Shown piece after piece: positions 1-64,000 of a stretch of DNA of 64,000 bases. The notes below the pieces were generated by a model. It did no database searches and was not told where the DNA came from. It saw only the letters and a program-made list of their open reading frames with translations. Location: NCBI GenBank assembly GCA_001442925.1, contig LDXX01000004.1:251001-315000 (forward strand), read 5' to 3'. The first letter of the stretch is position 1, and the number at the start of each line of letters is the position of its first letter. Source of the DNA: Candidatus Kryptonium thompsonii. Its GTDB lineage: Bacteria; Bacteroidota; Ignavibacteria; Kryptoniales; Kryptoniaceae. The position numbers were made by a program, and so were the translations under genes.

Positions 1-2698
1 CAAAATAGCCTCTTAAATTCAAACCACCTTTTAGAAATAGCCTTGCTTTTTCGGAAAATTTTTCATTGATAAGATAAATCATCCTGAAGGATTGATTCAA
101 GAATTGCTCATATGGATTTGCGGTGAAATAAAATTTTTCTTGTGTGGGCGTTTGACCGTAAGAATTTGCGAGATAAAATCTTGTTGTGAATTCAAATTTG
201 CTTAAAGTTGTGTTTTGTTTTATCTCAATTGAAAACTTGGTGAAATTTTTAGTGCTATTTGATGATGTCGTTTTTAGGGAAAAAGTTCCATATAAAGTTG
301 TGTTACCAATTATGTGAGTTATTCCCGCCGTGAAACCAAGCGTATTGAACTTCCCAGCATCCCATTTTAGATTTACAAAAGGAATTTTATTTTCAACAAG
401 CATAGTGTGTTCAAAAAATAGCGAAATATTGTAAAACGGTGGAACTGTCAAATAAAGTGGTCTTATGTCTTTGAAGATTTCAAAATAAAGTCTTCTCAAA
501 CCATGAAGTTTAAAAATTTCAACTTGAAAACCGCTTAATCTTTCAAGTATGGGGAAGGTATTGTTGCGATAGTTTATAAAATAATCAAAATTTTTTGTCC
601 TTGTGTTAAGCCACAATCCAAATTTTGTTTCGTTATAATCAAAAAGATAAGCTCCGTTTGTAAAGATTCCAGGTCTTGCTCCATCTCTTTGTGCAAACCA
701 AATTGATGGTCTTACGCTAAACCAATATCTTTCAAGTGGCGGGTTTAGTTGCGTTTGTTCAAGTAGTTTTATCTGAACCTTATTGAAAACGCCTGTTCTG
801 TTGTTTAACCTGTTAACATCCCTTAATTTTAATCTGCTATCAATTTCAACCATCTTCACCTTTTTGTCAAATGAAAGCTCAAACTCATAAACTGGGTTAA
901 CCCAAAACCAGTGGGGAAGTATTATCGCATTAGCTTCTTTCTTTGGTTTAAGTTGAAGGTCAAGCGGTATTATGACTTTTTGATATGTACCATCTTCAAA
1001 ATAAATGTAAAAGTCAATCGGCATAACAATTTGCCCATGATTGCGCAATTTAACTTTGATGCTGTATTTTCTTAAGCCATTTTCAGATATCCATTTACCA
1101 GAAAAGCTTTCAATTCCATAATCACATTTTCTTGTAGTTTTAAGCCATTGATCGAAAAACCAATCAAGTTCCATTCCACTTACTCTTTCGGCAACCCTTT
1201 CAAAATCTTTTGTTGTCGGGTGCTTGAAGCTCCATTCTTTGAAAAATTCCTTCATAATAAGATCAAACACGCTGTCTCCAACGACATATTCAAGCATTTC
1301 AAAAACGGATGCGCCCTTACCGTAAACAGCATTTGTGTAAGCGACCGACTCACGGAAGAAATCTGAGTGTAGGAGGGTTGGTTCCTCATAACCAAATTGT
1401 GAAAATCTTATGTAGTTTTTATAACCGCCGAAGATGTCAAATTCAGGCCTTAACAGTCTATCGAACAAAGAAGAATCATTTCTCCATTTCTCGCCCAATA
1501 ATTTTCTAAAGACCCTTGGAGTTACAAAACTTGCTCCGCCTTCATCTATCCAGGCCTCTTTTGATTCATTGTTTCCAATTAAACCATAGAACCAATTATG
1601 CCCGATCTCATGTGCGAGAATTCCGATCATGCTTGTTCTTCCGCGGTATCCAGTTATCATTATAAGCATTGGATATTCCATCCCACCATCCCCTGCTTGC
1701 GCAACTGTGAAACTTTTATAGGGATATTTATAAAACCATTCGCTGTAAAGTTTTATTATCTCTTTTGTAAATTTTCCCGTCTCCCGCCACAACATATAAA
1801 CATCGGGTTGGTAAAGGAGATGAATTATTACGGTATCATTGTCAAGCGTCATCCATGTTATCTCGTGGATGTAATCTCTATCTGCAACCCATGCGAAATC
1901 GTGGACATTTTCAGCCTTGAAGTGCCAGGTTTTTAGTTGTGTTTTTAACTCTTTTTTCCACTGTTGGGGAAATATCACCGTATCAACTGGACCGAGTTCA
2001 TATCCGCACATGACTTCATTTGGGTTTTGAATTACCCCCGTTGCTCCAACAAGATAATCCGATGGCAAGGTTATCTTTACATCAAAGTTTCCCCATACCC
2101 CATAAAATTCTCGTTCAATGTATTGGTCCGCATGCCACCCCTCAAAGTCATATTCACAAATTTTAGGATACCATTGAGCCATGCTGTAATCAATTCCTTC
2201 TCGATTATTCCTTCCATTTCTTCGCGTTTGTTTTGGAATTTGGGATTCGAATTCCATTTCAAGTTTTACAAAATGACCTGGGGCAAGTGGTTTTTTAAGC
2301 TTTGCTCTTAAAATGGTATCAAAAATTTCAAAATCAATGTCCTCATCATCGGCCTTTAAAAACTTAACATTTGTCCAACCATATTCATCAGGTTTCATCG
2401 CTCTAATCCTTTCACCAAGTCCATTTCTGATGACATCACCGCGAATTTGCATCGAACTGCCAGGTTTAAAAGCATTTAAATAGAGATGATAGTAAATCTC
2501 GCGAAGCGTATCTGGCGAGTTGTTATAGTAAATTGCCGTTTGTTTTCCAGTGAGTTTATGTGTTTTCGGATCAAGGGAAACATCCATCGTATAATCAACC
2601 CTTTGCTGAAAATAGTCGGACCTCTGTGCAAGGGAAAAGTTTAAAATGATAAAAACAACAAAAATAAGTTTTGTGTTAAAGCGAGCGGTTATTCCCAT
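1..2698 (-). CDS. M1-family metallopeptidase with a probable outer-membrane barrel extension (3' end outside window)
   Basis: A frame opens at 2698 and stays open to the window edge: 899 residues visible, C terminus missing. Residues 1-25 form a signal peptide ending FSLAQ. The gluzincin site is complete: GGMEY at 338-342, HEIGH at 363-367 and E386 exactly 18 residues after H367, the zinc-ligand spacing of M1 aminopeptidases. The peptidase region ends near residue 640. The remainder is rich in alternating aromatic/polar strands and reaches KGGLNLRGYF at 890-899, which resembles the conserved (V/L)RG(Y/F) signature of Omp85-type barrels. The start overlaps the upstream aldo-keto reductase gene by 10 bases. 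M1 identity is firm; the barrel is inferred from the pattern and the missing C terminus would decide it. Confidence 0.9.
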   Translation of the reverse strand, partial: MGITARFNTKLIFVVFIILNFSLAQRSDYFQQRVDYTMDVSLDPKTHKLTGKQTAIYYNNSPDTLREIYYHLYLNAFKPGSSMQIRGDVIRNGLGERIRAMKPDEYGWTNVKFLKADDEDIDFEIFDTILRAKLKKPLAPGHFVKLEMEFESQIPKQTRRNGRNNREGIDYSMAQWYPKICEYDFEGWHADQYIEREFYGVWGNFDVKITLPSDYLVGATGVIQNPNEVMCGYELGPVDTVIFPQQWKKELKTQLKTWHFKAENVHDFAWVADRDYIHEITWMTLDNDTVIIHLLYQPDVYMLWRETGKFTKEIIKLYSEWFYKYPYKSFTVAQAGDGGMEYPMLIMITGYRGRTSMIGILAHEIGHNWFYGLIGNNESKEAWIDEGGASFVTPRVFRKLLGEKWRNDSSLFDRLLRPEFDIFGGYKNYIRFSQFGYEEPTLLHSDFFRESVAYTNAVYGKGASVFEMLEYVVGDSVFDLIMKEFFKEWSFKHPTTKDFERVAERVSGMELDWFFDQWLKTTRKCDYGIESFSGKWISENGLRKYSIKVKLRNHGQIVMPIDFYIYFEDGTYQKVIIPLDLQLKPKKEANAIILPHWFWVNPVYEFELSFDKKVKMVEIDSRLKLRDVNRLNNRTGVFNKVQIKLLEQTQLNPPLERYWFSVRPSIWFAQRDGARPGIFTNGAYLFDYNETKFGLWLNTRTKNFDYFINYRNNTFPILERLSGFQVEIFKLHGLRRLYFEIFKDIRPLYLTVPPFYNISLFFEHTMLVENKIPFVNLKWDAGKFNTLGFTAGITHIIGNTTLYGTFSLKTTSSNSTKNFTKFSIEIKQNTTLSKFEFTTRFYLANSYGQTPTQEKFYFTANPYEQFLNQSFRMIYLINEKFSEKARLFLKGGLNLRGYF

Positions 2699-3666
2699 GT
2701 GAAGGCTTCGGTTATTTTTTGAATTTCTTCTTCGGTGAGTTTAAAGTTCACTGCCCCAGCATTTTCCTCAACTTGTTCTGGATTTCTTGCACCTACAATT
2801 GCGGTTGTTATGCCGGGTTGTGAAAATGTCCAGTTGATGACAATTTGAGCGAGGGTTGCGTTTCTTTCCTTCGCGATCGGCTTTATCTTTTCAAGCGCGT
2901 CGAGAACTTTCTTTCTGTTTTCGGGTTGGAACCAGAATTGTTTCTTTCTTAAATCTCCACTTTTGAATTCGGTTTCCATCGTGATTTTGCCCGTTAAGAG
3001 ACCTTGCTCAAGTGGGCTATATGCCAGGATTGAAATTTTATTTTCAATGCAAAATGAAGCGATCTCATTTACTATAGCGCGATCTACTAAACTATATTTC
3101 ACCTGATCGCTTTCAACGCGTGCATATTTAAAAGTTTCCTTTAAAAGATTTAAGTCAAAATTGCTCACACCAAATGCTCTTATTTTACCCTGTTCCTGAA
3201 GTCGAACCAAAGCTTCAAGCGATTCATCGATCGGCGTTGTTTTATCGGGCCAGTGAATTTGGTAAATGTCAATGTAATCTGTGTTAAGTCGTTTTAAACT
3301 TCTCTCACATTCTTCAATTATCGAGTTTTTTCGTGCGTTTTTGTAAACATAGTATCTCTTTCCATTAAAGTAAGTATCAAAGAAAAATTCACCTTCGTCT
3401 TTATCCCACCTCAAACCACATTTTGTTGCTATGATGACATCATTTCGCCTGCCCTTGATCGCTTTTCCGACAATTTCTTCGCCTAATCCAAATCCATAAA
3501 CTGGAGCGGTATCAATGCAGTTCATCCCAAGGTCGATTGCTTTGTTAATTGCCTTGATTGCGAGTTCTTCATCTGTTCCACCCCAATACCATCCACCAAT
3601 TGCCCATCCGCCGAAAGTTATAACAGGGATTTGAATTTCGGTTTGCCCAAATTGTCTGTATTCCAT
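2689..3666 (-). CDS. Aldo/keto reductase
   Basis: 325 residues, the full length of an AKR TIM barrel. The catalytic tetrad is visible as D52 and Y57 (IDTAPVYG), K82 (IIATKCG) and H138 (YQIHWP). The C-terminal IVGARNPEQVEENAGA segment is the usual NADPH-binding end. It should be an NAD(P)H-dependent carbonyl or sugar-aldehyde reductase of the YajO/IolS type; the substrate cannot be read. It follows the cupin gene by six bases, so the two are probably one transcript, and a link to sugar metabolism is only a guess. Confidence 0.9.
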   Translation of the reverse strand: MEYRQFGQTEIQIPVITFGGWAIGGWYWGGTDEELAIKAINKAIDLGMNCIDTAPVYGFGLGEEIVGKAIKGRRNDVIIATKCGLRWDKDEGEFFFDTYFNGKRYYVYKNARKNSIIEECERSLKRLNTDYIDIYQIHWPDKTTPIDESLEALVRLQEQGKIRAFGVSNFDLNLLKETFKYARVESDQVKYSLVDRAIVNEIASFCIENKISILAYSPLEQGLLTGKITMETEFKSGDLRKKQFWFQPENRKKVLDALEKIKPIAKERNATLAQIVINWTFSQPGITTAIVGARNPEQVEENAGAVNFKLTEEEIQKITEAFTWE

Positions 3667-3672
3667 TTTTTG

Positions 3673-3993
3673 TTATGCTTTTGTTTTTGATATGTTATAT
3701 CCGTAAAGCCAGTATGCTATTTCATTACTTTTATTTCTGACGGAGTGAATTGCACCTCGCGGGATAAACCATTCATCTCCAGGGTTTAGTTCTGCTACTT
3801 CTCCATCGCACTCAATTTCGAGTGTAACATTTAAAGGTGTTACAAGTTCATCGGTATCGTGCACAAAGTTTTCCCATCTTTGTCCAGGTGGGTCAACCCA
3901 GATATCAGTTGTAAAGCCACGCTCTTGCCATTCTTTTTCAATTTCTTCTTTGTCTTTTCCAAGCCATTTCCCTCTTTCAATGAATAAGGGCAT
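3673..3993 (-). CDS. Small cupin-domain protein
   Basis: 106 residues. The second half has the cupin fold signature: LNPGDEWFIPRGAIHSVRN, i.e. the PG-x-W/P-x-G-x-H motif, with H83 a likely metal ligand. The first half (LGKDKEEIEKEWQERGF) is a charged helix before the barrel. A GGAG ribosome site (AAGGAGT on the minus strand) lies just before the ATG. Single-domain cupins of this kind bind a metal and often act as sugar isomerases or sensors. No specific substrate is recognised. First gene of the unit cupin, aldo-keto reductase, M1 peptidase. Confidence 0.8.
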   Translation of the reverse strand: MPLFIERGKWLGKDKEEIEKEWQERGFTTDIWVDPPGQRWENFVHDTDELVTPLNVTLEIECDGEVAELNPGDEWFIPRGAIHSVRNKSNEIAYWLYGYNISKTKA

Positions 3994-4015
3994 ACTCCTT
4001 GTGTTTTTTGTTAAA

Positions 4016-4087
4016 AATTTAAAGAGTTGCCAAGCATAAAAACAACTTTGGTTTTTAGTTGTTTTATTTTTAAGTCGTGGCTAAATT
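4016..4087. promoter_or_regulatory. Divergent promoter pair built on an inverted repeat
   Basis: AAAACAACT (4039-4047) and AGTTGTTTT (4057-4065) are perfect inverted arms nine bases apart. Each arm holds a TTGTTT that can serve as a -35 box. On the plus strand TTGTTT 4059-4064 is followed after 17 bases by TAAATT 4082-4087, towards the MenA fusion gene. On the minus strand TTGTTT 4045-4040 is followed after 18 bases by TAAATT 4021-4016, towards the cupin gene. No gene ends into this repeat, so a terminator is unlikely. The repeat could also bind a dimeric regulator. Confidence 0.45.
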
Positions 4088-4131
4088 AAATTAGTTTCCA
4101 ACTGAACTTTTAAAACAAAGCGTAAACTAAC

Positions 4132-5490
4132 ATGCTGGGTGATTATAAAAAGTATCTTGAGACGGCAAAGAAGGTATTTGAAGAAAATAAAACTCTTACT
4201 CTTGTAAGTCGTGGTAAAGATGGTAAGGTTTGGGCTGGAAAGGTTTATTTCGGTGAAGAAGATGGATATATTTATGTTGCACTTGAAAAAGGGAAAAATT
4301 ATTTCAATATCATTGAAAATCCCCATGTCTTTTTTGTGATTGAACATGGCGTTCCGGATAGATTTATCCAAGGCGAGGGAATCGCTGAAATGCTCGGGGA
4401 TATAGCTGATGTACCTGAACGAAGTATAATTTTTAGAAAAGCGATTGAGCTTGTCGTATACGCGAAGAAAATCCCTGGGGTTACGGTTTTTAGAATAAGG
4501 CCGACGAAACTTTACATCTCCGATTTCACCGAGGAATGGAAGCCAAGAGCTGAGATTGAAGTAACAGATGAGGTTTTAAGGCTTTTTCAAACAGAATTAA
4601 AAACGAGATATAACTTCTTAAAAGTTGCTTTTAGAGCGATAAGACCGTTTGCATTTCCAGCTACAATTGCGCCTGTTTTGCTTGGAACTTTTATAGCTCC
4701 ACATGTTTCAATTCCGATGTTTCTTCTTGTATTATTTGGTCTTTTAATTGCGCATTCCGCTGTAAATGTTTTAAGCGATTACTTTGATTATATTCGCGGT
4801 GCTGATACATGGCGAGTTCTTGGCTCGAGTCGTGTCCTTGTGGATGGTTTGATGAAACCGAAGCATCATTTATTTCTTGGTTTAAGTTTGCTTTTGATAT
4901 CTCTCGGGGTAGGCTTTTACTTTGTGTTCGCTGTTGATTATAAAGTTTTGTATTTTATAATCCCAGGTTTAATTCTTGGGCTTTTTTACACTGCTCCACC
5001 AGTTGGATTTAAATATAGAGCGTTGGGCGACCTCGCGGTTTTTCTTGCATTCGGACCTATTATGACGCTTGGGGTTTACTACATTCAAACAAGGGAAATC
5101 TCATTAATTCCTGTTATCCTTTCAATTCCGATCGGACTTTTGACGACGGCAATTTTACACGGGAATAATTTTAGGGATATCAAGGAAGATACTGAAGCTG
5201 GATATAAAACTTTCGCCGGTGTTATAGGTGTCAAGGCTTCAAGTTATTATTATGCTGTTCTTGTTTCGTTTGCGTATTTGTTGGTGGTTTATTTCATTTT
5301 TGAAAAGTTCTTGCCTGCCCTTGCAATACTTTCGTTTTTAACATTGCCCGTCGCAGTGAAAAATATTAAAGTTTCGTTCAATCAAGCGCTTGTAAATTTC
5401 ACATTCCTTGATTTGTTGACTGCTAAACTTCAACTTTACTTTTCAAGTTTGCTTATAATCGGAGTAATTTTTGAAAAATTTTTACTTTAA
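4132..5490 (+). CDS. Fusion: flavin-reductase-like split barrel + MenA-type UbiA prenyltransferase
   Basis: 452 residues in two parts. Residues 1-135 resemble the pyridoxamine-5'-phosphate-oxidase-like split barrel (VSRGKDGKVWAGKVYF; DRFIQGEGIAEM; IRPTKLYISDF). Residues 155-450 are a polytopic UbiA prenyltransferase with both Asp-rich motifs: N212-x3-D216-x2-D219 (NVLSDYFD) and N346-x2-D349-x3-D353 (NNFRDIKED). FGPIMTLGVYYIQT (308-321) is typical of MenA, which prenylates 1,4-dihydroxy-2-naphthoate for menaquinone. The N-terminal domain could bind flavin or F420/heme close to the membrane; its role is unknown. Starts at the first ATG and no stop interrupts the join, so the fusion is real in this sequence. 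Confidence 0.88.
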   Translation: MLGDYKKYLETAKKVFEENKTLTLVSRGKDGKVWAGKVYFGEEDGYIYVALEKGKNYFNIIENPHVFFVIEHGVPDRFIQGEGIAEMLGDIADVPERSIIFRKAIELVVYAKKIPGVTVFRIRPTKLYISDFTEEWKPRAEIEVTDEVLRLFQTELKTRYNFLKVAFRAIRPFAFPATIAPVLLGTFIAPHVSIPMFLLVLFGLLIAHSAVNVLSDYFDYIRGADTWRVLGSSRVLVDGLMKPKHHLFLGLSLLLISLGVGFYFVFAVDYKVLYFIIPGLILGLFYTAPPVGFKYRALGDLAVFLAFGPIMTLGVYYIQTREISLIPVILSIPIGLLTTAILHGNNFRDIKEDTEAGYKTFAGVIGVKASSYYYAVLVSFAYLLVVYFIFEKFLPALAILSFLTLPVAVKNIKVSFNQALVNFTFLDLLTAKLQLYFSSLLIIGVIFEKFLL

Positions 5491-5519
5491 CTTCGCTAAA
5501 ATAGAACATTAACATTAAA

Positions 5520-6053
5520 ATGAAAATTACACTTGGTCTAAAACTTGTAGCTGATATCTTAACAACGCTTAGATTTTTAATCGGTCTTTACATCGTAAGA
5601 TTCTCAACCTTTGAACCGAATAATGGCGTCCCACTGGCTTCAGTTTTTTTGTGGATCGCATGGGTGACGGATTTATTGGATGGGCCAATTTCACGACTTG
5701 ATCCAAGAAAAGTTCAAACTTGGGTAGGGAGACATGATTTGACGGCAGATGTTACAGTTTCGCTTGGGTGTTGGCTTTTTCTGATTTTCTCAAATTTAAT
5801 TAACCCGTTTATTGGTTTTGGATATATCTTTCTTGGCGCATTTCTTTTGTGGTATTTTAAGTCCGAATATTTGGCGTGGGCTTTTCAAGCACCTCCGTAT
5901 GGGATGATGATTTTGGTTGCGTTAAAACATGCGCCCACATATGGAATGTTGCTTATTGTTTGGATTGTAATTGTAGTCATAATAACTTGGCCGAGATTCC
6001 CCAAATACACCCTGCCCGAGTTTTTGAGAGGGATGAGAGCACTGTTTAAATAA
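5520..6053 (+). CDS. CDP-alcohol phosphatidyltransferase-like membrane protein
   Basis: 177 residues, mostly hydrophobic. The stretch 51-77 carries D51-L-L-D54-G-P-I-S-R59 followed by G70, D73 and D77. This fits the family motif DxxDGxxAR...GxxxDxxxD with Ser for Ala and slightly different spacing; all four Asp that bind metal and the CDP-alcohol are present. Members make phospholipid head groups at the inner membrane by displacing CMP. The substrate cannot be assigned. It follows the MenA fusion by 29 bases and its end overlaps the convergent lutC end by eight bases. Confidence 0.68.
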   Translation: MKITLGLKLVADILTTLRFLIGLYIVRFSTFEPNNGVPLASVFLWIAWVTDLLDGPISRLDPRKVQTWVGRHDLTADVTVSLGCWLFLIFSNLINPFIGFGYIFLGAFLLWYFKSEYLAWAFQAPPYGMMILVALKHAPTYGMLLIVWIVIVVIITWPRFPKYTLPEFLRGMRALFK

Positions 6054-6576
6054 GTAGCAGGTAAACCTTTTGTGGACCGTGAACGCCAGGGACAATTACC
6101 TTTTCAATATCAGCTGTTCTGCTTGGTCCAGTTACCATAAAAATTGAATCGAATTTTCCTGCCGTTTTTGCGAAAAGTTCCTCAAATGTTGAGCAAATTT
6201 TTCCTCTATCTGCAATTATTATGTGAATTCGTGGAAGTAGTATACTCGATTTGAACCTGTTTTCTTTGTGAATGAAAACTATAGTCCCTGTTTCTGCAAC
6301 CAAAAAGTCACATCCTGTAATTGACGCATCTATCTGTGCAAGTTGTTCTATTGAGTGCGGTTGCGTGATTATCTGAGTGACGGACAAGTTTTTTAAAATG
6401 TCGTCAATTTCATTTTCAAATTTTTCAATGAAGACTCGAGCTATGTTTTCAGTGGTGATGATAGACGAGATGTTGTTAAAAATTCCCTGGGAAGTTGTTT
6501 CAATAAAAATTCCGCCAACCCTTTCAAATTCAAATTTGAACCTTTCTATAAGATCAGTTTCGCCAACAACTTTCAT
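6046..6576 (-). CDS. lutC: LutC-like LUD-domain protein of L-lactate utilisation
   Basis: 176 residues of the LUD/YkgG family. Features include ITGCDFLVAETGTIVF (a glycine-rich segment shared with LutB), LPRIHIIIADRGKI and the terminal TGPSRTADIEKVIVPGVHGP, which is highly typical of LutC. LutABC together oxidise L-lactate to pyruvate using iron-sulfur centres, replacing classical lactate dehydrogenases. It is the last gene of lutA-lutB-lutC, seven bases after lutB. Assignment rests on motifs and gene order. Confidence 0.9.
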   Translation of the reverse strand: MKVVGETDLIERFKFEFERVGGIFIETTSQGIFNNISSIITTENIARVFIEKFENEIDDILKNLSVTQIITQPHSIEQLAQIDASITGCDFLVAETGTIVFIHKENRFKSSILLPRIHIIIADRGKICSTFEELFAKTAGKFDSIFMVTGPSRTADIEKVIVPGVHGPQKVYLLLI

Positions 6577-6583
6577 TTGTTCT

Positions 6584-7972
6584 TTATGCTTCAGTTTCTT
6601 TTAATTTTTCCCATATCTCTTTAAAAGATTTTTCTGCAAGTTCAGGAAAAGCTCGTTCGCTTGACCATTTTTTAAATTTTGGTTTTATGCCCAACTTATA
6701 AAAGTATCTTAAAAATTTGGAACCAAACTTGTAAAGTTTATGATTTTTCATCCCGATCAGCCACAGCTTAAAAATTAACTTCTCAAACCGAGATGTAAAA
6801 CCAGAATTAACAGCTTGAGACCTCAGCCAAACCAAAAGATGGGGAATCTCAATTTTAACTGGGCAAATTTCATAACATTTTCCGCATAAGGAAGATGCAA
6901 ACGGTAAAGGCGTCGCTTTATCAAGTCCAAATTGTGCTGGGGTTAATACAGAACCAATCGGTCCTAGATAAATCGAGCCGTAGGCATGTCCCCCAACTCT
7001 TTGGTAAATAGGGCAAGCGAGCATGCAAGCACCACATTTGATGCAGTAAAGCGCTTGTTTTAACTTCTCCGACTTCAACAGGTTGGTTCTACCGTTGTCA
7101 AGTAAAATGACATAAATTTCCTCGGGTGAATCTGGTTTACTCTTTTTGGGTGCATTTATAATTGAAACGTAACTTGTAAACCTTTGAGCTGTTGCGCTTC
7201 TGCCCAAAATTTTGAAGAAAACTGTTAAGTCGGCAAGTCGTGGAATTACTTTTTCTATTCCTGTAATGACGATATGAATTTTGGGGAGAGTTGTGCTTAA
7301 GCCTGCATTTCCTTCGTTTTCAACTATTACGACGGAACCTGTCTCAGCTATAAGGAAGTTAGCTCCAGATATGCCGAGGTCAGCGTTTAAAAACTTATGT
7401 CGCAAAAATTCTCTGGCGATGCTTGTTAGTTTTTCGGGCTCATTTGTATATTCGACTCCAAGTTTTTCAGAAAAGAGCTTTCCGATTTCATCCCTTGATT
7501 TGTGCATTGCTGGAGCTGTGATGTGCGATGGCATCTCGCCAGCAAGTTGAACGATGAATTCCCCAAGGTCGGTTTCAACCGTCTCGATTCCATTTTCCTC
7601 AAGAAACTCCCTTAATCCAATTTCCTCCGTTACCATCGATTTGGACTTAACGCATAATTTTGCGTTTATTTTTCGGGCTATTTGAAGCACATAGTTTTTT
7701 GCTTCGGACGCATCTTTCGCTCGTAAAACTTTAATTCCATTTTCCGTCGCCCTTTTTTCAAATAGTTCAAGGTAATGGGAGAGGTTTTCGATGGTGTGTT
7801 TTTTTATATCATGAGCCCTTTGTCTTAAATCTTCCCAGTTGGGAAGTTCTGAAACTACTTCAACCCTTTTTGAAAGCGTGTGGGAGATTGCACGAGTTAA
7901 GTTCTTTCTTAAATTTGTATTCCTAAGGGCTTTTAGCGCATTCTCTTTAAATTTTAATGGTGTATAGTTCAT
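6584..7972 (-). CDS. lutB: LutB-like iron-sulfur protein of L-lactate utilisation
   Basis: 462 residues, the usual size for LutB/YkgF. The N-terminal LUD domain (about 60-300) contains ISGANFLIAETGSVVIVENEGN. A ferredoxin-type segment follows with C310-x2-C313-x2-C316-x3-C320 and a second set C363-x2-C366-x3-C370 before a proline, enough for two [4Fe-4S] clusters. The C-terminal 80 residues carry the conserved tail. It would transfer electrons within the LutABC lactate-oxidising complex in the cytoplasm. It lies 18 bases downstream of lutA. Confidence 0.93.
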   Translation of the reverse strand: MNYTPLKFKENALKALRNTNLRKNLTRAISHTLSKRVEVVSELPNWEDLRQRAHDIKKHTIENLSHYLELFEKRATENGIKVLRAKDASEAKNYVLQIARKINAKLCVKSKSMVTEEIGLREFLEENGIETVETDLGEFIVQLAGEMPSHITAPAMHKSRDEIGKLFSEKLGVEYTNEPEKLTSIAREFLRHKFLNADLGISGANFLIAETGSVVIVENEGNAGLSTTLPKIHIVITGIEKVIPRLADLTVFFKILGRSATAQRFTSYVSIINAPKKSKPDSPEEIYVILLDNGRTNLLKSEKLKQALYCIKCGACMLACPIYQRVGGHAYGSIYLGPIGSVLTPAQFGLDKATPLPFASSLCGKCYEICPVKIEIPHLLVWLRSQAVNSGFTSRFEKLIFKLWLIGMKNHKLYKFGSKFLRYFYKLGIKPKFKKWSSERAFPELAEKSFKEIWEKLKETEA

Positions 7973-7990
7973 CCGTGATTTTAATCTTTG

Positions 7991-8695
7991 TTAGAAGTTA
8001 GATAGAATTTGTGCTATGTGAATTGTTTTAATGTTAAGCCTATTCTTTCTCGCATAACCATCGATTTGCATAAGACAGCTTTGGTCTGTAGAGGTTACAA
8101 ACTCAGCACCTGAATTTAAAATGTAATTAACCTTATACCTTGCCATATCGGATGATATCTCTGGAAATTTAACCGAAAAAGTTCCACCGAAACCGCAACA
8201 ATCTTCCGAATTTTCCATCTCGATTAGTTTTAATTTTTTAACATTCTTTAGAAGGATCCGGGGCTCCGTTTTAACCCCGAGTTCTCTTAAAGCATGACAC
8301 GAGTCATGATATGTTACCGTATGGTTGAATTCAGCGCCAGTTGAGTCGATGTTCATAACTTTCACAAGAAATTCGGTCAATTCAAAAGATTTTTTCGCTA
8401 TGTTTAGCGATTCTTCATCACTAATGATTTCGGGATAAAAAATTTTAACCATACTGATGCACGAACCTGATGGGGAAATGATGTAATCAAAATCAGAAAA
8501 GGTTTTGATAAACTTTCTTGCCAAAATCTCCGCTTCTTTCCAATATCCAGTGTTAAATGCGGGTTGCCCACAGCAGGTTTGTTCAATCGGGTAATCAAAC
8601 TTTATCCCAAGCTTTTTTAAAATCTTTACAGTCGCAACTCCAACTTCGGGGTAAAATTGATCAATGTAACAGGGAATAAAAAGGGCAACTTTCAT
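7991..8695 (-). CDS. lutA: LutA-like CCG-domain oxidoreductase of L-lactate utilisation
   Basis: 234 residues with two cysteine-rich CCG repeats, C41-C42-G43 (TCCGQPAFNTG) and C166-C167-G168 (DCCGFGGTFSVK), plus the intervening SPSGSC and HDSCHA cysteines. This is the pattern of LutA/YkgE and of heterodisulfide reductase HdrB, where such repeats bind unusual iron-sulfur clusters. First gene of the lut operon, divergent from the ArsR genes across a 241-base gap that holds promoters for both directions. Confidence 0.93.
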   Translation of the reverse strand: MKVALFIPCYIDQFYPEVGVATVKILKKLGIKFDYPIEQTCCGQPAFNTGYWKEAEILARKFIKTFSDFDYIISPSGSCISMVKIFYPEIISDEESLNIAKKSFELTEFLVKVMNIDSTGAEFNHTVTYHDSCHALRELGVKTEPRILLKNVKKLKLIEMENSEDCCGFGGTFSVKFPEISSDMARYKVNYILNSGAEFVTSTDQSCLMQIDGYARKNRLNIKTIHIAQILSNF

Positions 8696-8722
8696 TTTAA
8701 AATCTGCTTTGTTCTTTGATTA

Positions 8723-8751
8723 AAGATAATAACACATACATTTGGAATCAA
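8723..8751 (-). promoter_or_regulatory. Candidate promoter of lutABC
   Basis: On the minus strand TTGATT (8751-8746) is followed after 17 bases by TATCTT (8728-8723), about 28 bases before the lutA start. The spacing is ideal but the -10 box is weak. I see nothing else clear in the rest of the gap (8752-8870). Confidence 0.4.
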
Positions 8752-8872
8752 ATTTAGCCTGCCCACTTTTGAATCTGACAATTTTTCAGTAGAGTGGAGC
8801 TTTTCATTGCAAAAGTTATTTAAAGACTTGAATTTTTGAAGATCTTTTTTGGTTTGTCTAACAAACTGTCAC

Positions 8873-8901
8873 TTGACAAATAGAGAAATTTTTATTATAT
8901 T
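8873..8901 (+). promoter_or_regulatory. Promoter of the ArsR-led redox/sulfur operon
   Basis: TTGACA at 8873-8878, a 17-base spacer, and TATATT at 8896-8901. This is a near-consensus sigma-70 type promoter, the strongest in the window. Transcription would start around 8908, inside the palindromic operator that begins at 8903, so a bound repressor would block initiation directly. Confidence 0.8.
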
Positions 8902-8902
8902 T

Positions 8903-8938
8903 ATATCGCAATATAAAAATATTTGAATATAGCGATAT
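8903..8938. promoter_or_regulatory. Palindromic operator, probably for the ArsR-family regulator
   Basis: Inverted arms ATATCGCAATAT (8903-8914) and ATATAGCGATAT (8927-8938) match at 11 of 12 positions around a 12-base AT-rich centre. The site starts one base after the -10 box and runs into the ATG of the first ArsR gene. ArsR/SmtB proteins commonly bind AT-rich dyads of this size at their own promoters, so autoregulation is the simplest reading. Confidence 0.72.
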
Positions 8939-9236
8939 GGATTTGAAGAAGTTGAAAGATTTGGACTTTGCCGAAGAGGCGGAGATATTGAAAATTCTTG
9001 GTCACCCAACTCGGTTGAAAATCATATGTGGTATAATTGAACAAGATTTATGTGTGGGTGATATAGGTAATTGCCTTGATGAACCGCAACCCAAAATTTC
9101 TCAACATCTCGCTTTGCTGAGGGCAAAGGGCATTGTGAAGGCGGAAAGGGATGGATTAAATATAAAGTATAGAGTTGTTCATCCGCTCGTTATAAAAATT
9201 GCCAAAATCCTTGAAAAGGAAAAATTGAAGAGCTGA
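8937..9236 (+). CDS. ArsR-family regulator with a non-canonical cysteine set
   Basis: 99 residues, a winged helix-turn-helix of the ArsR/SmtB type: ILGHPTRLKIICGI at the start of the domain, recognition helix PKISQHLALLRAKGIV, and the wing ERDGLNIKYRV. Where metal-sensing ArsR has ELCVCDL, this protein has DLCVGDIGNC: C39 is kept, the second cysteine is Gly, and C46 follows seven residues later; C31 is nearby. A dithiol or persulfide switch is possible and would suit the genes downstream. No Shine-Dalgarno is obvious. The ATG lies inside the operator. Confidence 0.88.
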   Translation: MDLKKLKDLDFAEEAEILKILGHPTRLKIICGIIEQDLCVGDIGNCLDEPQPKISQHLALLRAKGIVKAERDGLNIKYRVVHPLVIKIAKILEKEKLKS

Positions 9237-9244
9237 GGGTTGGT

Positions 9245-9526
9245 ATGAGGGAAAAAGTGTTTGATTATACGCAAATGGCGGAAACATTAAAAGTTCTTGG
9301 GCATCCAGTTCGCCTTAGAATAATTAGTGAATTAATTGGCTCTGATAAAACTGTTTCCGAGCTGTGGCATTCTGTTGGTCTTCCGCAGTCACTTGTTTCG
9401 CAACATCTTTCGATTTTGAGACATAGCGGGATTATAAAGAGTGTTCGAAAGGGCAGGTTGGTTTATTATTCAGTGGTAAGTCCAATTGCAGTTAGAATTT
9501 TAAATTTAATTCAAAAACAAAAATAA
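9245..9526 (+). CDS. Second ArsR-family regulator, cysteine-free
   Basis: 93 residues, again a full ArsR winged helix (KVLGHPVRLRIISEL; QSLVSQHLSILRHSGII; RKGRLVYYSV). It contains no cysteine at all, so it cannot use the metal or thiol sites of typical ArsR sensors. It starts eight bases after the first regulator. It could form heterodimers with the neighbour, respond to another ligand, or control a different promoter. Likely a tandem duplication that has diverged. Confidence 0.87.
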   Translation: MREKVFDYTQMAETLKVLGHPVRLRIISELIGSDKTVSELWHSVGLPQSLVSQHLSILRHSGIIKSVRKGRLVYYSVVSPIAVRILNLIQKQK

Positions 9527-9544
9527 AAAGGAGGGATTCAAGTT

Positions 9545-10219
9545 ATGTTTCTTGATGCTGACGACAGGGAAGAATTGAAGAAAAGATTTGAGGAAAATCT
9601 GGCTAATAAGGTCAAATTAATTCATTTTACTCGTGAGCTTGATTGTCAATATTGTAGAGAAACAAAGCAACTTCTGACAGAACTCGCTGAACTTTCTGAT
9701 AAAATTCAGTTGGAAATTTATAACTTCTACACAGACGAGGATAAGGTAAGGGAATTCAAAATAGATAAAGTTCCTGCAACTGTCATCGCAAGTGAAAACA
9801 AAGATTATGGGATAAGGTATTTTGGTATCCCTTCAGGTTATGAATTTGCATCGCTTTTGTCGGACATTGAAATGGTTTCCCGTGGAGCTTCAGGCTTAAG
9901 TCAAAGGAGCATTGAAAAAATAAAGGAAATTGATGTTCCGGTTCATATCCAAGTTTTTGTGACGCCAACATGTCCATATTGTCCAAGCGCAGTACATCTT
10001 GCACATCAACTTGCAATGGAAAATGATTTAATCACTGCAGATATGATAGAGGCAATTGAATTCCCAGATCTTGCCGAGAAATATATGGTAATGGGTGTTC
10101 CTAAAGTTGTGATGAACGATGTCTATTACTTTGAAGGTGCGTTGCCCGAAAGACATTATGTCGATAAAGTTGTTGAAGCAGCGAGAAAAACCAAAGAAGC
10201 ACTTAAACAACAAAATTAA
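9545..10219 (+). CDS. Protein disulfide oxidoreductase (two glutaredoxin-like domains)
   Basis: 224 residues made of two thioredoxin-fold halves with active sites C34-Q-Y-C37 and C143-P-Y-C146 (TPTCPYCPSAV). Each half has its cis-proline (DKVPATV and MGVPKVV). This is the PDO architecture of hyperthermophilic archaea and thermophilic bacteria, which makes and isomerises disulfides in the cytoplasm and can take electrons from thioredoxin reductase. A strong AAGGAGG at 9528-9534 precedes the ATG. Followed within eight bases by the CoA-disulfide reductase gene, which may keep it or low-molecular thiols reduced. Confidence 0.92.
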   Translation: MFLDADDREELKKRFEENLANKVKLIHFTRELDCQYCRETKQLLTELAELSDKIQLEIYNFYTDEDKVREFKIDKVPATVIASENKDYGIRYFGIPSGYEFASLLSDIEMVSRGASGLSQRSIEKIKEIDVPVHIQVFVTPTCPYCPSAVHLAHQLAMENDLITADMIEAIEFPDLAEKYMVMGVPKVVMNDVYYFEGALPERHYVDKVVEAARKTKEALKQQN

Positions 10220-10227
10220 GTTAAACT

Positions 10228-11592
10228 ATGGCTGAACGACTCGTTGTAATTGGTGGCGTTGCTGCTGGGATGAGCGCAGCAAGCAGAGCTCGAAGGTTAA
10301 GACCTGATATGGAGATCACTGTTTTTGAAAAAAGTGGGTTTGTTTCGTATGGTTCGTGTGGTTTGCCATATTTTATCTCTGGTATAATAAAAGCGCCAGA
10401 AAATTTGGTTGTTTATGATGCAAAATTTTTTAAAGAGAAAAGAAACATTGATGTTTTTGTCCATCATGAGGTTTTGAAGATATTTCCTGCGAAAAGAACA
10501 ATTCTTGTTAAAAATCTTGAAAATGGTAAAGAATTTGAAGTCGGATATGATAAACTTGTGATTGCAACTGGTGCCAGGGCTGTAAAGCCAAATATAAAAG
10601 GGATTGAGCTTAAGGGTATCTTTACAGTTAGATTCCTTGAGGATGGAATCAAGATAAAGGAGTTCATCAGTGAAAACTCTCCGCGAAAGGCTTTGATAGT
10701 TGGAGCTGGATATATAGGTATGGAAATGGCTGAAGCGCTTGTTTCACTTGGAATGGATGTGACAATTGTTGAGCAAATGCCAAATATACTTGGGACAATG
10801 GATGAAGAGATAAATGAAATTGTCGAGCAGGAACTTCAAAGAAACGGTGTAAAGCTTTTAAAGTCTGTCTCCGTTAATGAATTTATTGGAGAGAATGGAT
10901 ATGTTAAAAAATCAGTTTTAAGTAATGGTCAGGTGATTGACGCTGAGCTTGTTGTGGTTGGAGCTGGAATAAAACCAAACTCTGAAATTGCGAAGGAAGC
11001 TGGGATTGAAATTGGGAAGACAGGGGCGATAGCGGTAAATCAAAGGATGGAGACAAATATACCTGGAATTTACTCCGCTGGCGATTGTGCAGAAGTTTAT
11101 CATCTTGTTTTAAATCGCCCAGTTTACATTCCCCTTGGAACCACAGCGAACAAACAGGGGAAAATCGCTGGTGAAAATGCTGCTGGCGGGAATGCAGTTT
11201 TTAAAGGTATTGTTGGGACGGCGGTGTTTAAGGTTTTTGATTTGGAGGTGGCGAGAACCGGAATCTCTGAAAAGCAAGCAAAATCTGAAGGGTTTGATTA
11301 TGTTGCAACTTTGATCGAGCATGGTTCAAGAGCACATTATTATCCTGGTGGAAGCAAGATAAGGGTTAAACTTATTGCAGATAGAAAGACTGGGCGTTTG
11401 CTTGGGGCTGAAATGGTTGGAAAAGATGGCGTTGCTAAAAGAATTGATGTTTTTGCGACAGCAATTCATGCGAAATTGAGTGTTGATGAAATTTCTGACC
11501 TTGATTTAAGCTACGCACCACCGTTTGCACCTGTATGGGATCCAATTTTGATTGCTGCAAATGACCTTGAAAAGAAAATAAAGAGAAATTAG
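10228..11592 (+). CDS. CoA-disulfide reductase / NAD(P)H-dependent persulfide reductase family flavoprotein
   Basis: 454 residues of the class III pyridine nucleotide-disulfide reductase family. FAD motif VVIGGVAAGMSAASRARR near the N terminus, the single redox cysteine C44 in SYGSCGLPYF, the NAD(P)H motif VGAGYIGMEMAEALVSLG around 159-176, and the second FAD motif GIYSAGDCAE. A single Cys44 is the mark of CoA-disulfide reductase, NADH oxidase and NAD(P)H sulfur/persulfide reductase. No C-terminal rhodanese or SirA domain is attached. The sulfur-handling neighbours favour CoA disulfide or persulfide reduction over oxygen reduction. Confidence 0.88.
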   Translation: MAERLVVIGGVAAGMSAASRARRLRPDMEITVFEKSGFVSYGSCGLPYFISGIIKAPENLVVYDAKFFKEKRNIDVFVHHEVLKIFPAKRTILVKNLENGKEFEVGYDKLVIATGARAVKPNIKGIELKGIFTVRFLEDGIKIKEFISENSPRKALIVGAGYIGMEMAEALVSLGMDVTIVEQMPNILGTMDEEINEIVEQELQRNGVKLLKSVSVNEFIGENGYVKKSVLSNGQVIDAELVVVGAGIKPNSEIAKEAGIEIGKTGAIAVNQRMETNIPGIYSAGDCAEVYHLVLNRPVYIPLGTTANKQGKIAGENAAGGNAVFKGIVGTAVFKVFDLEVARTGISEKQAKSEGFDYVATLIEHGSRAHYYPGGSKIRVKLIADRKTGRLLGAEMVGKDGVAKRIDVFATAIHAKLSVDEISDLDLSYAPPFAPVWDPILIAANDLEKKIKRN

Positions 11593-11597
11593 CTTTT

Positions 11598-11846
11598 ATG
11601 GAGCAGAAACAACCAAAAGTTATAATTTTTACAACTCCAACCTGCCCATGGTGTAGAGCAGCAAAACAATACTTCATGCAAAAGAAGGTGAAATTTACTG
11701 AAGTTGATGTAACAAAGGATCAGCGTGCGGTTAAAGATTTGATTCGTCTCACAGGTCAAACTGGCGTACCTGTAATTTTGATAAATAATCGTCCTGTTGT
11801 CGGATTTGACAGGACAAAAATTGATCAATTACTTGGGTTAAAATAA
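11598..11846 (+). CDS. Glutaredoxin-like protein
   Basis: 82 residues, a minimal glutaredoxin fold: TTPTCPWCRAAKQYF with active site C16-P-W-C19, cis-proline segment TGVPVILINNRPVVGFD, and the closing helix. The size and FD motif are those of NrdH/GrxC-type proteins reduced by thioredoxin reductase or glutathione-like thiols. Six bases downstream of the CoA-disulfide reductase gene, so probably co-translated and perhaps reduced by it. Confidence 0.9.
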   Translation: MEQKQPKVIIFTTPTCPWCRAAKQYFMQKKVKFTEVDVTKDQRAVKDLIRLTGQTGVPVILINNRPVVGFDRTKIDQLLGLK

Positions 11847-11883
11847 AACTTAAAATAAAAACAAAAATAAGATTGGAGAAAAA

Positions 11884-12159
11884 ATGAAGATTAAACCACT
11901 TGATGACAGAATTCTTATCGAACCACTTGAAGAGGTTGAATCAAAGACAAGTTCTGGGATTATAATTCCAGACACGGCAAAAGAAAAACCAAGGGTGGGG
12001 ATCGTCATCGCTGTTGGCACCGATGAGGATTTACAATCAAAGATTAAAGTCGGTGATAAGGTTCTGTTTGCAAAATATGGCGGTGAGGAGATTGAAATGA
12101 ATGGGAAAGAATACAGGATTGTTTCCAGAAGCGACATACTCGCAGTAATTGAGGATTAG
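11884..12159 (+). CDS. groS: GroES co-chaperonin, without a groEL neighbour
   Basis: 91 residues with complete GroES features: PLDDRILIEP at the start, the mobile loop KTSSGIIIPDTAKEKP that docks on GroEL, GDKVLFAKYGGEEI, and the closing SDILAVIED. No groEL is adjacent; the next gene encodes a NifX-like protein. groES is normally the first gene of groESL, so this is either a second specialised copy placed under redox/sulfur control or a relocated sole copy. A GGAG ribosome site lies nine bases before the ATG. Confidence 0.93.
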   Translation: MKIKPLDDRILIEPLEEVESKTSSGIIIPDTAKEKPRVGIVIAVGTDEDLQSKIKVGDKVLFAKYGGEEIEMNGKEYRIVSRSDILAVIED

Positions 12160-12180
12160 AAAATTAATTCTTGATTAGTT

Positions 12181-12546
12181 ATGAAAATTTCAATCCCAAC
12201 AGATGACGGCGAGCATGTTTCCGAAGCCTTTGGGCATGCTCGCTACTTTTGGATTCTGGACACAGATACTCATGAAACAGATCTAAGAAATAATATTGAG
12301 ATGCATAATACTCATGAACACATGCATTCTATACATGATCATGGAAGACATAAAAGGGCGGAGATAATAGCTGAGATTTTGAAGGATGTTGAGATTATAA
12401 TTACATCTCATATTGGGAAACCAATGATTGATAAGATGCTTTCGGAGGGAAAAGTAATTTATATTGCTCCGAAGAAAATTAAAATATCGGATGCCTTAAG
12501 TTTATATTTTAACGGACAACTTAGGAAAATAAAACAAGAAGCTTGA
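12181..12546 (+). CDS. NifX/NifB-C-terminal-like (dinitrogenase FeMo cofactor family) protein with a His-rich loop
   Basis: 121 residues. It opens with MKISIPTDDGEHVSEAFGHARYF, the standard beginning of the Nitro_FeMo-Co family, and ends with EIIITSHIGKPMIDKMLSEG and a LYFNGQLRK tail. Between them residues 36-58 are packed with histidine (TDTHETD, HNTHEHMHSIHDHGRH), a likely metal-binding loop. No nif genes are in the window. Stand-alone family members are thought to bind iron-sulfur or other metal clusters. It ends one base before the SQR-like gene, so the pair is tightly linked. Confidence 0.85.
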   Translation: MKISIPTDDGEHVSEAFGHARYFWILDTDTHETDLRNNIEMHNTHEHMHSIHDHGRHKRAEIIAEILKDVEIIITSHIGKPMIDKMLSEGKVIYIAPKKIKISDALSLYFNGQLRKIKQEA

Positions 12547-12547
12547 T

Positions 12548-13750
12548 ATGGCAAAAATACTTGTTCTCGGTGGCTCATTCGCTGGTCTTACAGCGGCGCT
12601 CGACTTAAAAAGAAAACTTAAAGATAAAGCAGATATAACGGTCATCTCAAAGACGAAAAATTTTGTATTTATACCTTCGCTAATTTGGGTTCCGTTTGGA
12701 TGGAGGAAACCCGAAGATATTTCTTTTGAGATTAAGCCAATGCTTGAAGATCGTGGTATTAATTTTATTCATGCTGAGGCAACGAAAATTATTCCTGAAA
12801 AGAATCAAGTTGAAACGACAGCTGGAACATATAATTATGACTTTCTTTTGATCGCTACAGGTCCCGATTTAAATTTTTCAGAGGTAGAGGGACTTGGTCC
12901 ACATAATGGTTATACGACATCTATTTGCACCGTTGATCATGCGCTTCATGCTGGCAAGAAATGGGATGAATTTATCAAGGAGCCAGGACCAATCGTAATA
13001 GGAGCGACACAAAAAGCAAGTTGTTTTGGCGCAGCTTATGAGTATGTTTTTAACATTGAATACGCAGCGAGGAAAGCTGGGATAAGGGATAAGGTGAGCA
13101 TCACATTCGTGACGGCTGAGCCATTTCTTGGGAATTTTGGAATAGGTGGAGTTGGAAATTCTCAAAAGATGACCGAATTTTTCTTCAAGAAGCTTGGCAT
13201 TCGTGGAATTACAAATGTAGCGATTGAGAAAATAACAGAGGACAAAATTTATCTCTCAAATGGTGAAGTTCTTCCGTATAAATATGCTATGATAATTCCA
13301 CCGTTCCTTGGTGTTAAAGCAATTCGTGATTCGGGGATTGGAAACGAAGCTGGATTTATACCAGTTGATGATACGTACAAACATATAAATTATGATAATA
13401 TCTATGCAGCTGGTGTTGCAGTTGCTATAAAGTATCCTGAACCGACGCCGATACCAATTGGGGTTCCTAAGACTGGTTATATGTCTGAAGTAATGGCAAG
13501 GGTTGCTGCTGACAATATTGCATCAAGGGTTCTTGAGACAAATCATGCGAAAAAACTTAAATTTGAAGATATAGCGCCACTTTGTGTTATGGACACTGGA
13601 AATATGGGCGTTCTTTTCATTGCGAGCAGGGTCTTTAAGCCGAGAAAGTATCATATACTTTTCCCAGGTCCATGGTCACACTGGGTTAAAGTATGGTTTG
13701 AGAAGTATTACCTTTGGAAAATGAGGAATGGTTACTCTCAATTGCCGTAG
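12548..13750 (+). CDS. sqr: Sulfide:quinone oxidoreductase-like flavoprotein
   Basis: 400 residues with FAD motif VLGGSFAGLTAALDL at 5-19. Three cysteines, C127 (SICTVDH), C159 (KASCFG) and C346 (PLCVMDTG), sit where characterised SQR enzymes have theirs (about 128, 160, 356); the last two would form the sulfide-oxidising disulfide/polysulfide bridge. The C-terminal third (PGPWSHWVKVWFEKYYLWK) is amphipathic and could contact the membrane. SQR oxidises sulfide to sulfane sulfur and passes electrons to quinone, which the MenA gene nearby could help supply. Flavocytochrome c sulfide dehydrogenase or a type II NADH dehydrogenase is less likely. Confidence 0.85.
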   Translation: MAKILVLGGSFAGLTAALDLKRKLKDKADITVISKTKNFVFIPSLIWVPFGWRKPEDISFEIKPMLEDRGINFIHAEATKIIPEKNQVETTAGTYNYDFLLIATGPDLNFSEVEGLGPHNGYTTSICTVDHALHAGKKWDEFIKEPGPIVIGATQKASCFGAAYEYVFNIEYAARKAGIRDKVSITFVTAEPFLGNFGIGGVGNSQKMTEFFFKKLGIRGITNVAIEKITEDKIYLSNGEVLPYKYAMIIPPFLGVKAIRDSGIGNEAGFIPVDDTYKHINYDNIYAAGVAVAIKYPEPTPIPIGVPKTGYMSEVMARVAADNIASRVLETNHAKKLKFEDIAPLCVMDTGNMGVLFIASRVFKPRKYHILFPGPWSHWVKVWFEKYYLWKMRNGYSQLP

Positions 13751-13823
13751 GGTGATTGAATTTCAATAAAAAATTGCTTATTTTTAACCAATAAATTTTA
13801 GCGAAACATTTCCGAAACTTCGG

Positions 13824-13852
13824 TTGTTATTAAATTATGAATCGGTTTATTT
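13824..13852 (+). promoter_or_regulatory. Weak candidate promoter before the zinc-ribbon gene
   Basis: TTGTTA (13824-13829), 17 bases, TTATTT (13847-13852). It lies in the 128-base gap after the SQR gene. The boxes are poor, and the gap might instead be transcribed through from the ArsR promoter. Confidence 0.28.
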
Positions 13853-13878
13853 AAAAACTTAAGAATGGAGATAGTATT

Positions 13879-14127
13879 GTGATTACGACACCTGTAAATA
13901 AGCAAAAGGCAAGGGTAATTGGGATGGTTATAACGGACTGTCCTAATTGCAAAAACCAAATCTTTCTTGAAAAGCAAAGCGTAAAGATATGCCCGTATTG
14001 CGAGGCGGAAGTTCACTTGGACATTGAAAATATCGATGTTCGTGTTTGGGCGCTTGTCCCTGAAAGACCCGCTCGCAGAAGAAGGAGAAGAAGTAAGACC
14101 GAAGATATTGACTTTTTAACAAATTAA
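13879..14127 (+). CDS. Small zinc-ribbon protein with an arginine-rich tail
   Basis: 82 residues from a GTG start; an internal ATG at residue 16 is an alternative. C21-x2-C24 and C38-x2-C41 (DCPNCKN and ICPYCEA) form one zinc ribbon. The C-terminal part has RPARRRRRRSKT, a strongly basic patch that could contact nucleic acid. Not recognised as a named family. It sits between the SQR gene and DUF2892 within the island, which suggests a regulatory or metal-handling role without proving it. Confidence 0.7.
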   Translation: MITTPVNKQKARVIGMVITDCPNCKNQIFLEKQSVKICPYCEAEVHLDIENIDVRVWALVPERPARRRRRRSKTEDIDFLTN

Positions 14128-14143
14128 TTCAGGGAGTTAACCA

Positions 14144-14338
14144 ATGAAGGTAAATGAAGCAACATGGGATAGGGTCTTGCGTGTAATCGTTGGTCTTTTT
14201 CTTCTTTCATTCTTGATTTGGATGGAAGGAAATTCAAAATATTGGGGATTAATCGGGCTTCTTCCGCTTATAACTGGGCTTGTCGGTTATTGCCCAGCAT
14301 ATTCGCTTTTTAAGATTTCCACTCGTAAAGAGTCTTAA
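14144..14338 (+). CDS. DUF2892 (YgaP-like) small membrane protein
   Basis: 64 residues. NEATWDRVLRVIVGLFLL starts the first membrane segment and GLIGLLPLITGLVGYCPAYSLF the second, with C50 in the conserved GYCPAY motif. DUF2892 proteins or domains are often joined to, or encoded beside, rhodaneses (as in YgaP), and several such operons are controlled by ArsR-type persulfide sensors. A rhodanese lipoprotein is present further down the island. A terminator follows directly. Confidence 0.85.
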   Translation: MKVNEATWDRVLRVIVGLFLLSFLIWMEGNSKYWGLIGLLPLITGLVGYCPAYSLFKISTRKES

Positions 14339-14360
14339 ACTCGGGGAGTTGGGATTTTCA

Positions 14361-14383
14361 AAGCCCCGAATTTTTCGGGGCTT
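14361..14383 (+). terminator. Rho-independent terminator inside the redox island
   Basis: AAGCCCCGAA (14361-14370), loop TTT, TTCGGGGCTT (14374-14383): a perfect 10-bp stem followed by a short T-containing tail (CTTTG). It ends the ArsR-to-DUF2892 unit 22 bases after its last stop. The tail is imperfect, so read-through into the thioredoxin gene 26 bases later is possible. Confidence 0.8.
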
Positions 14384-14408
14384 CTTTGTAAAATAAAAAC
14401 TTTGAAAC

Positions 14409-14801
14409 ATGTTTGTATTTTATATTCTTGTAGGTGTGCTTCTATTTTTTATTTTAATGAACCTAAGTGTTGTGTTAAGAGCGAAGTTAAAGAAAGGTCG
14501 TTTGGTTCCCAATATTGGTGAGGAAATTGGTAGAGCGATTGATAAAGGTGAAAAAGTTATACTTTACTTTTATAGCCCAACCTGCTCCGCCTGCAAAGTT
14601 CAAACCCCAATAATTGATAAACTTATCAACTCTGGAAATGGCAAAGCAAAGATATTTAAGATTGATGTGAGTAGAGATGTAAATGTTGCCTTAAAACTTG
14701 GGGTTATGGGGACGCCTTCAACCGTAGTGATTGAAAATGGCAAAATTAAAGAATTTTTAGTTGGAGTTAAATCTGAAAATATATTAAGGAGGTTCTTATG
14801 A
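14409..14801 (+). CDS. Membrane-anchored thioredoxin
   Basis: 130 residues. Residues 1-24 form a transmembrane anchor; the rest is a thioredoxin fold with active site C59-S-A-C62 (YSPTCSACKVQTP) and cis-proline GVMGTPSTVV. The CSAC site is unusual compared with CGPC and may shift the redox potential. Lys/Arg after the anchor suggest a cytoplasmic domain by the positive-inside rule, though this is uncertain. Overlaps the next gene by four bases (ATGA), so translation is coupled. Confidence 0.85.
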   Translation: MFVFYILVGVLLFFILMNLSVVLRAKLKKGRLVPNIGEEIGRAIDKGEKVILYFYSPTCSACKVQTPIIDKLINSGNGKAKIFKIDVSRDVNVALKLGVMGTPSTVVIENGKIKEFLVGVKSENILRRFL

Positions 14802-15181
14802 AATATGGGATTTCAAAACCCGTGAACTTGACTTATGAAGAGGCTGTTAGTAAAGTTACTGAGGAATTAAAAAAAGAAGGCTTTGGCGTTTTAACTACCA
14901 TAGACGTTAAAGAGACGCTAAAGAAAAAACTTGATGTTGATTTTGACAAATACATAATACTTGGCGCTTGCAATCCCCCTTATGCCTATAAAGCTTTACA
15001 AGCCGAGTATGAACTTGGGCTTATACTTCCATGTAATGTTATAGTTTATGAAAAAGATGGGAAAGTTACTGTGTCCGCATTTGATTCGATGGTAATGGCA
15101 GAAATAATTGATAATCCGAAATTGAGAGAGATTGCACTTGAGGTTAGAGAGAAGATAGAACGAGTTATTCAGAACGTTTAA
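14798..15181 (+). CDS. DUF302-family protein
   Basis: 127 residues. VTEELKKEGFGVLTTIDVKETLKKKL and ILGACNPPYAYKALQAE followed by GLILPCNVIVYE are the hallmark of DUF302, a small alpha/beta domain of unknown function that recurs beside sulfur, arsenic and redox genes. Two cysteines (GACNPP and LPCNV) are conserved in the family and could be redox active or bind a ligand. Translationally coupled to the thioredoxin gene. Confidence 0.88.
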   Translation: MKYGISKPVNLTYEEAVSKVTEELKKEGFGVLTTIDVKETLKKKLDVDFDKYIILGACNPPYAYKALQAEYELGLILPCNVIVYEKDGKVTVSAFDSMVMAEIIDNPKLREIALEVREKIERVIQNV

Positions 15182-15203
15182 AAAACAAGTTGAAAAAGGG
15201 AAA

Positions 15204-15797
15204 ATGAAGAGAAAAAATCAGAAAAGTAGAACAGAGCTACTTCCAATAATTGGATTTATAATTTTAATCTTCACAATTGGTTATCTTGGCTATACTGCGA
15301 AGAACGCAGATAAAACCAAAGCTGATGAAGAAAACTATTCTACGATTGGAACTGCCTTAGCAAGTGTTCCTTCCGATTCAAAGCCAGCTCCTGATTTTGA
15401 ACTTCCAGATGTCAATGGGAAAAAGGTTAAGCTGTCAAATTTTAAAGGTAAGATAATTATCCTTGATTTTTGGGCTACTTGGTGCCCACCTTGTAGAGCT
15501 GAAATACCTGGCTTTATCGAGCTTTATAAGAAGTATAAAGATAAAGGCGTTGAAATAATTGGTATTTCACTTGACGAGGGTGGAGTAAAGGATGTCTTGC
15601 CATTTATGAAGGAATTCGGGATCAATTACACAATTTTAATTGGTAACTATAAAGTGACGCAGGATTACGGTGGAATTCGTGGGATACCGACGACTTTTGT
15701 AATCGATAGGAAGGGTAATATAAGAGCAAAATATGTGGGGTATCGCCCAAAGGAAGTTTTTGAAAGAGATATAATCATGCTTTTAAATGAAAAATGA
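15204..15797 (+). CDS. TlpA/ResA-type membrane-anchored thiol-disulfide oxidoreductase
   Basis: 197 residues: an N-terminal anchor (about 12-31), a linker, then an AhpC/TSA-type thioredoxin domain starting PAPDFELPDVNGKKVKLSNF. The active site is C94-P-P-C97 (FWATWCPPCRAEIP), and GIRGIPTTFVIDRKG carries the cis-proline. Such proteins act outside the membrane and reduce disulfides, often in cytochrome c maturation. The DUF3365 protein with its CxxCH heme site in the same gene cluster would be a plausible client. Confidence 0.92.
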   Translation: MKRKNQKSRTELLPIIGFIILIFTIGYLGYTAKNADKTKADEENYSTIGTALASVPSDSKPAPDFELPDVNGKKVKLSNFKGKIIILDFWATWCPPCRAEIPGFIELYKKYKDKGVEIIGISLDEGGVKDVLPFMKEFGINYTILIGNYKVTQDYGGIRGIPTTFVIDRKGNIRAKYVGYRPKEVFERDIIMLLNEK

Positions 15798-15993
15798 AGT
15801 TGTAAAATCATTTTATTTAACTCTTCCAAAGTTTGAAGATAAATTTGTGCGAAGATGTTCTAAGTGCGGAAACGAGATGATATTTATCAGAAGATGTTGT
15901 GGTGATAACGAGGTTTGGCGATGTGAAAAGTGTGAATATGTTGAAAAAGAAGTAAATCAAAACATCTGGTATTATTATATTTGGGCAAAATAA
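15787..15993 (+). CDS. Small cysteine-rich zinc-ribbon protein
   Basis: 68 residues. C24-x2-C27, C37-C38 and C46-x2-C49 (RRCSKCGNEM, RRCCGDN, WRCEKCEY) would make one zinc ribbon plus an extra vicinal cysteine pair. It overlaps the end of the TlpA gene by 11 bases, good evidence that it is translated. No family recognised. The CC pair is unusual for a structural ribbon and could be redox active. Confidence 0.72.
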   Translation: MKNEVVKSFYLTLPKFEDKFVRRCSKCGNEMIFIRRCCGDNEVWRCEKCEYVEKEVNQNIWYYYIWAK

Positions 15994-16005
15994 ACTTGGT
16001 TTTGC

Positions 16006-16173
16006 ATGATGATTTCTGGAATTATTGGGGCAATCATAGGTGGGATTTCGGGATTTTTAATTGGTCGGTATTTTTCAAAGTTAGGGGGTATGTGTCCACT
16101 TTTGTGTAATCCCAAGATAAGCACTTTGTATTTTGCTTTGCTTGGTTTTTTGCTTGCTTATAAAAAACTTTAA
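16006..16173 (+). CDS. DUF6132-like mini membrane protein (55 residues)
   Basis: A short frame from ATG 16006 to TAA 16173, 12 bases after the zinc-ribbon stop. Two hydrophobic helices flank a cysteine loop: IIGAIIGGISGFLIG, then GMCPLLCNPKISTLY and FALLGFLLAY. The central motif CPxxxNPxxSTLY is shared with the 61-residue protein at 18429-18614, where it reads CPITANPYLSTLY. This likeness, together with position and spacing, makes it a real gene that is easily missed. A second in-frame ATG follows the first. Confidence 0.78.
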   Translation: MMISGIIGAIIGGISGFLIGRYFSKLGGMCPLLCNPKISTLYFALLGFLLAYKKL

Positions 16174-16195
16174 AATAAATTCAGGAGAATGAAAA

Positions 16196-16642
16196 ATGCC
16201 AAATGTCGAAATTAAATTTGTCGATGGAATGACCTTTATTGGTAGAGGAGACTCTAACCATTGGGTAGTTATGGATAGTGCTGAAACTGTTGGCGGGACC
16301 AACGCGGGGACAAGGCCAATGGAACTTGTTCTTATCGCACTTGGTGGTTGCACAGGAATGGATGTTGTCAGTATATTAAAGAAGAAAAGGGTTAAATTTG
16401 ACAAGTTCGAAATGAAAATTACAGGGGATAGAGCTGAAGAACATCCGAAGGTTTATACAAAGGTCGATATTGAATATGTAATCTATGGCGATGGAATAAA
16501 CCCCAGAGATGTTGAACATGCGATTGAGCTTTCACTATCAAAGTATTGTTCTGTGTCAGCGATACTTAAAAAGTCGGGTGCTAAAGTAAACTATACTTAT
16601 AAAATAGTTCAACCAAAACCAGAGGAAGTAAAAAATGAATAA
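16196..16642 (+). CDS. OsmC/Ohr-family protein
   Basis: 148 residues. C52 in ALGGCTGMDVVSIL and C118 in LSKYCSVSAILK are the two cysteines that form the peroxidatic pair in OsmC/Ohr enzymes, which reduce organic hydroperoxides. RPMELVLIALGGC and the beta-strand stretch YTKVDIEYVIYGDG complete the fold. In sulfur gene clusters OsmC proteins are thought to act on persulfides or peroxides. The start follows an AGGAG at about 16183. It overlaps the next gene by eight bases. Confidence 0.92.
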   Translation: MPNVEIKFVDGMTFIGRGDSNHWVVMDSAETVGGTNAGTRPMELVLIALGGCTGMDVVSILKKKRVKFDKFEMKITGDRAEEHPKVYTKVDIEYVIYGDGINPRDVEHAIELSLSKYCSVSAILKKSGAKVNYTYKIVQPKPEEVKNE

Positions 16643-17216
16643 GTTGATTTTAGCACTTACTTTGGTTTTTCTGGTTTTAGTTCAAAGTGATGAAAAAATT
16701 CAAAAAGCGCTTGAGCTTGGGCGGGACGCATCAAATAAACTTGTTGATTCGGTTAAATCCGTCTTGTTTCAAGAGCTCGGTAAAGGTGGCTATGTTGGTG
16801 CAATAAAAGCATGTTCAAATATTGCGCAGGATATAATAAAGACATATCAGGAAAAACATGGTTTTTATATTAGAAGGGTAAGTGAGAAATATAGGAACAA
16901 GCTTGATAAACCTGATGATTATGAACTTAAAATTTTAAGGAAACTCGATGAACTTAACAAGAAAGGCGAATTACCCCAAGAGTATTATGAAGTGGTTGAG
17001 GAGAACGGAGTGCGGTATTTAAGATATTTTAAGCCGTTGATAGTTCAACCTATGTGTTTAAATTGTCATGGATCAGATGAATTTTTGAAGAAGGAAATAA
17101 AAGAATTTTTAAAAGAGAAATATCCAGATGATAAGGCAGTGGGTTATAAAGCAGGCGATTTTAGAGGTGCAGTAAGCATTAAAATTAAACTAAGTGAGGA
17201 TTTGTTAAAAAATTAA
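16635..17216 (+). CDS. Secreted DUF3365 (Tll0287-like) protein with a c-type heme site
   Basis: 193 residues. A signal peptide (1-18) is followed by a helical region and C141-L-N-C144-H145 (PMCLNCHGSDEF), a classic covalent heme c motif in the position typical of DUF3365. KYRNKLDKPDDYELKILRKLDE and RYFKPLIVQP also fit this family, whose PAS-like fold is proposed to sense redox state or small ligands. It would be exported. Starts inside the OsmC gene, so translation is coupled. Confidence 0.88.
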   Translation: MNKLILALTLVFLVLVQSDEKIQKALELGRDASNKLVDSVKSVLFQELGKGGYVGAIKACSNIAQDIIKTYQEKHGFYIRRVSEKYRNKLDKPDDYELKILRKLDELNKKGELPQEYYEVVEENGVRYLRYFKPLIVQPMCLNCHGSDEFLKKEIKEFLKEKYPDDKAVGYKAGDFRGAVSIKIKLSEDLLKN

Positions 17217-17231
17217 GAAAGCCGATTTAAA

Positions 17232-17798
17232 GTGCATAAATTTAACCCAGAGCACGGAAGCAGACTACTGAGCGAAGAAAGACGAAAAATCTTACCGCCC
17301 GAGGAAATTTTAAAATCATGTGGATTAGAAGAAGGGATGACAATGGTTGATGTTGGTTGTGGTAATGGTTATTTTACCATCCCTGCTTCTAAAATTGTCG
17401 GCGATAAAGGGAAAATCTACGCAATTGATATTCAGGAGGAAATGATAAACCAACTTAAGTTAAATGATTTGCCCGAGAATGTCATTCCAATACTTGCAAA
17501 AAGTGAGCATAAATTCCCACTTGAAGATAAAATTAGTGATTTCACCTTCCTTGCATTTGTTACGCATGAGAACGAAAACATAGAAATGTTTTTAGATGAG
17601 ATCAAGAGAATAACAAAAGATAACGGTAGAATTGTCATCCTTGAGTGGAAAAAACAGCATGAGGAGATGGGACCACCATATGAAGAAAGAATTTCACAAG
17701 ATGAGTTGATATCGCTGTTGAAAAAAGTTGGTTTATCAATAATTGAATATGCCGATGTAAATCAATCGCATTATAAAATAGTATGTGTTAAAAAATGA
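17232..17798 (+). CDS. SAM-dependent methyltransferase (UbiE-like class I)
   Basis: 188 residues from a GTG start. VDVGCGNGYFTIPAS at 38-52 is the SAM-binding motif I, and IYAIDIQEEM is motif II. LSEERRKILPPEEILKSCGLEEG is common in small methyltransferases of this type found near metal and sulfur genes. The acceptor is unknown; a thiol such as sulfide or a thiolated small molecule is conceivable here. Overlaps the rhodanese gene by four bases. Confidence 0.85.
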   Translation: MHKFNPEHGSRLLSEERRKILPPEEILKSCGLEEGMTMVDVGCGNGYFTIPASKIVGDKGKIYAIDIQEEMINQLKLNDLPENVIPILAKSEHKFPLEDKISDFTFLAFVTHENENIEMFLDEIKRITKDNGRIVILEWKKQHEEMGPPYEERISQDELISLLKKVGLSIIEYADVNQSHYKIVCVKK

Positions 17799-18202
17799 AG
17801 GCAAGGAATAAAGTTTTAATCTTTCTTTTTGCTTTAGTTTATTTCTTTGGCTGTTCGGTTCAAGGTGTAAAATATGACCAAAGTAGCTATCTTGATGTAA
17901 GCCCTGCTGAAGCAAGGAGAAAAATAGAAAAAGATAGAAATGTTCTCATTCTTGATGTTCGAACGGTGGAGGAATTTTCTGAAGAGCATATTAAGGGAGC
18001 GATAAATATACCTGTTCAAGAAATGGCAAAGCGATTGGATGAATTGAAAAAATATAAGAACTATGATATAATTGTCTATTGCAGAAGTGGAAGCCGAAGC
18101 AAAAGGGCAAGTGAGATTCTTGTCAAGAATGGGTTTAAGCATGTTTATAATCTCTCTGGAGGCATCATTGAATGGAAAAAATATTTTGAGGTGGAAAAAT
18201 GA
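17795..18202 (+). CDS. Rhodanese-domain lipoprotein
   Basis: 135 residues. The N terminus LIFLFALVYFFGC is a lipoprotein signal with C20 as the lipidated residue, so the domain is exported and membrane-tethered. The rhodanese fold spans 33-132: DVSPAEARRKIE, ILDVRTVEEFSEEHIKGAINIP, and the active loop C96-R-S-G-S-R with persulfide-carrying C96. It would move sulfane sulfur outside the cytoplasm, a natural partner of SQR. Overlaps both neighbours by four bases. Confidence 0.92.
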   Translation: MKARNKVLIFLFALVYFFGCSVQGVKYDQSSYLDVSPAEARRKIEKDRNVLILDVRTVEEFSEEHIKGAINIPVQEMAKRLDELKKYKNYDIIVYCRSGSRSKRASEILVKNGFKHVYNLSGGIIEWKKYFEVEK

Positions 18203-18423
18203 AGAAAATCACGAAAGATATAACAATTGAGGACCTTGTTATTGAATTCCCTGAATCAGTTGGATTTCTGATGAAAAAGGGAATAAAATGTATTGTTTGT
18301 GGTGAGCCGATATGGGGAACGCTTGAGCAAGCGATAAAGGAAAAAGGGAAAGAAGGTGAAATGGAGCAAATAATTGATGAATTAAACGAGGTCCTTGGTT
18401 TAAAAGAAGAAAAAGAGAAATAG
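18199..18423 (+). CDS. DUF1858-domain protein
   Basis: 74 residues. ITIEDLVIEFPESVGFLMKKGIKCIVCGEPIWGTLEQA is the DUF1858 signature (N-terminal domain of ScdA/RIC-like proteins), with C31-x2-C34. Stand-alone versions are often found with hybrid cluster or iron-sulfur repair genes. The cysteine pair may bind a metal or take part in redox or sulfur transfer. The charged tail (KEEKEK) is ordinary. Translationally coupled to the rhodanese gene. Confidence 0.87.
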   Translation: MKKITKDITIEDLVIEFPESVGFLMKKGIKCIVCGEPIWGTLEQAIKEKGKEGEMEQIIDELNEVLGLKEEKEK

Positions 18424-18428
18424 CCCGC

Positions 18429-18614
18429 ATGAAACGGTTAAGATTTTTGATTTTTTCTGGCGTTGGTGCTGTTGCAGGTTATCTTTATTATTTCTTCATC
18501 GGTTGTAAAACTAACACATGCCCAATTACCGCAAATCCATATCTATCAACGCTTTATGGCTTACTTATAGGCTTTGGAATTTATTGGGCATTTTTCGATA
18601 ACAAAAGAAAGTAA
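18429..18614 (+). CDS. DUF6132-like mini membrane protein (61 residues)
   Basis: Two predicted membrane helices (about 5-25 and 41-56) around C26 and C31 in GCKTNTCPITANP. The loop motif CPITANPYLSTLYGLLIGF matches the second copy of the family at 16006-16173. The first helix is glycine-rich (GVGAVAGYLYYF). Such YeeE-like fragments or DUF6132 proteins occur near thiosulfate and rhodanese genes; function is unknown. Start ATG is five bases after the DUF1858 stop. Confidence 0.82.
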   Translation: MKRLRFLIFSGVGAVAGYLYYFFIGCKTNTCPITANPYLSTLYGLLIGFGIYWAFFDNKRK

Positions 18615-18619
18615 TGTGA

Positions 18620-18883
18620 ATGGCGGTTGCACTTCAAATAAGTTTGTATCCATTGAGACAGATGGATATAATAGAACCTATCGATAAAGTTATAGATGTT
18701 TTCAAATCCTATGGGCTTGAAACTCATGTTGGTTCAATGAGCACGCTTGTTTATGGCGATGATGAGAAAGTTTTCAAAGCACTTCAAGAAGCGTATGCAA
18801 AAGCTTCAGAATTTGGTGAATTCGTTATGGTTGCAACACTTTCAAATGCGTGCCCATTGCCATTAAAATTTGACATTAAATAG
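18620..18883 (+). CDS. YkoF/MTH1187-like thiamine-binding family protein
   Basis: 87 residues. AVALQISLYPLRQMDIIEPIDKVIDVF and THVGSMSTLVYGDDEKVFKAL have the pattern of the YkoF/DUF77 ferredoxin-like fold that binds thiamine or hydroxymethylpyrimidine. ACP near the end (SNACPLPLKFD) holds the only cysteine. A connection could be sulfur transfer for thiazole synthesis, but no thi genes are present. Last gene of the island. Confidence 0.82.
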   Translation: MAVALQISLYPLRQMDIIEPIDKVIDVFKSYGLETHVGSMSTLVYGDDEKVFKALQEAYAKASEFGEFVMVATLSNACPLPLKFDIK

Positions 18884-18884
18884 G

Positions 18885-19319
18885 TTATCTTCTCTGCCTG
18901 TAACTCTGAAGAAGTTGTTGCATTACATCGGTTGACAATGATAAGCCTTGAATATTGAGAACAACGACAGTCATCATATCACTTATTACAATTGCCTGAT
19001 TTTGGGGATCGCTGTAAAGATTATCAATTCTATCAACAATTTCTCCAACCTTTGTTGAGCCAATATCCGTATACCCAGTCCATTTTTGAAACACAGCATC
19101 AGCGGCATTTTGATTTATAATGCCATTCTTTTGCAGATTGGCTAACGCATCTTTTAAAACATCATCACCCCATGTAACGCCATTCCAGAATCCAGCGACG
19201 AAGTAAATTTTTGCATTTTTATCAAGCCCCTGCCACCATTTGCCATCACGCACAGATTGAGAATAAAGCGAAGCAGCAAAAATAATTAAAGCAGAAACGA
19301 CGAGTGAAACTCTACTCAT
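18885..19319 (-). CDS. Secreted protein of unknown function
   Basis: 144 residues. A signal peptide ends at SLYSQ (residue 21). The mature part begins with DGKWWQGLDKNAKIYFVAGFWNG, then a helical region and a C-terminal amphipathic stretch ending LLQSYRQRR. No cysteine, no family recognised. It is convergent with the island and ends two bases after it. Transcribed from its own candidate promoter. Confidence 0.7.
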   Translation of the reverse strand: MSRVSLVVSALIIFAASLYSQSVRDGKWWQGLDKNAKIYFVAGFWNGVTWGDDVLKDALANLQKNGIINQNAADAVFQKWTGYTDIGSTKVGEIVDRIDNLYSDPQNQAIVISDMMTVVVLNIQGLSLSTDVMQQLLQSYRQRR

Positions 19320-19350
19320 GGTAAATCTCCACGAAATTAATTTTTTAAAT

Positions 19351-19379
19351 ATTTTAACCGCACAAATCCATTACCCCAA
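19351..19379 (-). promoter_or_regulatory. Candidate promoter of the secreted unknown protein
   Basis: On the minus strand TTGGGG (19379-19374), 17 bases, then TAAAAT (19356-19351), 31 bases before the gene start. The -35 box overlaps a small CCCC/GGGG hairpin (19374-19386). Confidence 0.45.
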
Positions 19380-19461
19380 TAAGGGGAAGTTCACAAGTTG
19401 GGATTAATGAATAAGTGCAAAAGTAGTATAACTAAATTAAAAATTAAATCCAAATAAGAAA

Positions 19462-20466
19462 TTACCAAACCGCGATCCCGTCAGGCTCTTTGCCCGTTTT
19501 TATGGTTCTGAGCATTTCCCCTGTTTCAAGTTTAATTATGCTGATAATATCCGCGTTTGAATTAGCAACATAAATGAAATTTTGCTTATCGATAGCAATA
19601 CCTATTGGCACCGGGCTATCTCCAAAAGCCGAGCCAAATAATCTCCCTGCTTTTTCAACATCAGATTTTTCAGCTGTTTTAACTCTTCTCAAAACATTTT
19701 TACTTATTGCATCAACGATCGCTATTTCTCCGCTCCTTGCGCAGGAGATCACAGCAAACTTTCCATCTTTTGAAAATTTAACACGGATTGGGAAACCGTC
19801 AACTTTAAATTTCTTTTTAACATCAAGCGTTTTTACATCGATCACAGCGACGCTGTCTTCGGCTCTGTTCGTAACCCAAACTTCCTTCCCATCCGGTGTA
19901 ATGTCAATTCCTTCACTACCCCTGCCAGTTTGTATAGTTTTGATAAGTTCCCTTTTGTTTAAATCAATCACACTTACACTTCCAGATCCAATATTCGCGA
20001 CAAAGCATTTTGATTTATCCGGTGAAATTACGAGCATATGGGAAACTTCCTGTTCGGTTTTTATCCCCTTTACAATCTTTTCATTTTTAACATCAACAAC
20101 GGCTATTGATTTATTTGCTTCTACTGTTACGACAACTTTTTCATTGTCAAGCCATTCAACGCCATGAGGTCTGCGAAGTTCGCCGAGGTTTATCACTTTT
20201 TCAAGTGTTAATTTTTCAAGATTATAAATTGAAAGTGAATTACCGGGTTTTTCACGAGTCCCGTAATTTGTGACAACAGCATATTTTTTATTTGGTGAAA
20301 TTGCAACTTCATGTGGAGCTTCACCGGTTTGGAGCTGAGATATCAAACTATCGTTTTTCAAATTGAAAAACATAGCCGTGTTTTCAGATTTATTAAGCAC
20401 AATTAAGTTCTGTGATGTCGCAAAAGAAAGCGAGAGAAACAAAGCTGGTATTAATCCTTTGAACAT
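19462..20466 (-). CDS. Secreted YVTN-type beta-propeller protein
   Basis: 334 residues: signal peptide (LIPALFLSLSFATS), then about seven repeats of the YVTN/YncE type, for example LQTGEAPHEVAISPNKKYAVVTN, ISPDKSKCFVANIGSGSVSVID, ITPDGKEVWVTNRAEDSVAVID and YVANSNADIISIIKLETG. Such propellers bind ligands or partner proteins in the periplasm or outside; no catalytic residue is expected. It follows the Crp-type gene by 43 bases and may be in the same transcript. Confidence 0.9.
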   Translation of the reverse strand: MFKGLIPALFLSLSFATSQNLIVLNKSENTAMFFNLKNDSLISQLQTGEAPHEVAISPNKKYAVVTNYGTREKPGNSLSIYNLEKLTLEKVINLGELRRPHGVEWLDNEKVVVTVEANKSIAVVDVKNEKIVKGIKTEQEVSHMLVISPDKSKCFVANIGSGSVSVIDLNKRELIKTIQTGRGSEGIDITPDGKEVWVTNRAEDSVAVIDVKTLDVKKKFKVDGFPIRVKFSKDGKFAVISCARSGEIAIVDAISKNVLRRVKTAEKSDVEKAGRLFGSAFGDSPVPIGIAIDKQNFIYVANSNADIISIIKLETGEMLRTIKTGKEPDGIAVW

Positions 20467-20509
20467 GACTTCACCATGATTTTTGTTTTTAAAATTAAAT
20501 TACTAATGT

Positions 20510-21196
20510 TTACCTTGACTGCGCAAGATTTTTTAACTTTTCAAAATTCAAGATCACGATTTTTTTACCTTTTACTTCAATTAACCCATCATCTTGAAGC
20601 TTTCTCAAAGCCCTTGAGAGCGTTTCGATGACCGTTCCAAGGTATGAAGCGAGCATAGATCTTGAAATGTTTAGCGTTAACTCATTTCCCCCTCTGCTTT
20701 GACATTGCTTTTCATATTCTTCGACAAGATAGGTCGCTAATCGTTGGGGGACATCTTTTGATGTTAACTTTTCAATTTGTTGAGTTAATTCTTTTAATCT
20801 CTTTGCAAAGCCCTGTAAGATTTTTAGAGAAATTTTCGGATTTTTAACGAAAAGTTGAAGAAATTTCTCCCTGGGTATGAAGAGAAGAATCGAGTCTTCA
20901 ATTGCTTCACAACTTGAGTCGTATGTTTTCCCATCGAACAAAGGAATTTCAGCAACAAGGTTGAATGGCTCAACTATTTGTAAAGTTATATCTTTACCGT
21001 CGGGGGTTAATTTAAAAATTCGCACCGCACCCTTTAAAAGTATGTAAAAACCAAGGTATGGATTTCCCTCCGAAAAGATGATTTCCTTTTTTGAAAATTT
21101 TTTTAATTGCGATATCTGTGTGAATTTACGAAGCTCTTCAGTTGATAACTCGGAGAAAAGTGGAATTTGTTTTATTGTATCGTGATCTGGCTTCAT
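20510..21196 (-). CDS. Crp/Fnr-family transcriptional regulator
   Basis: 228 residues. The cyclic-nucleotide-binding-like beta roll runs from about 10 to 125 (IFSEGNPYLGFYILLKGAVRIF), then a dimer helix (FAKRLKELTQQIEKLTS), then a helix-turn-helix with recognition segment SRSMLASYLGTVIETLSRAL. The N-terminal iron-sulfur cysteines of FNR are absent and the cAMP-contact motif is degenerate. The effector is therefore unknown. Seven bases after the GH15-like gene, so it may govern the secreted enzyme operon. Confidence 0.92.
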   Translation of the reverse strand: MKPDHDTIKQIPLFSELSTEELRKFTQISQLKKFSKKEIIFSEGNPYLGFYILLKGAVRIFKLTPDGKDITLQIVEPFNLVAEIPLFDGKTYDSSCEAIEDSILLFIPREKFLQLFVKNPKISLKILQGFAKRLKELTQQIEKLTSKDVPQRLATYLVEEYEKQCQSRGGNELTLNISRSMLASYLGTVIETLSRALRKLQDDGLIEVKGKKIVILNFEKLKNLAQSR

Positions 21197-21202
21197 TTGA
21201 GT

Positions 21203-23515
21203 TCATCTTTTAATTTCAAGGAGACCCAGAATGTACGCTCCTGCGCCGAAGCCAACCATGGGATATTGACCTTGATAATCGGAATTAAATTCGTCGTATA
21301 ATTCAGCTATGAGATTGTAATTTAGATTTGATTGAGAAGTTATCCAATCAAGAATTTGCTTTGCTTCCTTTTTAAATCCTGATTTTTTCATCGCAACGGC
21401 AACTCTTAGGTCAATAAAAATCCATTCCTGTCTATCATACCAATCTCCATTGTTAACTCTAAAGAAGCCAAATCTATTTTTTATTTTAAGATTTTTCTTT
21501 ATCGCTTCAATTGTTTTTCGCGCAATTTCGCTGTTTGCGGGAATTAAGTCAAAGTTTATTGCCTCAACTACACTTGCATCAAAATATTCGAACTCATTTT
21601 CATTTTCAGCTTCAATCGTTCCTTTTATCACTCCATTTTTATCGACGAAATTTTTCAAGAAAGATTTCAGAATTGAATCAGCAAAAGAGTTATAAAATTT
21701 TTCAGCTGTCTTCTCTTTTAGAAGCCCTGCAACCTTTGCGAGCGATCTTAACCCTTTTATCGCCGCTATTGTTGTATATGCGTAATGTTTCCCAGGCAAA
21801 TGTCTTTCCCATGGTCCTGATTCAGCTCGAATAACTCCATAATTATCAATCGAAGAAATCAACACATCTGCTATTTTGGTCGTCACCGTGTCCCAATATG
21901 TTATGGCAAAATCAAGATCACCACTTTTTTCAACATAATTCCCAAAAGTCCACAGGAAAAGTCCGAAACCGTCAAGTTCAATGTTGGGGCCATCTTCATT
22001 ATGGTCGGATTCTTCGATTCCATTCCCGTAATATTTGCAGACGGTAATTTTATAATCTTTTTTAACTCCGTAATCTTTCCCCTTGTGGATAAAGTTTTTA
22101 TAAGATCCAACTTTCGCCTTGAGCATGAATTCAAGGGCTGCTCTTGCTTCATCAAAATATCCAAGTTCAATTAAAGCGTTTATTGCGTAAACCCCATCCC
22201 TTACCCATGTATAAGTCCATTCACCAGGTGGAAGCGATGCAAGAATTTGTCCATAGGGACTTCCTTTCTCTCGACATTGTGCCATTTTTATAACAGCGAG
22301 CGATTGTTTGAAAAGCTCAATTTCTTTTTTTGTTAGGTTCTCAAGGTTAAAATTCGCTCTTTTAATAAAATTGTTCCAAAACTTTATCTCATCGTTAAGA
22401 ATGTTGTCGTTTTCGGTCAACTCTGAAAACTTTTGTATTTCTTCTTTTGTGCTTGATGAAGGAATGGCTATAAAAACTCTCTTTTCAACTTCTCCACCAG
22501 TTCCATCACTTCGTTTTACAGTTTTTGTTTTTATGACTTTTTTAATTTGTAGTTGTTGAATTTCAAAGACATCACTTAACACATCTTCGGATGTTATTTC
22601 GCCGTAAATTGTATTTGCCCTAAAGTAAATTTTGCTCTGCCTGTATTTTTTATTGATTTTGCAAATTGCAACCATTACTGGTGCGTCAATTTGAAAAGGG
22701 GCAAAGTAGAAGATTTGAACCCCAAGTTTTTTGTGGTTCGCAAAAATTATATTTGTTCCATTTATATAGCCAACTTCATCTTCTGGAATCTCCGATAAAT
22801 CATATCTTTTTCCATCAAGTTCAACAATAAAGTTAGCATCATGTATGATATTTTTTGTGTAGTTTCCAGGCGATGCGATTTTATAAACATGTTCATACAT
22901 TGATATAAGTTTACGGTTTTCGACGCTGTAAACGATGGCAGTTAAGCCATTGCTTGAAACAAGCTCCTTTGCGGAGCGATGTGGTTTGGTTATTTCAGTC
23001 ATTTTTATATTGAAATCTTTCTTCAAAATTAATCCAATTGGACCTTTAAAAATTCCACCATCAAAACCAAAATCACAAACTCTAACAGCGATGACATTAT
23101 TTTTAGTTTTTAACAAACCTTTTGGCACGGGATATGCACGAAGCGTTGTCCATTCGGTTCTTCGTTCGGGTGGAAATTTGCCCGTTTCACCAATTTTAGA
23201 GCCATTTAAATAAGTTTCATCAGCGTCGTCTATACTGCCAAGCAATAAAATTAAATCTTCATTCAAAAGATTCCGTGGCACATCAAAATGTAATCTATAC
23301 CAGACGAAACCATCGTAATCTTCAAAGCCTTGGCTTTCAAATGTTGAAGGAACTTTTATTTTAGTCCAATCGAAATCATCAAATTCGGGTTCAAGCCATT
23401 TTAAGTTATCACCCGTTTTGAAAAGCCATTCACCAGCAAGATTTAATTTAAGTTTAAAATCTTGAGCCGAAAGAATTGAGACCAAGAAAAAGAATAGTAA
23501 AAAAATTTTCTTCAT
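21203..23515 (-). CDS. Secreted GH15-like (alpha/alpha)6 glycosidase with a beta-galactosidase-like N-terminal domain
   Basis: 770 residues with a signal peptide ending ILSAQ. Residues 25-160 are a jelly-roll like that of GH2 beta-galactosidases (LAGEWLFKTGD, WYRLHFDVP, YLNGSKIGE, VIAVRVCDFG). Residues about 390-770 form a helical six-hairpin domain: PPGEWTYTWVRDGVYAINAL (429-448) matches the GH15 WVRDA motif, and ESGPWER (565-571) carries the likely catalytic glutamates. It probably cleaves alpha-glucan or a related polysaccharide outside the cytoplasm. It overlaps the esterase gene by four bases and shares its N-terminal domain. The exact specificity is unknown. Confidence 0.82.
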   Translation of the reverse strand: MKKIFLLFFFLVSILSAQDFKLKLNLAGEWLFKTGDNLKWLEPEFDDFDWTKIKVPSTFESQGFEDYDGFVWYRLHFDVPRNLLNEDLILLLGSIDDADETYLNGSKIGETGKFPPERRTEWTTLRAYPVPKGLLKTKNNVIAVRVCDFGFDGGIFKGPIGLILKKDFNIKMTEITKPHRSAKELVSSNGLTAIVYSVENRKLISMYEHVYKIASPGNYTKNIIHDANFIVELDGKRYDLSEIPEDEVGYINGTNIIFANHKKLGVQIFYFAPFQIDAPVMVAICKINKKYRQSKIYFRANTIYGEITSEDVLSDVFEIQQLQIKKVIKTKTVKRSDGTGGEVEKRVFIAIPSSSTKEEIQKFSELTENDNILNDEIKFWNNFIKRANFNLENLTKKEIELFKQSLAVIKMAQCREKGSPYGQILASLPPGEWTYTWVRDGVYAINALIELGYFDEARAALEFMLKAKVGSYKNFIHKGKDYGVKKDYKITVCKYYGNGIEESDHNEDGPNIELDGFGLFLWTFGNYVEKSGDLDFAITYWDTVTTKIADVLISSIDNYGVIRAESGPWERHLPGKHYAYTTIAAIKGLRSLAKVAGLLKEKTAEKFYNSFADSILKSFLKNFVDKNGVIKGTIEAENENEFEYFDASVVEAINFDLIPANSEIARKTIEAIKKNLKIKNRFGFFRVNNGDWYDRQEWIFIDLRVAVAMKKSGFKKEAKQILDWITSQSNLNYNLIAELYDEFNSDYQGQYPMVGFGAGAYILGLLEIKR

Positions 23516-25209
23516 CGAGTTTTTAAAGTCTCTTTAATTTTAACATACTTACTTTTGAGAAAGTTATTTGAATGGAAAATTAAGTTTTCGACAAAGTGTG
23601 AAAACCAAAAGTCTCGGTTATGTTCACCTGGGTAAATTTTAAACTCATGTTTTACTCCTTTGCTTTTTAATATCTCGTGCATCTTCAGGTTAGAATCTTT
23701 CAACCAGTCTTTATCGCCGACATAAAAGAATATGTTCAAACTATCAAAGTGCTGTGGTGTTAACTCCTGTGCAATTGATGTTGGCTGAATCGAATACCAA
23801 TAAATTGAATCTCCGTTGTGGATATGTTTTTTATCTTTAACCCTTTCAAACGGAATCTCCAGCGCCCCCATCATACTTCCGATTGAGATAAATTTATCAA
23901 AATACTTAAATCCAAGAAGCATTGAGCCAAATCCACCCATTGAAACTCCATCAATCGCTCTTGTCTCACGATGTGGTATCGTCCGAAATGTTGCATCAAC
24001 ATAATTGATTAAGTCATCAACGATATATTGCTCATACATCCTTTTCCTATGTTTTGAATTTGCGTAAAAGGAAGAATCCGCATCGGGCATGATGATTATC
24101 ATTTCGACAATTTTGCCAATTTTTATCAAGCTGTCCACTACAGAATTTATATTGTCATATTTCCAAGATTCGTCGCTTCCGCCGTAGCCATGTAAAAGGT
24201 ATAGCACGGGATAGCGTTTCTTTATATCAATATCATAGCTTGGGGGAAGATAAACATAAAAATATCTCTCTTCTTGAAGCCATCGTGAGAAAAATCCAAC
24301 TCGGAAGAATCTGCTGTTGTTCCCAATTTCAAGCAAAGAGCCGTTTTCAAACTTAAAGTATCTTATTTGTTCGTCGCTAAATTTTAAAACACCCGCTGTA
24401 TCTTTTATCAATCTGACATAATCAGCGATTAAAATACTGTCGTTTTCGGGAGAATGATAGACTTTAAAATCGACATAATCAATCGAATATCTATTATCAG
24501 TTAGAAAGCTGCTTATCTGATTTAAATCCCTTTTCCAGAGTGTATATGTTTTTTCGTTTTCTCTAAATTTTAGGCTTAAAAAAGCAAGATATGAGGATAG
24601 ATTACCCCTTGTGAGAAGCGAATCCATCATTTTAACAGTTAAGAAAACTGCATTGTATTCATCTTGACTTGCGAACTTTTTCTTTTCATTTTTCATTTGC
24701 CATAGTTCATCTCTTGAGACTATCAAAGTTGGACCTTCGTAAATTCCACCGCCAAGCCCAAGATCTTCAACCCTTACTGCTATGACATTATCGTTGTCAT
24801 ATTTTATTAGGTCGTTGGGAATGAAATAAATTCTTTCAAAGGTCCAACCCCTTGTGCTTCCAATTAACTCACCATTGAAATAAACCTTGTCGTTATCATC
24901 AATTTTACCGAGATAGAGATAAAGTTTTTTGTTTTTAAATTGTGATGGTATTTTGACATGTTTTCTATACCATGCAACTCCGTCAAAGTTGTACCCTTGC
25001 TTTTCCCATTGAGATGGAACTACAATTTCAACCCAGCCAAATTCATCAATTTTTTCTTCGCTCCAATTTTCAGCGTCACCAATTCTGAAGAGCCATTTAC
25101 CTGATAATTCTATTTTTTCAGCTGAGTGTCCGTTATCTATTTTTTGTTTTGTATTTCCACCACAGCCCCAAAGAAATAAAATGAGCAACGATGTGAGAAA
25201 AATTTTCAT
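23512..25209 (-). CDS. Lipoprotein esterase (esterase-D-like) with a beta-galactosidase-like N-terminal domain
   Basis: 565 residues. The lipobox LWGC gives lipidated C16. Residues 35-165 are a GH2-type sugar-binding jelly-roll (LSGKWLFRIGDAENW, WYRKHVKIP, VYFNGELIG, VIAVRVEDLG). Residues about 300-560 are an alpha/beta hydrolase like feruloyl/acetyl-xylan esterases: LLHGYGG (338-344), G421-V-S423-M-G425 with nucleophile S423, GDKDW with D499/D501, and H530 in GEHNRD. A 130-residue middle segment is unrecognised. Probably de-esterifies a carbohydrate at the cell surface, in step with the glycosidase encoded next to it. Confidence 0.85.
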   Translation of the reverse strand: MKIFLTSLLILFLWGCGGNTKQKIDNGHSAEKIELSGKWLFRIGDAENWSEEKIDEFGWVEIVVPSQWEKQGYNFDGVAWYRKHVKIPSQFKNKKLYLYLGKIDDNDKVYFNGELIGSTRGWTFERIYFIPNDLIKYDNDNVIAVRVEDLGLGGGIYEGPTLIVSRDELWQMKNEKKKFASQDEYNAVFLTVKMMDSLLTRGNLSSYLAFLSLKFRENEKTYTLWKRDLNQISSFLTDNRYSIDYVDFKVYHSPENDSILIADYVRLIKDTAGVLKFSDEQIRYFKFENGSLLEIGNNSRFFRVGFFSRWLQEERYFYVYLPPSYDIDIKKRYPVLYLLHGYGGSDESWKYDNINSVVDSLIKIGKIVEMIIIMPDADSSFYANSKHRKRMYEQYIVDDLINYVDATFRTIPHRETRAIDGVSMGGFGSMLLGFKYFDKFISIGSMMGALEIPFERVKDKKHIHNGDSIYWYSIQPTSIAQELTPQHFDSLNIFFYVGDKDWLKDSNLKMHEILKSKGVKHEFKIYPGEHNRDFWFSHFVENLIFHSNNFLKSKYVKIKETLKTR

Positions 25210-25211
25210 TT

Positions 25212-26030
25212 CTAAATCTTGCCTTGTTTTATTTTTCTAATTATTTCCTTGATCAATAGTGAAAATTCATTTTTAACTTTTTGTGCAGCTTCTGTGACTT
25301 CTTCATGTGAAAGTTTAGTTGGGCTTATTCCAGCTGCGTAATTCGTAATACATGAAATTCCCAAAACTTTCATACCTAAATAATTTGCGGTTATAACTTC
25401 TGGCACTGTTGACATTCCAACAGCATCTGCTCCAATTTTTCTAAGCATATTGACTTCCGCGGGGGTTTCGTAATTTGGACCGCGGACGCCACAGTAAATT
25501 CCTTCGCGAATCGGGAGTTTAAGTTCAATGCCTGTTTCAATTGCGAGTTTTTTAAGGTTTTCATCGTAAGCTGGTTTGTTGAACCTGTTTATATTTGGTG
25601 AAAAGATTTTAAGCGGATTTAAGAACATGAAGTTTATATGATCAGCAATTACCATTAAATCGCCAGGTTTAAAATTTTTGTTTAACCCGCCCGATGCATT
25701 TGTGATTATTAAAATCTTAACTCCAAGTTCATAAGCTACGACAACTGGGTAAACAACTTTTTCAATTTTTCCCGATTCATAAAAGTGAATCCTACCTTGA
25801 AATCCGAGGACATTTGCATTGTTTATTTCCCCAAAAACCAAATTTCCTGCATGCCCCTCAACAGTTGGAAGTGGATAGTTAGGTATATCGCTTGTTTTAA
25901 TTTTTATTTTGTTTTCAAACTCCTCAGCGATATCGCCGAGTCCGGAACCAAGGATTATCGCTATTTCAGGTTGGAAATTGTTTATAACTTTTCTGATGTA
26001 TTTTACACTTTCTTCTACTCCCTCAACCAT
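25212..26030 (-). CDS. Purine nucleoside phosphorylase, copy 1
   Basis: 272 residues of the trimeric PNP family: ILGSGLGDIAEEF with S29, H60 in VEGHAGN, NASGGLN, E188 in NYETPAE, MSTVPEVI, and N230 in SCITNYAAG. Asn at the last position is what 6-oxopurine (inosine/guanosine) PNPs use to read the base. It splits nucleosides with phosphate. A second copy at 47446-48273 has Asp there. Two bases after the flippase-like stop, in the maf-flippase-PNP-esterase-glycosidase run. Confidence 0.93.
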   Translation of the reverse strand: MVEGVEESVKYIRKVINNFQPEIAIILGSGLGDIAEEFENKIKIKTSDIPNYPLPTVEGHAGNLVFGEINNANVLGFQGRIHFYESGKIEKVVYPVVVAYELGVKILIITNASGGLNKNFKPGDLMVIADHINFMFLNPLKIFSPNINRFNKPAYDENLKKLAIETGIELKLPIREGIYCGVRGPNYETPAEVNMLRKIGADAVGMSTVPEVITANYLGMKVLGISCITNYAAGISPTKLSHEEVTEAAQKVKNEFSLLIKEIIRKIKQGKI

Positions 26031-26032
26031 TT

Positions 26033-26968
26033 TTAAGTTTTTCTATCTTTTTTTTGAAAAATATAAAGCGAGATCAAGCCAATGGCAACCGCAAACCAAA
26101 GCGTCGCAAATCTAATTATTATGGTTATAGCAACAGCTATATCTTTTGGAATTTTATTTAAGATCAGAAGACCAGTCATACTTCCTTCTGTAAGTCCAAG
26201 TCCACCAGGTAGCATTGAGATTGCACCTGCGATCGTTGAAAATGAATAAATGAAAGTTGCAAGGTTAAGCGAAATATCAACCGAATATCCATAAGTTACG
26301 AGATAAAAACCTATACATTCAAAAAACCACGAAACAATTGTGATTAAAACTGATGGAATTAAAATCTTTGGTTCAATTAGCTCAAGCGTGCTGTTATAGG
26401 CGGTGTGAATTTTTGATGTAAATTTATCTCCGATTACTTTTTTCACTTGATCAAGTACGATGTAAAAAATTTTTTTCTTGCTGACTATGAAAATCCCACC
26501 AAGAATTACAAATCCAATGGTAAGGGTTATTTCTTTCCCGTAGTTGAAGTAAAATGAACCATACAAAGCTAATATGACAAGAGCGATAAAATCGGCTAAT
26601 CTCTCCACGACAACTATCGGAGCGGACCGAGAGATCTGAACATCATCTGTAATTTTAAGCAAATATGATTTCAAAGCTTCTCCAAATTTTCCTGGTGTGA
26701 TCGACATTGTAAGACCGCTTGTGAAGACAAGGAAACTTTTAGGCAGGGGAATTTTTATGCCAATTTTTCTTAAATAAAACTCCCAACGAAGGAAGCGAGC
26801 AATATAGTTTAAAGTTGAAAGTGTTAAGATGGGAATGATAAGAGCCCATTTAAAATGTTTTAAACTTAAAAGAAGTTTTTCAAAGTTTGCATATATTGTC
26901 ATGATGGCAAGGATTAGGATGCCAATTAAAATTGAGGTAAGGATTTTTTCGTGAAGATTTTCAATCAT
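26033..26968 (-). CDS. Flippase-like integral membrane protein (LPG synthetase transmembrane / UPF0104 family)
   Basis: 311 residues with seven to eight hydrophobic segments. SGLTMSITPGKFGEALKSYLL and APIVVVERLADFIAL, followed later by STIAGAISMLPGGLGLTEGSM, are the signature stretches of the UPF0104/AglD/MprF-N family. These are thought to flip or handle polyprenyl- or aminoacyl-lipids. No synthetase domain is attached. Overlaps maf by eight bases. Confidence 0.87.
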   Translation of the reverse strand: MIENLHEKILTSILIGILILAIMTIYANFEKLLLSLKHFKWALIIPILTLSTLNYIARFLRWEFYLRKIGIKIPLPKSFLVFTSGLTMSITPGKFGEALKSYLLKITDDVQISRSAPIVVVERLADFIALVILALYGSFYFNYGKEITLTIGFVILGGIFIVSKKKIFYIVLDQVKKVIGDKFTSKIHTAYNSTLELIEPKILIPSVLITIVSWFFECIGFYLVTYGYSVDISLNLATFIYSFSTIAGAISMLPGGLGLTEGSMTGLLILNKIPKDIAVAITIIIRFATLWFAVAIGLISLYIFQKKDRKT

Positions 26969-27548
26969 CAGATAAAAATTTTTTCATTGCAAGGTAAAAC
27001 TTTGTAAGTGGGAAGCCGACGACATTATAGAAGCAACCATTGATCCTTTCAACAAATACAGCTCCGTAATCATCTTGGATTCCGTACGCTCCAGCTTTAT
27101 CGAAGGGCGAACCAGTTGCAATGTATTGTTCAATTTCGTCATCCTCTAACTCTCTAAATTTAACATCGGTAACTTCAAAGTCGGAATAAATTTTGCTCGT
27201 TTTCGTATCCAAGATCGTGAAGCCAGTATAGACCTTGTGTGTTTTTCCCGACAATTTTTTTAACATTTGCCTTGCTTCATCAGGGTCTTTGGGTTTATTT
27301 ATGATTTCGCCATCAAGAACAACAATTGTATCTGCTGAAATTATCAGTGCATCATTGTAATTTTTTGCAACTTCAATCGCTTTTTTTCTTGAGAGTGTAA
27401 GAACATATTCCTCAGGTGAAGATGCTTGAGATAAGTTTTCCTCAATCCCACTTGGATGGACGATAAAATTTAAGCCGAGTTGTTTTAATAGATTTTGCCT
27501 TCTTGGTGATGTTGATGCAAGTACAATGGTTTTATTTATCTTTAGCAT
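26961..27548 (-). CDS. maf: Maf-family nucleotide pyrophosphatase
   Basis: 195 residues. LASTSPRRQNLLKQLGLNF at the start, ISADTIVVLDGEIINKPKD, LSGKTHKVYTG and the catalytic GAYGIQDDYGAVFVERINGC stretch are the Maf hallmarks. Maf proteins hydrolyse non-canonical or pyrimidine nucleoside triphosphates to monophosphates, and thus keep them out of nucleic acids. First gene of a tight minus-strand run after the terminator at 27573-27595. Confidence 0.95.
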   Translation of the reverse strand: MLKINKTIVLASTSPRRQNLLKQLGLNFIVHPSGIEENLSQASSPEEYVLTLSRKKAIEVAKNYNDALIISADTIVVLDGEIINKPKDPDEARQMLKKLSGKTHKVYTGFTILDTKTSKIYSDFEVTDVKFRELEDDEIEQYIATGSPFDKAGAYGIQDDYGAVFVERINGCFYNVVGFPLTKFYLAMKKFLSDD

Positions 27549-27572
27549 TTCTTGTTTCGTTTATTAATAAAA

Positions 27573-27595
27573 AATCCCGACACGAGGTCGGGATT
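27573..27595 (-). terminator. Rho-independent terminator after the FnIII-like gene
   Basis: AATCCCGAC (27573-27581) and GTCGGGATT (27587-27595) form a perfect 9-bp stem with a five-base loop. On the minus strand it is followed by a T-rich run (TTTTTATT). Confidence 0.85.
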
Positions 27596-27638
27596 AAAAT
27601 TAAAAAATAAAATCGTTAAATTCAATCGAAACCTAAAT

Positions 27639-28031
27639 TTACCTAAACATCGCTTTTATGCTTCCCCAAGTCCTTTTTACGCTTGACACTTTGTGAAGCA
27701 CAGTTATAGGACCAACATAAAATGAACCATTACTTGTCACAACTTGCAATCTGTATGCGTAGATATTGTCAGTCTGTTTAAATGCGGATGCATCAACATA
27801 TTCATAAATTGAATTGTTCCCCTTCGGATTTATCTCGGCGAGCTTGGTAAATTCATTAAGTTGATTTACGCTTCTTTCAAGTATAAATTTTTGAACCCCT
27901 GTCTCATCTGAGGTTTTCCATCTCACAATGATGTTATCATTTTGGCTCTGTGCGGTGAAATATTCAACAACCGAACCAGCCGTCGCTAACATAAAGCTTA
28001 AAGCCAGACATAAAAGAAGTGCTTTTTTCAT
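27639..28031 (-). CDS. Small secreted fibronectin-III-like protein
   Basis: 130 residues. The signal peptide (LLLCLALSFMLATAG) is followed by a single beta-sandwich domain: VVEYFTAQSQNDNIIVRWKT, KFILERSVN, YEYVDAS, IYAYRLQVVTSNGSFYVGPI. This matches the FnIII-like domains often found just before sorting tails in FCB surface proteins, here alone and with no sorting tail. The C terminus is basic (SSVKRTWGSIKAMFR). Flanked by its own promoter and terminator, so monocistronic. Confidence 0.75.
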   Translation of the reverse strand: MKKALLLCLALSFMLATAGSVVEYFTAQSQNDNIIVRWKTSDETGVQKFILERSVNQLNEFTKLAEINPKGNNSIYEYVDASAFKQTDNIYAYRLQVVTSNGSFYVGPITVLHKVSSVKRTWGSIKAMFR

Positions 28032-28066
28032 GGTTTACCTATGTTCGGTTTTATTTTTTCAATTCA

Positions 28067-28095
28067 AAGTTAATAACATTTTCAATAAAAGTCAA
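28067..28095 (-). promoter_or_regulatory. Candidate promoter of the FnIII-like gene
   Basis: On the minus strand TTGACT (28095-28090), 17 bases, TAACTT (28072-28067), 35 bases upstream of the start codon. Confidence 0.5.
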
Positions 28096-28164
28096 GTGAG
28101 CTAATTCACATTTCATTTTACTTCGCTAAAACTCATAAGGTTTTAAATTAAATTTTCATCCTAA

Positions 28165-29208
28165 TCAAAAGGGAAACCCAGTGGATTCTTTGTTTTTCTC
28201 AACGAGTTTGAGGAATGCGGAATAAACTGTTTCAACGGATAGTTCTTTCATACATATATTCCCGATTGGGCATTTTGTTAGGTTGCAGGCGATACAATCA
28301 AGGTCTTCTCTTCTCACCCATAGATGTTTTTCCCCATAGGGACCCTGTGCATAAGGGTTTGTTGGTCCATAGATGCCGAGCGTTGGTGTTCCAACGGCTG
28401 TTGCGATGTGCATTGGAGCTGAATCATTGCTTATCATAAAAGAACATCTTTTCAAAATCGAAGCCATTTGCTTTAGGTTTGTTCTGGGTGGGATTATTGG
28501 TTTTATTTCCATCATTGATGAGATTTTTTGTGCGTCTTCAAGTTCGTTTTGATTCCCCCATAGGATTAAAATCTTTGCTTTGAAATTTTTAGCTATTTCA
28601 TCTCCGAGCCTTGCAAATTTCTCAAGTCTCCATCTTTTTGTCTCCCATGTCCCGCTAGGGTTCAAGGCTACCACGACTTTCTCATTTAATTTGTTTTCAT
28701 TCCAAAATTTCTTTGCAAAATTTTCAGCATTTTCATCAATTGGCATATAAATTTCTTTGTCGATTATTTCAAGCCCTAAGGCTCTCAAAGCATCAAGATT
28801 AAATTCAACATTGTGATGAACTTCCTTTCTTGGTTTTAACTTAACATTATAAGCATAGCTCCTTCCACGAAAGGCATAGCCAACTCGATATTTAGCGCCT
28901 GTTATAAATGTGAGCAACGCAGATCTTGGATTACAAAATAGATCTATAACAAGGTCGTATTTTCTTTTTCTTAACTCGTAGAACTTTTTCAGACTATTTT
29001 TTTCTCGCTCAAAAATTATAAGTTCATCAACATATGGATTGCCTTCTATGATCTCTTTTGACGGCGGTTCTGTTAAGAAATCAATTTTCACATGTGGGAA
29101 ATTGTGTCGAAGATTTTTTAAAACAACAGTTGATAGCAAGACATCGCCAATTGCACGAAGTTTTATAACCAAAATTTTAGATATTTTTTCTTTGGGGATG
29201 TTAAGCAT
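28165..29208 (-). CDS. Glycosyltransferase family 9 (heptosyltransferase-like)
   Basis: 347 residues. KILVIKLRAIGDVLLSTVVLKNL starts the fold; NPSGTWETKRW and FMISNDSAPMHIATAVGTPTLGIYGPTNP (split over the ADP-sugar site) are the GT9 signatures. It ends with a cysteine-rich region CIACNLTKCPIGNIC, often seen in this family. It probably adds heptose or a similar sugar to the lipopolysaccharide core at the inner face of the membrane. It stands alone, with no other LPS gene nearby. Confidence 0.92.
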   Translation of the reverse strand: MLNIPKEKISKILVIKLRAIGDVLLSTVVLKNLRHNFPHVKIDFLTEPPSKEIIEGNPYVDELIIFEREKNSLKKFYELRKRKYDLVIDLFCNPRSALLTFITGAKYRVGYAFRGRSYAYNVKLKPRKEVHHNVEFNLDALRALGLEIIDKEIYMPIDENAENFAKKFWNENKLNEKVVVALNPSGTWETKRWRLEKFARLGDEIAKNFKAKILILWGNQNELEDAQKISSMMEIKPIIPPRTNLKQMASILKRCSFMISNDSAPMHIATAVGTPTLGIYGPTNPYAQGPYGEKHLWVRREDLDCIACNLTKCPIGNICMKELSVETVYSAFLKLVEKNKESTGFPF

Positions 29209-29325
29209 AATAATTTTGTTTTTTCTTTAACTTAATTAAAATTAATAACGAACGAGAAACTAATCCAAAGAAAAATCCGTCAAAAATTTTTGAATCTTGG
29301 ATTAAAAAACAAAAAAGGTAGCACC

Positions 29326-32300
29326 ATGCTTAAGCGCACGCTTCTTTTAATTCTTCTTTTATCTACCACCATAATTTTTGCCTTATCTCAAGATGAAGGT
29401 CGCCTTTTTCGTTTCCCAGCGATCTATGATTCACAAATTGTTTTCACTTATGCGGGGGACCTTTACACCGTATCTGTAAATGGGGGAATAGCAAGAAAGC
29501 TCACAACCCATAGTGGCTATGAGATGTTTCCAAGGTTTTCTCCCGATGGGAAGTATATCGCTTTCACAGCTCAATATGATGGCAACACCGAGGTTTATGT
29601 GATGCCTTCTGAGGGTGGCGTTCCGAAAAGATTAACTTATACTGCGACGCTTGAACGAGATGATGTTTCCGATAGGATGGGACCTAATAACATTGTAATG
29701 GGATGGACACCAGATGGTAAATATGTAATTTTCCGTTCAAGGATGAAAAGCTGGAATGCTTTTCAAGGAAAGCTGTATAAGGTTTCACTTGATGGTGATA
29801 TTCCCGAAGAACTGCCGTTGCCAAGGGGCGGTTTTTGTTCTTTTTCACCCGATGGTAAAAAGCTCGCCTATAATCGAGTATTTCGTGAATTTCGCACATG
29901 GAAAAGATACAGAGGTGGAATGGCTGATGATATATGGATATATGATTTTGAGACGAAAAAGACTGAAAATATAACGAATAACCCCGCATCTGATATCATA
30001 CCGATGTGGTATGGAGATAAGATTTACTTCCTTTCGGATAGGGATGAAAACAAGCGAATGAATCTTTATGTTTACGATTTGAAAACGAAGCAAACAAGAA
30101 AACTCACAAATTTCAAGGATTACGATATAAAATTTCCATCGATTGGAAAGAATGCGATCGTTTTTGAATATGGTGGATATATCTATAAGTTTGACCTGAA
30201 AACAGAAAAAGCCGAGAAAGTTCCGATTATAATAGCTGACGATATGGCAAATGGTAGAGGTGGGGTAATCAAAGTTGCTGACTTCATCACAGATTATGAT
30301 ATTTCTCCTGATGGTAAAAGGGCTTTGTTTGTCGCTCGGGGTGATATTTTCACGGTTCCCGCAAAGGAAGGTCAAACCAGAAATTTAACTTCAACTTCAG
30401 GTGTTCATGAGCGTGACGCAGTGTGGTCGCCCGATGGTAAATACATCGCTTATATTTCCGATGCATCGGGTGAGGATGAAATTTACATAATACCGCAAGA
30501 CGGAAGTGGTAAGCCGATACAGTTAACATCTGGTGAAGATACATACAAATATCACATTGTGTGGTCTCCCGACGGTAAAAAGATAATGTGGTCGGATAGA
30601 AAACTGCGATTAAGATATGTTGATGTTCAAACTAAGAAAATTAAAGATGTAGCCCAAGCAACCGCTGGAGAGATAAGACAATATTCTTGGTCGCCTGATG
30701 GTAAGTGGATTGCATATGTAAAGCCTGAAGAGGAAGGGCTCTCGAAGATTTATTTGTATTCACTTGAAAAAGACGAATCGTATGAGGTCACAGATGGTTG
30801 GTATTCCTCGTATAGTCCAGTTTTCAGCTCCGATGGAAAATATTTGATCTTTGTTTCGGATAGAGATTTTAATCCGATTTATGGGAGGACGGAATTTAAC
30901 CATGTTTATCAGGATATGGCGAGGATTTATTTGATAACTCTTTCGAAGAGCGTTGAATCGCCGTTTAAACCGACAAGCGATGAAGTTAAGGTAAGCGAGG
31001 AAACAAAACCCGCTTCTCAAGAGCAAAGCAAGAAAGAAACATCCCAAGATAAGAAAGCGGTTAATGTCGTCGTTGACCTTGATGGGATCAAGGATAGAAT
31101 AATTGGCGTGCCTATAACTCCTTCCAACTACACAAACATCGGTTATGTTTCGGATAAAATTTATTACATCAGAAGAGGATTAAAAGATGAAAAACCGTTG
31201 CTCTTGATGTATGATTTAAACGAGAAGAAGGAGACGGAAATTGGTCAGTTTAATAATTTTATCATTTCATTTGATGGAAAGAAAATGCTTGTCGTTAGAG
31301 AGAAAACATATGCTATAATAGACCTTCCAAAGTCAAAGGTTGAGTTAAAAGATAAACTCGATCTCTCTGGGCTTGAGGTAAATCTCGACAGGCGTGCTGA
31401 GTGGACGCAAATCTTTAATGAGTGTTGGAGGCAGATGAGGGAATTTTTCTATGATCCGAATTTACATGGCGTTGATTGGGAAGGTGTTAAGAAAAGATAC
31501 GAAGTTTTACTTCCGTATGTGAATCATCGGGCTGATTTGACTTATATAATCGGTGAAATGATAGGAGAGCTTAACGCAGGACATACTTATGTTGGTGGAG
31601 GAGATCTGCCGAAAATTGAGAAAACGAGAGTTGGTTTGCTGGGTGCTGAACTTGAAAGGGATAAAAAGTCAGGATATTACAGAATAAAGAAAATTTTGAA
31701 GGGACAAAATTGGGATAAAAATTTACGTTCACCTTTGACCGAGGTTGGAGTGAATGTGAAAGAGGGTTACTATATTCTTGCTGTCAATGGTAAGTCGGTC
31801 AAAGAGATGAGAAATATTTATGAGTCACTTATCAACACTGTTGATAAACAAGTTAAACTTCGTGTCAATTCTCAGCCGAAGGAAGAAGGAAGTTGGGAAG
31901 TCACAGTTGTTCCAATAGGAGATGAAACAAGACTTTACTATTACAATTGGGTTCAAAGTAATATTGAGAAAGTTGAGAAAGCAACCAATGGGAAAGTTGG
32001 TTATATTCACATCCCTGATATGGGTATTATGGGATTGAATGAATTTGTAAAGCATTTCTATCCACAACTTCGAAAGAAAGCATTGATAATTGATGTAAGA
32101 GGAAACGGCGGTGGTAATGTTTCTCCGATGATAATCGAGCGGTTGAGACGAGAAATTGCGATGGTCAGCGTCTCAAGGTATATGAGTCCAACTCCAAATC
32201 CAAGGGATATGCACTACGGACCTAAAATTTGTATAATTGATGAATTTTCCGCTTCGGATGGTGATATATTCCCATACAGATTTAAAAAGTACGGGCTTGG

Positions 32301-32592
32301 TAAACTTGTTGGGAAGAGAACTTGGGGTGGCGTCATAGGAATAAGAGGGACGCTTCCACTTGTTGATGGTGGATATCTTAATAAACCTGAATTCGCAGTT
32401 TATGGAGCAGAGGGCGAAGGATGGATAATTGAAGGATATGGCGTTGAACCTGATGTTTATGTTGATAATGATCCTGCGAAAGAGTACGAAGGGGTAGATG
32501 AACAATTGAACAAGGCAATTGAACTTATACTTGAAGAGTTAAAAACGAAAGAGAAGAAACTCCCACCAATTCCACCATATCCGAAGAAGTAA
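29326..32592 (+). CDS. Tricorn-like S41 peptidase with TolB propeller and PDZ domain
   Basis: 1088 residues from ATG 29326, which starts a good signal peptide; an upstream in-frame TTG at 29290 would add 12 non-signal residues. Two blocks of TolB/DPP-type propeller repeats (FSPDGKYIAFTAQ, WSPDGKYIAYISD, WSPDGKKIMW) fill residues 30-590. A PDZ-like segment lies near 780-850, then the S41 core: DVRGNGGGN and EFSASDGD (973-980), with S977 the probable nucleophile and D978 the oxyanion residue as in tricorn. The protein would be exported and degrade peptides. Monocistronic, ended by a strong terminator. Confidence 0.94.
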   Translation: MLKRTLLLILLLSTTIIFALSQDEGRLFRFPAIYDSQIVFTYAGDLYTVSVNGGIARKLTTHSGYEMFPRFSPDGKYIAFTAQYDGNTEVYVMPSEGGVPKRLTYTATLERDDVSDRMGPNNIVMGWTPDGKYVIFRSRMKSWNAFQGKLYKVSLDGDIPEELPLPRGGFCSFSPDGKKLAYNRVFREFRTWKRYRGGMADDIWIYDFETKKTENITNNPASDIIPMWYGDKIYFLSDRDENKRMNLYVYDLKTKQTRKLTNFKDYDIKFPSIGKNAIVFEYGGYIYKFDLKTEKAEKVPIIIADDMANGRGGVIKVADFITDYDISPDGKRALFVARGDIFTVPAKEGQTRNLTSTSGVHERDAVWSPDGKYIAYISDASGEDEIYIIPQDGSGKPIQLTSGEDTYKYHIVWSPDGKKIMWSDRKLRLRYVDVQTKKIKDVAQATAGEIRQYSWSPDGKWIAYVKPEEEGLSKIYLYSLEKDESYEVTDGWYSSYSPVFSSDGKYLIFVSDRDFNPIYGRTEFNHVYQDMARIYLITLSKSVESPFKPTSDEVKVSEETKPASQEQSKKETSQDKKAVNVVVDLDGIKDRIIGVPITPSNYTNIGYVSDKIYYIRRGLKDEKPLLLMYDLNEKKETEIGQFNNFIISFDGKKMLVVREKTYAIIDLPKSKVELKDKLDLSGLEVNLDRRAEWTQIFNECWRQMREFFYDPNLHGVDWEGVKKRYEVLLPYVNHRADLTYIIGEMIGELNAGHTYVGGGDLPKIEKTRVGLLGAELERDKKSGYYRIKKILKGQNWDKNLRSPLTEVGVNVKEGYYILAVNGKSVKEMRNIYESLINTVDKQVKLRVNSQPKEEGSWEVTVVPIGDETRLYYYNWVQSNIEKVEKATNGKVGYIHIPDMGIMGLNEFVKHFYPQLRKKALIIDVRGNGGGNVSPMIIERLRREIAMVSVSRYMSPTPNPRDMHYGPKICIIDEFSASDGDIFPYRFKKYGLGKLVGKRTWGGVIGIRGTLPLVDGGYLNKPEFAVYGAEGEGWIIEGYGVEPDVYVDNDPAKEYEGVDEQLNKAIELILEELKTKEKKLPPIPPYPKK

Positions 32593-32600
32593 AGAAACAA

Positions 32601-32630
32601 GGGGCGAGGTTTCTCGCCCCTTTTTATTTT
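32601..32630 (+). terminator. Rho-independent terminator of the tricorn-like gene
   Basis: GGGGCGAG (32601-32608), loop GTTT, CTCGCCCC (32613-32620), then TTTTTATTTT. An 8-bp GC-rich perfect stem with a textbook T tail. Confidence 0.95.
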
Positions 32631-32660
32631 AATTTCAAATTTTACAAAGAGCATTTTTTT

Positions 32661-32727
32661 CTTTATCTTTAACTTAGATAAGATGGTTGCCTTTATCCTC
32701 GCTTTTGCGGGGATTAGAGGTAAGATG
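32661..32727 (+). repeat. Two imperfect repeat units CTTTATC...TAAGATG before rtcA
   Basis: CTTTATC begins at 32661 and 32691, and TAAGATG ends at 32685 and 32727. The first unit encloses a TTATCT/AGATAA dyad; the second encloses a hairpin ATCCTCGC-TTTT-GCGGGGAT (32696-32715). The units may be remnants of a small dispersed palindromic repeat or a regulatory leader of rtcA. A GGGAGG ribosome site for rtcA lies at 32758-32763. Confidence 0.35.
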
Positions 32728-32763
32728 CGTGGGTGAAAATTAAAAATTTTTCTCACAGGGAGG

Positions 32764-33840
32764 ATGGCGGAGGTAAAAGCTAAAATCGAACCCGAACTTG
32801 TCCAGATTGACGGCTCACAAGGGGAAGGTGGCGGGCAAATGTTGAGAACATCCCTTGCTCTTTCGGTTCTTCTGTTGAAACCTTTTGAAATGATAAATAT
32901 CAGAGCGAATAGACCAAATCCCGGACTTCAAGCCCAGCATCTTAAAGCAGTTGAAGCATCCGCCAGTATTTCAAATGCGATCATCGATGGTGCAGTAATT
33001 AAATCAAATCGGATAAAATTTTTTCCAAGGGAGCTTAGACATGGGAATTTTAAATTTGATATAGGCACAGCTGGTTCAACATCACTTGTTTTGCAAACGC
33101 TTTATTTACCGCTTTCATTCGCAAACGGAACATCAAATTTAATAATTACGGGTGGAACTCATGTTTCTTGGAGCCCAACTTTTGATTACATTAAAAATTG
33201 CTGGCTTTACTTCATGAAAAGAATCGGTTTGAAAATTGATGTTGAGTTGAAAAGAGCTGGATTTTATCCACATGGTGGGGGAGAGATCAAGGCTTTGATA
33301 AATCCAGTTGATGAAATAGAACCTTTAAATCTCATTGACAGGGGTAAACTTATAAAAATTCAAATTTATTCAGCGCATACGAACTTAACAGATGAAGTGG
33401 CGAGAAGACAGGCAAGGGCAGCTGAGAAAATTTTGAAAAATTATGGTGAAGTTGAGGTAATAGTTGATGAACTTCCATCTTATTCGAAAAATACAACTAT
33501 TGCGATAACTGGAATTTTTGAAAATTCGATATGTTGTTATACCAATCTTGGTGAAAAGGGTAAAGGGGCAGAAGTTGTGGCTGAGGAAGCAAGTGAAAAG
33601 TTTTTGAGGTTTTTATCAACTGATTCAGCCGTTGATGAATATATGGCTGACCAAATTTTGCTTCCGCTTTCCTTGGCTTCTGGAGTTTCGGAGTTTACCA
33701 CGCCGAAGATAACAAATCACTTGAAAACCAACATTGATACCATAAAAAAATTCGTGGACGTCGAATTTGAAATAGTTGAACTTAAAAACTCGTATAACAT
33801 AAAAGTAAAACCAATGAGGTTTGATGCCTGTGAAGGTTAG
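32764..33840 (+). CDS. rtcA: RNA 3'-terminal phosphate cyclase
   Basis: 358 residues. IDGSQGEGGGQMLRTSLALS (15-34), RPNPGLQAQHL (50-60), GTAGSTSLVLQTL, GFYPHGGGE (167-174) and DEYMADQILLPLSLASG (291-307) are all RtcA signatures. H319 in TNHLKTN fits the histidine that becomes adenylated. The enzyme turns RNA 3'-phosphates into 2',3'-cyclic phosphates with ATP. No rtcB ligase or rtcR regulator is near. Its last 17 bases overlap folP. Confidence 0.95.
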   Translation: MAEVKAKIEPELVQIDGSQGEGGGQMLRTSLALSVLLLKPFEMINIRANRPNPGLQAQHLKAVEASASISNAIIDGAVIKSNRIKFFPRELRHGNFKFDIGTAGSTSLVLQTLYLPLSFANGTSNLIITGGTHVSWSPTFDYIKNCWLYFMKRIGLKIDVELKRAGFYPHGGGEIKALINPVDEIEPLNLIDRGKLIKIQIYSAHTNLTDEVARRQARAAEKILKNYGEVEVIVDELPSYSKNTTIAITGIFENSICCYTNLGEKGKGAEVVAEEASEKFLRFLSTDSAVDEYMADQILLPLSLASGVSEFTTPKITNHLKTNIDTIKKFVDVEFEIVELKNSYNIKVKPMRFDACEG

Positions 33841-35044
33841 ATTTCTTAAAATAAATGATTTAAAGGAAGCAATTGAGGAGCTCTCAAGGTTTGGTGAAGT
33901 TGATCATTCTCTTTCATCTGAATTTAAACCGGAAAAATTTGTTAACATTAGTTTGAAAATTGAAGGTGTCAGCGATGATATTTCTTTGTTGATCTCACGA
34001 CAGATTGCGAAATATCTTAACAGCGATGTCCTTGTGTCAAGGGTCGATGAAAACGGGAAGAGAAATTTGATAATTTCGGTTAAAAATGAAAATTTTGAGC
34101 ATCTGGTGAATATGTTAAAGAACTTCTCTGGTGAAGGTAAGCTGCTTGCCGATAAATTAACAGTGGCGATGAATAATTTTTTCCATGATCCCGTAGTTTA
34201 CAGATTTGGTTCAAAAGAGTTTGATTTTTCAAGGAGGACTTACATAATGGGGATTTTAAATGTGACGCCTGATTCGTTTTCAGATGGTGGAAGATACTTT
34301 ACGGTCGATTCGGCAGTTGAACATGCTATGAAGATGATTGAAGATGGAGCGGATATAATTGATGTCGGCGGGGAATCAACGCGTCCGGGCTCTGAACCGG
34401 TCCCGCTTGAGGAGGAATTAAGACGCGTTATACCAGTGATAAAGGAAATCGTTAAACGAACTGATGTTCCCATTTCAATTGATACCTATAAATCTGAAGT
34501 TGCAAGGCAGGCTCTTGATAATGGGGCGGTGATTGTGAATGATATTAGTGGTTTGAGATTCGATGAGAAGATGGTTGAGGTTATCGCCCAGTATAATGCA
34601 AGCGTTGTTATTATGCACATTAAGGGGACCCCAAAGACTATGCAGCAAAATCCGTGTTATGATGATGTTATATCAGAAATTTATGGTTATTTGTCCGAAG
34701 GCATTGAAAGAGCCCAAAGTTATGGAATTAAGCAAATAATAGTTGATCCGGGGATTGGTTTTGGCAAAAGGTTAGTTGATAATCTTGAGATAATAAGGCG
34801 ACTTCGTGAATTCAAGTCGCTTGGTTATCCTATTTTGATTGGCGTTTCAAGGAAGTCTTTTATTGGAAACATTTTAAATTTACCCGTTGAAGAAAGGCTT
34901 GAGGGAACTGCTGGGGCAGTGGCAATTTCTGTGTGGAATGGAGCAAATATTGTAAGGGTTCATGATGTTAAGGAGATGACAAGAGTTGTGCGAATTGTCG
35001 ATGCGATAAAACAGGTGCCAATAAAGCAAAATCACATTCAATGA
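33824..35044 (+). CDS. folP: Dihydropteroate synthase with a 130-residue N-terminal extension
   Basis: 406 residues from ATG 33824. The DHPS barrel starts near residue 131: YIMGILNVTPDSFSDGG, DIIDVGGESTRPGSEP, SIDTYKSEVARQAL, IVNDISGL, DPGIGFGKR and IGVSRKSFIGN. It joins 6-hydroxymethyl-dihydropterin pyrophosphate with p-aminobenzoate in folate synthesis. The first 130 residues are not DHPS (FLKINDLKEAIEELSRFGEV; VNISLKIEGVSDDISLLISR) and look like a small alpha/beta domain. Similar extensions occur in some archaeal and deep-branching DHPSs. Starts inside rtcA. Confidence 0.95.
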   Translation: MPVKVRFLKINDLKEAIEELSRFGEVDHSLSSEFKPEKFVNISLKIEGVSDDISLLISRQIAKYLNSDVLVSRVDENGKRNLIISVKNENFEHLVNMLKNFSGEGKLLADKLTVAMNNFFHDPVVYRFGSKEFDFSRRTYIMGILNVTPDSFSDGGRYFTVDSAVEHAMKMIEDGADIIDVGGESTRPGSEPVPLEEELRRVIPVIKEIVKRTDVPISIDTYKSEVARQALDNGAVIVNDISGLRFDEKMVEVIAQYNASVVIMHIKGTPKTMQQNPCYDDVISEIYGYLSEGIERAQSYGIKQIIVDPGIGFGKRLVDNLEIIRRLREFKSLGYPILIGVSRKSFIGNILNLPVEERLEGTAGAVAISVWNGANIVRVHDVKEMTRVVRIVDAIKQVPIKQNHIQ

Positions 35045-35856
35045 TTGAAATTTTAAAAATAGGGTTTCTACACCTTACGCTTATCGACTTAATTGATATT
35101 TTGGTTGTAAGTTTGATAATCCGTCAGCTTTATATGTGGATGAAGGGGACGATTGCTGCGCAGATTTTTCTTGGACTTTTATTTATTGTTTTGCTTTCTT
35201 TTGTTTCAGGACTTGTGAATTTAAAGCTTCTCAACTGGCTATTGAGACTGGTCAGCGATGTTTGGATTATTGCATTTATTATTCTTTTTCAGCCGGAATT
35301 GCGTCGACTTCTCATGCTCGTAGGTAATAATCCCGTATTTCGTCTTATTTTCAAACCAAGTGTAACAGCTGTGATTGATGAAATAATTGAAGCAGTCGGT
35401 GAAATGTCGCAAAAACAGATTGGGGCATTGATAGTTATACCAAGGCAAACCGGGATAAGGTCAATTATTGAAACCGGTGTCCCAATTCAAGCAAAGGTTA
35501 CTAAGGAACTTCTTTTAACGATTTTTTTCCCCAGATCTCCACTTCATGATGGAGCCGTTGTGATATCGGGAGATAGAGTTGAAGCAGCTGCGTGCACTTT
35601 GCCATTAAGTGCACAATCAAGAATTGGAAATTTTCTTCTTGGGACAAGGCATAGGGCAGCGCTTGGGTTAAGCGAAATTTCTGATGCAATTGTGATAGTT
35701 GTAAGTGAAGAAACGGGAACTATCTCAGTTGCGGAAGCTGGCAAACTAACACGTGGATTATCACCAGAGGGATTGAGGAAAAAATTGCTTGCTGAACTTC
35801 AAGCAGGAGATAAAACACCCAAAGAAATTTTTGAAGAGGTCTCTCAAAGTGAGTAA
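35041..35856 (+). CDS. cdaA: Diadenylate cyclase CdaA
   Basis: 271 residues. Three N-terminal transmembrane helices (about 12-95) are followed by the DisA_N domain with D170-G-A172 (LHDGAVVISG) and R203-H-R205 (GTRHRAALG), the two catalytic motifs. It makes cyclic di-AMP from ATP at the membrane, which controls potassium and cell-wall homeostasis. The first codon overlaps folP by four bases. The pairing with folP is frequent in several phyla. Confidence 0.97.
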   Translation: MIEILKIGFLHLTLIDLIDILVVSLIIRQLYMWMKGTIAAQIFLGLLFIVLLSFVSGLVNLKLLNWLLRLVSDVWIIAFIILFQPELRRLLMLVGNNPVFRLIFKPSVTAVIDEIIEAVGEMSQKQIGALIVIPRQTGIRSIIETGVPIQAKVTKELLLTIFFPRSPLHDGAVVISGDRVEAAACTLPLSAQSRIGNFLLGTRHRAALGLSEISDAIVIVVSEETGTISVAEAGKLTRGLSPEGLRKKLLAELQAGDKTPKEIFEEVSQSE

Positions 35857-36547
35857 TATCTGCGCAGTAATTCCTGCATATAATGCTGAAAGGACGATCA
35901 AAATTTTGATCGAAAGGGTAAAAAAGTTCATCCCATTGGAGGATATAGTAGTCGTTGATGATGGTTCAACTGATATGACTTCTGAGATAGCTTTGGGTTG
36001 TGGTGCAAATGTTTTAAAGCATGCTAAAAATTATGGGAAGGGGAAGGCGTTGAAAACTGGTTTTAAATTTGCAATATTAAAGAATTACGATGCGGTTTTA
36101 ACTCTTGATGCTGACCTTCAACATGATCCCGATGAGATACCGAAGTTGATTGATAAGTTCAGTGAGGGTTTTGATATTGTGATTGGGAATAGGATGAAAA
36201 ATTTGAAATCGATGCCCGTTGAAAGAATTTTTTCAAATAAAATGACATCTTTTTTGATTTCACTTCGCACTGGACAAAAAATTCCAGATAGCCAATGCGG
36301 ATTCAGATTAATCAAGAGAGCTGTGATCGAGAAAATTAGTGTTAAGAGCGATGGTTTTAGTTTTGAAAGTGAGTTTTTGATAAAGGCGTTGCTTGCTGGT
36401 TTCAAGGTTGGATTTGTTGAAATCAAAACTATTTACAACGGTGAGAGAAGCTATATAAAACATTTTAGCGATACATTCAAATTTATTGCAGTTTATACCC
36501 GAAGTTTTTGGGGTTCTGATTTTCTTGAATTAAAAAATAAAAGGTAA
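35849..36547 (+). CDS. Family 2 glycosyltransferase (polyprenyl-phosphate sugar synthase type)
   Basis: 232 residues from GTG 35849, eight bases inside cdaA; the domain starts at once with ICAVIPAYNAERTIKIL. VVDDGSTDMTSEIA and LDADLQHDPDEIPKLI carry the GT-A DxD, and DSQCGFRLIKR is typical of dolichol-phosphate-mannose or undecaprenyl-phosphate-sugar synthases. No C-terminal membrane helix is seen. An upstream TTG in the same frame would overlap cdaA by 68 bases and adds nothing to the fold. Confidence 0.9.
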   Translation: MSNICAVIPAYNAERTIKILIERVKKFIPLEDIVVVDDGSTDMTSEIALGCGANVLKHAKNYGKGKALKTGFKFAILKNYDAVLTLDADLQHDPDEIPKLIDKFSEGFDIVIGNRMKNLKSMPVERIFSNKMTSFLISLRTGQKIPDSQCGFRLIKRAVIEKISVKSDGFSFESEFLIKALLAGFKVGFVEIKTIYNGERSYIKHFSDTFKFIAVYTRSFWGSDFLELKNKR

Positions 36548-36556
36548 AAGTTTGAT

Positions 36557-37222
36557 TTGGGAAAGTTTGAGGATGAAAGGAAAGCGATGGTTGAGCTTCT
36601 GCGCAAGAGAGGGATAAAAGATGAGAATGTTTTGCGAGCTATGGAAAAGGTTCCGAGGCATCTTTTTGTCCCTGAAGCCTTTATACATTATGCTTATGAG
36701 GATTCAGCTTTGCCTATAGGTTTTTATCAAACGATTTCTCAGCCTTATACCGTCGCCCTTATGACTGAAGCGCTTGAGGTTAAACCAGGAGACAAAATTT
36801 TAGAAGTCGGAACTGGCTCAGGATACCAAGCTGCAATTCTTGCTGAAATGGGGGCGAAAGTTTTTACAATTGAAAGATTTGAAGAACTTCTAAAGACTGC
36901 GCTTGAGACACTTTCAAAGCTTGGATACAATGTAATTGGAATGGTTGGGGATGGCTCTATAGGTTGGAGTGAATTTGCTCCCTACGACGGGATAATTGTC
37001 ACCGCAGCAGCACCTAAGATTCCAAAATCCCTTGTTAATCAGCTTAAAGTTAACGGACATCTTGTCATACCAATTGGTGATCTTGAGGTTCAAGAACTTT
37101 ACATTATAAAGAAAATCGATGAGCATAAGCTCGACATAAAGAAGAAGTTCGGTTTTAAATTTGTCCCATTGATTGGCAAAGAAGGATGGAGTGAGGAAAA
37201 GTCTAAAAACAACGGTAGATGA
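36557..37222 (+). CDS. pcm: Protein-L-isoaspartate O-methyltransferase
   Basis: 221 residues from a TTG start. VPRHLFVPEAFIHYAYEDSALPIG, YQTISQPYTVALMTEAL, ILEVGTGSGYQAAILAEMG (SAM motif I) and DGIIVTAAAPKIP are diagnostic. The enzyme methylates isoaspartyl residues to start repair of aged proteins. An ATG ten codons later would remove part of the first helix. In an operon with GT2 upstream and miaA 12 bases downstream. Confidence 0.95.
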   Translation: MGKFEDERKAMVELLRKRGIKDENVLRAMEKVPRHLFVPEAFIHYAYEDSALPIGFYQTISQPYTVALMTEALEVKPGDKILEVGTGSGYQAAILAEMGAKVFTIERFEELLKTALETLSKLGYNVIGMVGDGSIGWSEFAPYDGIIVTAAAPKIPKSLVNQLKVNGHLVIPIGDLEVQELYIIKKIDEHKLDIKKKFGFKFVPLIGKEGWSEEKSKNNGR

Positions 37223-37234
37223 GTTTATAAATTT

Positions 37235-38212
37235 ATGGAGAGAAAAGTTCTTGCAATTGTAGGACCGACCGCATCGGGGAAGACGAAATTATCAATCATT
37301 GTTGCTGAGAAGATAAATGGCGAGATAATCTCGGCGGATTCAAGACAAATTTATAAATATATGGATATTGGTACTGCAAAACCATCAAAGGAAGAAAGAG
37401 AAAGGATAAGACATCACTTTGTTGATGAACTTAACCCAAATGAGGAATTTAACGCTGGTATTTTTGGAGAGAAGGGGAGAGAAATAATTGAAGATATATT
37501 TTCAAGTGGAAAAGTTCCGATAGTTGTGGGCGGTTCGGGACTTTATATCAGGGCGTTGATCGATGGATTTTTTGAGGGACCTGGAGCTGATTGGGAACTT
37601 CGTGAAATACTTTACAATAAGGCTAAAAAGCTGGGCGTTGATGTTCTTTATGAAGAACTTAAAAAGGTCGATCCAGAATCTGCGCAAAAAATCCATCCGA
37701 ACAATTTGAAAAGAGTCATAAGGGCTCTCGAAATTTATTATTTAACTGGAAAACCAATTTCCAAACTTCAAAAGGAAGTCAAACCGAAGATAAACTTTAC
37801 AACTGTTCAAATTGGGCTTAAGTGGGATAGGAAAAAACTGTATAAGCGAATTGAGGAAAGGGTTGACTGGATGATAAATAACGGTTTAATTGAGGAAGTT
37901 AAACATTTAAGAGAGCTTGGTTATGATAAAAATTTAAACTCGCTTCAAACGGTCGGATATAAAGAAGTTTTTGATTATCTGGATGGTTTGATCACTTATG
38001 ATCAGATGGTTTATTTAATTAAGCGAAACTCAAGGCGATATGCAAAGCGACAGTTTACATGGTTCAGGCAGGATAAGCGAATTATTTGGATTGACGTCGA
38101 CGAAAATACAGATTTTAATGAGCTTGCCGATAGGGTGATAGAAATTTTTAAATCCGCAAGACCCGGGAGTGATGTTGAGGATTCCCCCGGGCTTGAGAAG
38201 AAAGAAGTTTAA
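37235..38212 (+). CDS. miaA: tRNA dimethylallyltransferase
   Basis: 325 residues. P-loop IVGPTASGKTKLSI at 8-21, ISADSRQIYKYMDIGTAKPS, HHFVDELNPNEEFNAG, and the FTWFRQDKRIIW end, all of the MiaA type. It prenylates A37 of tRNAs reading U-starting codons using dimethylallyl pyrophosphate. Last gene of the rtcA operon; its stop overlaps the convergent prolyl oligopeptidase end by four bases. Confidence 0.97.
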   Translation: MERKVLAIVGPTASGKTKLSIIVAEKINGEIISADSRQIYKYMDIGTAKPSKEERERIRHHFVDELNPNEEFNAGIFGEKGREIIEDIFSSGKVPIVVGGSGLYIRALIDGFFEGPGADWELREILYNKAKKLGVDVLYEELKKVDPESAQKIHPNNLKRVIRALEIYYLTGKPISKLQKEVKPKINFTTVQIGLKWDRKKLYKRIEERVDWMINNGLIEEVKHLRELGYDKNLNSLQTVGYKEVFDYLDGLITYDQMVYLIKRNSRRYAKRQFTWFRQDKRIIWIDVDENTDFNELADRVIEIFKSARPGSDVEDSPGLEKKEV

Positions 38213-40326
38213 TAAGTTATCCCTAAAACTTTGAATATGAACGCATAAATATCCGTTTGTTCTTCTATGACCTTTGATGTCGGCTTTCCAGCTCCATGTC
38301 CAGCTTTTGTTTCAACCCTTAGGAGAACTGGTGTATCACCGGTGTTTGCGGCTTGAAGCGTTGCAGTAAATTTATAAGCATGGAGTGGAACAACCCTATC
38401 ATCGTGATCAGCAGTGGTAATTAAAATTGGCGGATAGGAAGTCCCTTTTTTAACGTTATGAAGCGGGGAATATGCGTATAAAAATTTGAAATGGTCGGGG
38501 TTTGCTTCAGCGTTTCCATATTCAGGTATCCAATATCTACCGACGGTGAATTTATGATATCTTAACATGTCAATCACCGGAACTTCGCATATAACGGCTC
38601 CGTAAAGGTCTGGACGTTGAACCATACATGCAGCGACAAGTAATCCGCCATTACTTCTTCCATTTATCACAAGTTTTTTGGAATTTGTATAACCATTTTT
38701 AATAAGCCATTCTCCAGCGGAGATGAAATCATTAAATACATTTTGCTTTTTATCGAGCATTCCAGCTTGATGCCATTCCTCTCCGTATTCGCTTCCGCCC
38801 CTTAAATTCGCAACAGCATAAACTCCACCTATTTCAAGCCAAAGTAGTCTAATTGCCGAGAAAGACGGCATAATACTTATGTTAAAACCACCATAACCAT
38901 AGAGCAACGCTGGATTATTTCCATCAAGTTTTAAATTTCGTTTATGGACTATATACATTGGAATGCGAGCGCCATCTTTTGATTCATAGAAAACCTGTTT
39001 TACTTCGTAATCGTTTGGGTTGAAACCTTTTAACTTCGTTTCAAAAAATAGCTCAAGTTTTCCAGTTGTAAAATCATATCTGTAAACATTCAATGGATAT
39101 AAAAACGATGTAAATCCAAAAAACATCTCTTTATCATTTTGCCTGCCGGAAAGCCCCGAGATGGTTCCAATTCCCGGCAGTTTGATTTCTTTAACAAATT
39201 TTCCATCGAGTGAGTAAATTTCAATTCTGTGCTTCACATCTTCATTGTAAACAATGACGAAGTGATTGTTAATTATCCGTGCATCTGATATAACTGCTTT
39301 TTTGTTTTCTGGAATTATATCTTTCCAATTTTTCCTTTCGGGATTTTTTATGTCTATGGCGATAATTTTATACTTTGGGGCATTTAAATCGGTGAGGAAA
39401 TAAAAGATGTTGTCTTTATTCCCAATAAAATCATAGCTTGCATCCGCTTCATCAAGCAGGCGAATGAAATCGCCATCGCTGTTTAGCTCACGATAGTAAA
39501 TTCTATTTTTGGGGCTTGTTCCATGTGTGACGGTTAAGATCAAATATTTTCCATCCTCGGTTATGCTTGGATAAAAGTTAAGTTCTTTAGCATCGGGTCT
39601 TTCATAGATAAGTTTATCCTCCGATTGTGGCGTGCCAAGCTTGTGGAAATAAACTTTGTTGTAATTATTTTCATCTTCCTTTGGAACTGTCCCTGGCTCA
39701 GGGAAACGGTTGTAATAAAATCCTGAATTATCTGGCAACCATGCGATGCTTGAAAACTTGCACCATTTTAAAACTTCATCGTACTCTTTTCCACTGACGA
39801 CATCTTTAATTTTTATCTCCTGCCAGTCGCTACCACTTACTGAAATACCATAAGCCAGAAATTTTCCATCTTTGCTATACGAAAGATTCATCAAGGCAAC
39901 CGTTCCATCCTCACTAAATTTGTTTGGATCGATTACAAGTATATCTTTGCCTTTCAAACCCTCACGCATATAAAGAGCCGACTGATTTTGAAGTCCATCA
40001 TTTTTGAAGAAAAAGTATTTAGTTCCTGCCTTCACAGGAACTGAAAACTTTGGATAGTTCATTAACTCAGTCAACCTTGCTTTTATCTTTTCATAAGATG
40101 GAACCGAACGAATGAATTCAAATGTAATTTTGTTTTGCGCTTCAACCCACTGTTTTACTTCGTCAGAATTAAAATCCTCAAGCCAGCGATATGGATCGGC
40201 AACTTTAACGCCATGATAATCCTCAACGACATCTACTGTTTTTGTCGGTGGATAACTTAATTTTTGAGCGGTTGAGATCGAAATAAATACCGCAAGGGCT
40301 AAAATAATTGCTATGCTTTTTTTCAT
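38209..40326 (-). CDS. Secreted prolyl oligopeptidase (S9A)
   Basis: 705 residues. A signal peptide (IAIILALAVFISISTA) precedes the S9A N-terminal segment YPPTKTVDVVEDYHGVKVADPYRWLED and the seven-bladed propeller. The catalytic domain has GYGGFNISIMPSF, S558 in NGRSNGGL, D643 in ADHDDRVVP and H677 in KAGHGAGKP; the spacing agrees with known enzymes (554/641/680). It cleaves proline-containing peptides after Pro, here in the periplasm. Overlaps rlmD-like by four bases. Confidence 0.96.
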   Translation of the reverse strand: MKKSIAIILALAVFISISTAQKLSYPPTKTVDVVEDYHGVKVADPYRWLEDFNSDEVKQWVEAQNKITFEFIRSVPSYEKIKARLTELMNYPKFSVPVKAGTKYFFFKNDGLQNQSALYMREGLKGKDILVIDPNKFSEDGTVALMNLSYSKDGKFLAYGISVSGSDWQEIKIKDVVSGKEYDEVLKWCKFSSIAWLPDNSGFYYNRFPEPGTVPKEDENNYNKVYFHKLGTPQSEDKLIYERPDAKELNFYPSITEDGKYLILTVTHGTSPKNRIYYRELNSDGDFIRLLDEADASYDFIGNKDNIFYFLTDLNAPKYKIIAIDIKNPERKNWKDIIPENKKAVISDARIINNHFVIVYNEDVKHRIEIYSLDGKFVKEIKLPGIGTISGLSGRQNDKEMFFGFTSFLYPLNVYRYDFTTGKLELFFETKLKGFNPNDYEVKQVFYESKDGARIPMYIVHKRNLKLDGNNPALLYGYGGFNISIMPSFSAIRLLWLEIGGVYAVANLRGGSEYGEEWHQAGMLDKKQNVFNDFISAGEWLIKNGYTNSKKLVINGRSNGGLLVAACMVQRPDLYGAVICEVPVIDMLRYHKFTVGRYWIPEYGNAEANPDHFKFLYAYSPLHNVKKGTSYPPILITTADHDDRVVPLHAYKFTATLQAANTGDTPVLLRVETKAGHGAGKPTSKVIEEQTDIYAFIFKVLGITY

Positions 40327-41792
40327 GTCGATGAGTTTATTTTGTTTTTAATCGGATTTTTTCTGGATGAAGGAATTAAGTTTAGCACCGCAATGTTTTC
40401 AATATGATATGTGTGTGGGAACATATCGATTGGTTGAATTACCTCAATCTCATAATTTGGGGTGTATTCAAACAGCATTTTTATATCTCTTGCTTGAGTT
40501 GTTGGGTTACAGCTCACATAAACAATTTTTCTGGGCTGAATTTTTGCCACCGCTTTTACAACATCTGGATGCATTCCAGATCTCGGTGGATCAATTATTA
40601 TCACATCTGGCTTCGGGGTTTCTTTCATCCAACTTTTATCTTTGTAGAGTTTCTCTCTTAGATCACCAGCTATAAACTTGCAATTTTTTACATTATTTAA
40701 CTCTGCATTTCTCCATGCGTCCTCAACTGCGCTTTCAATAATTTCAAGTCCAGTGACGCTTTTTACATAAGGCGAAATAAAGATTGAAATTGTTCCCGTG
40801 CCAGAGTAGAAATCGTAAACCACATCATTTGGTTTGAAATTGGAAAACTCAACTATTTTTCTATAAAGTTTTTCGGCTTGTCTTGTGTTGGTTTGAAAAA
40901 AGGAATTTGATGAGATTTGAAAGATAAAATCACCCAATCTTTCAATTATTGTCCCGTTGCCGTGATAAACTTTTTCGTATTCACCTGTGGATATTTGTGC
41001 TTTTCGTGTATTGATGTTATTGACGATTGTGGTTATTTGAGGGAATCTTGAAAGTAAAGCTTCGGTAAACTCCCGCATTATTTCTGGGTTATCTTCAAAT
41101 GTCACAAGGTTAACCATAACCTCGCCTGTGTTCTTTCCTTCTCTTATCACGAGAAAACGAAGATAACCTTCATTCTTTTCGGACGAGTAAATAGAAATCC
41201 CTCTTGATTTAAAATAATCTCTCGTAAAGTTTAAAATCTCGTTGCTCAACTCAGAATGCAAAAAACATTCATCAATGTCAAGAACTTTGTCGTATCTTTC
41301 TGGTGGATGGAAACCTAAAGCAAAATTTTTACTACTCTCATCCAAATCTATCGTTTCATCCTCTGGGAACCAGCGTTGTTCTGAAAATGAAAATTCTATT
41401 TTATTTCTGTAAAAGAAAATTTCATCAGATGGAAGCGTTCGCAAAACCAATTTGTCAATTCCCTTGAATCCCCCAATTCTTTCAAAACTTTCAATCACAT
41501 GATCTCGTTTAAATTCAATTTGTGCATTATAGTCAAGGTTTTGCCATTTACATCCACCGCATATGCCGAAAAATTTACACCTCGGTTTAACTCTTAAGTT
41601 GGACTCTTGAATTATCTCAACAAGTTCTGCTTCAGCGTATGATTTTTTAACCTTCGTAATTTTCACTTTAACTACATCGCCAGGGACAACATTTCTAACA
41701 AATAAAACAAAGCCATTAACCCTTGCTATGCTTTTACCCTCAAAAACGCTTTTCTCTATTTTTACTTCTATTTCACTTCCCTTTTGGAACAT
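40323..41792 (-). CDS. rlmD: TrmA/RlmD-family RNA uracil-C5 methyltransferase
   Basis: 489 residues. A TRAM domain at 5-60 (VFEGKSIARVNGFVLFV; VPGDVVKVKI) is followed by C72, C78 and C81 (RCKFFGICGGCKWQNLDY), which together with a later cysteine bind a [4Fe-4S] cluster. The SAM domain has YDFYSGTGTISIF and IDPPRSGMHPDV, and VYVSCNPTTQARD carries the nucleophile. It methylates uracil-1939 (or 747) of 23S rRNA, or tRNA U54 in some lineages; which one cannot be told. Confidence 0.93.
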   Translation of the reverse strand: MFQKGSEIEVKIEKSVFEGKSIARVNGFVLFVRNVVPGDVVKVKITKVKKSYAEAELVEIIQESNLRVKPRCKFFGICGGCKWQNLDYNAQIEFKRDHVIESFERIGGFKGIDKLVLRTLPSDEIFFYRNKIEFSFSEQRWFPEDETIDLDESSKNFALGFHPPERYDKVLDIDECFLHSELSNEILNFTRDYFKSRGISIYSSEKNEGYLRFLVIREGKNTGEVMVNLVTFEDNPEIMREFTEALLSRFPQITTIVNNINTRKAQISTGEYEKVYHGNGTIIERLGDFIFQISSNSFFQTNTRQAEKLYRKIVEFSNFKPNDVVYDFYSGTGTISIFISPYVKSVTGLEIIESAVEDAWRNAELNNVKNCKFIAGDLREKLYKDKSWMKETPKPDVIIIDPPRSGMHPDVVKAVAKIQPRKIVYVSCNPTTQARDIKMLFEYTPNYEIEVIQPIDMFPHTYHIENIAVLNLIPSSRKNPIKNKINSST

Positions 41793-41797
41793 TTTGT

Positions 41798-42823
41798 CTA
41801 ATTGCCTTTTTTCAAAACTTCCAAGAGTTTTTTCATGTCCTCGGGCAGTTCGGAGTCAAATTTCATGAATTCATTTCTTGCTGGATGTATGAAGCCAAGT
41901 GTCTTTGCGTGTAGCGCCTGTCGTTGCATAATTTTCAAAAGTTCATCAACAAATAGTTTTTTCTTTCTATCAATTCCTCCCCATGCGATCCTTCTTCCAC
42001 CATAAGTTGGGTCTCCAAAGACGGGATGTCCAATATATGCAAGGTGAACTCTTATTTGGTGTGTTCTTCCAGTTTTTAATTTTAACTTGACAAGTGAAAG
42101 GAAATCAAACTTTTCAAGAACTTCATATTCCGTTATTGCGAGTTTACCACCTTTTACAACTGTAAATTTTGTCCTATCGCTTTTGCTTCTTCCAAGTTCA
42201 GTTTCAATTACGCCACGGGTAGAGTTAAAATGTCCCCAGACGATTGCCCAATATTCTCTATCAACCGTTTTATGAAAAAATTGCTTTGCAAGATGTCTAT
42301 GAGTTTCATCATCTTTTGCAACAACAAGAAGTCCGCTCGTATCCTTATCAAGGCGATGAACTATGCCAGGGCGAACTTCACCACCTGAAACATTTACTTT
42401 TGAAAGTTTTGAGCAATGATACAAGAGCGCATTAACAAGGGTTCCTGTGTAATTTCCATGCCCTGGGTGAGTGACCATTCCTGCTGGTTTATTGACAACA
42501 AGAAGGTAGTCATCTTCATAAACTATATCAAGGGGAATCAGTTCAGGTGTGAGTTCGGGGCGTGGCTCTTTTGGGATTTTCACAACTATTTTTTCCCCGG
42601 GAGAAATCCTGTGGCTTGGTTTAACGGTTTGACCATTTACAAGTACAAGTCCAGATTCAATCAGTTTTTCAATTTTGCTTCTGCTTGAGTTTTCGATTTG
42701 ATTTGTGAGAAATTTATCTATTCTCTCTCTTTTTTCAACATTTGGTACAATGATTTCAATTTCTTTTAGAATTTTCAGCTTCCCGGAAATTTCTACTACT
42801 TCATTTTTCGTTGCTGGCATCAT
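41798..42823 (-). CDS. rluD: Ribosomal large-subunit pseudouridine synthase D
   Basis: 341 residues with about 20 extra N-terminal residues before the S4 domain (RIDKFLTNQIENSSRSKIEKLIESG). The catalytic domain begins IVYEDDYLLVVNKPAGMVTHPG and holds HRLDKDTSGLLVVAK with D159, GRTHQIRVHLAYIGHPVFGD and AWGG. It makes pseudouridine in helix 69 of 23S rRNA. Starts 22 bases inside lspA, so translation is likely coupled. Confidence 0.95.
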   Translation of the reverse strand: MMPATKNEVVEISGKLKILKEIEIIVPNVEKRERIDKFLTNQIENSSRSKIEKLIESGLVLVNGQTVKPSHRISPGEKIVVKIPKEPRPELTPELIPLDIVYEDDYLLVVNKPAGMVTHPGHGNYTGTLVNALLYHCSKLSKVNVSGGEVRPGIVHRLDKDTSGLLVVAKDDETHRHLAKQFFHKTVDREYWAIVWGHFNSTRGVIETELGRSKSDRTKFTVVKGGKLAITEYEVLEKFDFLSLVKLKLKTGRTHQIRVHLAYIGHPVFGDPTYGGRRIAWGGIDRKKKLFVDELLKIMQRQALHAKTLGFIHPARNEFMKFDSELPEDMKKLLEVLKKGN

Positions 42824-43394
42824 CCAGCATAAGGGGGTTTATTTCTTCAACTGGCTCTGAAGCAGGCTTTTCACGATGGGCGAAAAACAAAAGCAAAACC
42901 CCGATTGTAACAGATGCGTCAGCAATGTTAAAAATCGGCCATCTGTCAATATGATAACCGAAAAGAGTAAAGTTAAAAAAATCGATATCAATAAAATCGA
43001 TAACTCTACCGTGAAAAATTTTCCCATAGTTAAAGATAACACTATGAAAAACTCTATCTATTAAATTTCCAATCGCTCCACCGAATATCATCCCAAGAGA
43101 AAGACGTGTCAGAAAATGTCCATTTCTCACCTTGTAAAGATAAATGAAAACAATACCTACAGCGACGATAGTTAAAAGTGTGAGATAAAGTTTATTTCCA
43201 AAATTTATACCAAATGCTATGCCGGGGTTTTCAGTGTAAGTTATCCTTATAAAGTCGCCGATAACTTGTTTTGATTCACCAAGCCTCATGCCTTCAACCT
43301 TGATTCCAAGAAATGGAATTTCAAAGCCTCTGACGAGCAATTTTGTTATTTGATCTAATAGGACTATAAAAAGTGATACGAAAAGTATCCGCAT
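42801..43394 (-). CDS. lspA: Lipoprotein signal peptidase
   Basis: 197 residues if translation starts at ATG 43394, two bases after the upstream stop; MRILFVSLFIVLLDQITKLLV is the usual first helix. An in-frame ATG at 43427 would add 11 residues and overlap the DksA-like gene. Catalytic Asp motifs are seen in GGAIGNLIDRV and FNIADASVTIG. Four membrane helices. It removes signal peptides from prolipoproteins such as the rhodanese, esterase and MFP lipoproteins of this window. Confidence 0.95.
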   Translation of the reverse strand: MRILFVSLFIVLLDQITKLLVRGFEIPFLGIKVEGMRLGESKQVIGDFIRITYTENPGIAFGINFGNKLYLTLLTIVAVGIVFIYLYKVRNGHFLTRLSLGMIFGGAIGNLIDRVFHSVIFNYGKIFHGRVIDFIDIDFFNFTLFGYHIDRWPIFNIADASVTIGVLLLFFAHREKPASEPVEEINPLMLDDASNEK

Positions 43395-43396
43395 GT

Positions 43397-43996
43397 TTAC
43401 ATTTTTTTCTTTTGCGCTAGTTTGCATTCAATGCAAAGTTGGGTATGGGGCACCGCTTCAAGGCGCCGTTTATCAATTAGTTTGCCACAGCTTATGCAAA
43501 CTCCGTAGGTTCCTCGCTCTATCCTCATAAGTGCAGCGTCAATGTAGTTCAACATTTTTTCTTCCCTTGCGATGAAAAACATTGTTTTCTCCCGCTCTTC
43601 CGTTTCCGTCCCATACTCCATATGGATGGAATATGGGGTTCCAAGCGGTTTATCATTTTGCGTTGCCGATTCAACTAAGGATTGTCTATGGGATTCAAGC
43701 ATTTCAAGGATCTCCTCTCGCTTTTTAAGAAGAATCTGCTTGAAGTACTCAAGCTCTTCTTTCGAGTAAGAGTTCCGCCCAGACTGATTCACGGATTTCT
43801 TTGCAACTTCATTATCATTTTTTATAGGGCTGGATGAAACCGTAGCAGTTGTCACATTCACAGTTTCAATCTTTTCACGCTTAACTTTTTTAGCTCTTCT
43901 TTTTACAGTAGCTTTTGTTGCTTTTTTTGATGGTTTCTTAACCGTCCTCTTTGCGGCGGTTTTCTTCTTTCCTGGTTTGCTTTTTTTCTTCGCCAT
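43397..43996 (-). CDS. TraR/DksA-type zinc-finger protein with a histone-like basic N-terminal tail
   Basis: 199 residues. Residues 1-45 are almost entirely Lys/Arg/Ala/Thr (KPGKKKTAAKRTVKKPSKKA and KRRAKKVKR), like an H1-type tail. After a linker, residues 75-199 form a coiled-coil hairpin and a C4 finger C167-x2-C170-x17-C188-x2-C191. The core matches the DksA/YocK group, which acts on RNA polymerase or on spore/rRNA functions. The tail suggests nucleic-acid binding. Located between ileS and lspA, a common order in the FCB group. Confidence 0.9.
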   Translation of the reverse strand: MAKKKSKPGKKKTAAKRTVKKPSKKATKATVKRRAKKVKREKIETVNVTTATVSSSPIKNDNEVAKKSVNQSGRNSYSKEELEYFKQILLKKREEILEMLESHRQSLVESATQNDKPLGTPYSIHMEYGTETEEREKTMFFIAREEKMLNYIDAALMRIERGTYGVCISCGKLIDKRRLEAVPHTQLCIECKLAQKKKM

Positions 43997-44022
43997 ATTT
44001 GCACCTCTCTAAAGTTTTAAAG

Positions 44023-47000
44023 TTAACTTAAATTTACTCTTTCAATTGAAATTTCGCAGGGCTCGTCGTTTACATCCCACGATTTGACATATTCGGCTTC
44101 TTTGAAATTGTCACTTAATTCAACCGCGAGAGTTTCATTTTTTATGTAATCGCTAAAGGCGAAAACAGCTTTCTTTAGCTTCTCGGATTCACTCTTGAAA
44201 AAGATGCGAATCCTATCTGTGACCTCAAAGTTAGCTTCTTTTCTCATATTTTGAACTCTGTTGATGAACTCACGTGCGAATCCTTCGTTTATCAATTCTT
44301 CAGTTAATTCAGTATCAAGTGCTACGGTTATCACTCCGTCCGACTCAACAACCCAACCTTTTATGTTTTCGCTGTAAATTGTGACATCCTCCTTGGTGAT
44401 TTCAAATTTTTCTCCGTCAATTACGATTTCAATTTTACCATTGTTTTCGAGTTCCTTTATCTGCGGCTTCTTAAGCTCTTTTATTGCTTCTGCAACCTTT
44501 TGCGCCTTTTTCCCGAATTTCGGACCTATTGATTTAAAGTTTGGTCTCGTTTTCTTTTCAACAATCTCCGAATCATCATCAACATACTCAATTGCCTTAA
44601 CATTAATCTCGTCAAGTATAACATCTTTCATCATTTCAATTTTCTCTTTTTCGCTTTCGTCAGACACAGGTATGATGATTTTCTTTAACGGTTGTCGAAC
44701 TTTTAAATTTGTTTTTGCTCGCAACGATCTAACAATATAAACAATCCTTTGAGCGAGTTCCATCCTTTTTTCAAGTTCAAGGTTGATCTCATCTTCATTT
44801 GGTTCAGGTATATAGGCAAGGTGCACAGATTCATAAGGTTCTTTTTTTGTGACATTGTTAAGATTTCTATAAATCTCATCTGCCAAGAACGGTGCAAACG
44901 GAGCCATAAGCTTTGCTATTGTGATGAGACATTCATACAGCGTTTGAAATGCAGAGATTTTATCCTTTTCAACACCGCTCTTCCAAAATCTTCTTCTGCT
45001 TCTTCTCACATACCAATTTGAAAGCTGGTCAATTGTGAAATCTGAAATTAAACGAGCAGCCTTGGTTAAATCATAGCTATCCATTGCTTCAATGTAATTT
45101 TTAACAAGCGAGTTTAAAACTGAGATTATCCATTGGTCGATTTCAGGTCTCTCTTTCAAAGGAATTCTCTCTTCTGAATATGTGAATTTGTCAATGTTTG
45201 CGTAAAGCGTGAAGAATGAATAAGTGTTAAGCAGTGTGCTGAAAAATTTGCGTTGAATCTCAACTATATCATCTTCGTTGAAAAGTTTGGGTTTCCACGG
45301 CGGGCTCACAGACATAAGATACCATCTTACTGAATCCGCACCATATTTTTCAACAACTTCAAATGGATCGACCACATTCCCACGGGATTTCGACATCTTT
45401 TGTCCTTCTTTATCAAGTATGAGCTCATTTACAACAACATGTTTGTAAGCGGGCGAGTCAAAGAGGAAACTTGAGATTGCATGGAGCGAATAAAACCATC
45501 CACGGGTTTGATCAATTCCCTCAGCTATGAAGTCGGCAGGGAAGTTTTCCTTGAAAAGCTCGACATTTTCAAATGGGTAGTGGAATTGTGCAAATGGCAT
45601 CGCTCCAGAATCAAACCATACATCGATAACCTCGGGCGTTCTTTTCATCATCCCGCCACACTTTTTACAGTCAAAAATTATTTGATCTACAAACGGCTTG
45701 TGAAGGTCAAGTGGTTCGGGCAGATTTTTAGCTTCTTTCTTTAACTCTTCGATGCTCCCAACTGCTCTCATTTCACCGCAGTTTTCACAAATCCAAATGT
45801 TAAGCGGAGTTCCCCAAAATCTATCTCTTGATAAAGCCCAGTCTTTGTTTTCCTCAAGCCAGTTTCCAAATCTTCCAGAACCAACCTCAGGTGGATGCCA
45901 TTGAATTTGCTTGTTGTATTCTATCATTTTGTTAACATATCGAGTTGTGCTTATATACCAAGATTCGCGGGCATAGTAAAGCAATGGCGTTTTGCACCTC
46001 CAGCAATGCGGATAACTGTGCACGATCGTCTCTTTTTTATAAAGCAACCCTCGAGATTTCAAGTTTTGAATTATCTCGGGATCAGCATCTTTAACAAATT
46101 TTCCTCGAAAATCAACAATTTCATCCGTAAATTCCCCGCTTTTATTCACAGGCTGAAGCGTCGGCAAATCATACTCTCGCCCCACCTGATAGTCTTCCTC
46201 TCCAAATGCAGGAGCGATATGGACTATTCCAGTTCCATCCTCTGTGCTGACAAAGTCGGCTGTAACAACATAAAAGGCTTTTTTATCAACGGGTATGTAA
46301 CTAAACAAACGTTCGTATTCTTTCCCTTTTAAATCTTTGCCTTTATATTCTGCGAGAACTTCGTAATCTCCGTCAATTACAACTAATCTATCTTTAGCAA
46401 GGATTAAGTTTTCGCCTTTGTGTGAAATTTTAACATAGGTCACCTCTGGATGAACTGCAAGGGCAACATTTGAAATTAAAGTCCATGGCGTTGTCGTCCA
46501 GACAAGAAAGTATGTATTTTCTTCATTTTTTACTTTCATCTTGACATAAATTGATGGGTCTTTTACATCTTCATATCCTTGAGCTACCTCGTGTGATGAA
46601 AGTGGTGTTTCACATCTTGGACAATATGGTTGAATTTTATAACCTTTGTAAATGTAGCCTTTATCAAAAAATTGTTTCAAAGCCCACCAAATTGACTCAA
46701 TATATTCATTTGTGAAAGTTATGTATGCATTTTCAAGGTCGATCCAATATCCAATTCTTTCGGTCATTTCCTCCCAGTCGTCGAGATACTCAAAAACAGA
46801 TTTTTTACACTCTGCGTTAAACTTTTCTATGCCGTATTCAACTATTTCGTCTTTATGCTTTATTCCAAGTTTTTTCTCAATTTCAATTTCAACAGGGAGT
46901 CCATGTGTATCCCAACCAGCCTTTCTATAAACTTTGAATCCACGCATTGTTTTATATCTGCAAACAAGATCTTTGATGGCTCTGCTCATAACATGGTGAA

Positions 47001-47193
47001 TCCCAGGGCGTCCATTAGCCGTTGGCGGTCCTTCATAAAATGTAAAGTTCGGTTTCCCTTCTCTTGTAGCGATGCTTTTCTCAAAAATTTTGTTCTCCTT
47101 CCAGAATTTTAGGATCTCTCGCTCAAGTTCTGAATACTTAATTTTGTCAGTTAACTCCTTGTACATTCCGTAAAAATTAGTTTTGTTTTTCAA
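44023..47193 (-). CDS. ileS: Isoleucyl-tRNA synthetase, type 2
   Basis: 1056 residues. The class I core opens FYEGPPTANGRPGIHHVMS: the HIGH-equivalent reads G64-I-H66-H67, a rearranged signature. KMSKSRGNVVDPFEV is intact. The editing domain contains the WTTTPWTL stretch, and the protein ends with the long C-terminal region of the type 2 (eukaryote-like) enzymes, without the type 1 zinc ribbon. Type 2 IleRS is poorly inhibited by mupirocin. A second in-frame ATG nine codons downstream is a possible start. First codon four bases after the DUF2905 stop. Confidence 0.97.
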   Translation of the reverse strand: MKNKTNFYGMYKELTDKIKYSELEREILKFWKENKIFEKSIATREGKPNFTFYEGPPTANGRPGIHHVMSRAIKDLVCRYKTMRGFKVYRKAGWDTHGLPVEIEIEKKLGIKHKDEIVEYGIEKFNAECKKSVFEYLDDWEEMTERIGYWIDLENAYITFTNEYIESIWWALKQFFDKGYIYKGYKIQPYCPRCETPLSSHEVAQGYEDVKDPSIYVKMKVKNEENTYFLVWTTTPWTLISNVALAVHPEVTYVKISHKGENLILAKDRLVVIDGDYEVLAEYKGKDLKGKEYERLFSYIPVDKKAFYVVTADFVSTEDGTGIVHIAPAFGEEDYQVGREYDLPTLQPVNKSGEFTDEIVDFRGKFVKDADPEIIQNLKSRGLLYKKETIVHSYPHCWRCKTPLLYYARESWYISTTRYVNKMIEYNKQIQWHPPEVGSGRFGNWLEENKDWALSRDRFWGTPLNIWICENCGEMRAVGSIEELKKEAKNLPEPLDLHKPFVDQIIFDCKKCGGMMKRTPEVIDVWFDSGAMPFAQFHYPFENVELFKENFPADFIAEGIDQTRGWFYSLHAISSFLFDSPAYKHVVVNELILDKEGQKMSKSRGNVVDPFEVVEKYGADSVRWYLMSVSPPWKPKLFNEDDIVEIQRKFFSTLLNTYSFFTLYANIDKFTYSEERIPLKERPEIDQWIISVLNSLVKNYIEAMDSYDLTKAARLISDFTIDQLSNWYVRRSRRRFWKSGVEKDKISAFQTLYECLITIAKLMAPFAPFLADEIYRNLNNVTKKEPYESVHLAYIPEPNEDEINLELEKRMELAQRIVYIVRSLRAKTNLKVRQPLKKIIIPVSDESEKEKIEMMKDVILDEINVKAIEYVDDDSEIVEKKTRPNFKSIGPKFGKKAQKVAEAIKELKKPQIKELENNGKIEIVIDGEKFEITKEDVTIYSENIKGWVVESDGVITVALDTELTEELINEGFAREFINRVQNMRKEANFEVTDRIRIFFKSESEKLKKAVFAFSDYIKNETLAVELSDNFKEAEYVKSWDVNDEPCEISIERVNLS

Positions 47194-47196
47194 TGT

Positions 47197-47439
47197 TTAA
47201 TGTTTTCTAAATATAAAGGATAAAACCCACAGTATCAAAGTTAAAATTATACTTAACAGTATGCTTGTTGTGAGCGGAAAGTAGAAAGTAAAGTTTCGCT
47301 TTTGGATTAAAATATCGCCCGGCAACTTTCCAATGAATGGGATTTTTCCTCCAATTTTATCAGCGATCAAGAGAATGAAGCCAAAGGCAAGAATTAATGC
47401 GCCAAATAATATAAAAATTTTGCCAATGGATTGAAGCAT
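47197..47439 (-). CDS. DUF2905 small membrane protein
   Basis: 80 residues with two helices around GGKIPFIGKLPGDILIQKRNFTFYFPLTTS, the DUF2905 signature. Unknown function; the family is widespread and encoded near ileS or DNA-repair genes. Three bases upstream of ileS and six downstream of the PNP gene, so certainly in the operon. Confidence 0.92.
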   Translation of the reverse strand: MLQSIGKIFILFGALILAFGFILLIADKIGGKIPFIGKLPGDILIQKRNFTFYFPLTTSILLSIILTLILWVLSFIFRKH

Positions 47440-47445
47440 GGCAAA

Positions 47446-48273
47446 TTATACATTAATTTTTTCTACCAGACGTTTCATCAATAAAGTTAACTTTGGTTCT
47501 GTTTCAGATGCAACTTTTATAACTTCTTCAATGCTTAAGGGTTGAAGTGCATCTGGAAAACATTCATCCGTGATCACCGAGATCCCAAATACCTTCATTC
47601 CCATGTGATTTGCAACTATGTTTTCTGGAACTGTTGACATCCCAACCGCATCAGCACCGATTAAGCGTAAAAATCTATACTCAGCTCTTGTCTCAAGGCT
47701 TGGTCCTGTCATTGCAACATAAACACCCTTTTGAACCCTTATTTTTTCTTCGAGCGCTATTTGTTCAGCAAGCTCAATAAGTTCTTTGCTGTATGGCTCG
47801 GACATATCAGGGAATCTCGGACCGAGCTCATCGTCATTTGGACCTATCAATGGATTATCGCCAAGCAAATTTATATGATCCGTGATTATCATCAAGTCAC
47901 CTTTTCTAAAAAGTGGGTTTAACCCGCCAGCTGCGTTTGAAATTAAAAGATATTTAACTCCGAGAAATTTCATCACTCGCACTGGAAATGTAATTTGTTT
48001 CATCGTATATCCCTCATAGTAATGAAATCTTCCTTGCATTGCGACAACATCTTTACCACTGAGCTTACCAAAAATTAGTTTACCATGATGTGATTCAACG
48101 GTCGAGATCGGGAAGTGGGGTATGTCGCCATAATCGATTATCACCTCAGGCTCAATCTCTTTGGCAAGTCCGCCAAGGCCAGTTCCAAGGATTATACCAA
48201 TTTTGGGTTCAAGTTTTGTTTTTGTCCTTATAAAATTTAGTGCTTCCATTATTTGTTGTCTTAACTCGCTCAT
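47446..48273 (-). CDS. Purine nucleoside phosphorylase, copy 2 (Asp variant)
   Basis: 275 residues of the same family as copy 1 (25212-26030), roughly 45 percent alike by eye. [35 protein letters not shown] with E194, and MSTVPEN are shared. The base-reading position is D236 ([10 protein letters not shown]) in place of Asn, as also found in methylthioadenosine phosphorylase. It may accept 6-aminopurines such as adenosine or MTA. Not part of a nucleoside operon: sits between DivIVA and DUF2905. Confidence 0.92.
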
Positions 48274-48295
48274 ACTTTATCGTCTTATTTTTGTT

Positions 48296-48817
48296 TTATT
48301 GTTCGAGGTTTTTAATTATATCATCAAGTTTAATTTTTTCTTCAATTTTTCCCTGTGTTTCTGATTTTGTAGCGGGTTCAAAAAGATTCAACTTTTCAAG
48401 TTCGGATGATAAAAGATTTTTCAAATCCTTAAGAATTCTATCTCTTTCGAGTTTCAAAATTTGGATTTCATTTTCAATTTTGGAGACCTCAAGTTTTGCT
48501 TTGTCTATGCTCTCTTTCGCTTTCAGTTCCGCCTCCTTTATTAAAAGTTCAGCTTGCTTTTTTGCGTTTTCAATTGTTTTGGTTGCCGTTTCCTGTGCCT
48601 GTGTTACTGCAAGATGTAAATTCTTCTCGATTTGCTTGTAAGTTGAGATTTCGGTTTCAAGCATAGCTATTTTTTCTTTCATTGCTTTATTCTCCTGCAG
48701 GAGATTTTCATATTCGCTTGCGAGCATTTCAAGGTAAACTCTTACCTCCTCAACATTGTAGCCCCTAAAAGACCTTTTAAACTGTTGCTTTTTAATTGAA
48801 AGTGGTGTGAATTTCAT
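48296..48817 (-). CDS. DivIVA-domain coiled-coil protein
   Basis: 173 residues. It opens with KFTPLSIKKQQFKRSFRGYNVEEVRVYLEMLASEYENL, the DivIVA membrane-binding domain, followed by a long coiled coil to about residue 150 and a hydrophilic end. DivIVA-type proteins sense membrane curvature and organise cell poles or division. The pairing with yggS just upstream is common in Gram-positives and occurs in the FCB group too. Confidence 0.92.
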   Translation of the reverse strand: MKFTPLSIKKQQFKRSFRGYNVEEVRVYLEMLASEYENLLQENKAMKEKIAMLETEISTYKQIEKNLHLAVTQAQETATKTIENAKKQAELLIKEAELKAKESIDKAKLEVSKIENEIQILKLERDRILKDLKNLLSSELEKLNLFEPATKSETQGKIEEKIKLDDIIKNLEQ

Positions 48818-48831
48818 TTTTGTAAAATTTT

Positions 48832-49515
48832 TTATTTTCTTGGTCCAAATATAGCAGTTCCAATCCTTACGATGGTTGCACCTTCTTCAATTGCAATCCA
48901 GTAATCATTGCTCATCCCCATCGATAGATGCTTCATTTCAACATTTTTAAGATTAAGTTTTGCTATTTCATCACTTAAGTTTTTTAACATTTTAAACATT
49001 GGCCGAGCGTTCTCTGGATCCGGCGAATATGCTGCAAGCGTCATCAAACCCTTTATATGTACAAATTTACAGTTTTCCGAAATTTGTTTGACGATCTCAA
49101 TCGTTTCTTCTGGCTTAACACCGTATTTTGTTTTCTCTCCCGATGTATTAACCTCAATTAAAACATCAACGGGACGATTTATCTTTTCTGCTCGTTTATC
49201 AATTTCAAGAGCAAGTTTTAAACTATCGACTGAGTGAATCAAGTGAATAAAATTAACTATATATTTAACTTTGTTAGTTTGCAAGTGTCCAACGAAATGC
49301 CATCTTACATTTTCAAGTGAGTTTCTCTTTTCAAGGAGCTCTTGAACTCTATTTTCACCGATATCATAAATTCCAGCATTGATGGCTTCTTTGATCTTTT
49401 CTACAGGTACAGTTTTTGTAACCGCTACAATGGTGATCTCATCTGGATTTCTACCTACCTTTTGACAAACCTCCCAAATCTTTTGTTTTATTTTGAGGAT
49501 GTTTTCAGAGACCAT
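48832..49515 (-). CDS. YggS-family PLP-binding protein
   Basis: 227 residues. TIVAVTKTVPVEKIKEAI with K34 as PLP lysine, DIGENRVQELLEK, WHFVGHLQTNKVK, HSVDSL, KGLMTL and MSMGMSNDYWIAIEEGATIVRIGTAIFG are diagnostic (last given in part). It holds pyridoxal phosphate and controls B6 and amino-acid balance. First gene of the ten-gene minus operon, with its own promoter. Confidence 0.96.
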   Translation of the reverse strand: MVSENILKIKQKIWEVCQKVGRNPDEITIVAVTKTVPVEKIKEAINAGIYDIGENRVQELLEKRNSLENVRWHFVGHLQTNKVKYIVNFIHLIHSVDSLKLALEIDKRAEKINRPVDVLIEVNTSGEKTKYGVKPEETIEIVKQISENCKFVHIKGLMTLAAYSPDPENARPMFKMLKNLSDEIAKLNLKNVEMKHLSMGMSNDYWIAIEEGATIVRIGTAIFGPRK

Positions 49516-49546
49516 CCCGAAGAATAAAATATGCTTTTGAGTTTTA

Positions 49547-49575
49547 AATATAAGTTATAACTCGTAAAAAATCAA
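49547..49575 (-). promoter_or_regulatory. Promoter of the yggS-divIVA-PNP-ileS-lspA-rluD operon
   Basis: On the minus strand TTGATT (49575-49570), 17 bases, TATATT (49552-49547), about 31 bases before the yggS start codon. No other transcription signal is clear between here and ileS. Confidence 0.65.
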
Positions 49576-49598
49576 ATTGGGACTTTCTCAATGTAAAC

Positions 49599-49627
49599 TT
49601 GAAAATTTCATCGTAAAATCGTAAAAT
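49599..49627 (+). promoter_or_regulatory. Promoter of the small unknown gene and the enoyl-reductase-like gene
   Basis: TTGAAA (49599-49604), 17 bases, TAAAAT (49622-49627). Transcription would start near 49634. This rules out the in-frame GTG at 49629 as start codon and supports ATG 49650. Confidence 0.6.
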
Positions 49628-49649
49628 TGTGAAAAAACTTCGAAACCAA

Positions 49650-49907
49650 ATGACAACAAAAGCGCCATCACCGATTAAAGAATTTCCGTTGGATAGCCTT
49701 GAGAAGATTGCCTACTCAAGTGTCGAAGGTATCCCAGCGGAAGAGCCTAACGATTTAAACCGACTTGGGTATCATGTTTGGCTTTATCTTACTGGAAAAA
49801 TTGAATCGCTCGAAACAGCAGTCAAAATGGCAAGAGCAAGGCTGAAAATTTCTGAGGAAGAGGCGTTGGAAATTGTGAGGAAAAAATTGAGTGAAAGAGG
49901 ATTTTAA
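49650..49907 (+). CDS. Small helical protein of unknown function
   Basis: 85 residues from ATG 49650. It is hydrophilic, with EFPLDSLEKIAYSSVEGIPAE, then NRLGYHVWLYLTGKIESLETAVKMARARLKISEEEALEIVRKKL. The last third resembles a UBA/CUE-like helical bundle by pattern only. No family recognised. Lies 21 bases before the enoyl-reductase-like gene and shares its promoter, which hints at a fatty-acid link but does not prove it. Confidence 0.65.
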   Translation: MTTKAPSPIKEFPLDSLEKIAYSSVEGIPAEEPNDLNRLGYHVWLYLTGKIESLETAVKMARARLKISEEEALEIVRKKLSERGF

Positions 49908-49928
49908 AATTAAAGGAGGGATAGAAAC

Positions 49929-50726
49929 TTGGAAAAAGAAACTAAAAAATGGGCATTAATTCTTGGTGCGTCAAGTGGCTTTGGAGCTGCTACTGCAATT
50001 GAACTTTCAAAGAATGGTTATAATATCTTTGGTGTTCACCTTGATAGGGCTGCTACAATGCCAAATGTTGAAAAGGTGATAGAGCAGATAAAAGGGAATG
50101 GGGTTGAAGTTGAATTTTTCAATGTCAATGCCGCAGATCATGAGAAGAGGAAGGAAGTTTTGGATGCTATTGAAAAAAGATTTGCAAACGAACCATCAAT
50201 CATAAAAGTTGTTCTTCATTCGCTTGCTTTTGGAACTTTAAGACCGTATATAGCTGAAAATCCGGAAGAACAGGTGACCCCGAAGCAAATGGATATGACA
50301 CTTGATGTTATGGCACATAGCTTGGTTTATTGGGTTCAGGATTTATTTCACCGCAAATTGATAGGCAAGGGAACGCGAATTTTTGCAATGACGAGTGAAG
50401 GGTCCACAAGGGTTTGGGCATATTATGGACCTGTATCTGCAGCTAAAGCTGCTCTTGAATCTCATATAAGACAGCTTGCTTATGAACTTGCAAAGTATGG
50501 AATAACGGTTAATGGAATAAGAGCTGGGGTTACAGATACGCCGGCGTTGAGAAAGATCCCGGGAAATGAACAGATGATTGAGTATTCGCTCAAAAGAAAT
50601 CCATCAGGTAGATTGACAACACCAGAGGATGTTGCAAAGGCAATCGTTCACTTAAGTCACGATGATATGCAGTGGGTTACAGGAAATATAATTGGGGTCG
50701 ATGGTGGTGAGTTTATAGCTGGATAA
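49929..50726 (+). CDS. Enoyl-ACP reductase-like short-chain dehydrogenase (FabI/FabL type)
   Basis: 265 residues from a TTG start that is fixed by the strong AAAGGAGGG 8-10 bases upstream. NAD(P) site ILGASSGFGAATAIEL (11-26), HSLAFG (97-102) and the active-site pair Y166-x6-K173 (YYGPVSAAKAAL). The Y-x6-K spacing is that of FabI/FabL enoyl reductases rather than the Y-x3-K of ordinary SDRs. VTDTPALRKIPGNEQMIEY and GNIIGVDGGEFIAG also fit. It would catalyse the last step of fatty acid elongation. A terminator follows. Confidence 0.82.
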   Translation: MEKETKKWALILGASSGFGAATAIELSKNGYNIFGVHLDRAATMPNVEKVIEQIKGNGVEVEFFNVNAADHEKRKEVLDAIEKRFANEPSIIKVVLHSLAFGTLRPYIAENPEEQVTPKQMDMTLDVMAHSLVYWVQDLFHRKLIGKGTRIFAMTSEGSTRVWAYYGPVSAAKAALESHIRQLAYELAKYGITVNGIRAGVTDTPALRKIPGNEQMIEYSLKRNPSGRLTTPEDVAKAIVHLSHDDMQWVTGNIIGVDGGEFIAG

Positions 50727-50730
50727 TATG

Positions 50731-50757
50731 GGCGGGCTTTTAAGCCCGCCTTTTTTA
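50731..50757 (+). terminator. Rho-independent terminator after the enoyl-reductase-like gene
   Basis: GGCGGGCTT (50731-50739), two-base centre TT, AAGCCCGCC (50742-50750), then TTTTTTAT. The terminal bases overlap the end of the convergent PII-like gene (50755). Confidence 0.92.
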
Positions 50758-51048
50758 TATCATCTGTTCAACATTTAAGACAAAAGCATGCAATCCTTCA
50801 TCTTCAAATCTATTGTTTAAAAATCTCACCTCATTTAAAATATCACCAACTTTATCATCCGCGACCACGGTGAAGATAAGCGTGTTAATTTCAGGCCATA
50901 CATGCGTTCCTAAGTGTGGTTCACCTTTATCAGAGCCTCGGCCATAAACATCGTTGATTTGAGTGAAACCACGGATGTTTAATTTGTCAAATATCTTCAT
51001 AACTTCGTTTTCAATCGCTTGGTTAAAAACAAGCATCACTAGTTTCAT
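50755..51048 (-). CDS. PII-like protein of the RND-associated PG0541 type
   Basis: 97 residues. VMLVFNQAIENEVMKIFDKLNIRGFTQI (in part), YGRGSDKGEPHLGTHVWPEINTLIFTVV and VRFLNNRFEDEGLHAFVLNVEQ have the PII-like ferredoxin fold with a shortened T-loop. The family was named for a protein encoded after RND efflux pumps of Bacteroidetes. It starts four bases inside the permease gene. It probably regulates the pump by binding it or a ligand; this is an inference. Confidence 0.82.
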   Translation of the reverse strand: MKLVMLVFNQAIENEVMKIFDKLNIRGFTQINDVYGRGSDKGEPHLGTHVWPEINTLIFTVVADDKVGDILNEVRFLNNRFEDEGLHAFVLNVEQMI

Positions 51049-54000
51049 TTAACCTCCACCTTTTTATGTTCAAAGATTGAATAAATAGTTGGCACAAGTA
51101 CAAGGGTTATCAAGGTTGAAAATGTTAAACCACCAAGCATTGTTATACCTAAGGGACGCCAAAGTTCCGAACCTTCACCTTTAAAGACCGCAAGAGGTAA
51201 AGTTCCTAAAATCGTTGTAAGAGTTGTCATCAAAACGGGTCGCAAACGAGTTCTTCCAGCGGTAACTATCGCGTTAAAAAGTTCATAACCTCGGGCTCGT
51301 AAAAGGTTCGTGTAGTCAACAAGGACGATCGCATTGTTGACAACTATACCGACGAGCATTATTAAACCCATAAATGCAGTAAGACCAAATGGAACACCGA
51401 AAATGAGTAATCCAAGCACGACTCCTGTAAAAGCAAAGGGAACAGAAAACATTATAACAAATGGATGAAGAAGGGATTCAAATTGTGAAGCCATGATCAT
51501 ATAAGTTAGTATTATGCCAAGAATTAAAACTTGGAAAAGATCGCGAAATGATTTTGCTTGTTCTTCAACCTGACCTCCAAATCTAATTTCAACGCCGGGT
51601 GGTATATCAAGCTTTGAGATTCGCTCTTGCAAATCTTTCACAACATCACCCAAGGCTCTACCTTCAACATTCGCACCCACAGGTATAATTCGCTGTCTAT
51701 CTCTTCTTTGGATTTCGATTGGGGAAAAAGTGTCGTAGATTCTTGCTATATCTTTAATTTTAACAATGTTTCCTGACATACTACGCACAGGGATTTCACT
51801 AATATATGAAATGCTGTTTCTCAAATCAGCGTCTGGGCGAATTGTTATATCGTATTCATCTCCAAGCTCTTTATAAGTTGTTGCTTTAAGCCCATAAATG
51901 CTTGATCTTATCGTGGTGGCAATGATTGCAGTGTTAAGCCCAAGTGAAGATGCTTTTTGTTTATCAATTTCAATTCTTATTTCTGGCGTAAGACCGCTTC
52001 TACCAATTTGAACATCTTTTGCTCCGGGGATTTTTTCAAGTTCTTCTTTAATTTTTTCTGCTACTTGAGCTGTGAGATTAAGGTCATAGCCTACAACTTC
52101 AACGGTTAAAGGTTTTCCACCACCAAAAAGTAACGCTTGAAAGTCGGAGCCACGCGAAATTTCAAACTTTTCAATCCCGGGGATTAACTTCGCTCTTTCT
52201 CTAATTTTTGCACCAAGTTCTTGAACGGTTACTTTCCTTTCCTTCAATGGGACAAGCCTTGCCCCAACGGTTACAACATTGTTTCCTTCAACTTGGCCTG
52301 TTATTGTGGCAAAGCCTTGTTCGGTTGTTCCAACTCTCATAAAAATATATTTTCTCCATTTTTCAGGTATTTCCTCCGCTACAATTTTTTGTAATTGCTC
52401 GCCTACTTTTATCGTTTCATCAATTCTTGTCCCAACGGGAAGTTGTGCAATCACCTGAATTTGTCCCGTGTCACTTGCAGGGAAGAACTCAAAACCAACC
52501 AATCTAAAAAGTATGAACGAGCTAATAAATAAAACCAAAGCAGTAAGTATAACTATTGCCTTATGTCTCAAAGCCCAAGATATGAGGTTACCATAAAAAC
52601 TTTCAATTGCTTGGAACCATCTTTCACTTGTGTTAAAAAGATTTGAAAGGAGTTTATTTTTTATTTTTTCCTGACCTTTCAACCATTTGGATGATAAGGT
52701 TGGGGTTAAAGTCAATGAAGCAAGGAGCGAAGTTAAAACCATTACTGTAACGAGTATCCCAAGTTCTTTGAAAAGGAAACCGGCTATTCCAGTTAAAAAA
52801 GCAAGCGGAAGAAATACAGCTATGTTAGTCAAGGATGAAGCAGAGATCGCAAGTCCAATTTCATTTGCAGCTATAACTGAAGCTGTTTGAGGATTTTCTC
52901 CTCGCTCAATGTGTCGAGTTATGTTCTCAAGCACAACTATAGCATTATCAACTACGATTCCAACTGCAATGGCAAGGGAGGCAAGTGAGATAAGATTTAT
53001 GGTACCACCAATTAGATAAAGCGTTATAAATGCAACTATCAATGAGAATGGAATTGTTAGAATTATTATCAAACTTGCTCTGATCTTTCGGAGGAACAAA
53101 AGGACGACAAGAATTACAAAGATGCCCCCGTATACAATTGCGTTGCTTAAGTTTCGAATCGAATTTTTTATAAATTCAGATGAATCAAAAGCAATGTTAA
53201 GTTTAACATCCTTTGGCAATGTTTTTTCAATTTTGGGCAGAGCTTTTTTAACTGCATCGACAACTTCAATTGTATTTGCGGTTGCTTGTTTTTGGATAAA
53301 AAGTAGAACCCCGGGTGTATTGTTTATCCTAACATAAAGAGTTTGTTCCTTTATTGTGTCAATCACATCTGCCACATCCCTTAAATAGACGAGCGCACCC
53401 TGGTAATTCCCTATAACAGTTGATTTAATTTCTTCAATTGATTTAAATTCACCCGGGACACGAACGCTGTATTCTTTGGTTCCAACTTTAATTATCCCGG
53501 CTGGAAGAGAAAGATTTTCGGAGTTAAGGATTTGAGCAATTTGCGGTATCGATAAGTTATATGCCTCAAGCTTTTTAGGATCAACTCTTATTAAGATTTC
53601 ACGATATGGTCCACCTATTGCAAAAACTGCGCCAACACCTGGAACTTGTCTCAACGGCTGTGCTATTTTATCTTCAATGATCTTATTGATCCCAGGGTAA
53701 CTTTCACTTGAATTGATTCCAATCATCATAACGGGCAAAGTCGATGTGCTAAATTTAAAAATGGAAGGTTCTTCCGCATCATCTGGAAGTCTTCTTTTAA
53801 CCCTGTCTATAGCATCTCTGATATCATTTGTTGCTTCAGCTATATCCGTGCCCCAATTAAATGTAACAGTTATAATCGAGATGTTATCTTTTGAGCTTGA
53901 TGTGACTTTTGAAACATTGTTTATCGTGCTAACTTGTTCCTCGATTAGTTTTGTGACCTTTTGTTCAACGTCTTCCGCTGATGCACCCGGATAAATTGTG

Positions 54001-54143
54001 ACGACGCTTATTGCTGGGGGTTCAAGCTTTGGAAGAAGGTCTATCGCAAGGCGTGAAAGAGCAAAGGCACCAAGAACTGCTAATGCCATATAAAACATTA
54101 TGACGGTAACAGGTCTATTTACGGATAGCTTAGGTAAACTCAT
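51045..54143 (-). CDS. RND efflux permease (HAE1/AcrB family)
   Basis: 1032 residues. NRPVTVIMFYMALAVLGAFAL (first helix), YPGASAEDVEQKVTKLIEEQ, AVGIVVDNAIVVLENI (about 395-410) with the helix-4 acidic residue of the proton relay (one Asp, then Asn where AcrB has a second Asp), and a repeat of the six-helix block in the C-terminal half (LVGIVVNNAIVLVDY). It pumps lipophilic compounds with the proton gradient, together with the MFP and TolC encoded upstream. The substrate is unknown. Confidence 0.95.
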   Translation of the reverse strand: MSLPKLSVNRPVTVIMFYMALAVLGAFALSRLAIDLLPKLEPPAISVVTIYPGASAEDVEQKVTKLIEEQVSTINNVSKVTSSSKDNISIITVTFNWGTDIAEATNDIRDAIDRVKRRLPDDAEEPSIFKFSTSTLPVMMIGINSSESYPGINKIIEDKIAQPLRQVPGVGAVFAIGGPYREILIRVDPKKLEAYNLSIPQIAQILNSENLSLPAGIIKVGTKEYSVRVPGEFKSIEEIKSTVIGNYQGALVYLRDVADVIDTIKEQTLYVRINNTPGVLLFIQKQATANTIEVVDAVKKALPKIEKTLPKDVKLNIAFDSSEFIKNSIRNLSNAIVYGGIFVILVVLLFLRKIRASLIIILTIPFSLIVAFITLYLIGGTINLISLASLAIAVGIVVDNAIVVLENITRHIERGENPQTASVIAANEIGLAISASSLTNIAVFLPLAFLTGIAGFLFKELGILVTVMVLTSLLASLTLTPTLSSKWLKGQEKIKNKLLSNLFNTSERWFQAIESFYGNLISWALRHKAIVILTALVLFISSFILFRLVGFEFFPASDTGQIQVIAQLPVGTRIDETIKVGEQLQKIVAEEIPEKWRKYIFMRVGTTEQGFATITGQVEGNNVVTVGARLVPLKERKVTVQELGAKIRERAKLIPGIEKFEISRGSDFQALLFGGGKPLTVEVVGYDLNLTAQVAEKIKEELEKIPGAKDVQIGRSGLTPEIRIEIDKQKASSLGLNTAIIATTIRSSIYGLKATTYKELGDEYDITIRPDADLRNSISYISEIPVRSMSGNIVKIKDIARIYDTFSPIEIQRRDRQRIIPVGANVEGRALGDVVKDLQERISKLDIPPGVEIRFGGQVEEQAKSFRDLFQVLILGIILTYMIMASQFESLLHPFVIMFSVPFAFTGVVLGLLIFGVPFGLTAFMGLIMLVGIVVNNAIVLVDYTNLLRARGYELFNAIVTAGRTRLRPVLMTTLTTILGTLPLAVFKGEGSELWRPLGITMLGGLTFSTLITLVLVPTIYSIFEHKKVEVK

Positions 54144-54164
54144 TTTTTACACCTCCGGTAAGTT

Positions 54165-55202
54165 TTACTCGATGACTTTTACTTTTGTTCCATCGGAAAG
54201 TTTTGTTTGTCCAGTTATCACAACCATCTCGTTTTCACTTATTCCACTTAATACTTCGACTTCTCCATCAAACTTTCTCCCAATTGTTATATTTCTCCTG
54301 TTTACAACATCACCCTGCACAACAAAAGCATAGTTTACATTTGAGCCAGGGAGTGGAACCACAGCTGATTCAGGAATTATTATACCTTGACCTTTGCCAA
54401 CTTTTATTTTGACTCTCGCAAACATCCCGGGTCTTAAGAGAAACTGAGCATTTGGCACTTCAACCTCGGCTGAGAATGTTTTTGATATTGAACTTACAGC
54501 TGGATTTTTTTGAGATATCTTCCCGATAAACACTTTATCAGGGTAAACATCAACAATTACTTCGGCAGGTTGATTTAATTTTATCAATGGGAAATCTCTT
54601 TCGGCGATGCTTAATTTTATTTTCACAATATCCATTCTCATCAGGGTAACTATCCCAGGACCTCCAGCACCCGTTGGAACGAGTGTGAAAACCTCGCCCT
54701 CATTCATGAGCTTCTCGGTTACAATTCCGTCGAAAGGTGCACGAATTTGAGTATTAGAAAGAATGAGTTCATAAGAAGCTTTTGCTGCCTCATAATTTGC
54801 TTTTGCTCTTTCAAGTTGTTGTTCAGGGATCGAGCCAGTTTCAAAAAGTGACTTCATTCTTTTGTAGTCAGATTCCGCAAGCTCATATTGTATTTTCGCT
54901 TGGGTCAGTTGTTGAGTGTTCATCCGTGCGAGAATCTGTCCCTCTTTTACAAAGTCCCCTTCTTTTACATAAATTTTTTCTATCGTTCCAGACATTTGTG
55001 CGCCAACTCGAGCTTTTTGATAAGGTTCGACAGTTCCAGCATATTCGAGTATTATATCATAACTTCTTTTTACCGCTTTCGCCACTTTAACTGGGACTAT
55101 ATCTTCATTTAGATTATCTGATTTAGAGTTTTCATTTTTTGATGCACAGCCAAAGAAAATTAACCCAACAATTAGAAATGTGCTTAAAAACGATTTTTTC
55201 AT
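54165..55202 (-). CDS. RND periplasmic adaptor (membrane fusion protein), lipoprotein
   Basis: 345 residues. Lipobox IFFGCASK, C19 lipidated. Biotinyl-lipoyl hairpin domain with a coiled coil (AQMSGTIEKIYVKEGDFVKEGQILARM; QLTQAKIQYELAESDYKRMKSLFETG), then RAPFDGIVTEKLMNEGEVF and beta-barrel and MP domains to PESAVVPLPGSNVNYAFVV. It bridges the permease at 51045-54143 and the TolC at 55211-56527. Confidence 0.95.
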   Translation of the reverse strand: MKKSFLSTFLIVGLIFFGCASKNENSKSDNLNEDIVPVKVAKAVKRSYDIILEYAGTVEPYQKARVGAQMSGTIEKIYVKEGDFVKEGQILARMNTQQLTQAKIQYELAESDYKRMKSLFETGSIPEQQLERAKANYEAAKASYELILSNTQIRAPFDGIVTEKLMNEGEVFTLVPTGAGGPGIVTLMRMDIVKIKLSIAERDFPLIKLNQPAEVIVDVYPDKVFIGKISQKNPAVSSISKTFSAEVEVPNAQFLLRPGMFARVKIKVGKGQGIIIPESAVVPLPGSNVNYAFVVQGDVVNRRNITIGRKFDGEVEVLSGISENEMVVITGQTKLSDGTKVKVIE

Positions 55203-55210
55203 TTCTCCTC

Positions 55211-56527
55211 CTAATAGTTTATTTTACCTATTAGCCTTTCAAGGTCACTTAACGCTGTAAGATAGTCATAAATTGCCTGTTGATAGTTTAATCGTGCTTG
55301 TGCAAAGTTCACTTCTGCGTTGCTGACTTCAAGTTGTGTTCCAACGCCACTTTCAAATCTTTTTCTTGCTATTTTATATCCGAGTTCAGCAAGTTCTACT
55401 GCTTTCTTCTGGGCCTCTATTCTTTTCTTCGATTGTTCAATTTTATAAATCGTGCCTTTTAATTCATTTTCGAGAGCCTGCTTTATAAATCGCAATCGTT
55501 CTGTTGACTGTTGAAGTGATACTCTTGCTTGATCAATTCTTGCTTGCGTTCCAAAACCTCTGAATATTGGGATTTGTAGTTGCAAGCCAATAAATGTTGT
55601 CCTTATCCACCTATATCGATTGAAGTTGAAATCGTTCGCTTGAGCTTGGTATTGAAGATTTCCCGTGAGAAATAGAGCAGGGAGGTGACCAGATAATTCG
55701 AGTGAAACAAGCGATCTCGATAGTTCTATTTGATATTCCGCCTGTTTTATGTCAGGATTGTTTTCATAAAGTTCTTTTAGAGCATTCGTATAATCAATTT
55801 CTGTAAAATTATCAACATTCATTTCTCCAACCACATCTATCTCTTGGTTGACATCAATCCCAAGAAGAAATTTAAGTGCATTTTGGGCAAGTTCAAGATT
55901 GTTCTCAGCTTGAACCAACAACGGTTGCAGGTTTTGATATTGAACTTGTGCGTTGATATAATCATATTCAGAGGCTATGCCTTGACGATACATCTTTTCA
56001 ACGTTTTTCAGATTATCTTCGGCAAGCTCAATTCGCATTTTTGTTATTTTGTAAGCTTCTTTTACGAGGAGAACATTGTAAAAAGCCTTTTTTACATCAC
56101 TTATCGTTTTCAAAGCGACACTTTTGTATGTTTGCTCCGCAATTAAACGCCCCTTATTTGCAGTATTTATTCCAGCATAAACAGACCATGAAAAAATGGG
56201 CATCTGAAGATTAACCAAACCAATGTAAGAGTTATCAAAGCCTATCTCGATCACGCCACCCGTTAACCTTCCAAATGGTGAATCTGGGGGGAGAAACAAA
56301 ACGGGTTTCTTTAGGTATCTTGAATAACTTCCAGATAAAGTGATTTGTGGAATTAGGTTTGATCTTGCTTCAACAAGTTTTTCATCGGATTTGATAAGTT
56401 CAAGGCGAGCAGTTCTCACTTGATTATTGTTTTCAAGCGCTATTTTTACTGCATCTTCAAGTGTTAATACCTTAGGCTGTGATAGCAATGTTACTGGTAG
56501 AAGCACAAATAAAATTAATGCTTTCAT
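55211..56527 (-). CDS. TolC-family outer-membrane channel
   Basis: 438 residues. Signal peptide LFVLLPVTLLS. Two homologous halves with long helices, for example LTLEDAVKIALENNNQVRTARLELI, EDNLKNVEKMYRQGIASEYDYINAQVQY and IARKRFESGVGTQLEVSNAEVNFAQARLNYQQAIYDYL (given in part). The end LIGKINY lies close to the outer-membrane barrel. Exit duct of the efflux system; downstream of tetR by 11 bases. Confidence 0.95.
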   Translation of the reverse strand: MKALILFVLLPVTLLSQPKVLTLEDAVKIALENNNQVRTARLELIKSDEKLVEARSNLIPQITLSGSYSRYLKKPVLFLPPDSPFGRLTGGVIEIGFDNSYIGLVNLQMPIFSWSVYAGINTANKGRLIAEQTYKSVALKTISDVKKAFYNVLLVKEAYKITKMRIELAEDNLKNVEKMYRQGIASEYDYINAQVQYQNLQPLLVQAENNLELAQNALKFLLGIDVNQEIDVVGEMNVDNFTEIDYTNALKELYENNPDIKQAEYQIELSRSLVSLELSGHLPALFLTGNLQYQAQANDFNFNRYRWIRTTFIGLQLQIPIFRGFGTQARIDQARVSLQQSTERLRFIKQALENELKGTIYKIEQSKKRIEAQKKAVELAELGYKIARKRFESGVGTQLEVSNAEVNFAQARLNYQQAIYDYLTALSDLERLIGKINY

Positions 56528-56538
56528 GTGTTTCTTTT

Positions 56539-57162
56539 TTATTTGTTTTTTGATATTCCGTCAAAAATTATCTGGATGACTGCATCTGGCATTTCTTCAG
56601 GTTTTAAATCCACTTTGTTTTCAGTAATGCAACCATAGATGATATCTCTTAGCATGCCGTTGAAAGCCATTATGACAAGGTTTGGATTTATGTTCTTCAG
56701 TTTGCCGTTTTTAATGTCAGTTTTAACTATGTCAGTTAATATTTTTGAAATCTCTCTCAATCTTTCTATAACGTATTTTCTCGTTAATTCCCTTTCTTTG
56801 CTTTCCATTTGCATGCTCGCCTGCATCATAACATGGAATGAATAATTATTTTCGGTTAGGAAGAAACGGATGATATTAACGGCGTAAGTTTTTAGTTTCT
56901 CGCGGGCGCTTCCCTTGAGATTTTTTGCTTCCTCTGCAAATGATTGAACTTTATCGAAAACTGTTTTCAAGATTTCATGGAAGAGATGTTCTTTGCTTGG
57001 GAAGTAAAAATAAATGGCGCCCTTGCTGAATTGAGCATGTTCTGCTATTTCTTCAATGGTTGTGTCTTTATAACCCTTTTTACCAAACAGATATAGCGCA
57101 GATTCAATAATCTCTTGTTTGTGTCTTTCTTTGATTATTTCACGTCTTTTTGACTTTGACAT
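56539..57162 (-). CDS. TetR-family regulator of the efflux operon
   Basis: 207 residues. HTH: ESALYLFGKKGYKDTTIEEIAEHAQFSKGAIYFYFPSKEHLF (21-62, given in part), followed by an all-helical ligand domain. It is the first gene of its own operon and its promoter carries a nearly perfect 26-bp palindrome. It likely represses itself and the pump until a ligand binds. Confidence 0.93.
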   Translation of the reverse strand: MSKSKRREIIKERHKQEIIESALYLFGKKGYKDTTIEEIAEHAQFSKGAIYFYFPSKEHLFHEILKTVFDKVQSFAEEAKNLKGSAREKLKTYAVNIIRFFLTENNYSFHVMMQASMQMESKERELTRKYVIERLREISKILTDIVKTDIKNGKLKNINPNLVIMAFNGMLRDIIYGCITENKVDLKPEEMPDAVIQIIFDGISKNK

Positions 57163-57193
57163 GCTGGTTTATTTTGAGTTTTGATTTAATCAA

Positions 57194-57222
57194 AATATAA
57201 CACTTTTCGACTTAAAAGTCAA
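57194..57222 (-). promoter_or_regulatory. Promoter of the tetR-tolC-MFP-RND-PII operon
   Basis: On the minus strand TTGACT (57222-57217), 17 bases, TATATT (57199-57194), about 31 bases before the tetR start. The spacer carries a small dyad GACTT-AA-AAGTC (57209-57220). Confidence 0.72.
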
Positions 57223-57246
57223 ATTTTGACCAATTGTTCAAAATTT
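57221..57246. promoter_or_regulatory. Probable TetR operator
   Basis: A 26-bp palindrome with arms AAATTTTGAC and TTCAAAATTT around CAATTG; a single mismatched pair (C against T). It overlaps the -35 box of the tetR promoter by two bases, an apt site for repression by the TetR dimer. The region between here and mnmE (57247-57348) shows no other clear signal. Confidence 0.72.
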
Positions 57247-57348
57247 AGTCAAGGGTTGTGAAGCATAGCGATAAAACTGCCTTATTTTTGATTTGAGGAG
57301 TTGATTTTTTAAATTGAATGTAAAATCATATCAAATTTTAAACCTTTG

Positions 57349-58743
57349 ATGAAATATCTTGAGGATACAATCGCTGCGATTTCAACGGCGATTGGAGAGG
57401 CTGGGATTTCTGTGATCAGGATAAGTGGGAAGGATGCGATAAAAATTGCTGATAGAGTTTTTAGAGGCAAGAAGAAACTTGAAGAAGTTAAAACCCATAC
57501 GGCTCATTACGGGAGTATAGTTGATTCAACGGGGAAGGTGGTTGATTATGTAGTTGCCACTGTTTTCAGGGCGCCACATTCATATACGGGCGAGGATACA
57601 GTCGAGATAAGTTGCCATGGTGGAATTTTCGTCACAAGGAAAGTTCTTGAGACAATACTCGAAGCTGGAGCACGACTTGCGCAGCCAGGTGAATTTACCA
57701 AGCGAGCGTTTTTAAACGGGAGGATAGACCTTTCACAGGCTGAAGCAATTGCTGATTTGATACGTTCTGTGACCGACCTTGCATATCAAAGTTCGCTATC
57801 TCAACTTGAGGGTTCACTTTCGAGGAAGATTAAAAAGATGAGGGATGATTTGATAAATTTATGTTCGCTTGTTGAACTTGAACTTGATTTTGCGGATGAA
57901 GATCTTGAGTTTGTTGATAAGCCAGAACTTGCGAACAAGATTAGGGATGCGATAGCAGAAATTGATGAGTTAATAGAGACTTTTAAATACGGGAAAATTT
58001 ATCGTGAAGGGGTAAAAGTTGTCATCGCCGGGAAGCCAAACGCTGGGAAATCAAGTTTATTGAATGCTCTTTTGAATGAAAATAGAGCTATTGTGAGCGA
58101 TATCCCAGGAACGACAAGGGATATAATTGAAGAAAGCTTGAATATTGATGGTATTCTTTTCAGAGTCATTGATACAGCAGGTTTAAGGGAAACTTATGAT
58201 ATCATTGAACAAGAAGGAGTTAGAAGAGCAGAAGAACAACTTAAAAAGGCAGATATGATTTTACTTGTGATAGATTCGACCGATGAAATTAGTGAAAGTG
58301 ATATGAGACTTTATCACCGTGTTTTAAATCTTGCAATGGATGAATCAAAGAAATGCATAATCGTTTTTAACAAGGTTGACCTTTTGGATGGAAGACAAAT
58401 TCAAATGGAAAAAATAACGAATAATTTTCCAGTTGTTAATATATCTGCCTTAACTGGGTTTGGGCTTGATAAGTTGAAAAAGATAATGGTCGAGCAATCT
58501 TTCTTTGGAACAAATAGGACGGATGCAAGCGTTGTTGTTACAAATGTGAGGCATCGTGATGCACTTATTAAAGCGAAGCAAAGTTTGCTTTATGCTTTAA
58601 AATCACTCGAAGAAGGAATGAGCGGGGATCTTGTAGCTGTGGATTTAAGAGCTGGGCTTAATCATCTTGGCGAGATAATCGGGGAGGTGACAACAGACGA
58701 TATTTTAAACAACATCTTCTCAAAGTTTTGCATTGGTAAGTAA
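57349..58743 (+). CDS. mnmE: tRNA modification GTPase MnmE
   Basis: 464 residues from ATG 57349 (a TTG directly before it is not needed). N-terminal folate domain: DTIAAISTAIGEAGISVIRISG; GGIFVTRKVLETIL; GEFTKRAFLNGRIDLSQAEA. The G domain has GKPNAGKSSLLNALL (G1), PGTTRD (G2), DTAGLRE (G3) and NKVD (G4). It ends with FCIGK, the C-(I/L/V)-G-K end needed for function. With MnmG it modifies U34 of tRNAs. A perfect parS lies right after the stop. Confidence 0.98.
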   Translation: MKYLEDTIAAISTAIGEAGISVIRISGKDAIKIADRVFRGKKKLEEVKTHTAHYGSIVDSTGKVVDYVVATVFRAPHSYTGEDTVEISCHGGIFVTRKVLETILEAGARLAQPGEFTKRAFLNGRIDLSQAEAIADLIRSVTDLAYQSSLSQLEGSLSRKIKKMRDDLINLCSLVELELDFADEDLEFVDKPELANKIRDAIAEIDELIETFKYGKIYREGVKVVIAGKPNAGKSSLLNALLNENRAIVSDIPGTTRDIIEESLNIDGILFRVIDTAGLRETYDIIEQEGVRRAEEQLKKADMILLVIDSTDEISESDMRLYHRVLNLAMDESKKCIIVFNKVDLLDGRQIQMEKITNNFPVVNISALTGFGLDKLKKIMVEQSFFGTNRTDASVVVTNVRHRDALIKAKQSLLYALKSLEEGMSGDLVAVDLRAGLNHLGEIIGEVTTDDILNNIFSKFCIGK

Positions 58744-58746
58744 AAG

Positions 58747-58762
58747 TGTTTCACGTGAAACA
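58747..58762. promoter_or_regulatory. parS: parS site 1 (ParB-binding)
   Basis: TGTTTCACGTGAAACA, a 16-bp perfect palindrome identical to the parS consensus used by chromosomal ParB/Spo0J. Lies in the 47-base gap between mnmE and mnmG, three bases after the mnmE stop. Confidence 0.93.
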
Positions 58763-58790
58763 TTTTGAAAACAAATTTTAAAGCAAAACG

Positions 58791-60680
58791 ATGATAATAA
58801 ATCCAACGATAGATGAAACTTACGATGTCATAGTTGTTGGTGGAGGTCATGCCGGAATTGAGGCGTCTTTAGCTGCTGCAAGAATGGGGATGAAGACGCT
58901 TCTTATGACAATGGATATAACTGCGATAGGACGAATGTCGTGTAATCCTGCGGTTGGCGGGACTGCAAAAGGACATTTGGTCAGAGAAATTGATGCGCTT
59001 GGTGGAGAAATAGGTAAAATTGCAGATGCAACCGCAATCCAATATAGAATTTTGAACAAGTCAAAAGGTCCCGCAGTATGGTCTTTAAGAACTCAAAATG
59101 ATCGCGAGCAATATTCGATAGAGGCGCGAAAGCGTGTTGAAGCTCAAGAAGGGCTTGATATAATGCAAGATGTTGTGACCGAAATTTTTGTCGAAAATGG
59201 CAAGGTTGTTGGAGTTAGGACTGGGCTTGATATAAAAATTGCGTGTAAGGCACTTATAATTGCAGCTGGGACATTTTTAAACGGCAAGATGTATACGGGG
59301 CTTATAAGTAGAGTTGGTGGAAGGTTTGGCGAGCCTGCTGCAACGGGGCTTACGGAGTCACTTGAAAAACTTGGTTTTGTAAGCGGAAGGTTGAAAACTG
59401 GAACCCCGCCAAGAATTGATGCGCGAACCGTTGATTATTCAAAGGTTCAGGTTGAACCAGGAGATCCCGATGCTGAACCTTTTTCTTTCCAAACGAAAGA
59501 AATAATAAAGGATCAAATTCCCTGTTATTTAACATATACAAATGAAGAAACACACAAAATTTTAGAAAAAGGATTCGATCGATCGCCACTTTTTACAGGT
59601 CTTATCAAAGGTCGAGGTCCGAGGTATTGTCCTTCGATTGAAGATAAAGTTTATCGCTTCAGGGATAAAGAAAGACATCAGATTTTTCTCGAGCCTGAAG
59701 GAAGGGATACGCATGTAATGTATGTCAACGGTTTTTCGACAAGTTTGCCAGTTGAAATTCAACTTGCAGGGTTAAAAACAATACCTGGGCTTGAAAATGT
59801 GAAAATGCTTCGCCCAGGATATGCTGTTGAATATGACTTTTTCCCACCGCATCAATTGAAGTTGACGCTTGAAACAAAGCTTGTTGAAGGACTTTATTTT
59901 GCTGGACAGATAAATGGAACTTCTGGTTATGAGGAAGCCGCTGCACAAGGAATAATAGCTGGGATAAACGCTGCGCTTAAAATTAAAGGCGAGGATGAAT
60001 TTATTCTAAAGCGAAGTGAGGCTTACATTGGGGTTTTGATTGATGATTTGATAAACAAAATCATTGATGAACCTTATAGAATGTTTACATCAAGAGCTGA
60101 ATATAGATTAATGTTGAGACAGGATAATGCAGATAGAAGGTTGATGAAATATGGGTATAAATTTGGGCTGATACCGAGCGATGTTTACCAAAAGTTGCTT
60201 GAGAAAGAAGAAATGATCAAAGAAGCGCTTTATTTCGTTAAAAATAGAAGTGTTAAACCTTCCGAGGTCAATTCATATCTTGAAAGGATAGGTTCAAAAC
60301 CACTTGAGCAAAATGAAAAGCTTGAACAACTCATAAAAAGACCTGAGGTTAATGTATCTGAACTTTTTGAGCTTGAAGCATTCAAGTCCGATGACATTCT
60401 GCAAAAAGTTTTGAGAAGGAAAGATGTATTAAGGCAAGTTGAGATCGAGGTAAGATACGAAGGATACATTCAGAGGCAACTTGAGGAGATCGAAAAGTTT
60501 GAGAAGTATGAGACGATGGAAATTCCGCCGGATTTTGATTATAATAAGGTTAAGTCGCTTTCAACCGAAGCCAGAGAAAAGTTGATGAAAGTTAGACCCA
60601 GATCGATAGGTCAAGCTTCGAGAATTTCCGGTGTTTCACCTGCTGATATATCAGTTCTCATGGTCTATCTGAAGGGTTAA
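58791..60680 (+). CDS. mnmG: tRNA uridine-5-carboxymethylaminomethyl modification enzyme MnmG
   Basis: 629 residues. FAD-binding [19 protein letters not shown] at the N terminus, [24 protein letters not shown] (in part), [28 protein letters not shown], the GINA helix and the C-terminal helical domain ([31 protein letters not shown]). It works with MnmE on tRNA wobble uridines. Located in the typical mnmE-mnmG-rsmG order of the origin region. Confidence 0.98.
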
Positions 60681-60683
60681 AAG

Positions 60684-60699
60684 TGTTTCACGTGAAACA
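60684..60699. promoter_or_regulatory. parS: parS site 2 (ParB-binding)
   Basis: A second TGTTTCACGTGAAACA between mnmG and rsmG. Here the symmetry extends to 26 bp (60679-60704), starting inside the mnmG stop codon and ending TTTT, so it may also act as a weak terminator hairpin. Confidence 0.93.
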
Positions 60700-60735
60700 C
60701 TTTTGATGTGATCGTTAAGTTAAAAAGTTTTTTCA

Positions 60736-61458
60736 ATGAGCTTTGAAGAGTTTATCGAGATATGTAGTTTGAATGGTTTGGAGATTTGCGAGGATAAAGC
60801 GAGGCTTTTACAAAATTATGTAAATTTTTTACTTAGCTGGAATGAAAAAGTAAACCTGATCTCAAGGGAGGAAACAGACATTTGGGGTAGACATATACTT
60901 CATTGCATTTCACCTTTGTTTAAAATTGAGATTGAACCGAATTCTTTGGTGCTTGATCTTGGAACAGGAGGTGGGCTGCCGGGGATACCTTGGGCAATTT
61001 TAAATGAAAATGTAAAGTTTGTTCTTCTTGATGGAACACGGAAAAAAGTTGAAGCGGTATCTGATATTTTAAAGAGGTTGGGTCTTGGGAATGCCAAAGC
61101 AGTTTGGGGAAGGGCGGAGGAAATTTCAAAGTTAGAAGAATATAGAGGGAAATTTGATTATGTGATTTGCAGAGCTGTTGGAGAATTAAAAAAGATTGTT
61201 AAATGGAGTGTGGGATTTTTCAATTTTCAAAATTTCTCAAAAAAATTCTTGGAGAAAATAAATCAAAAGAGTTATCTTCATTCTGGTTCTTTAATTGTTT
61301 TCAAGGGTGGAGATATTGAAGGTGAGATTAAAGGTGCCCTTAGAACCGGTTTTGTGGCTGGCGTTGAAATTCTTGATTTAAATTTTCAAGGATTTGAAAA
61401 AGTAGGCTTTAAAGACAAAAAGGTTGTGTTAATGAAATTAACAACAAAAAAGGTGTAA
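60736..61458 (+). CDS. rsmG: 16S rRNA (guanine-527-N7)-methyltransferase
   Basis: 240 residues. [19 protein letters not shown] (SAM motif), [17 protein letters not shown] and [21 protein letters not shown] and the [18 protein letters not shown] tail are all RsmG/GidB. It methylates G527 of 16S rRNA. Its usual companions parA and parB, found directly downstream in many bacteria, are absent; murQ follows. Confidence 0.97.
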
Positions 61459-61459
61459 A

Positions 61460-62395
61460 ATGGCGAAATCAGGAAAGGAACTATTTGATGAACTATTGAA
61501 CCTGATAACTGAACAGAGAAATCCAGCGAGCATGGATATTGATTCAAAATCAACAATTGAGATTTTAAAAATCATCAATGATGAGGATAAAAAAGTACCT
61601 TATGTTGTTGAAAAAGAGATACCATACATTGCACAAGCAGTTGAACTTGTCGTGCAAGCATTTAAGCAGGGCGGAAGATTGATTTATGTTGGAGCTGGGA
61701 CAAGTGGTAGGCTTGGGATTCTTGATGCCGCTGAGTGTCCACCGACATTTGGAACTGATCCAGAGATGGTTCAAGGGATAATCGCTGGAGGACCAGAAGC
61801 TGTATTTAGAGCTCAGGAAGGTGCGGAGGACAGGGAGGAAGATGGAATAAGAGATATTGAAGCGAAAAATGTCAATGAAAAAGACGTCGTCTGTGGAATT
61901 GCGGCAAGTCGAAGAACTCCTTATGTGGTTGGAGCTATAAGAAGAGCTAAAGAGCTTGGTGCGAAGACAATTTTTATAACTACAAATCCGCGAAATCAAT
62001 TTAATTATCCCTTTGTTGATGTTGCGATTTGTGCTGAGGTTGGTCCGGAGGTGATAATGGGTTCAACGCGAATGAAATCGGGAACAGCGCAGAAGTTAAT
62101 TCTTAACATGATTTCAACGACTGCTATGATACGGCTTGGAAAAGTTTATGAAAATCTTATGGTTGATCTTCAGATGACAAGTGAGAAGTTGAAGGAAAGA
62201 GCAAAGAGAGTTGTCATGATAGTCACTGGGGTTGACTATGCGACAGCTGAAAAATACTTAAAAGAAGCAGGTGGTCATGTAAAGACAGCTATTGTGATGA
62301 TAAAGGCAGGTTGCTCTGCTGAAGAGGCGCGGGAGAGACTGAGAAAAGCAGATGGATTTGTGAGGGCAGCGATTGAAGGTAAAACATTGATTTAA
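61460..62395 (+). CDS. murQ: N-acetylmuramic acid 6-phosphate etherase
   Basis: 311 residues. SIS-domain stretch [25 protein letters not shown] (in part), [60 protein letters not shown] and the UBA-like end. It splits MurNAc-6P into GlcNAc-6P and lactate in peptidoglycan recycling. The lactate made could feed the LutABC system in the window. One base after the rsmG stop. Confidence 0.97.
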
Positions 62396-62405
62396 GTTTG
62401 AGACA

Positions 62406-64000
62406 ATGGATTTTGTTGAGAAAATTTTCAAAATAGATAAGTTTGAAAAGTTAGGTGAGTTTCTGGGGAATCAGGAGAAAAGCATAAACTTAAAAAATGT
62501 TGCAGGCTCTCTTTTTAGTTTTGTTGTTGCTTATGTGTATCGGGGTATTAAAAATAGGGTTATAGTTCTTGTTCAAGATGAGGAGTTTGGGCGCAAAGTC
62601 GCGGATGACCTGAATTTTATCCTTGGCGAGGGCAAGGTTTTTGAGTTTATTCCAGATGAGGACATGCTGGCAGATGATATTGATGTTTTAAGGGTTAAAT
62701 TTGCCCATGAATATGCGCGGGCTGATAAAGTTATAATTCTTTCGATAAAACAAATCGATGAGAGAATTCCTTTAAGTAAAGAACTTAACAATCACTCTTT
62801 TGTTCTTTCGGTCGGCGAGAAAATAAATTATGATGCGTTTATTTCTTACCTTGTTAAGGAGGGTTTTGAAAGGAAGAAGTATGTTGAATCGAGAGGAGAT
62901 TACAGCGTAAGGGGAAGCATTATCGATGTTTTTGGATTTGTTGGTGAGTTCCCTATAAGGATTGAATTTTTTGATGATGAAGTAGTATCGATAAGGGAGT
63001 TTGATATTTTTACGCAGAGGTCGTTGAAAAATTTAAGTCGAACCGTTATAGTTCCAAAGCTTACAAATTTAAATTTTGAGACGGTCGAGGTTTCGAGGTT
63101 ATTGAATGATTCGGTATGTATTGTTGAGGACAAAAATCTTGTGATTCAAGCGGTCGACGAGGATATATTTGAGGGGGTTGAGTTTAAGAAGTTTATAAAT
63201 ATCTTAAAGTTAGAGGCAGGGGACTTAAACGGGAATGTTGTGAATTTTTCGTCAAGAGCACAACCATTTTTCAATAGTAGTATAACTTTTTTCTCAGAGG
63301 AAGTTGCAAAATTGCTAAGGGATGGGTTTGAGGTTTTCGTTTTATGTGATGGAAAGGAACAGATGGAAAGGATGAAAGAGCTTGTTGAAGACGCAATGGG
63401 CTTTGAAGAGGCGATGAAGATTCATTTTAAGGAAAAATCAGTAAATTTGGGTTTCATTTTAACTAAGGATAAAATTGCTGTCTTCACAGAGCATGAAATT
63501 TTTAACAGGGTTAAAGCTAGGAATTTTTTAAAGTACAGAAAGTTTAAAGGGATAACACTTCATGAACTTGAAATGCTTAAACCAGGTGATTTTGTTGTTC
63601 ATGTTGATTATGGGATTGGGAAATTTGCAGGGCTTCAGAAGATAAGTATAAATGGGATTGATCAGGAAGCTGTTCGGCTTGAATATGCTGATGGAGGAGT
63701 TTTATATGTGAATTTGAATTACATTAACAGGATAAAAAAGTATCGTGGGGAAGAAGGGATTGTTCCAAGGTTAAATAAGCTTGGCTCGGCGGAGTGGGAA
63801 AAACTTAAAGAGCGGGCGAAGGATGGCATTAAAAAGGTTGTGAGAGATTTTATATGGCTTTATGCAAAACGAAGTTATGTAAAGGGTTTTAAATTTTCTC
63901 CAGATAGTTATCTGCAGAAAGAAATGGAAGCGTCTTTCATTTATGAGGATACACCTGATCAGCGAAGGGCAACGATTGAAGTCAAGCAAGACATGGAAAG
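62406..64000 (+). CDS. mfd: Transcription-repair coupling factor Mfd (3' end outside window)
   Basis: Visible 531 residues, open to the window end. The N-terminal UvrB-homology region has YVESRGDYSVRGSIIDVFGF, followed by PIRIEFFDDEVVSIREFD. The RNA-polymerase-interacting domain starts PGDFVVHVDYGIGKFAGLQ. The helicase Q region EDTPDQRRATIEVKQDME is the last thing seen; the Walker A box lies beyond the edge. Mfd removes stalled RNA polymerase and recruits UvrA. Confidence 0.95.
   Translation, partial: MDFVEKIFKIDKFEKLGEFLGNQEKSINLKNVAGSLFSFVVAYVYRGIKNRVIVLVQDEEFGRKVADDLNFILGEGKVFEFIPDEDMLADDIDVLRVKFAHEYARADKVIILSIKQIDERIPLSKELNNHSFVLSVGEKINYDAFISYLVKEGFERKKYVESRGDYSVRGSIIDVFGFVGEFPIRIEFFDDEVVSIREFDIFTQRSLKNLSRTVIVPKLTNLNFETVEVSRLLNDSVCIVEDKNLVIQAVDEDIFEGVEFKKFINILKLEAGDLNGNVVNFSSRAQPFFNSSITFFSEEVAKLLRDGFEVFVLCDGKEQMERMKELVEDAMGFEEAMKIHFKEKSVNLGFILTKDKIAVFTEHEIFNRVKARNFLKYRKFKGITLHELEMLKPGDFVVHVDYGIGKFAGLQKISINGIDQEAVRLEYADGGVLYVNLNYINRIKKYRGEEGIVPRLNKLGSAEWEKLKERAKDGIKKVVRDFIWLYAKRSYVKGFKFSPDSYLQKEMEASFIYEDTPDQRRATIEVKQDME

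Follow-up and report, generated by a model that had tools for sequence, protein, structure and literature searches.

A predicted M1 aminopeptidase fused to an Omp85-type barrel in Candidatus Kryptonium thompsonii: a widespread and apparently undescribed design

Results

The window analysed here is a stretch of 64,000 nucleotides from Candidatus Kryptonium thompsonii (contig LDXX01000004.1, positions 251,001 to 315,000; G000:C4:251001-315000). At its left edge, on the minus strand, lies the greater part of a gene whose product joins an M1 aminopeptidase unit to an Omp85-type beta-barrel, and which is called M1-Omp85 below. The gene, its parts and its nearest neighbours are given here in window positions unless another locus is named.

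1..2698, minus: M1-Omp85 fusion gene; the part inside the window encodes residues 1-899 of 1027
G000:C4:250615-253698 (L002:7616-10699), minus: whole M1-Omp85 gene
2627..2698, minus: signal peptide, residues 1-24 (ending ..NFSLA, cut before QRS), without lipobox; read from the sequence, with N-termini compared
797..2626, minus: M1 aminopeptidase unit, residues 25-634; from Pfam, AlphaFold, Foldseek and the span of M1-only relatives
1670..1687, minus: GGMEYP (338-343), a variant form of the GxMEN exopeptidase motif of family M1
1541..1612, minus: zinc site HEIGH (363-367) with third ligand E386
749..790, minus: linker helix, residues 637-650, predicted by AlphaFold with falling confidence
2..748, minus: Omp85-type beta-barrel, residues 651-899 in the window and on to 1027 outside
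5..13, minus: RGY of the L6 motif (V/I/L)RG(Y/F), residues 896-898
2689..3666, minus: aldo/keto reductase gene, directly upstream and sharing 10 bases with the start of M1-Omp85
3673..3993, minus: cupin gene, same co-directional run
L002:6836-7615 (left of the window), minus: DUF3108 gene, directly downstream, its start adjoining the M1-Omp85 stop

It was found that the gene forms a single open frame in the window (2-2698, minus), which begins with ATG and runs for 899 codons to the window edge, where it is still open. The initial annotation, made from the letters of the window, had described one frame with M1 motifs followed by beta-type sequence up to KGGLNLRGYF at the edge, and this is confirmed. 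It had also proposed that the DNA to the left of position 1 be inspected, as a stop shortly beyond the edge would speak against a barrel. On the same contig 128 more codons precede the stop, giving an uninterrupted protein of 1027 aa. The early stop did not occur. The 128 residues are about what an Omp85 barrel needs after L6; within the same order, the LRGY-type motif of BamA and of further Omp85 proteins is 114-126 residues away from the C-terminus. The gene is present in all seven genomes of the genus, with six complete frames of 995-1043 codons (the seventh copy is truncated by a contig end and is left out of this range), and the fusion was also found in related genera. Presence in every genome of the genus at similar frame lengths argues that the fusion does not result from chance. 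Comparison with two orthologues indicated purifying selection on the barrel codons (dN/dS 0.08 and 0.22), with a weaker constraint than on the M1 part (0.04 and 0.055). On the sequence evidence the M1-Omp85 architecture is considered nearly certain.

The co-directional run consists of cupin, aldo/keto reductase, M1-Omp85, DUF3108, an NAD-dependent epimerase and a methyltransferase, the last being named from its sequence alone. Gene order is kept in Chrysopegis, and the three Kryptonia loci that were looked at all retain DUF3108. Among the loci searched, cupin, reductase, DUF3108 and epimerase stand together beside M1-Omp85 only in Kryptonia; the gene context therefore says little on function, as it is not conserved beyond this group. 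Further along the window, at 4132-5490 on the plus strand, a PNPOx-like flavin domain (sub-threshold in Pfam, E 2.5e-4) is joined in one frame with a UbiA prenyltransferase (E 3.1e-34). This is an unusual fusion, and a CDP-alcohol phosphatidyltransferase-like gene comes next.

The M1 unit is made up of an N-terminal beta domain I, a catalytic domain II and a beta-sandwich domain III (about residues 527-634). Pfam Peptidase_M1 (PF01433) matches residues 313-518 (E 1.2e-17), scoring 64.5 bits where the cut-off is 27.7. The zinc ligands are H363, H367 and E386, in the exact spacing HExxH-18x-E, and the GGMEY variant retains the amine-binding Glu E341. All 84 relatives checked, of which 46 are long and 38 short, retain the zinc site and a GxMEN-type motif. 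For the orthologue L003, which is 90% identical, an AlphaFold model run with 19 rows contains domains I-III, with most of residues 29-634 at a pLDDT of about 80, and the best Foldseek matches of the M1 model are IRAP (E 1.9e-22), ERAP1 and other M1 aminopeptidases. Many M1 enzymes carry an alpha-helical C-terminal domain IV, which is not a defining feature of the family. In the AlphaFold model this domain is absent, and domain III runs straight into the barrel. The description of a canonical M1 catalytic unit (HEIGH, E386) is thus upheld by the intact motifs and by a PF01433 match above the curated cut-off, and the M1 part is predicted to be a canonical aminopeptidase with its catalytic residues intact.

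The barrel encoded in the window itself matched no Pfam model, PF01103 included, and with its own C-terminus lacking such a match the case for Omp85 rests on its relatives. When a profile built from 20 of these barrels was run against the whole set of PDB sequences, it gave 43 distinct matches, all of them BamA (best E 1.2e-5); a narrower profile of six sequences from the RGY clade gave no relevant PDB match. Elsewhere in the genome lies a second copy of the gene (C2:89384-92350), 35% identical over residues 14-1009, which matches PF01103 (Omp85) with E 0.0021. Orthologues of this second copy in two genomes of the same genus match both PF01433 and PF01103 above the curated cut-offs in one frame. 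The NCBIfam model Omp85_fam gave E values of 4.6e-7 and 2.8e-6 for these two orthologues and 6e-6 for the genome's own second copy, all below the cut-off of that model.

Profile comparison placed these barrels next to the WD40-Omp85 subfamily, named after Heinz and Lithgow 2014 and here meaning proteins with an HExxH Peptidase_MA_2-like domain, a PD40 propeller and an Omp85 barrel. One lies in the same genome (G000:C3; L142:1386-4244, minus), and the other peptidase-propeller-Omp85 genes are L124-L131, L135-L139, L141 and L143. In hhalign, with comparison barrels drawn from the same genomes, M1 barrels reached a probability of 96% with WD40-Omp85 barrels over 292 positions, nearly the whole barrel, 90% with short Omp85 proteins (436-496 aa) and 44% with BamA. 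The controls reached 0.6% (TonB receptor barrels) and 0.1% (FadL barrels), and on this scale WD40-Omp85 against BamA gives 96.5%. In the WD40-Omp85 proteins of this order, the HExxH Peptidase_MA_2-like domain lies N-terminal to a TolB-like propeller and scores above cut-off in some of them; in the part of the 2014 survey of the family considered here (PMC4104836) the propeller is the sole N-terminal domain mentioned for the subfamily.

Pfam detected no POTRA domain in M1-Omp85, and the domain that precedes the barrel, domain III, is a beta-sandwich in the AlphaFold model. In that part of the survey (PMC4104836) Omp85 proteins are defined by their barrel, and subfamilies without POTRA are listed; M1-Omp85 is an enzyme-fused, POTRA-less Omp85 protein. 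The domain length of 374-484 aa fits an Omp85 barrel. AlphaFold gave an all-beta model of barrel plus domain III at low confidence (4 rows, mean pLDDT 34.8), and in the full orthologue modelled with 19 rows the barrel had a pLDDT of about 25-58. Amphipathic-strand counting gave 16 peaks in M1 barrels but 21 in BamA, so the figure of 16 from this uncalibrated method proves nothing. The earlier estimate of more than 250 beta residues after the catalytic unit needs to be divided: about 110 of them (about 527-634) belong to M1 domain III, and the barrel begins at about residue 650. A soluble beta-sandwich alone was rejected, since the sandwich is domain III and about 390 residues come after it. 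The proposal of an Omp85-like barrel has held, given PDB matches to BamA only, curated Omp85 matches on close paralogues, motifs in register and the distance to the stop.

These motifs are the two halves of the lid lock. The L6 arginine of (V/I)RG(Y/F) forms a salt bridge with the strand-13 aspartate of (F/G)xDxG, R450-D492 in FhaC (PMC4490367). LRGY occupies residues 895-898, its RGY being separated from the C-terminus by 132 residues. It aligns with the LRGY in BamA of the same genome, which has the same Leu in place of Val/Ile. FGDVG (FxDxG, strand 13) lies downstream of RGY, outside the window, and is in register with the same BamA. Using a home-made Omp85 profile, M1 barrels place LRGY on LRGY and FxDAG on the conserved strand-13 motif. 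The stretch KGGLNLRGYF had been read as an Omp85 hallmark, and the alignment with BamA and the presence of the FxDxG partner support this reading. Across 47 M1-fused barrels both Arg and Asp occur in 11, neither in 36 and only one in none, statistics that are limited by kinship to one or two independent contrasts on the tree. The 11 carriers are the window gene, its orthologues, the second copies and Ignavibacteria-type members; RGY and FxDxG are absent from most other clades of the family. The pattern is still what a real but dispensable lid lock would give.

A relative was found in 302 of 395 sampled genomes of the phylum. Relatives of the long form (about 990-1200 aa, with a single one at 1602) occur in at least 17 families and short forms (about 610-720 aa) in others; the M1-only relatives (Flavobacterium and others) stop at the end of domain III. 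When a tree was built from the M1 part, all 38 short forms fell into a single clade (SH-aLRT 95) that is nested within the 46 long ones, and a single change therefore explains the data. Under midpoint rooting, the root not being fixed, this change would be a loss of the barrel. The scan of viral contigs yielded no further members.

Several observations from these searches may be recorded here. An Ignavibacteriae MAG (L005) has two divergent M1-Omp85 genes in tandem, at 5944-9171 and 9364-12471. The relative of 1602 residues (L085:2756-7561, minus) has its M1 match at 871-1066 and about 550 extra N-terminal residues without a Pfam match. Some ORFs in genomes of the same order, about 1050 aa long and matching Omp85 strongly, were considered as M1 fusions and, where checked, proved to be peptidase-propeller-Omp85 genes; among those fetched, only L134 and L140 are M1. 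An apparent lipobox in 12 M1-only proteins was also rejected, because orthologues without the Cys keep the same cleavage site between A and Q and the Cys comes too early.

Discussion

Taken together, the explanation we favour, though with some reserve, is that of an M1 aminopeptidase anchored in the outer membrane and probably facing the periplasm. The signal peptide would export the chain to the periplasm, where the last ~380 residues would fold into the outer membrane as an Omp85-type barrel without POTRA, leaving the N-terminal ~610 residues to hang from it as an active zinc aminopeptidase. The enzyme would most likely lie on the periplasmic side, at the position that POTRA takes in BamA, and could there trim N-terminal residues off peptides along the outer membrane's inner face, possibly imported peptides or degradation products. 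The barrel would serve mainly as anchor and platform, with a closed lid lock kept in Kryptonia and Ignavibacteria. Every relative checked has the M1 motifs, whereas most clades lack the lid lock and one lacks the barrel, which suggests that the enzyme is the constant element and the barrel mainly its anchor. The sequences show the fusion, the Omp85 homology of the barrel, the intact catalytic residues and the lack of POTRA; the periplasmic side, the anchoring role and the range of trimmed peptides are what we infer, and a periplasm-facing anchored enzyme seems fairly probable to us. The signal peptides of the M1-only relatives are plain, and these proteins carry neither a lipobox nor an extra sorting domain at the C-terminus, which is consistent with a periplasmic enzyme. 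A 2024 study found the patatin domain of PlpD to be exclusively periplasmic and the protein to be a homodimer (PMC11116518), and together with these signal peptides it makes periplasmic anchoring likelier than delivery outside.

The last point bears on the suggestion in the initial annotation that the peptidase is delivered by its own barrel after the PlpD design. That suggestion follows an outdated model of PlpD and is probably wrong as to purpose. A form of it, first put forward for PlpD and other type Vd autotransporters, in which the barrel carries the M1 unit across the outer membrane and shows or releases it so that environmental peptides serve as food, could draw on Omp85 relatives such as FhaC, which translocate polypeptides, on a linker of about 25 residues (634-658) that is long enough to be threaded through the barrel and could span the membrane, and on the plausibility of a digestive exopeptidase outside the cell for heterotrophs. 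We nevertheless hold surface display to be unlikely: the PlpD passenger, once thought to be exported (2010-2014), is periplasmic (PMC11116518), the N-terminal domains of Omp85 proteins studied to date face the periplasm, the M1-only relatives lack the lipobox and the extra sorting domain named above, and the window's own clade retains the lid lock that closes the barrel.

Less probable still is a barrel that works as insertase or translocase, with the peptidase trimming proteins or peptides that pass through or into the outer membrane. The clade of the window keeps the full (V/I/L)RG(Y/F) and FxDxG lock of characterised Omp85 transporters and insertases, and its closest barrels are those of peptidase-propeller-Omp85 proteins, in which a zinc peptidase is paired with Omp85 a second time. 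Against this stand the absence of POTRA domains, the 36 of 47 barrels that lack the lock with the enzyme still intact, and the one whole clade without a barrel. It is just as doubtful that POTRA-less M1-Omp85 and MA_2-propeller-Omp85 proteins make up a general class of outer-membrane gates coupled to peptidases across the Bacteroidota-Ignavibacteria group, with the barrel as a working conduit beyond its part as anchor and crossing peptides being trimmed. That the C-terminal region is a barrel or other beta-rich domain unrelated to Omp85, its RGY being coincidental, is the least credible reading and is already disfavoured. The lack of a Pfam match on the barrel itself and the low confidence of its AlphaFold models would agree with it, but it leaves unexplained PDB matches that are exclusively BamA, curated Omp85 matches on paralogues, a near full-length profile alignment where the controls fail, and two motifs in register.

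The anchored, probably periplasmic aminopeptidase that we prefer would add an aminopeptidase to the short list of enzymes on Omp85 barrels, and would do so in at least 17 sampled families of a phylum and not in a single genus. PlpD had raised the view that the Omp85 scaffold has been reused for new enzyme functions, beyond insertase or secretion pore, and M1-Omp85 supports it. Some natural variants have the lid lock, others lack it and others lack the barrel altogether, so that the roles of lock and barrel are directly testable. No description of M1-Omp85 was found in the openly available full texts searched on Omp85 with M1, on PlpD with peptidase and on Omp85 in Bacteroidota, and the design, although widespread, is apparently undescribed. 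It may already exist as an unremarked architecture in databases.

One Omp85 type has the Pfam model PF00149, which is that of calcineurin-like metallophosphoesterases. The part of the 2014 survey considered here (PMC4104836) distinguishes ten Omp85 subfamilies, among them patatin, WD40, 'Metallo' (PF00149) and one with no N-terminal domain, and no M1 type; it calls the 'Metallo' subfamily a metalloprotease, citing PF00149, and a true peptidase-Omp85 seems not to be recognised in it. The 'Metallo' proteins of that account resemble M1-Omp85 in having a hydrolase, as a non-POTRA N-terminal domain, with an Omp85 barrel, and differ in that the hydrolase is not M1. PlpD and the patatin-Omp85 proteins (type Vd) likewise combine, within a single chain, an enzyme with an Omp85 barrel that follows it. 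However, the PlpD enzyme is a lipase and not a peptidase, and POTRA stands where M1-Omp85 has the beta-sandwich of domain III; neither of the type Vd hallmarks, patatin and POTRA, was detected in M1-Omp85 by Pfam. The PlpD enzyme is periplasmic and dimeric (PMC11116518). The closest barrel by profile is that of WD40-Omp85, which shares an N-terminal zinc peptidase (of the MA type), the absence of detected POTRA and the same RGY/FxDxG motifs; it has a propeller, whereas in M1-Omp85 a full M1 aminopeptidase is joined directly to the barrel. The M1-only aminopeptidases of Flavobacteriia/Bacteroidia (about 620-680 aa) are of the same M1 subfamily, ~36-45% identical over residues ~10-634, and differ in having no barrel and in forming one nested clade of the tree. 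BamA has a homologous barrel, and the BamA of this genome has its RGY and FxDxG in register with those of M1-Omp85, but it carries POTRA domains, which M1-Omp85 lacks, and no enzyme domain.
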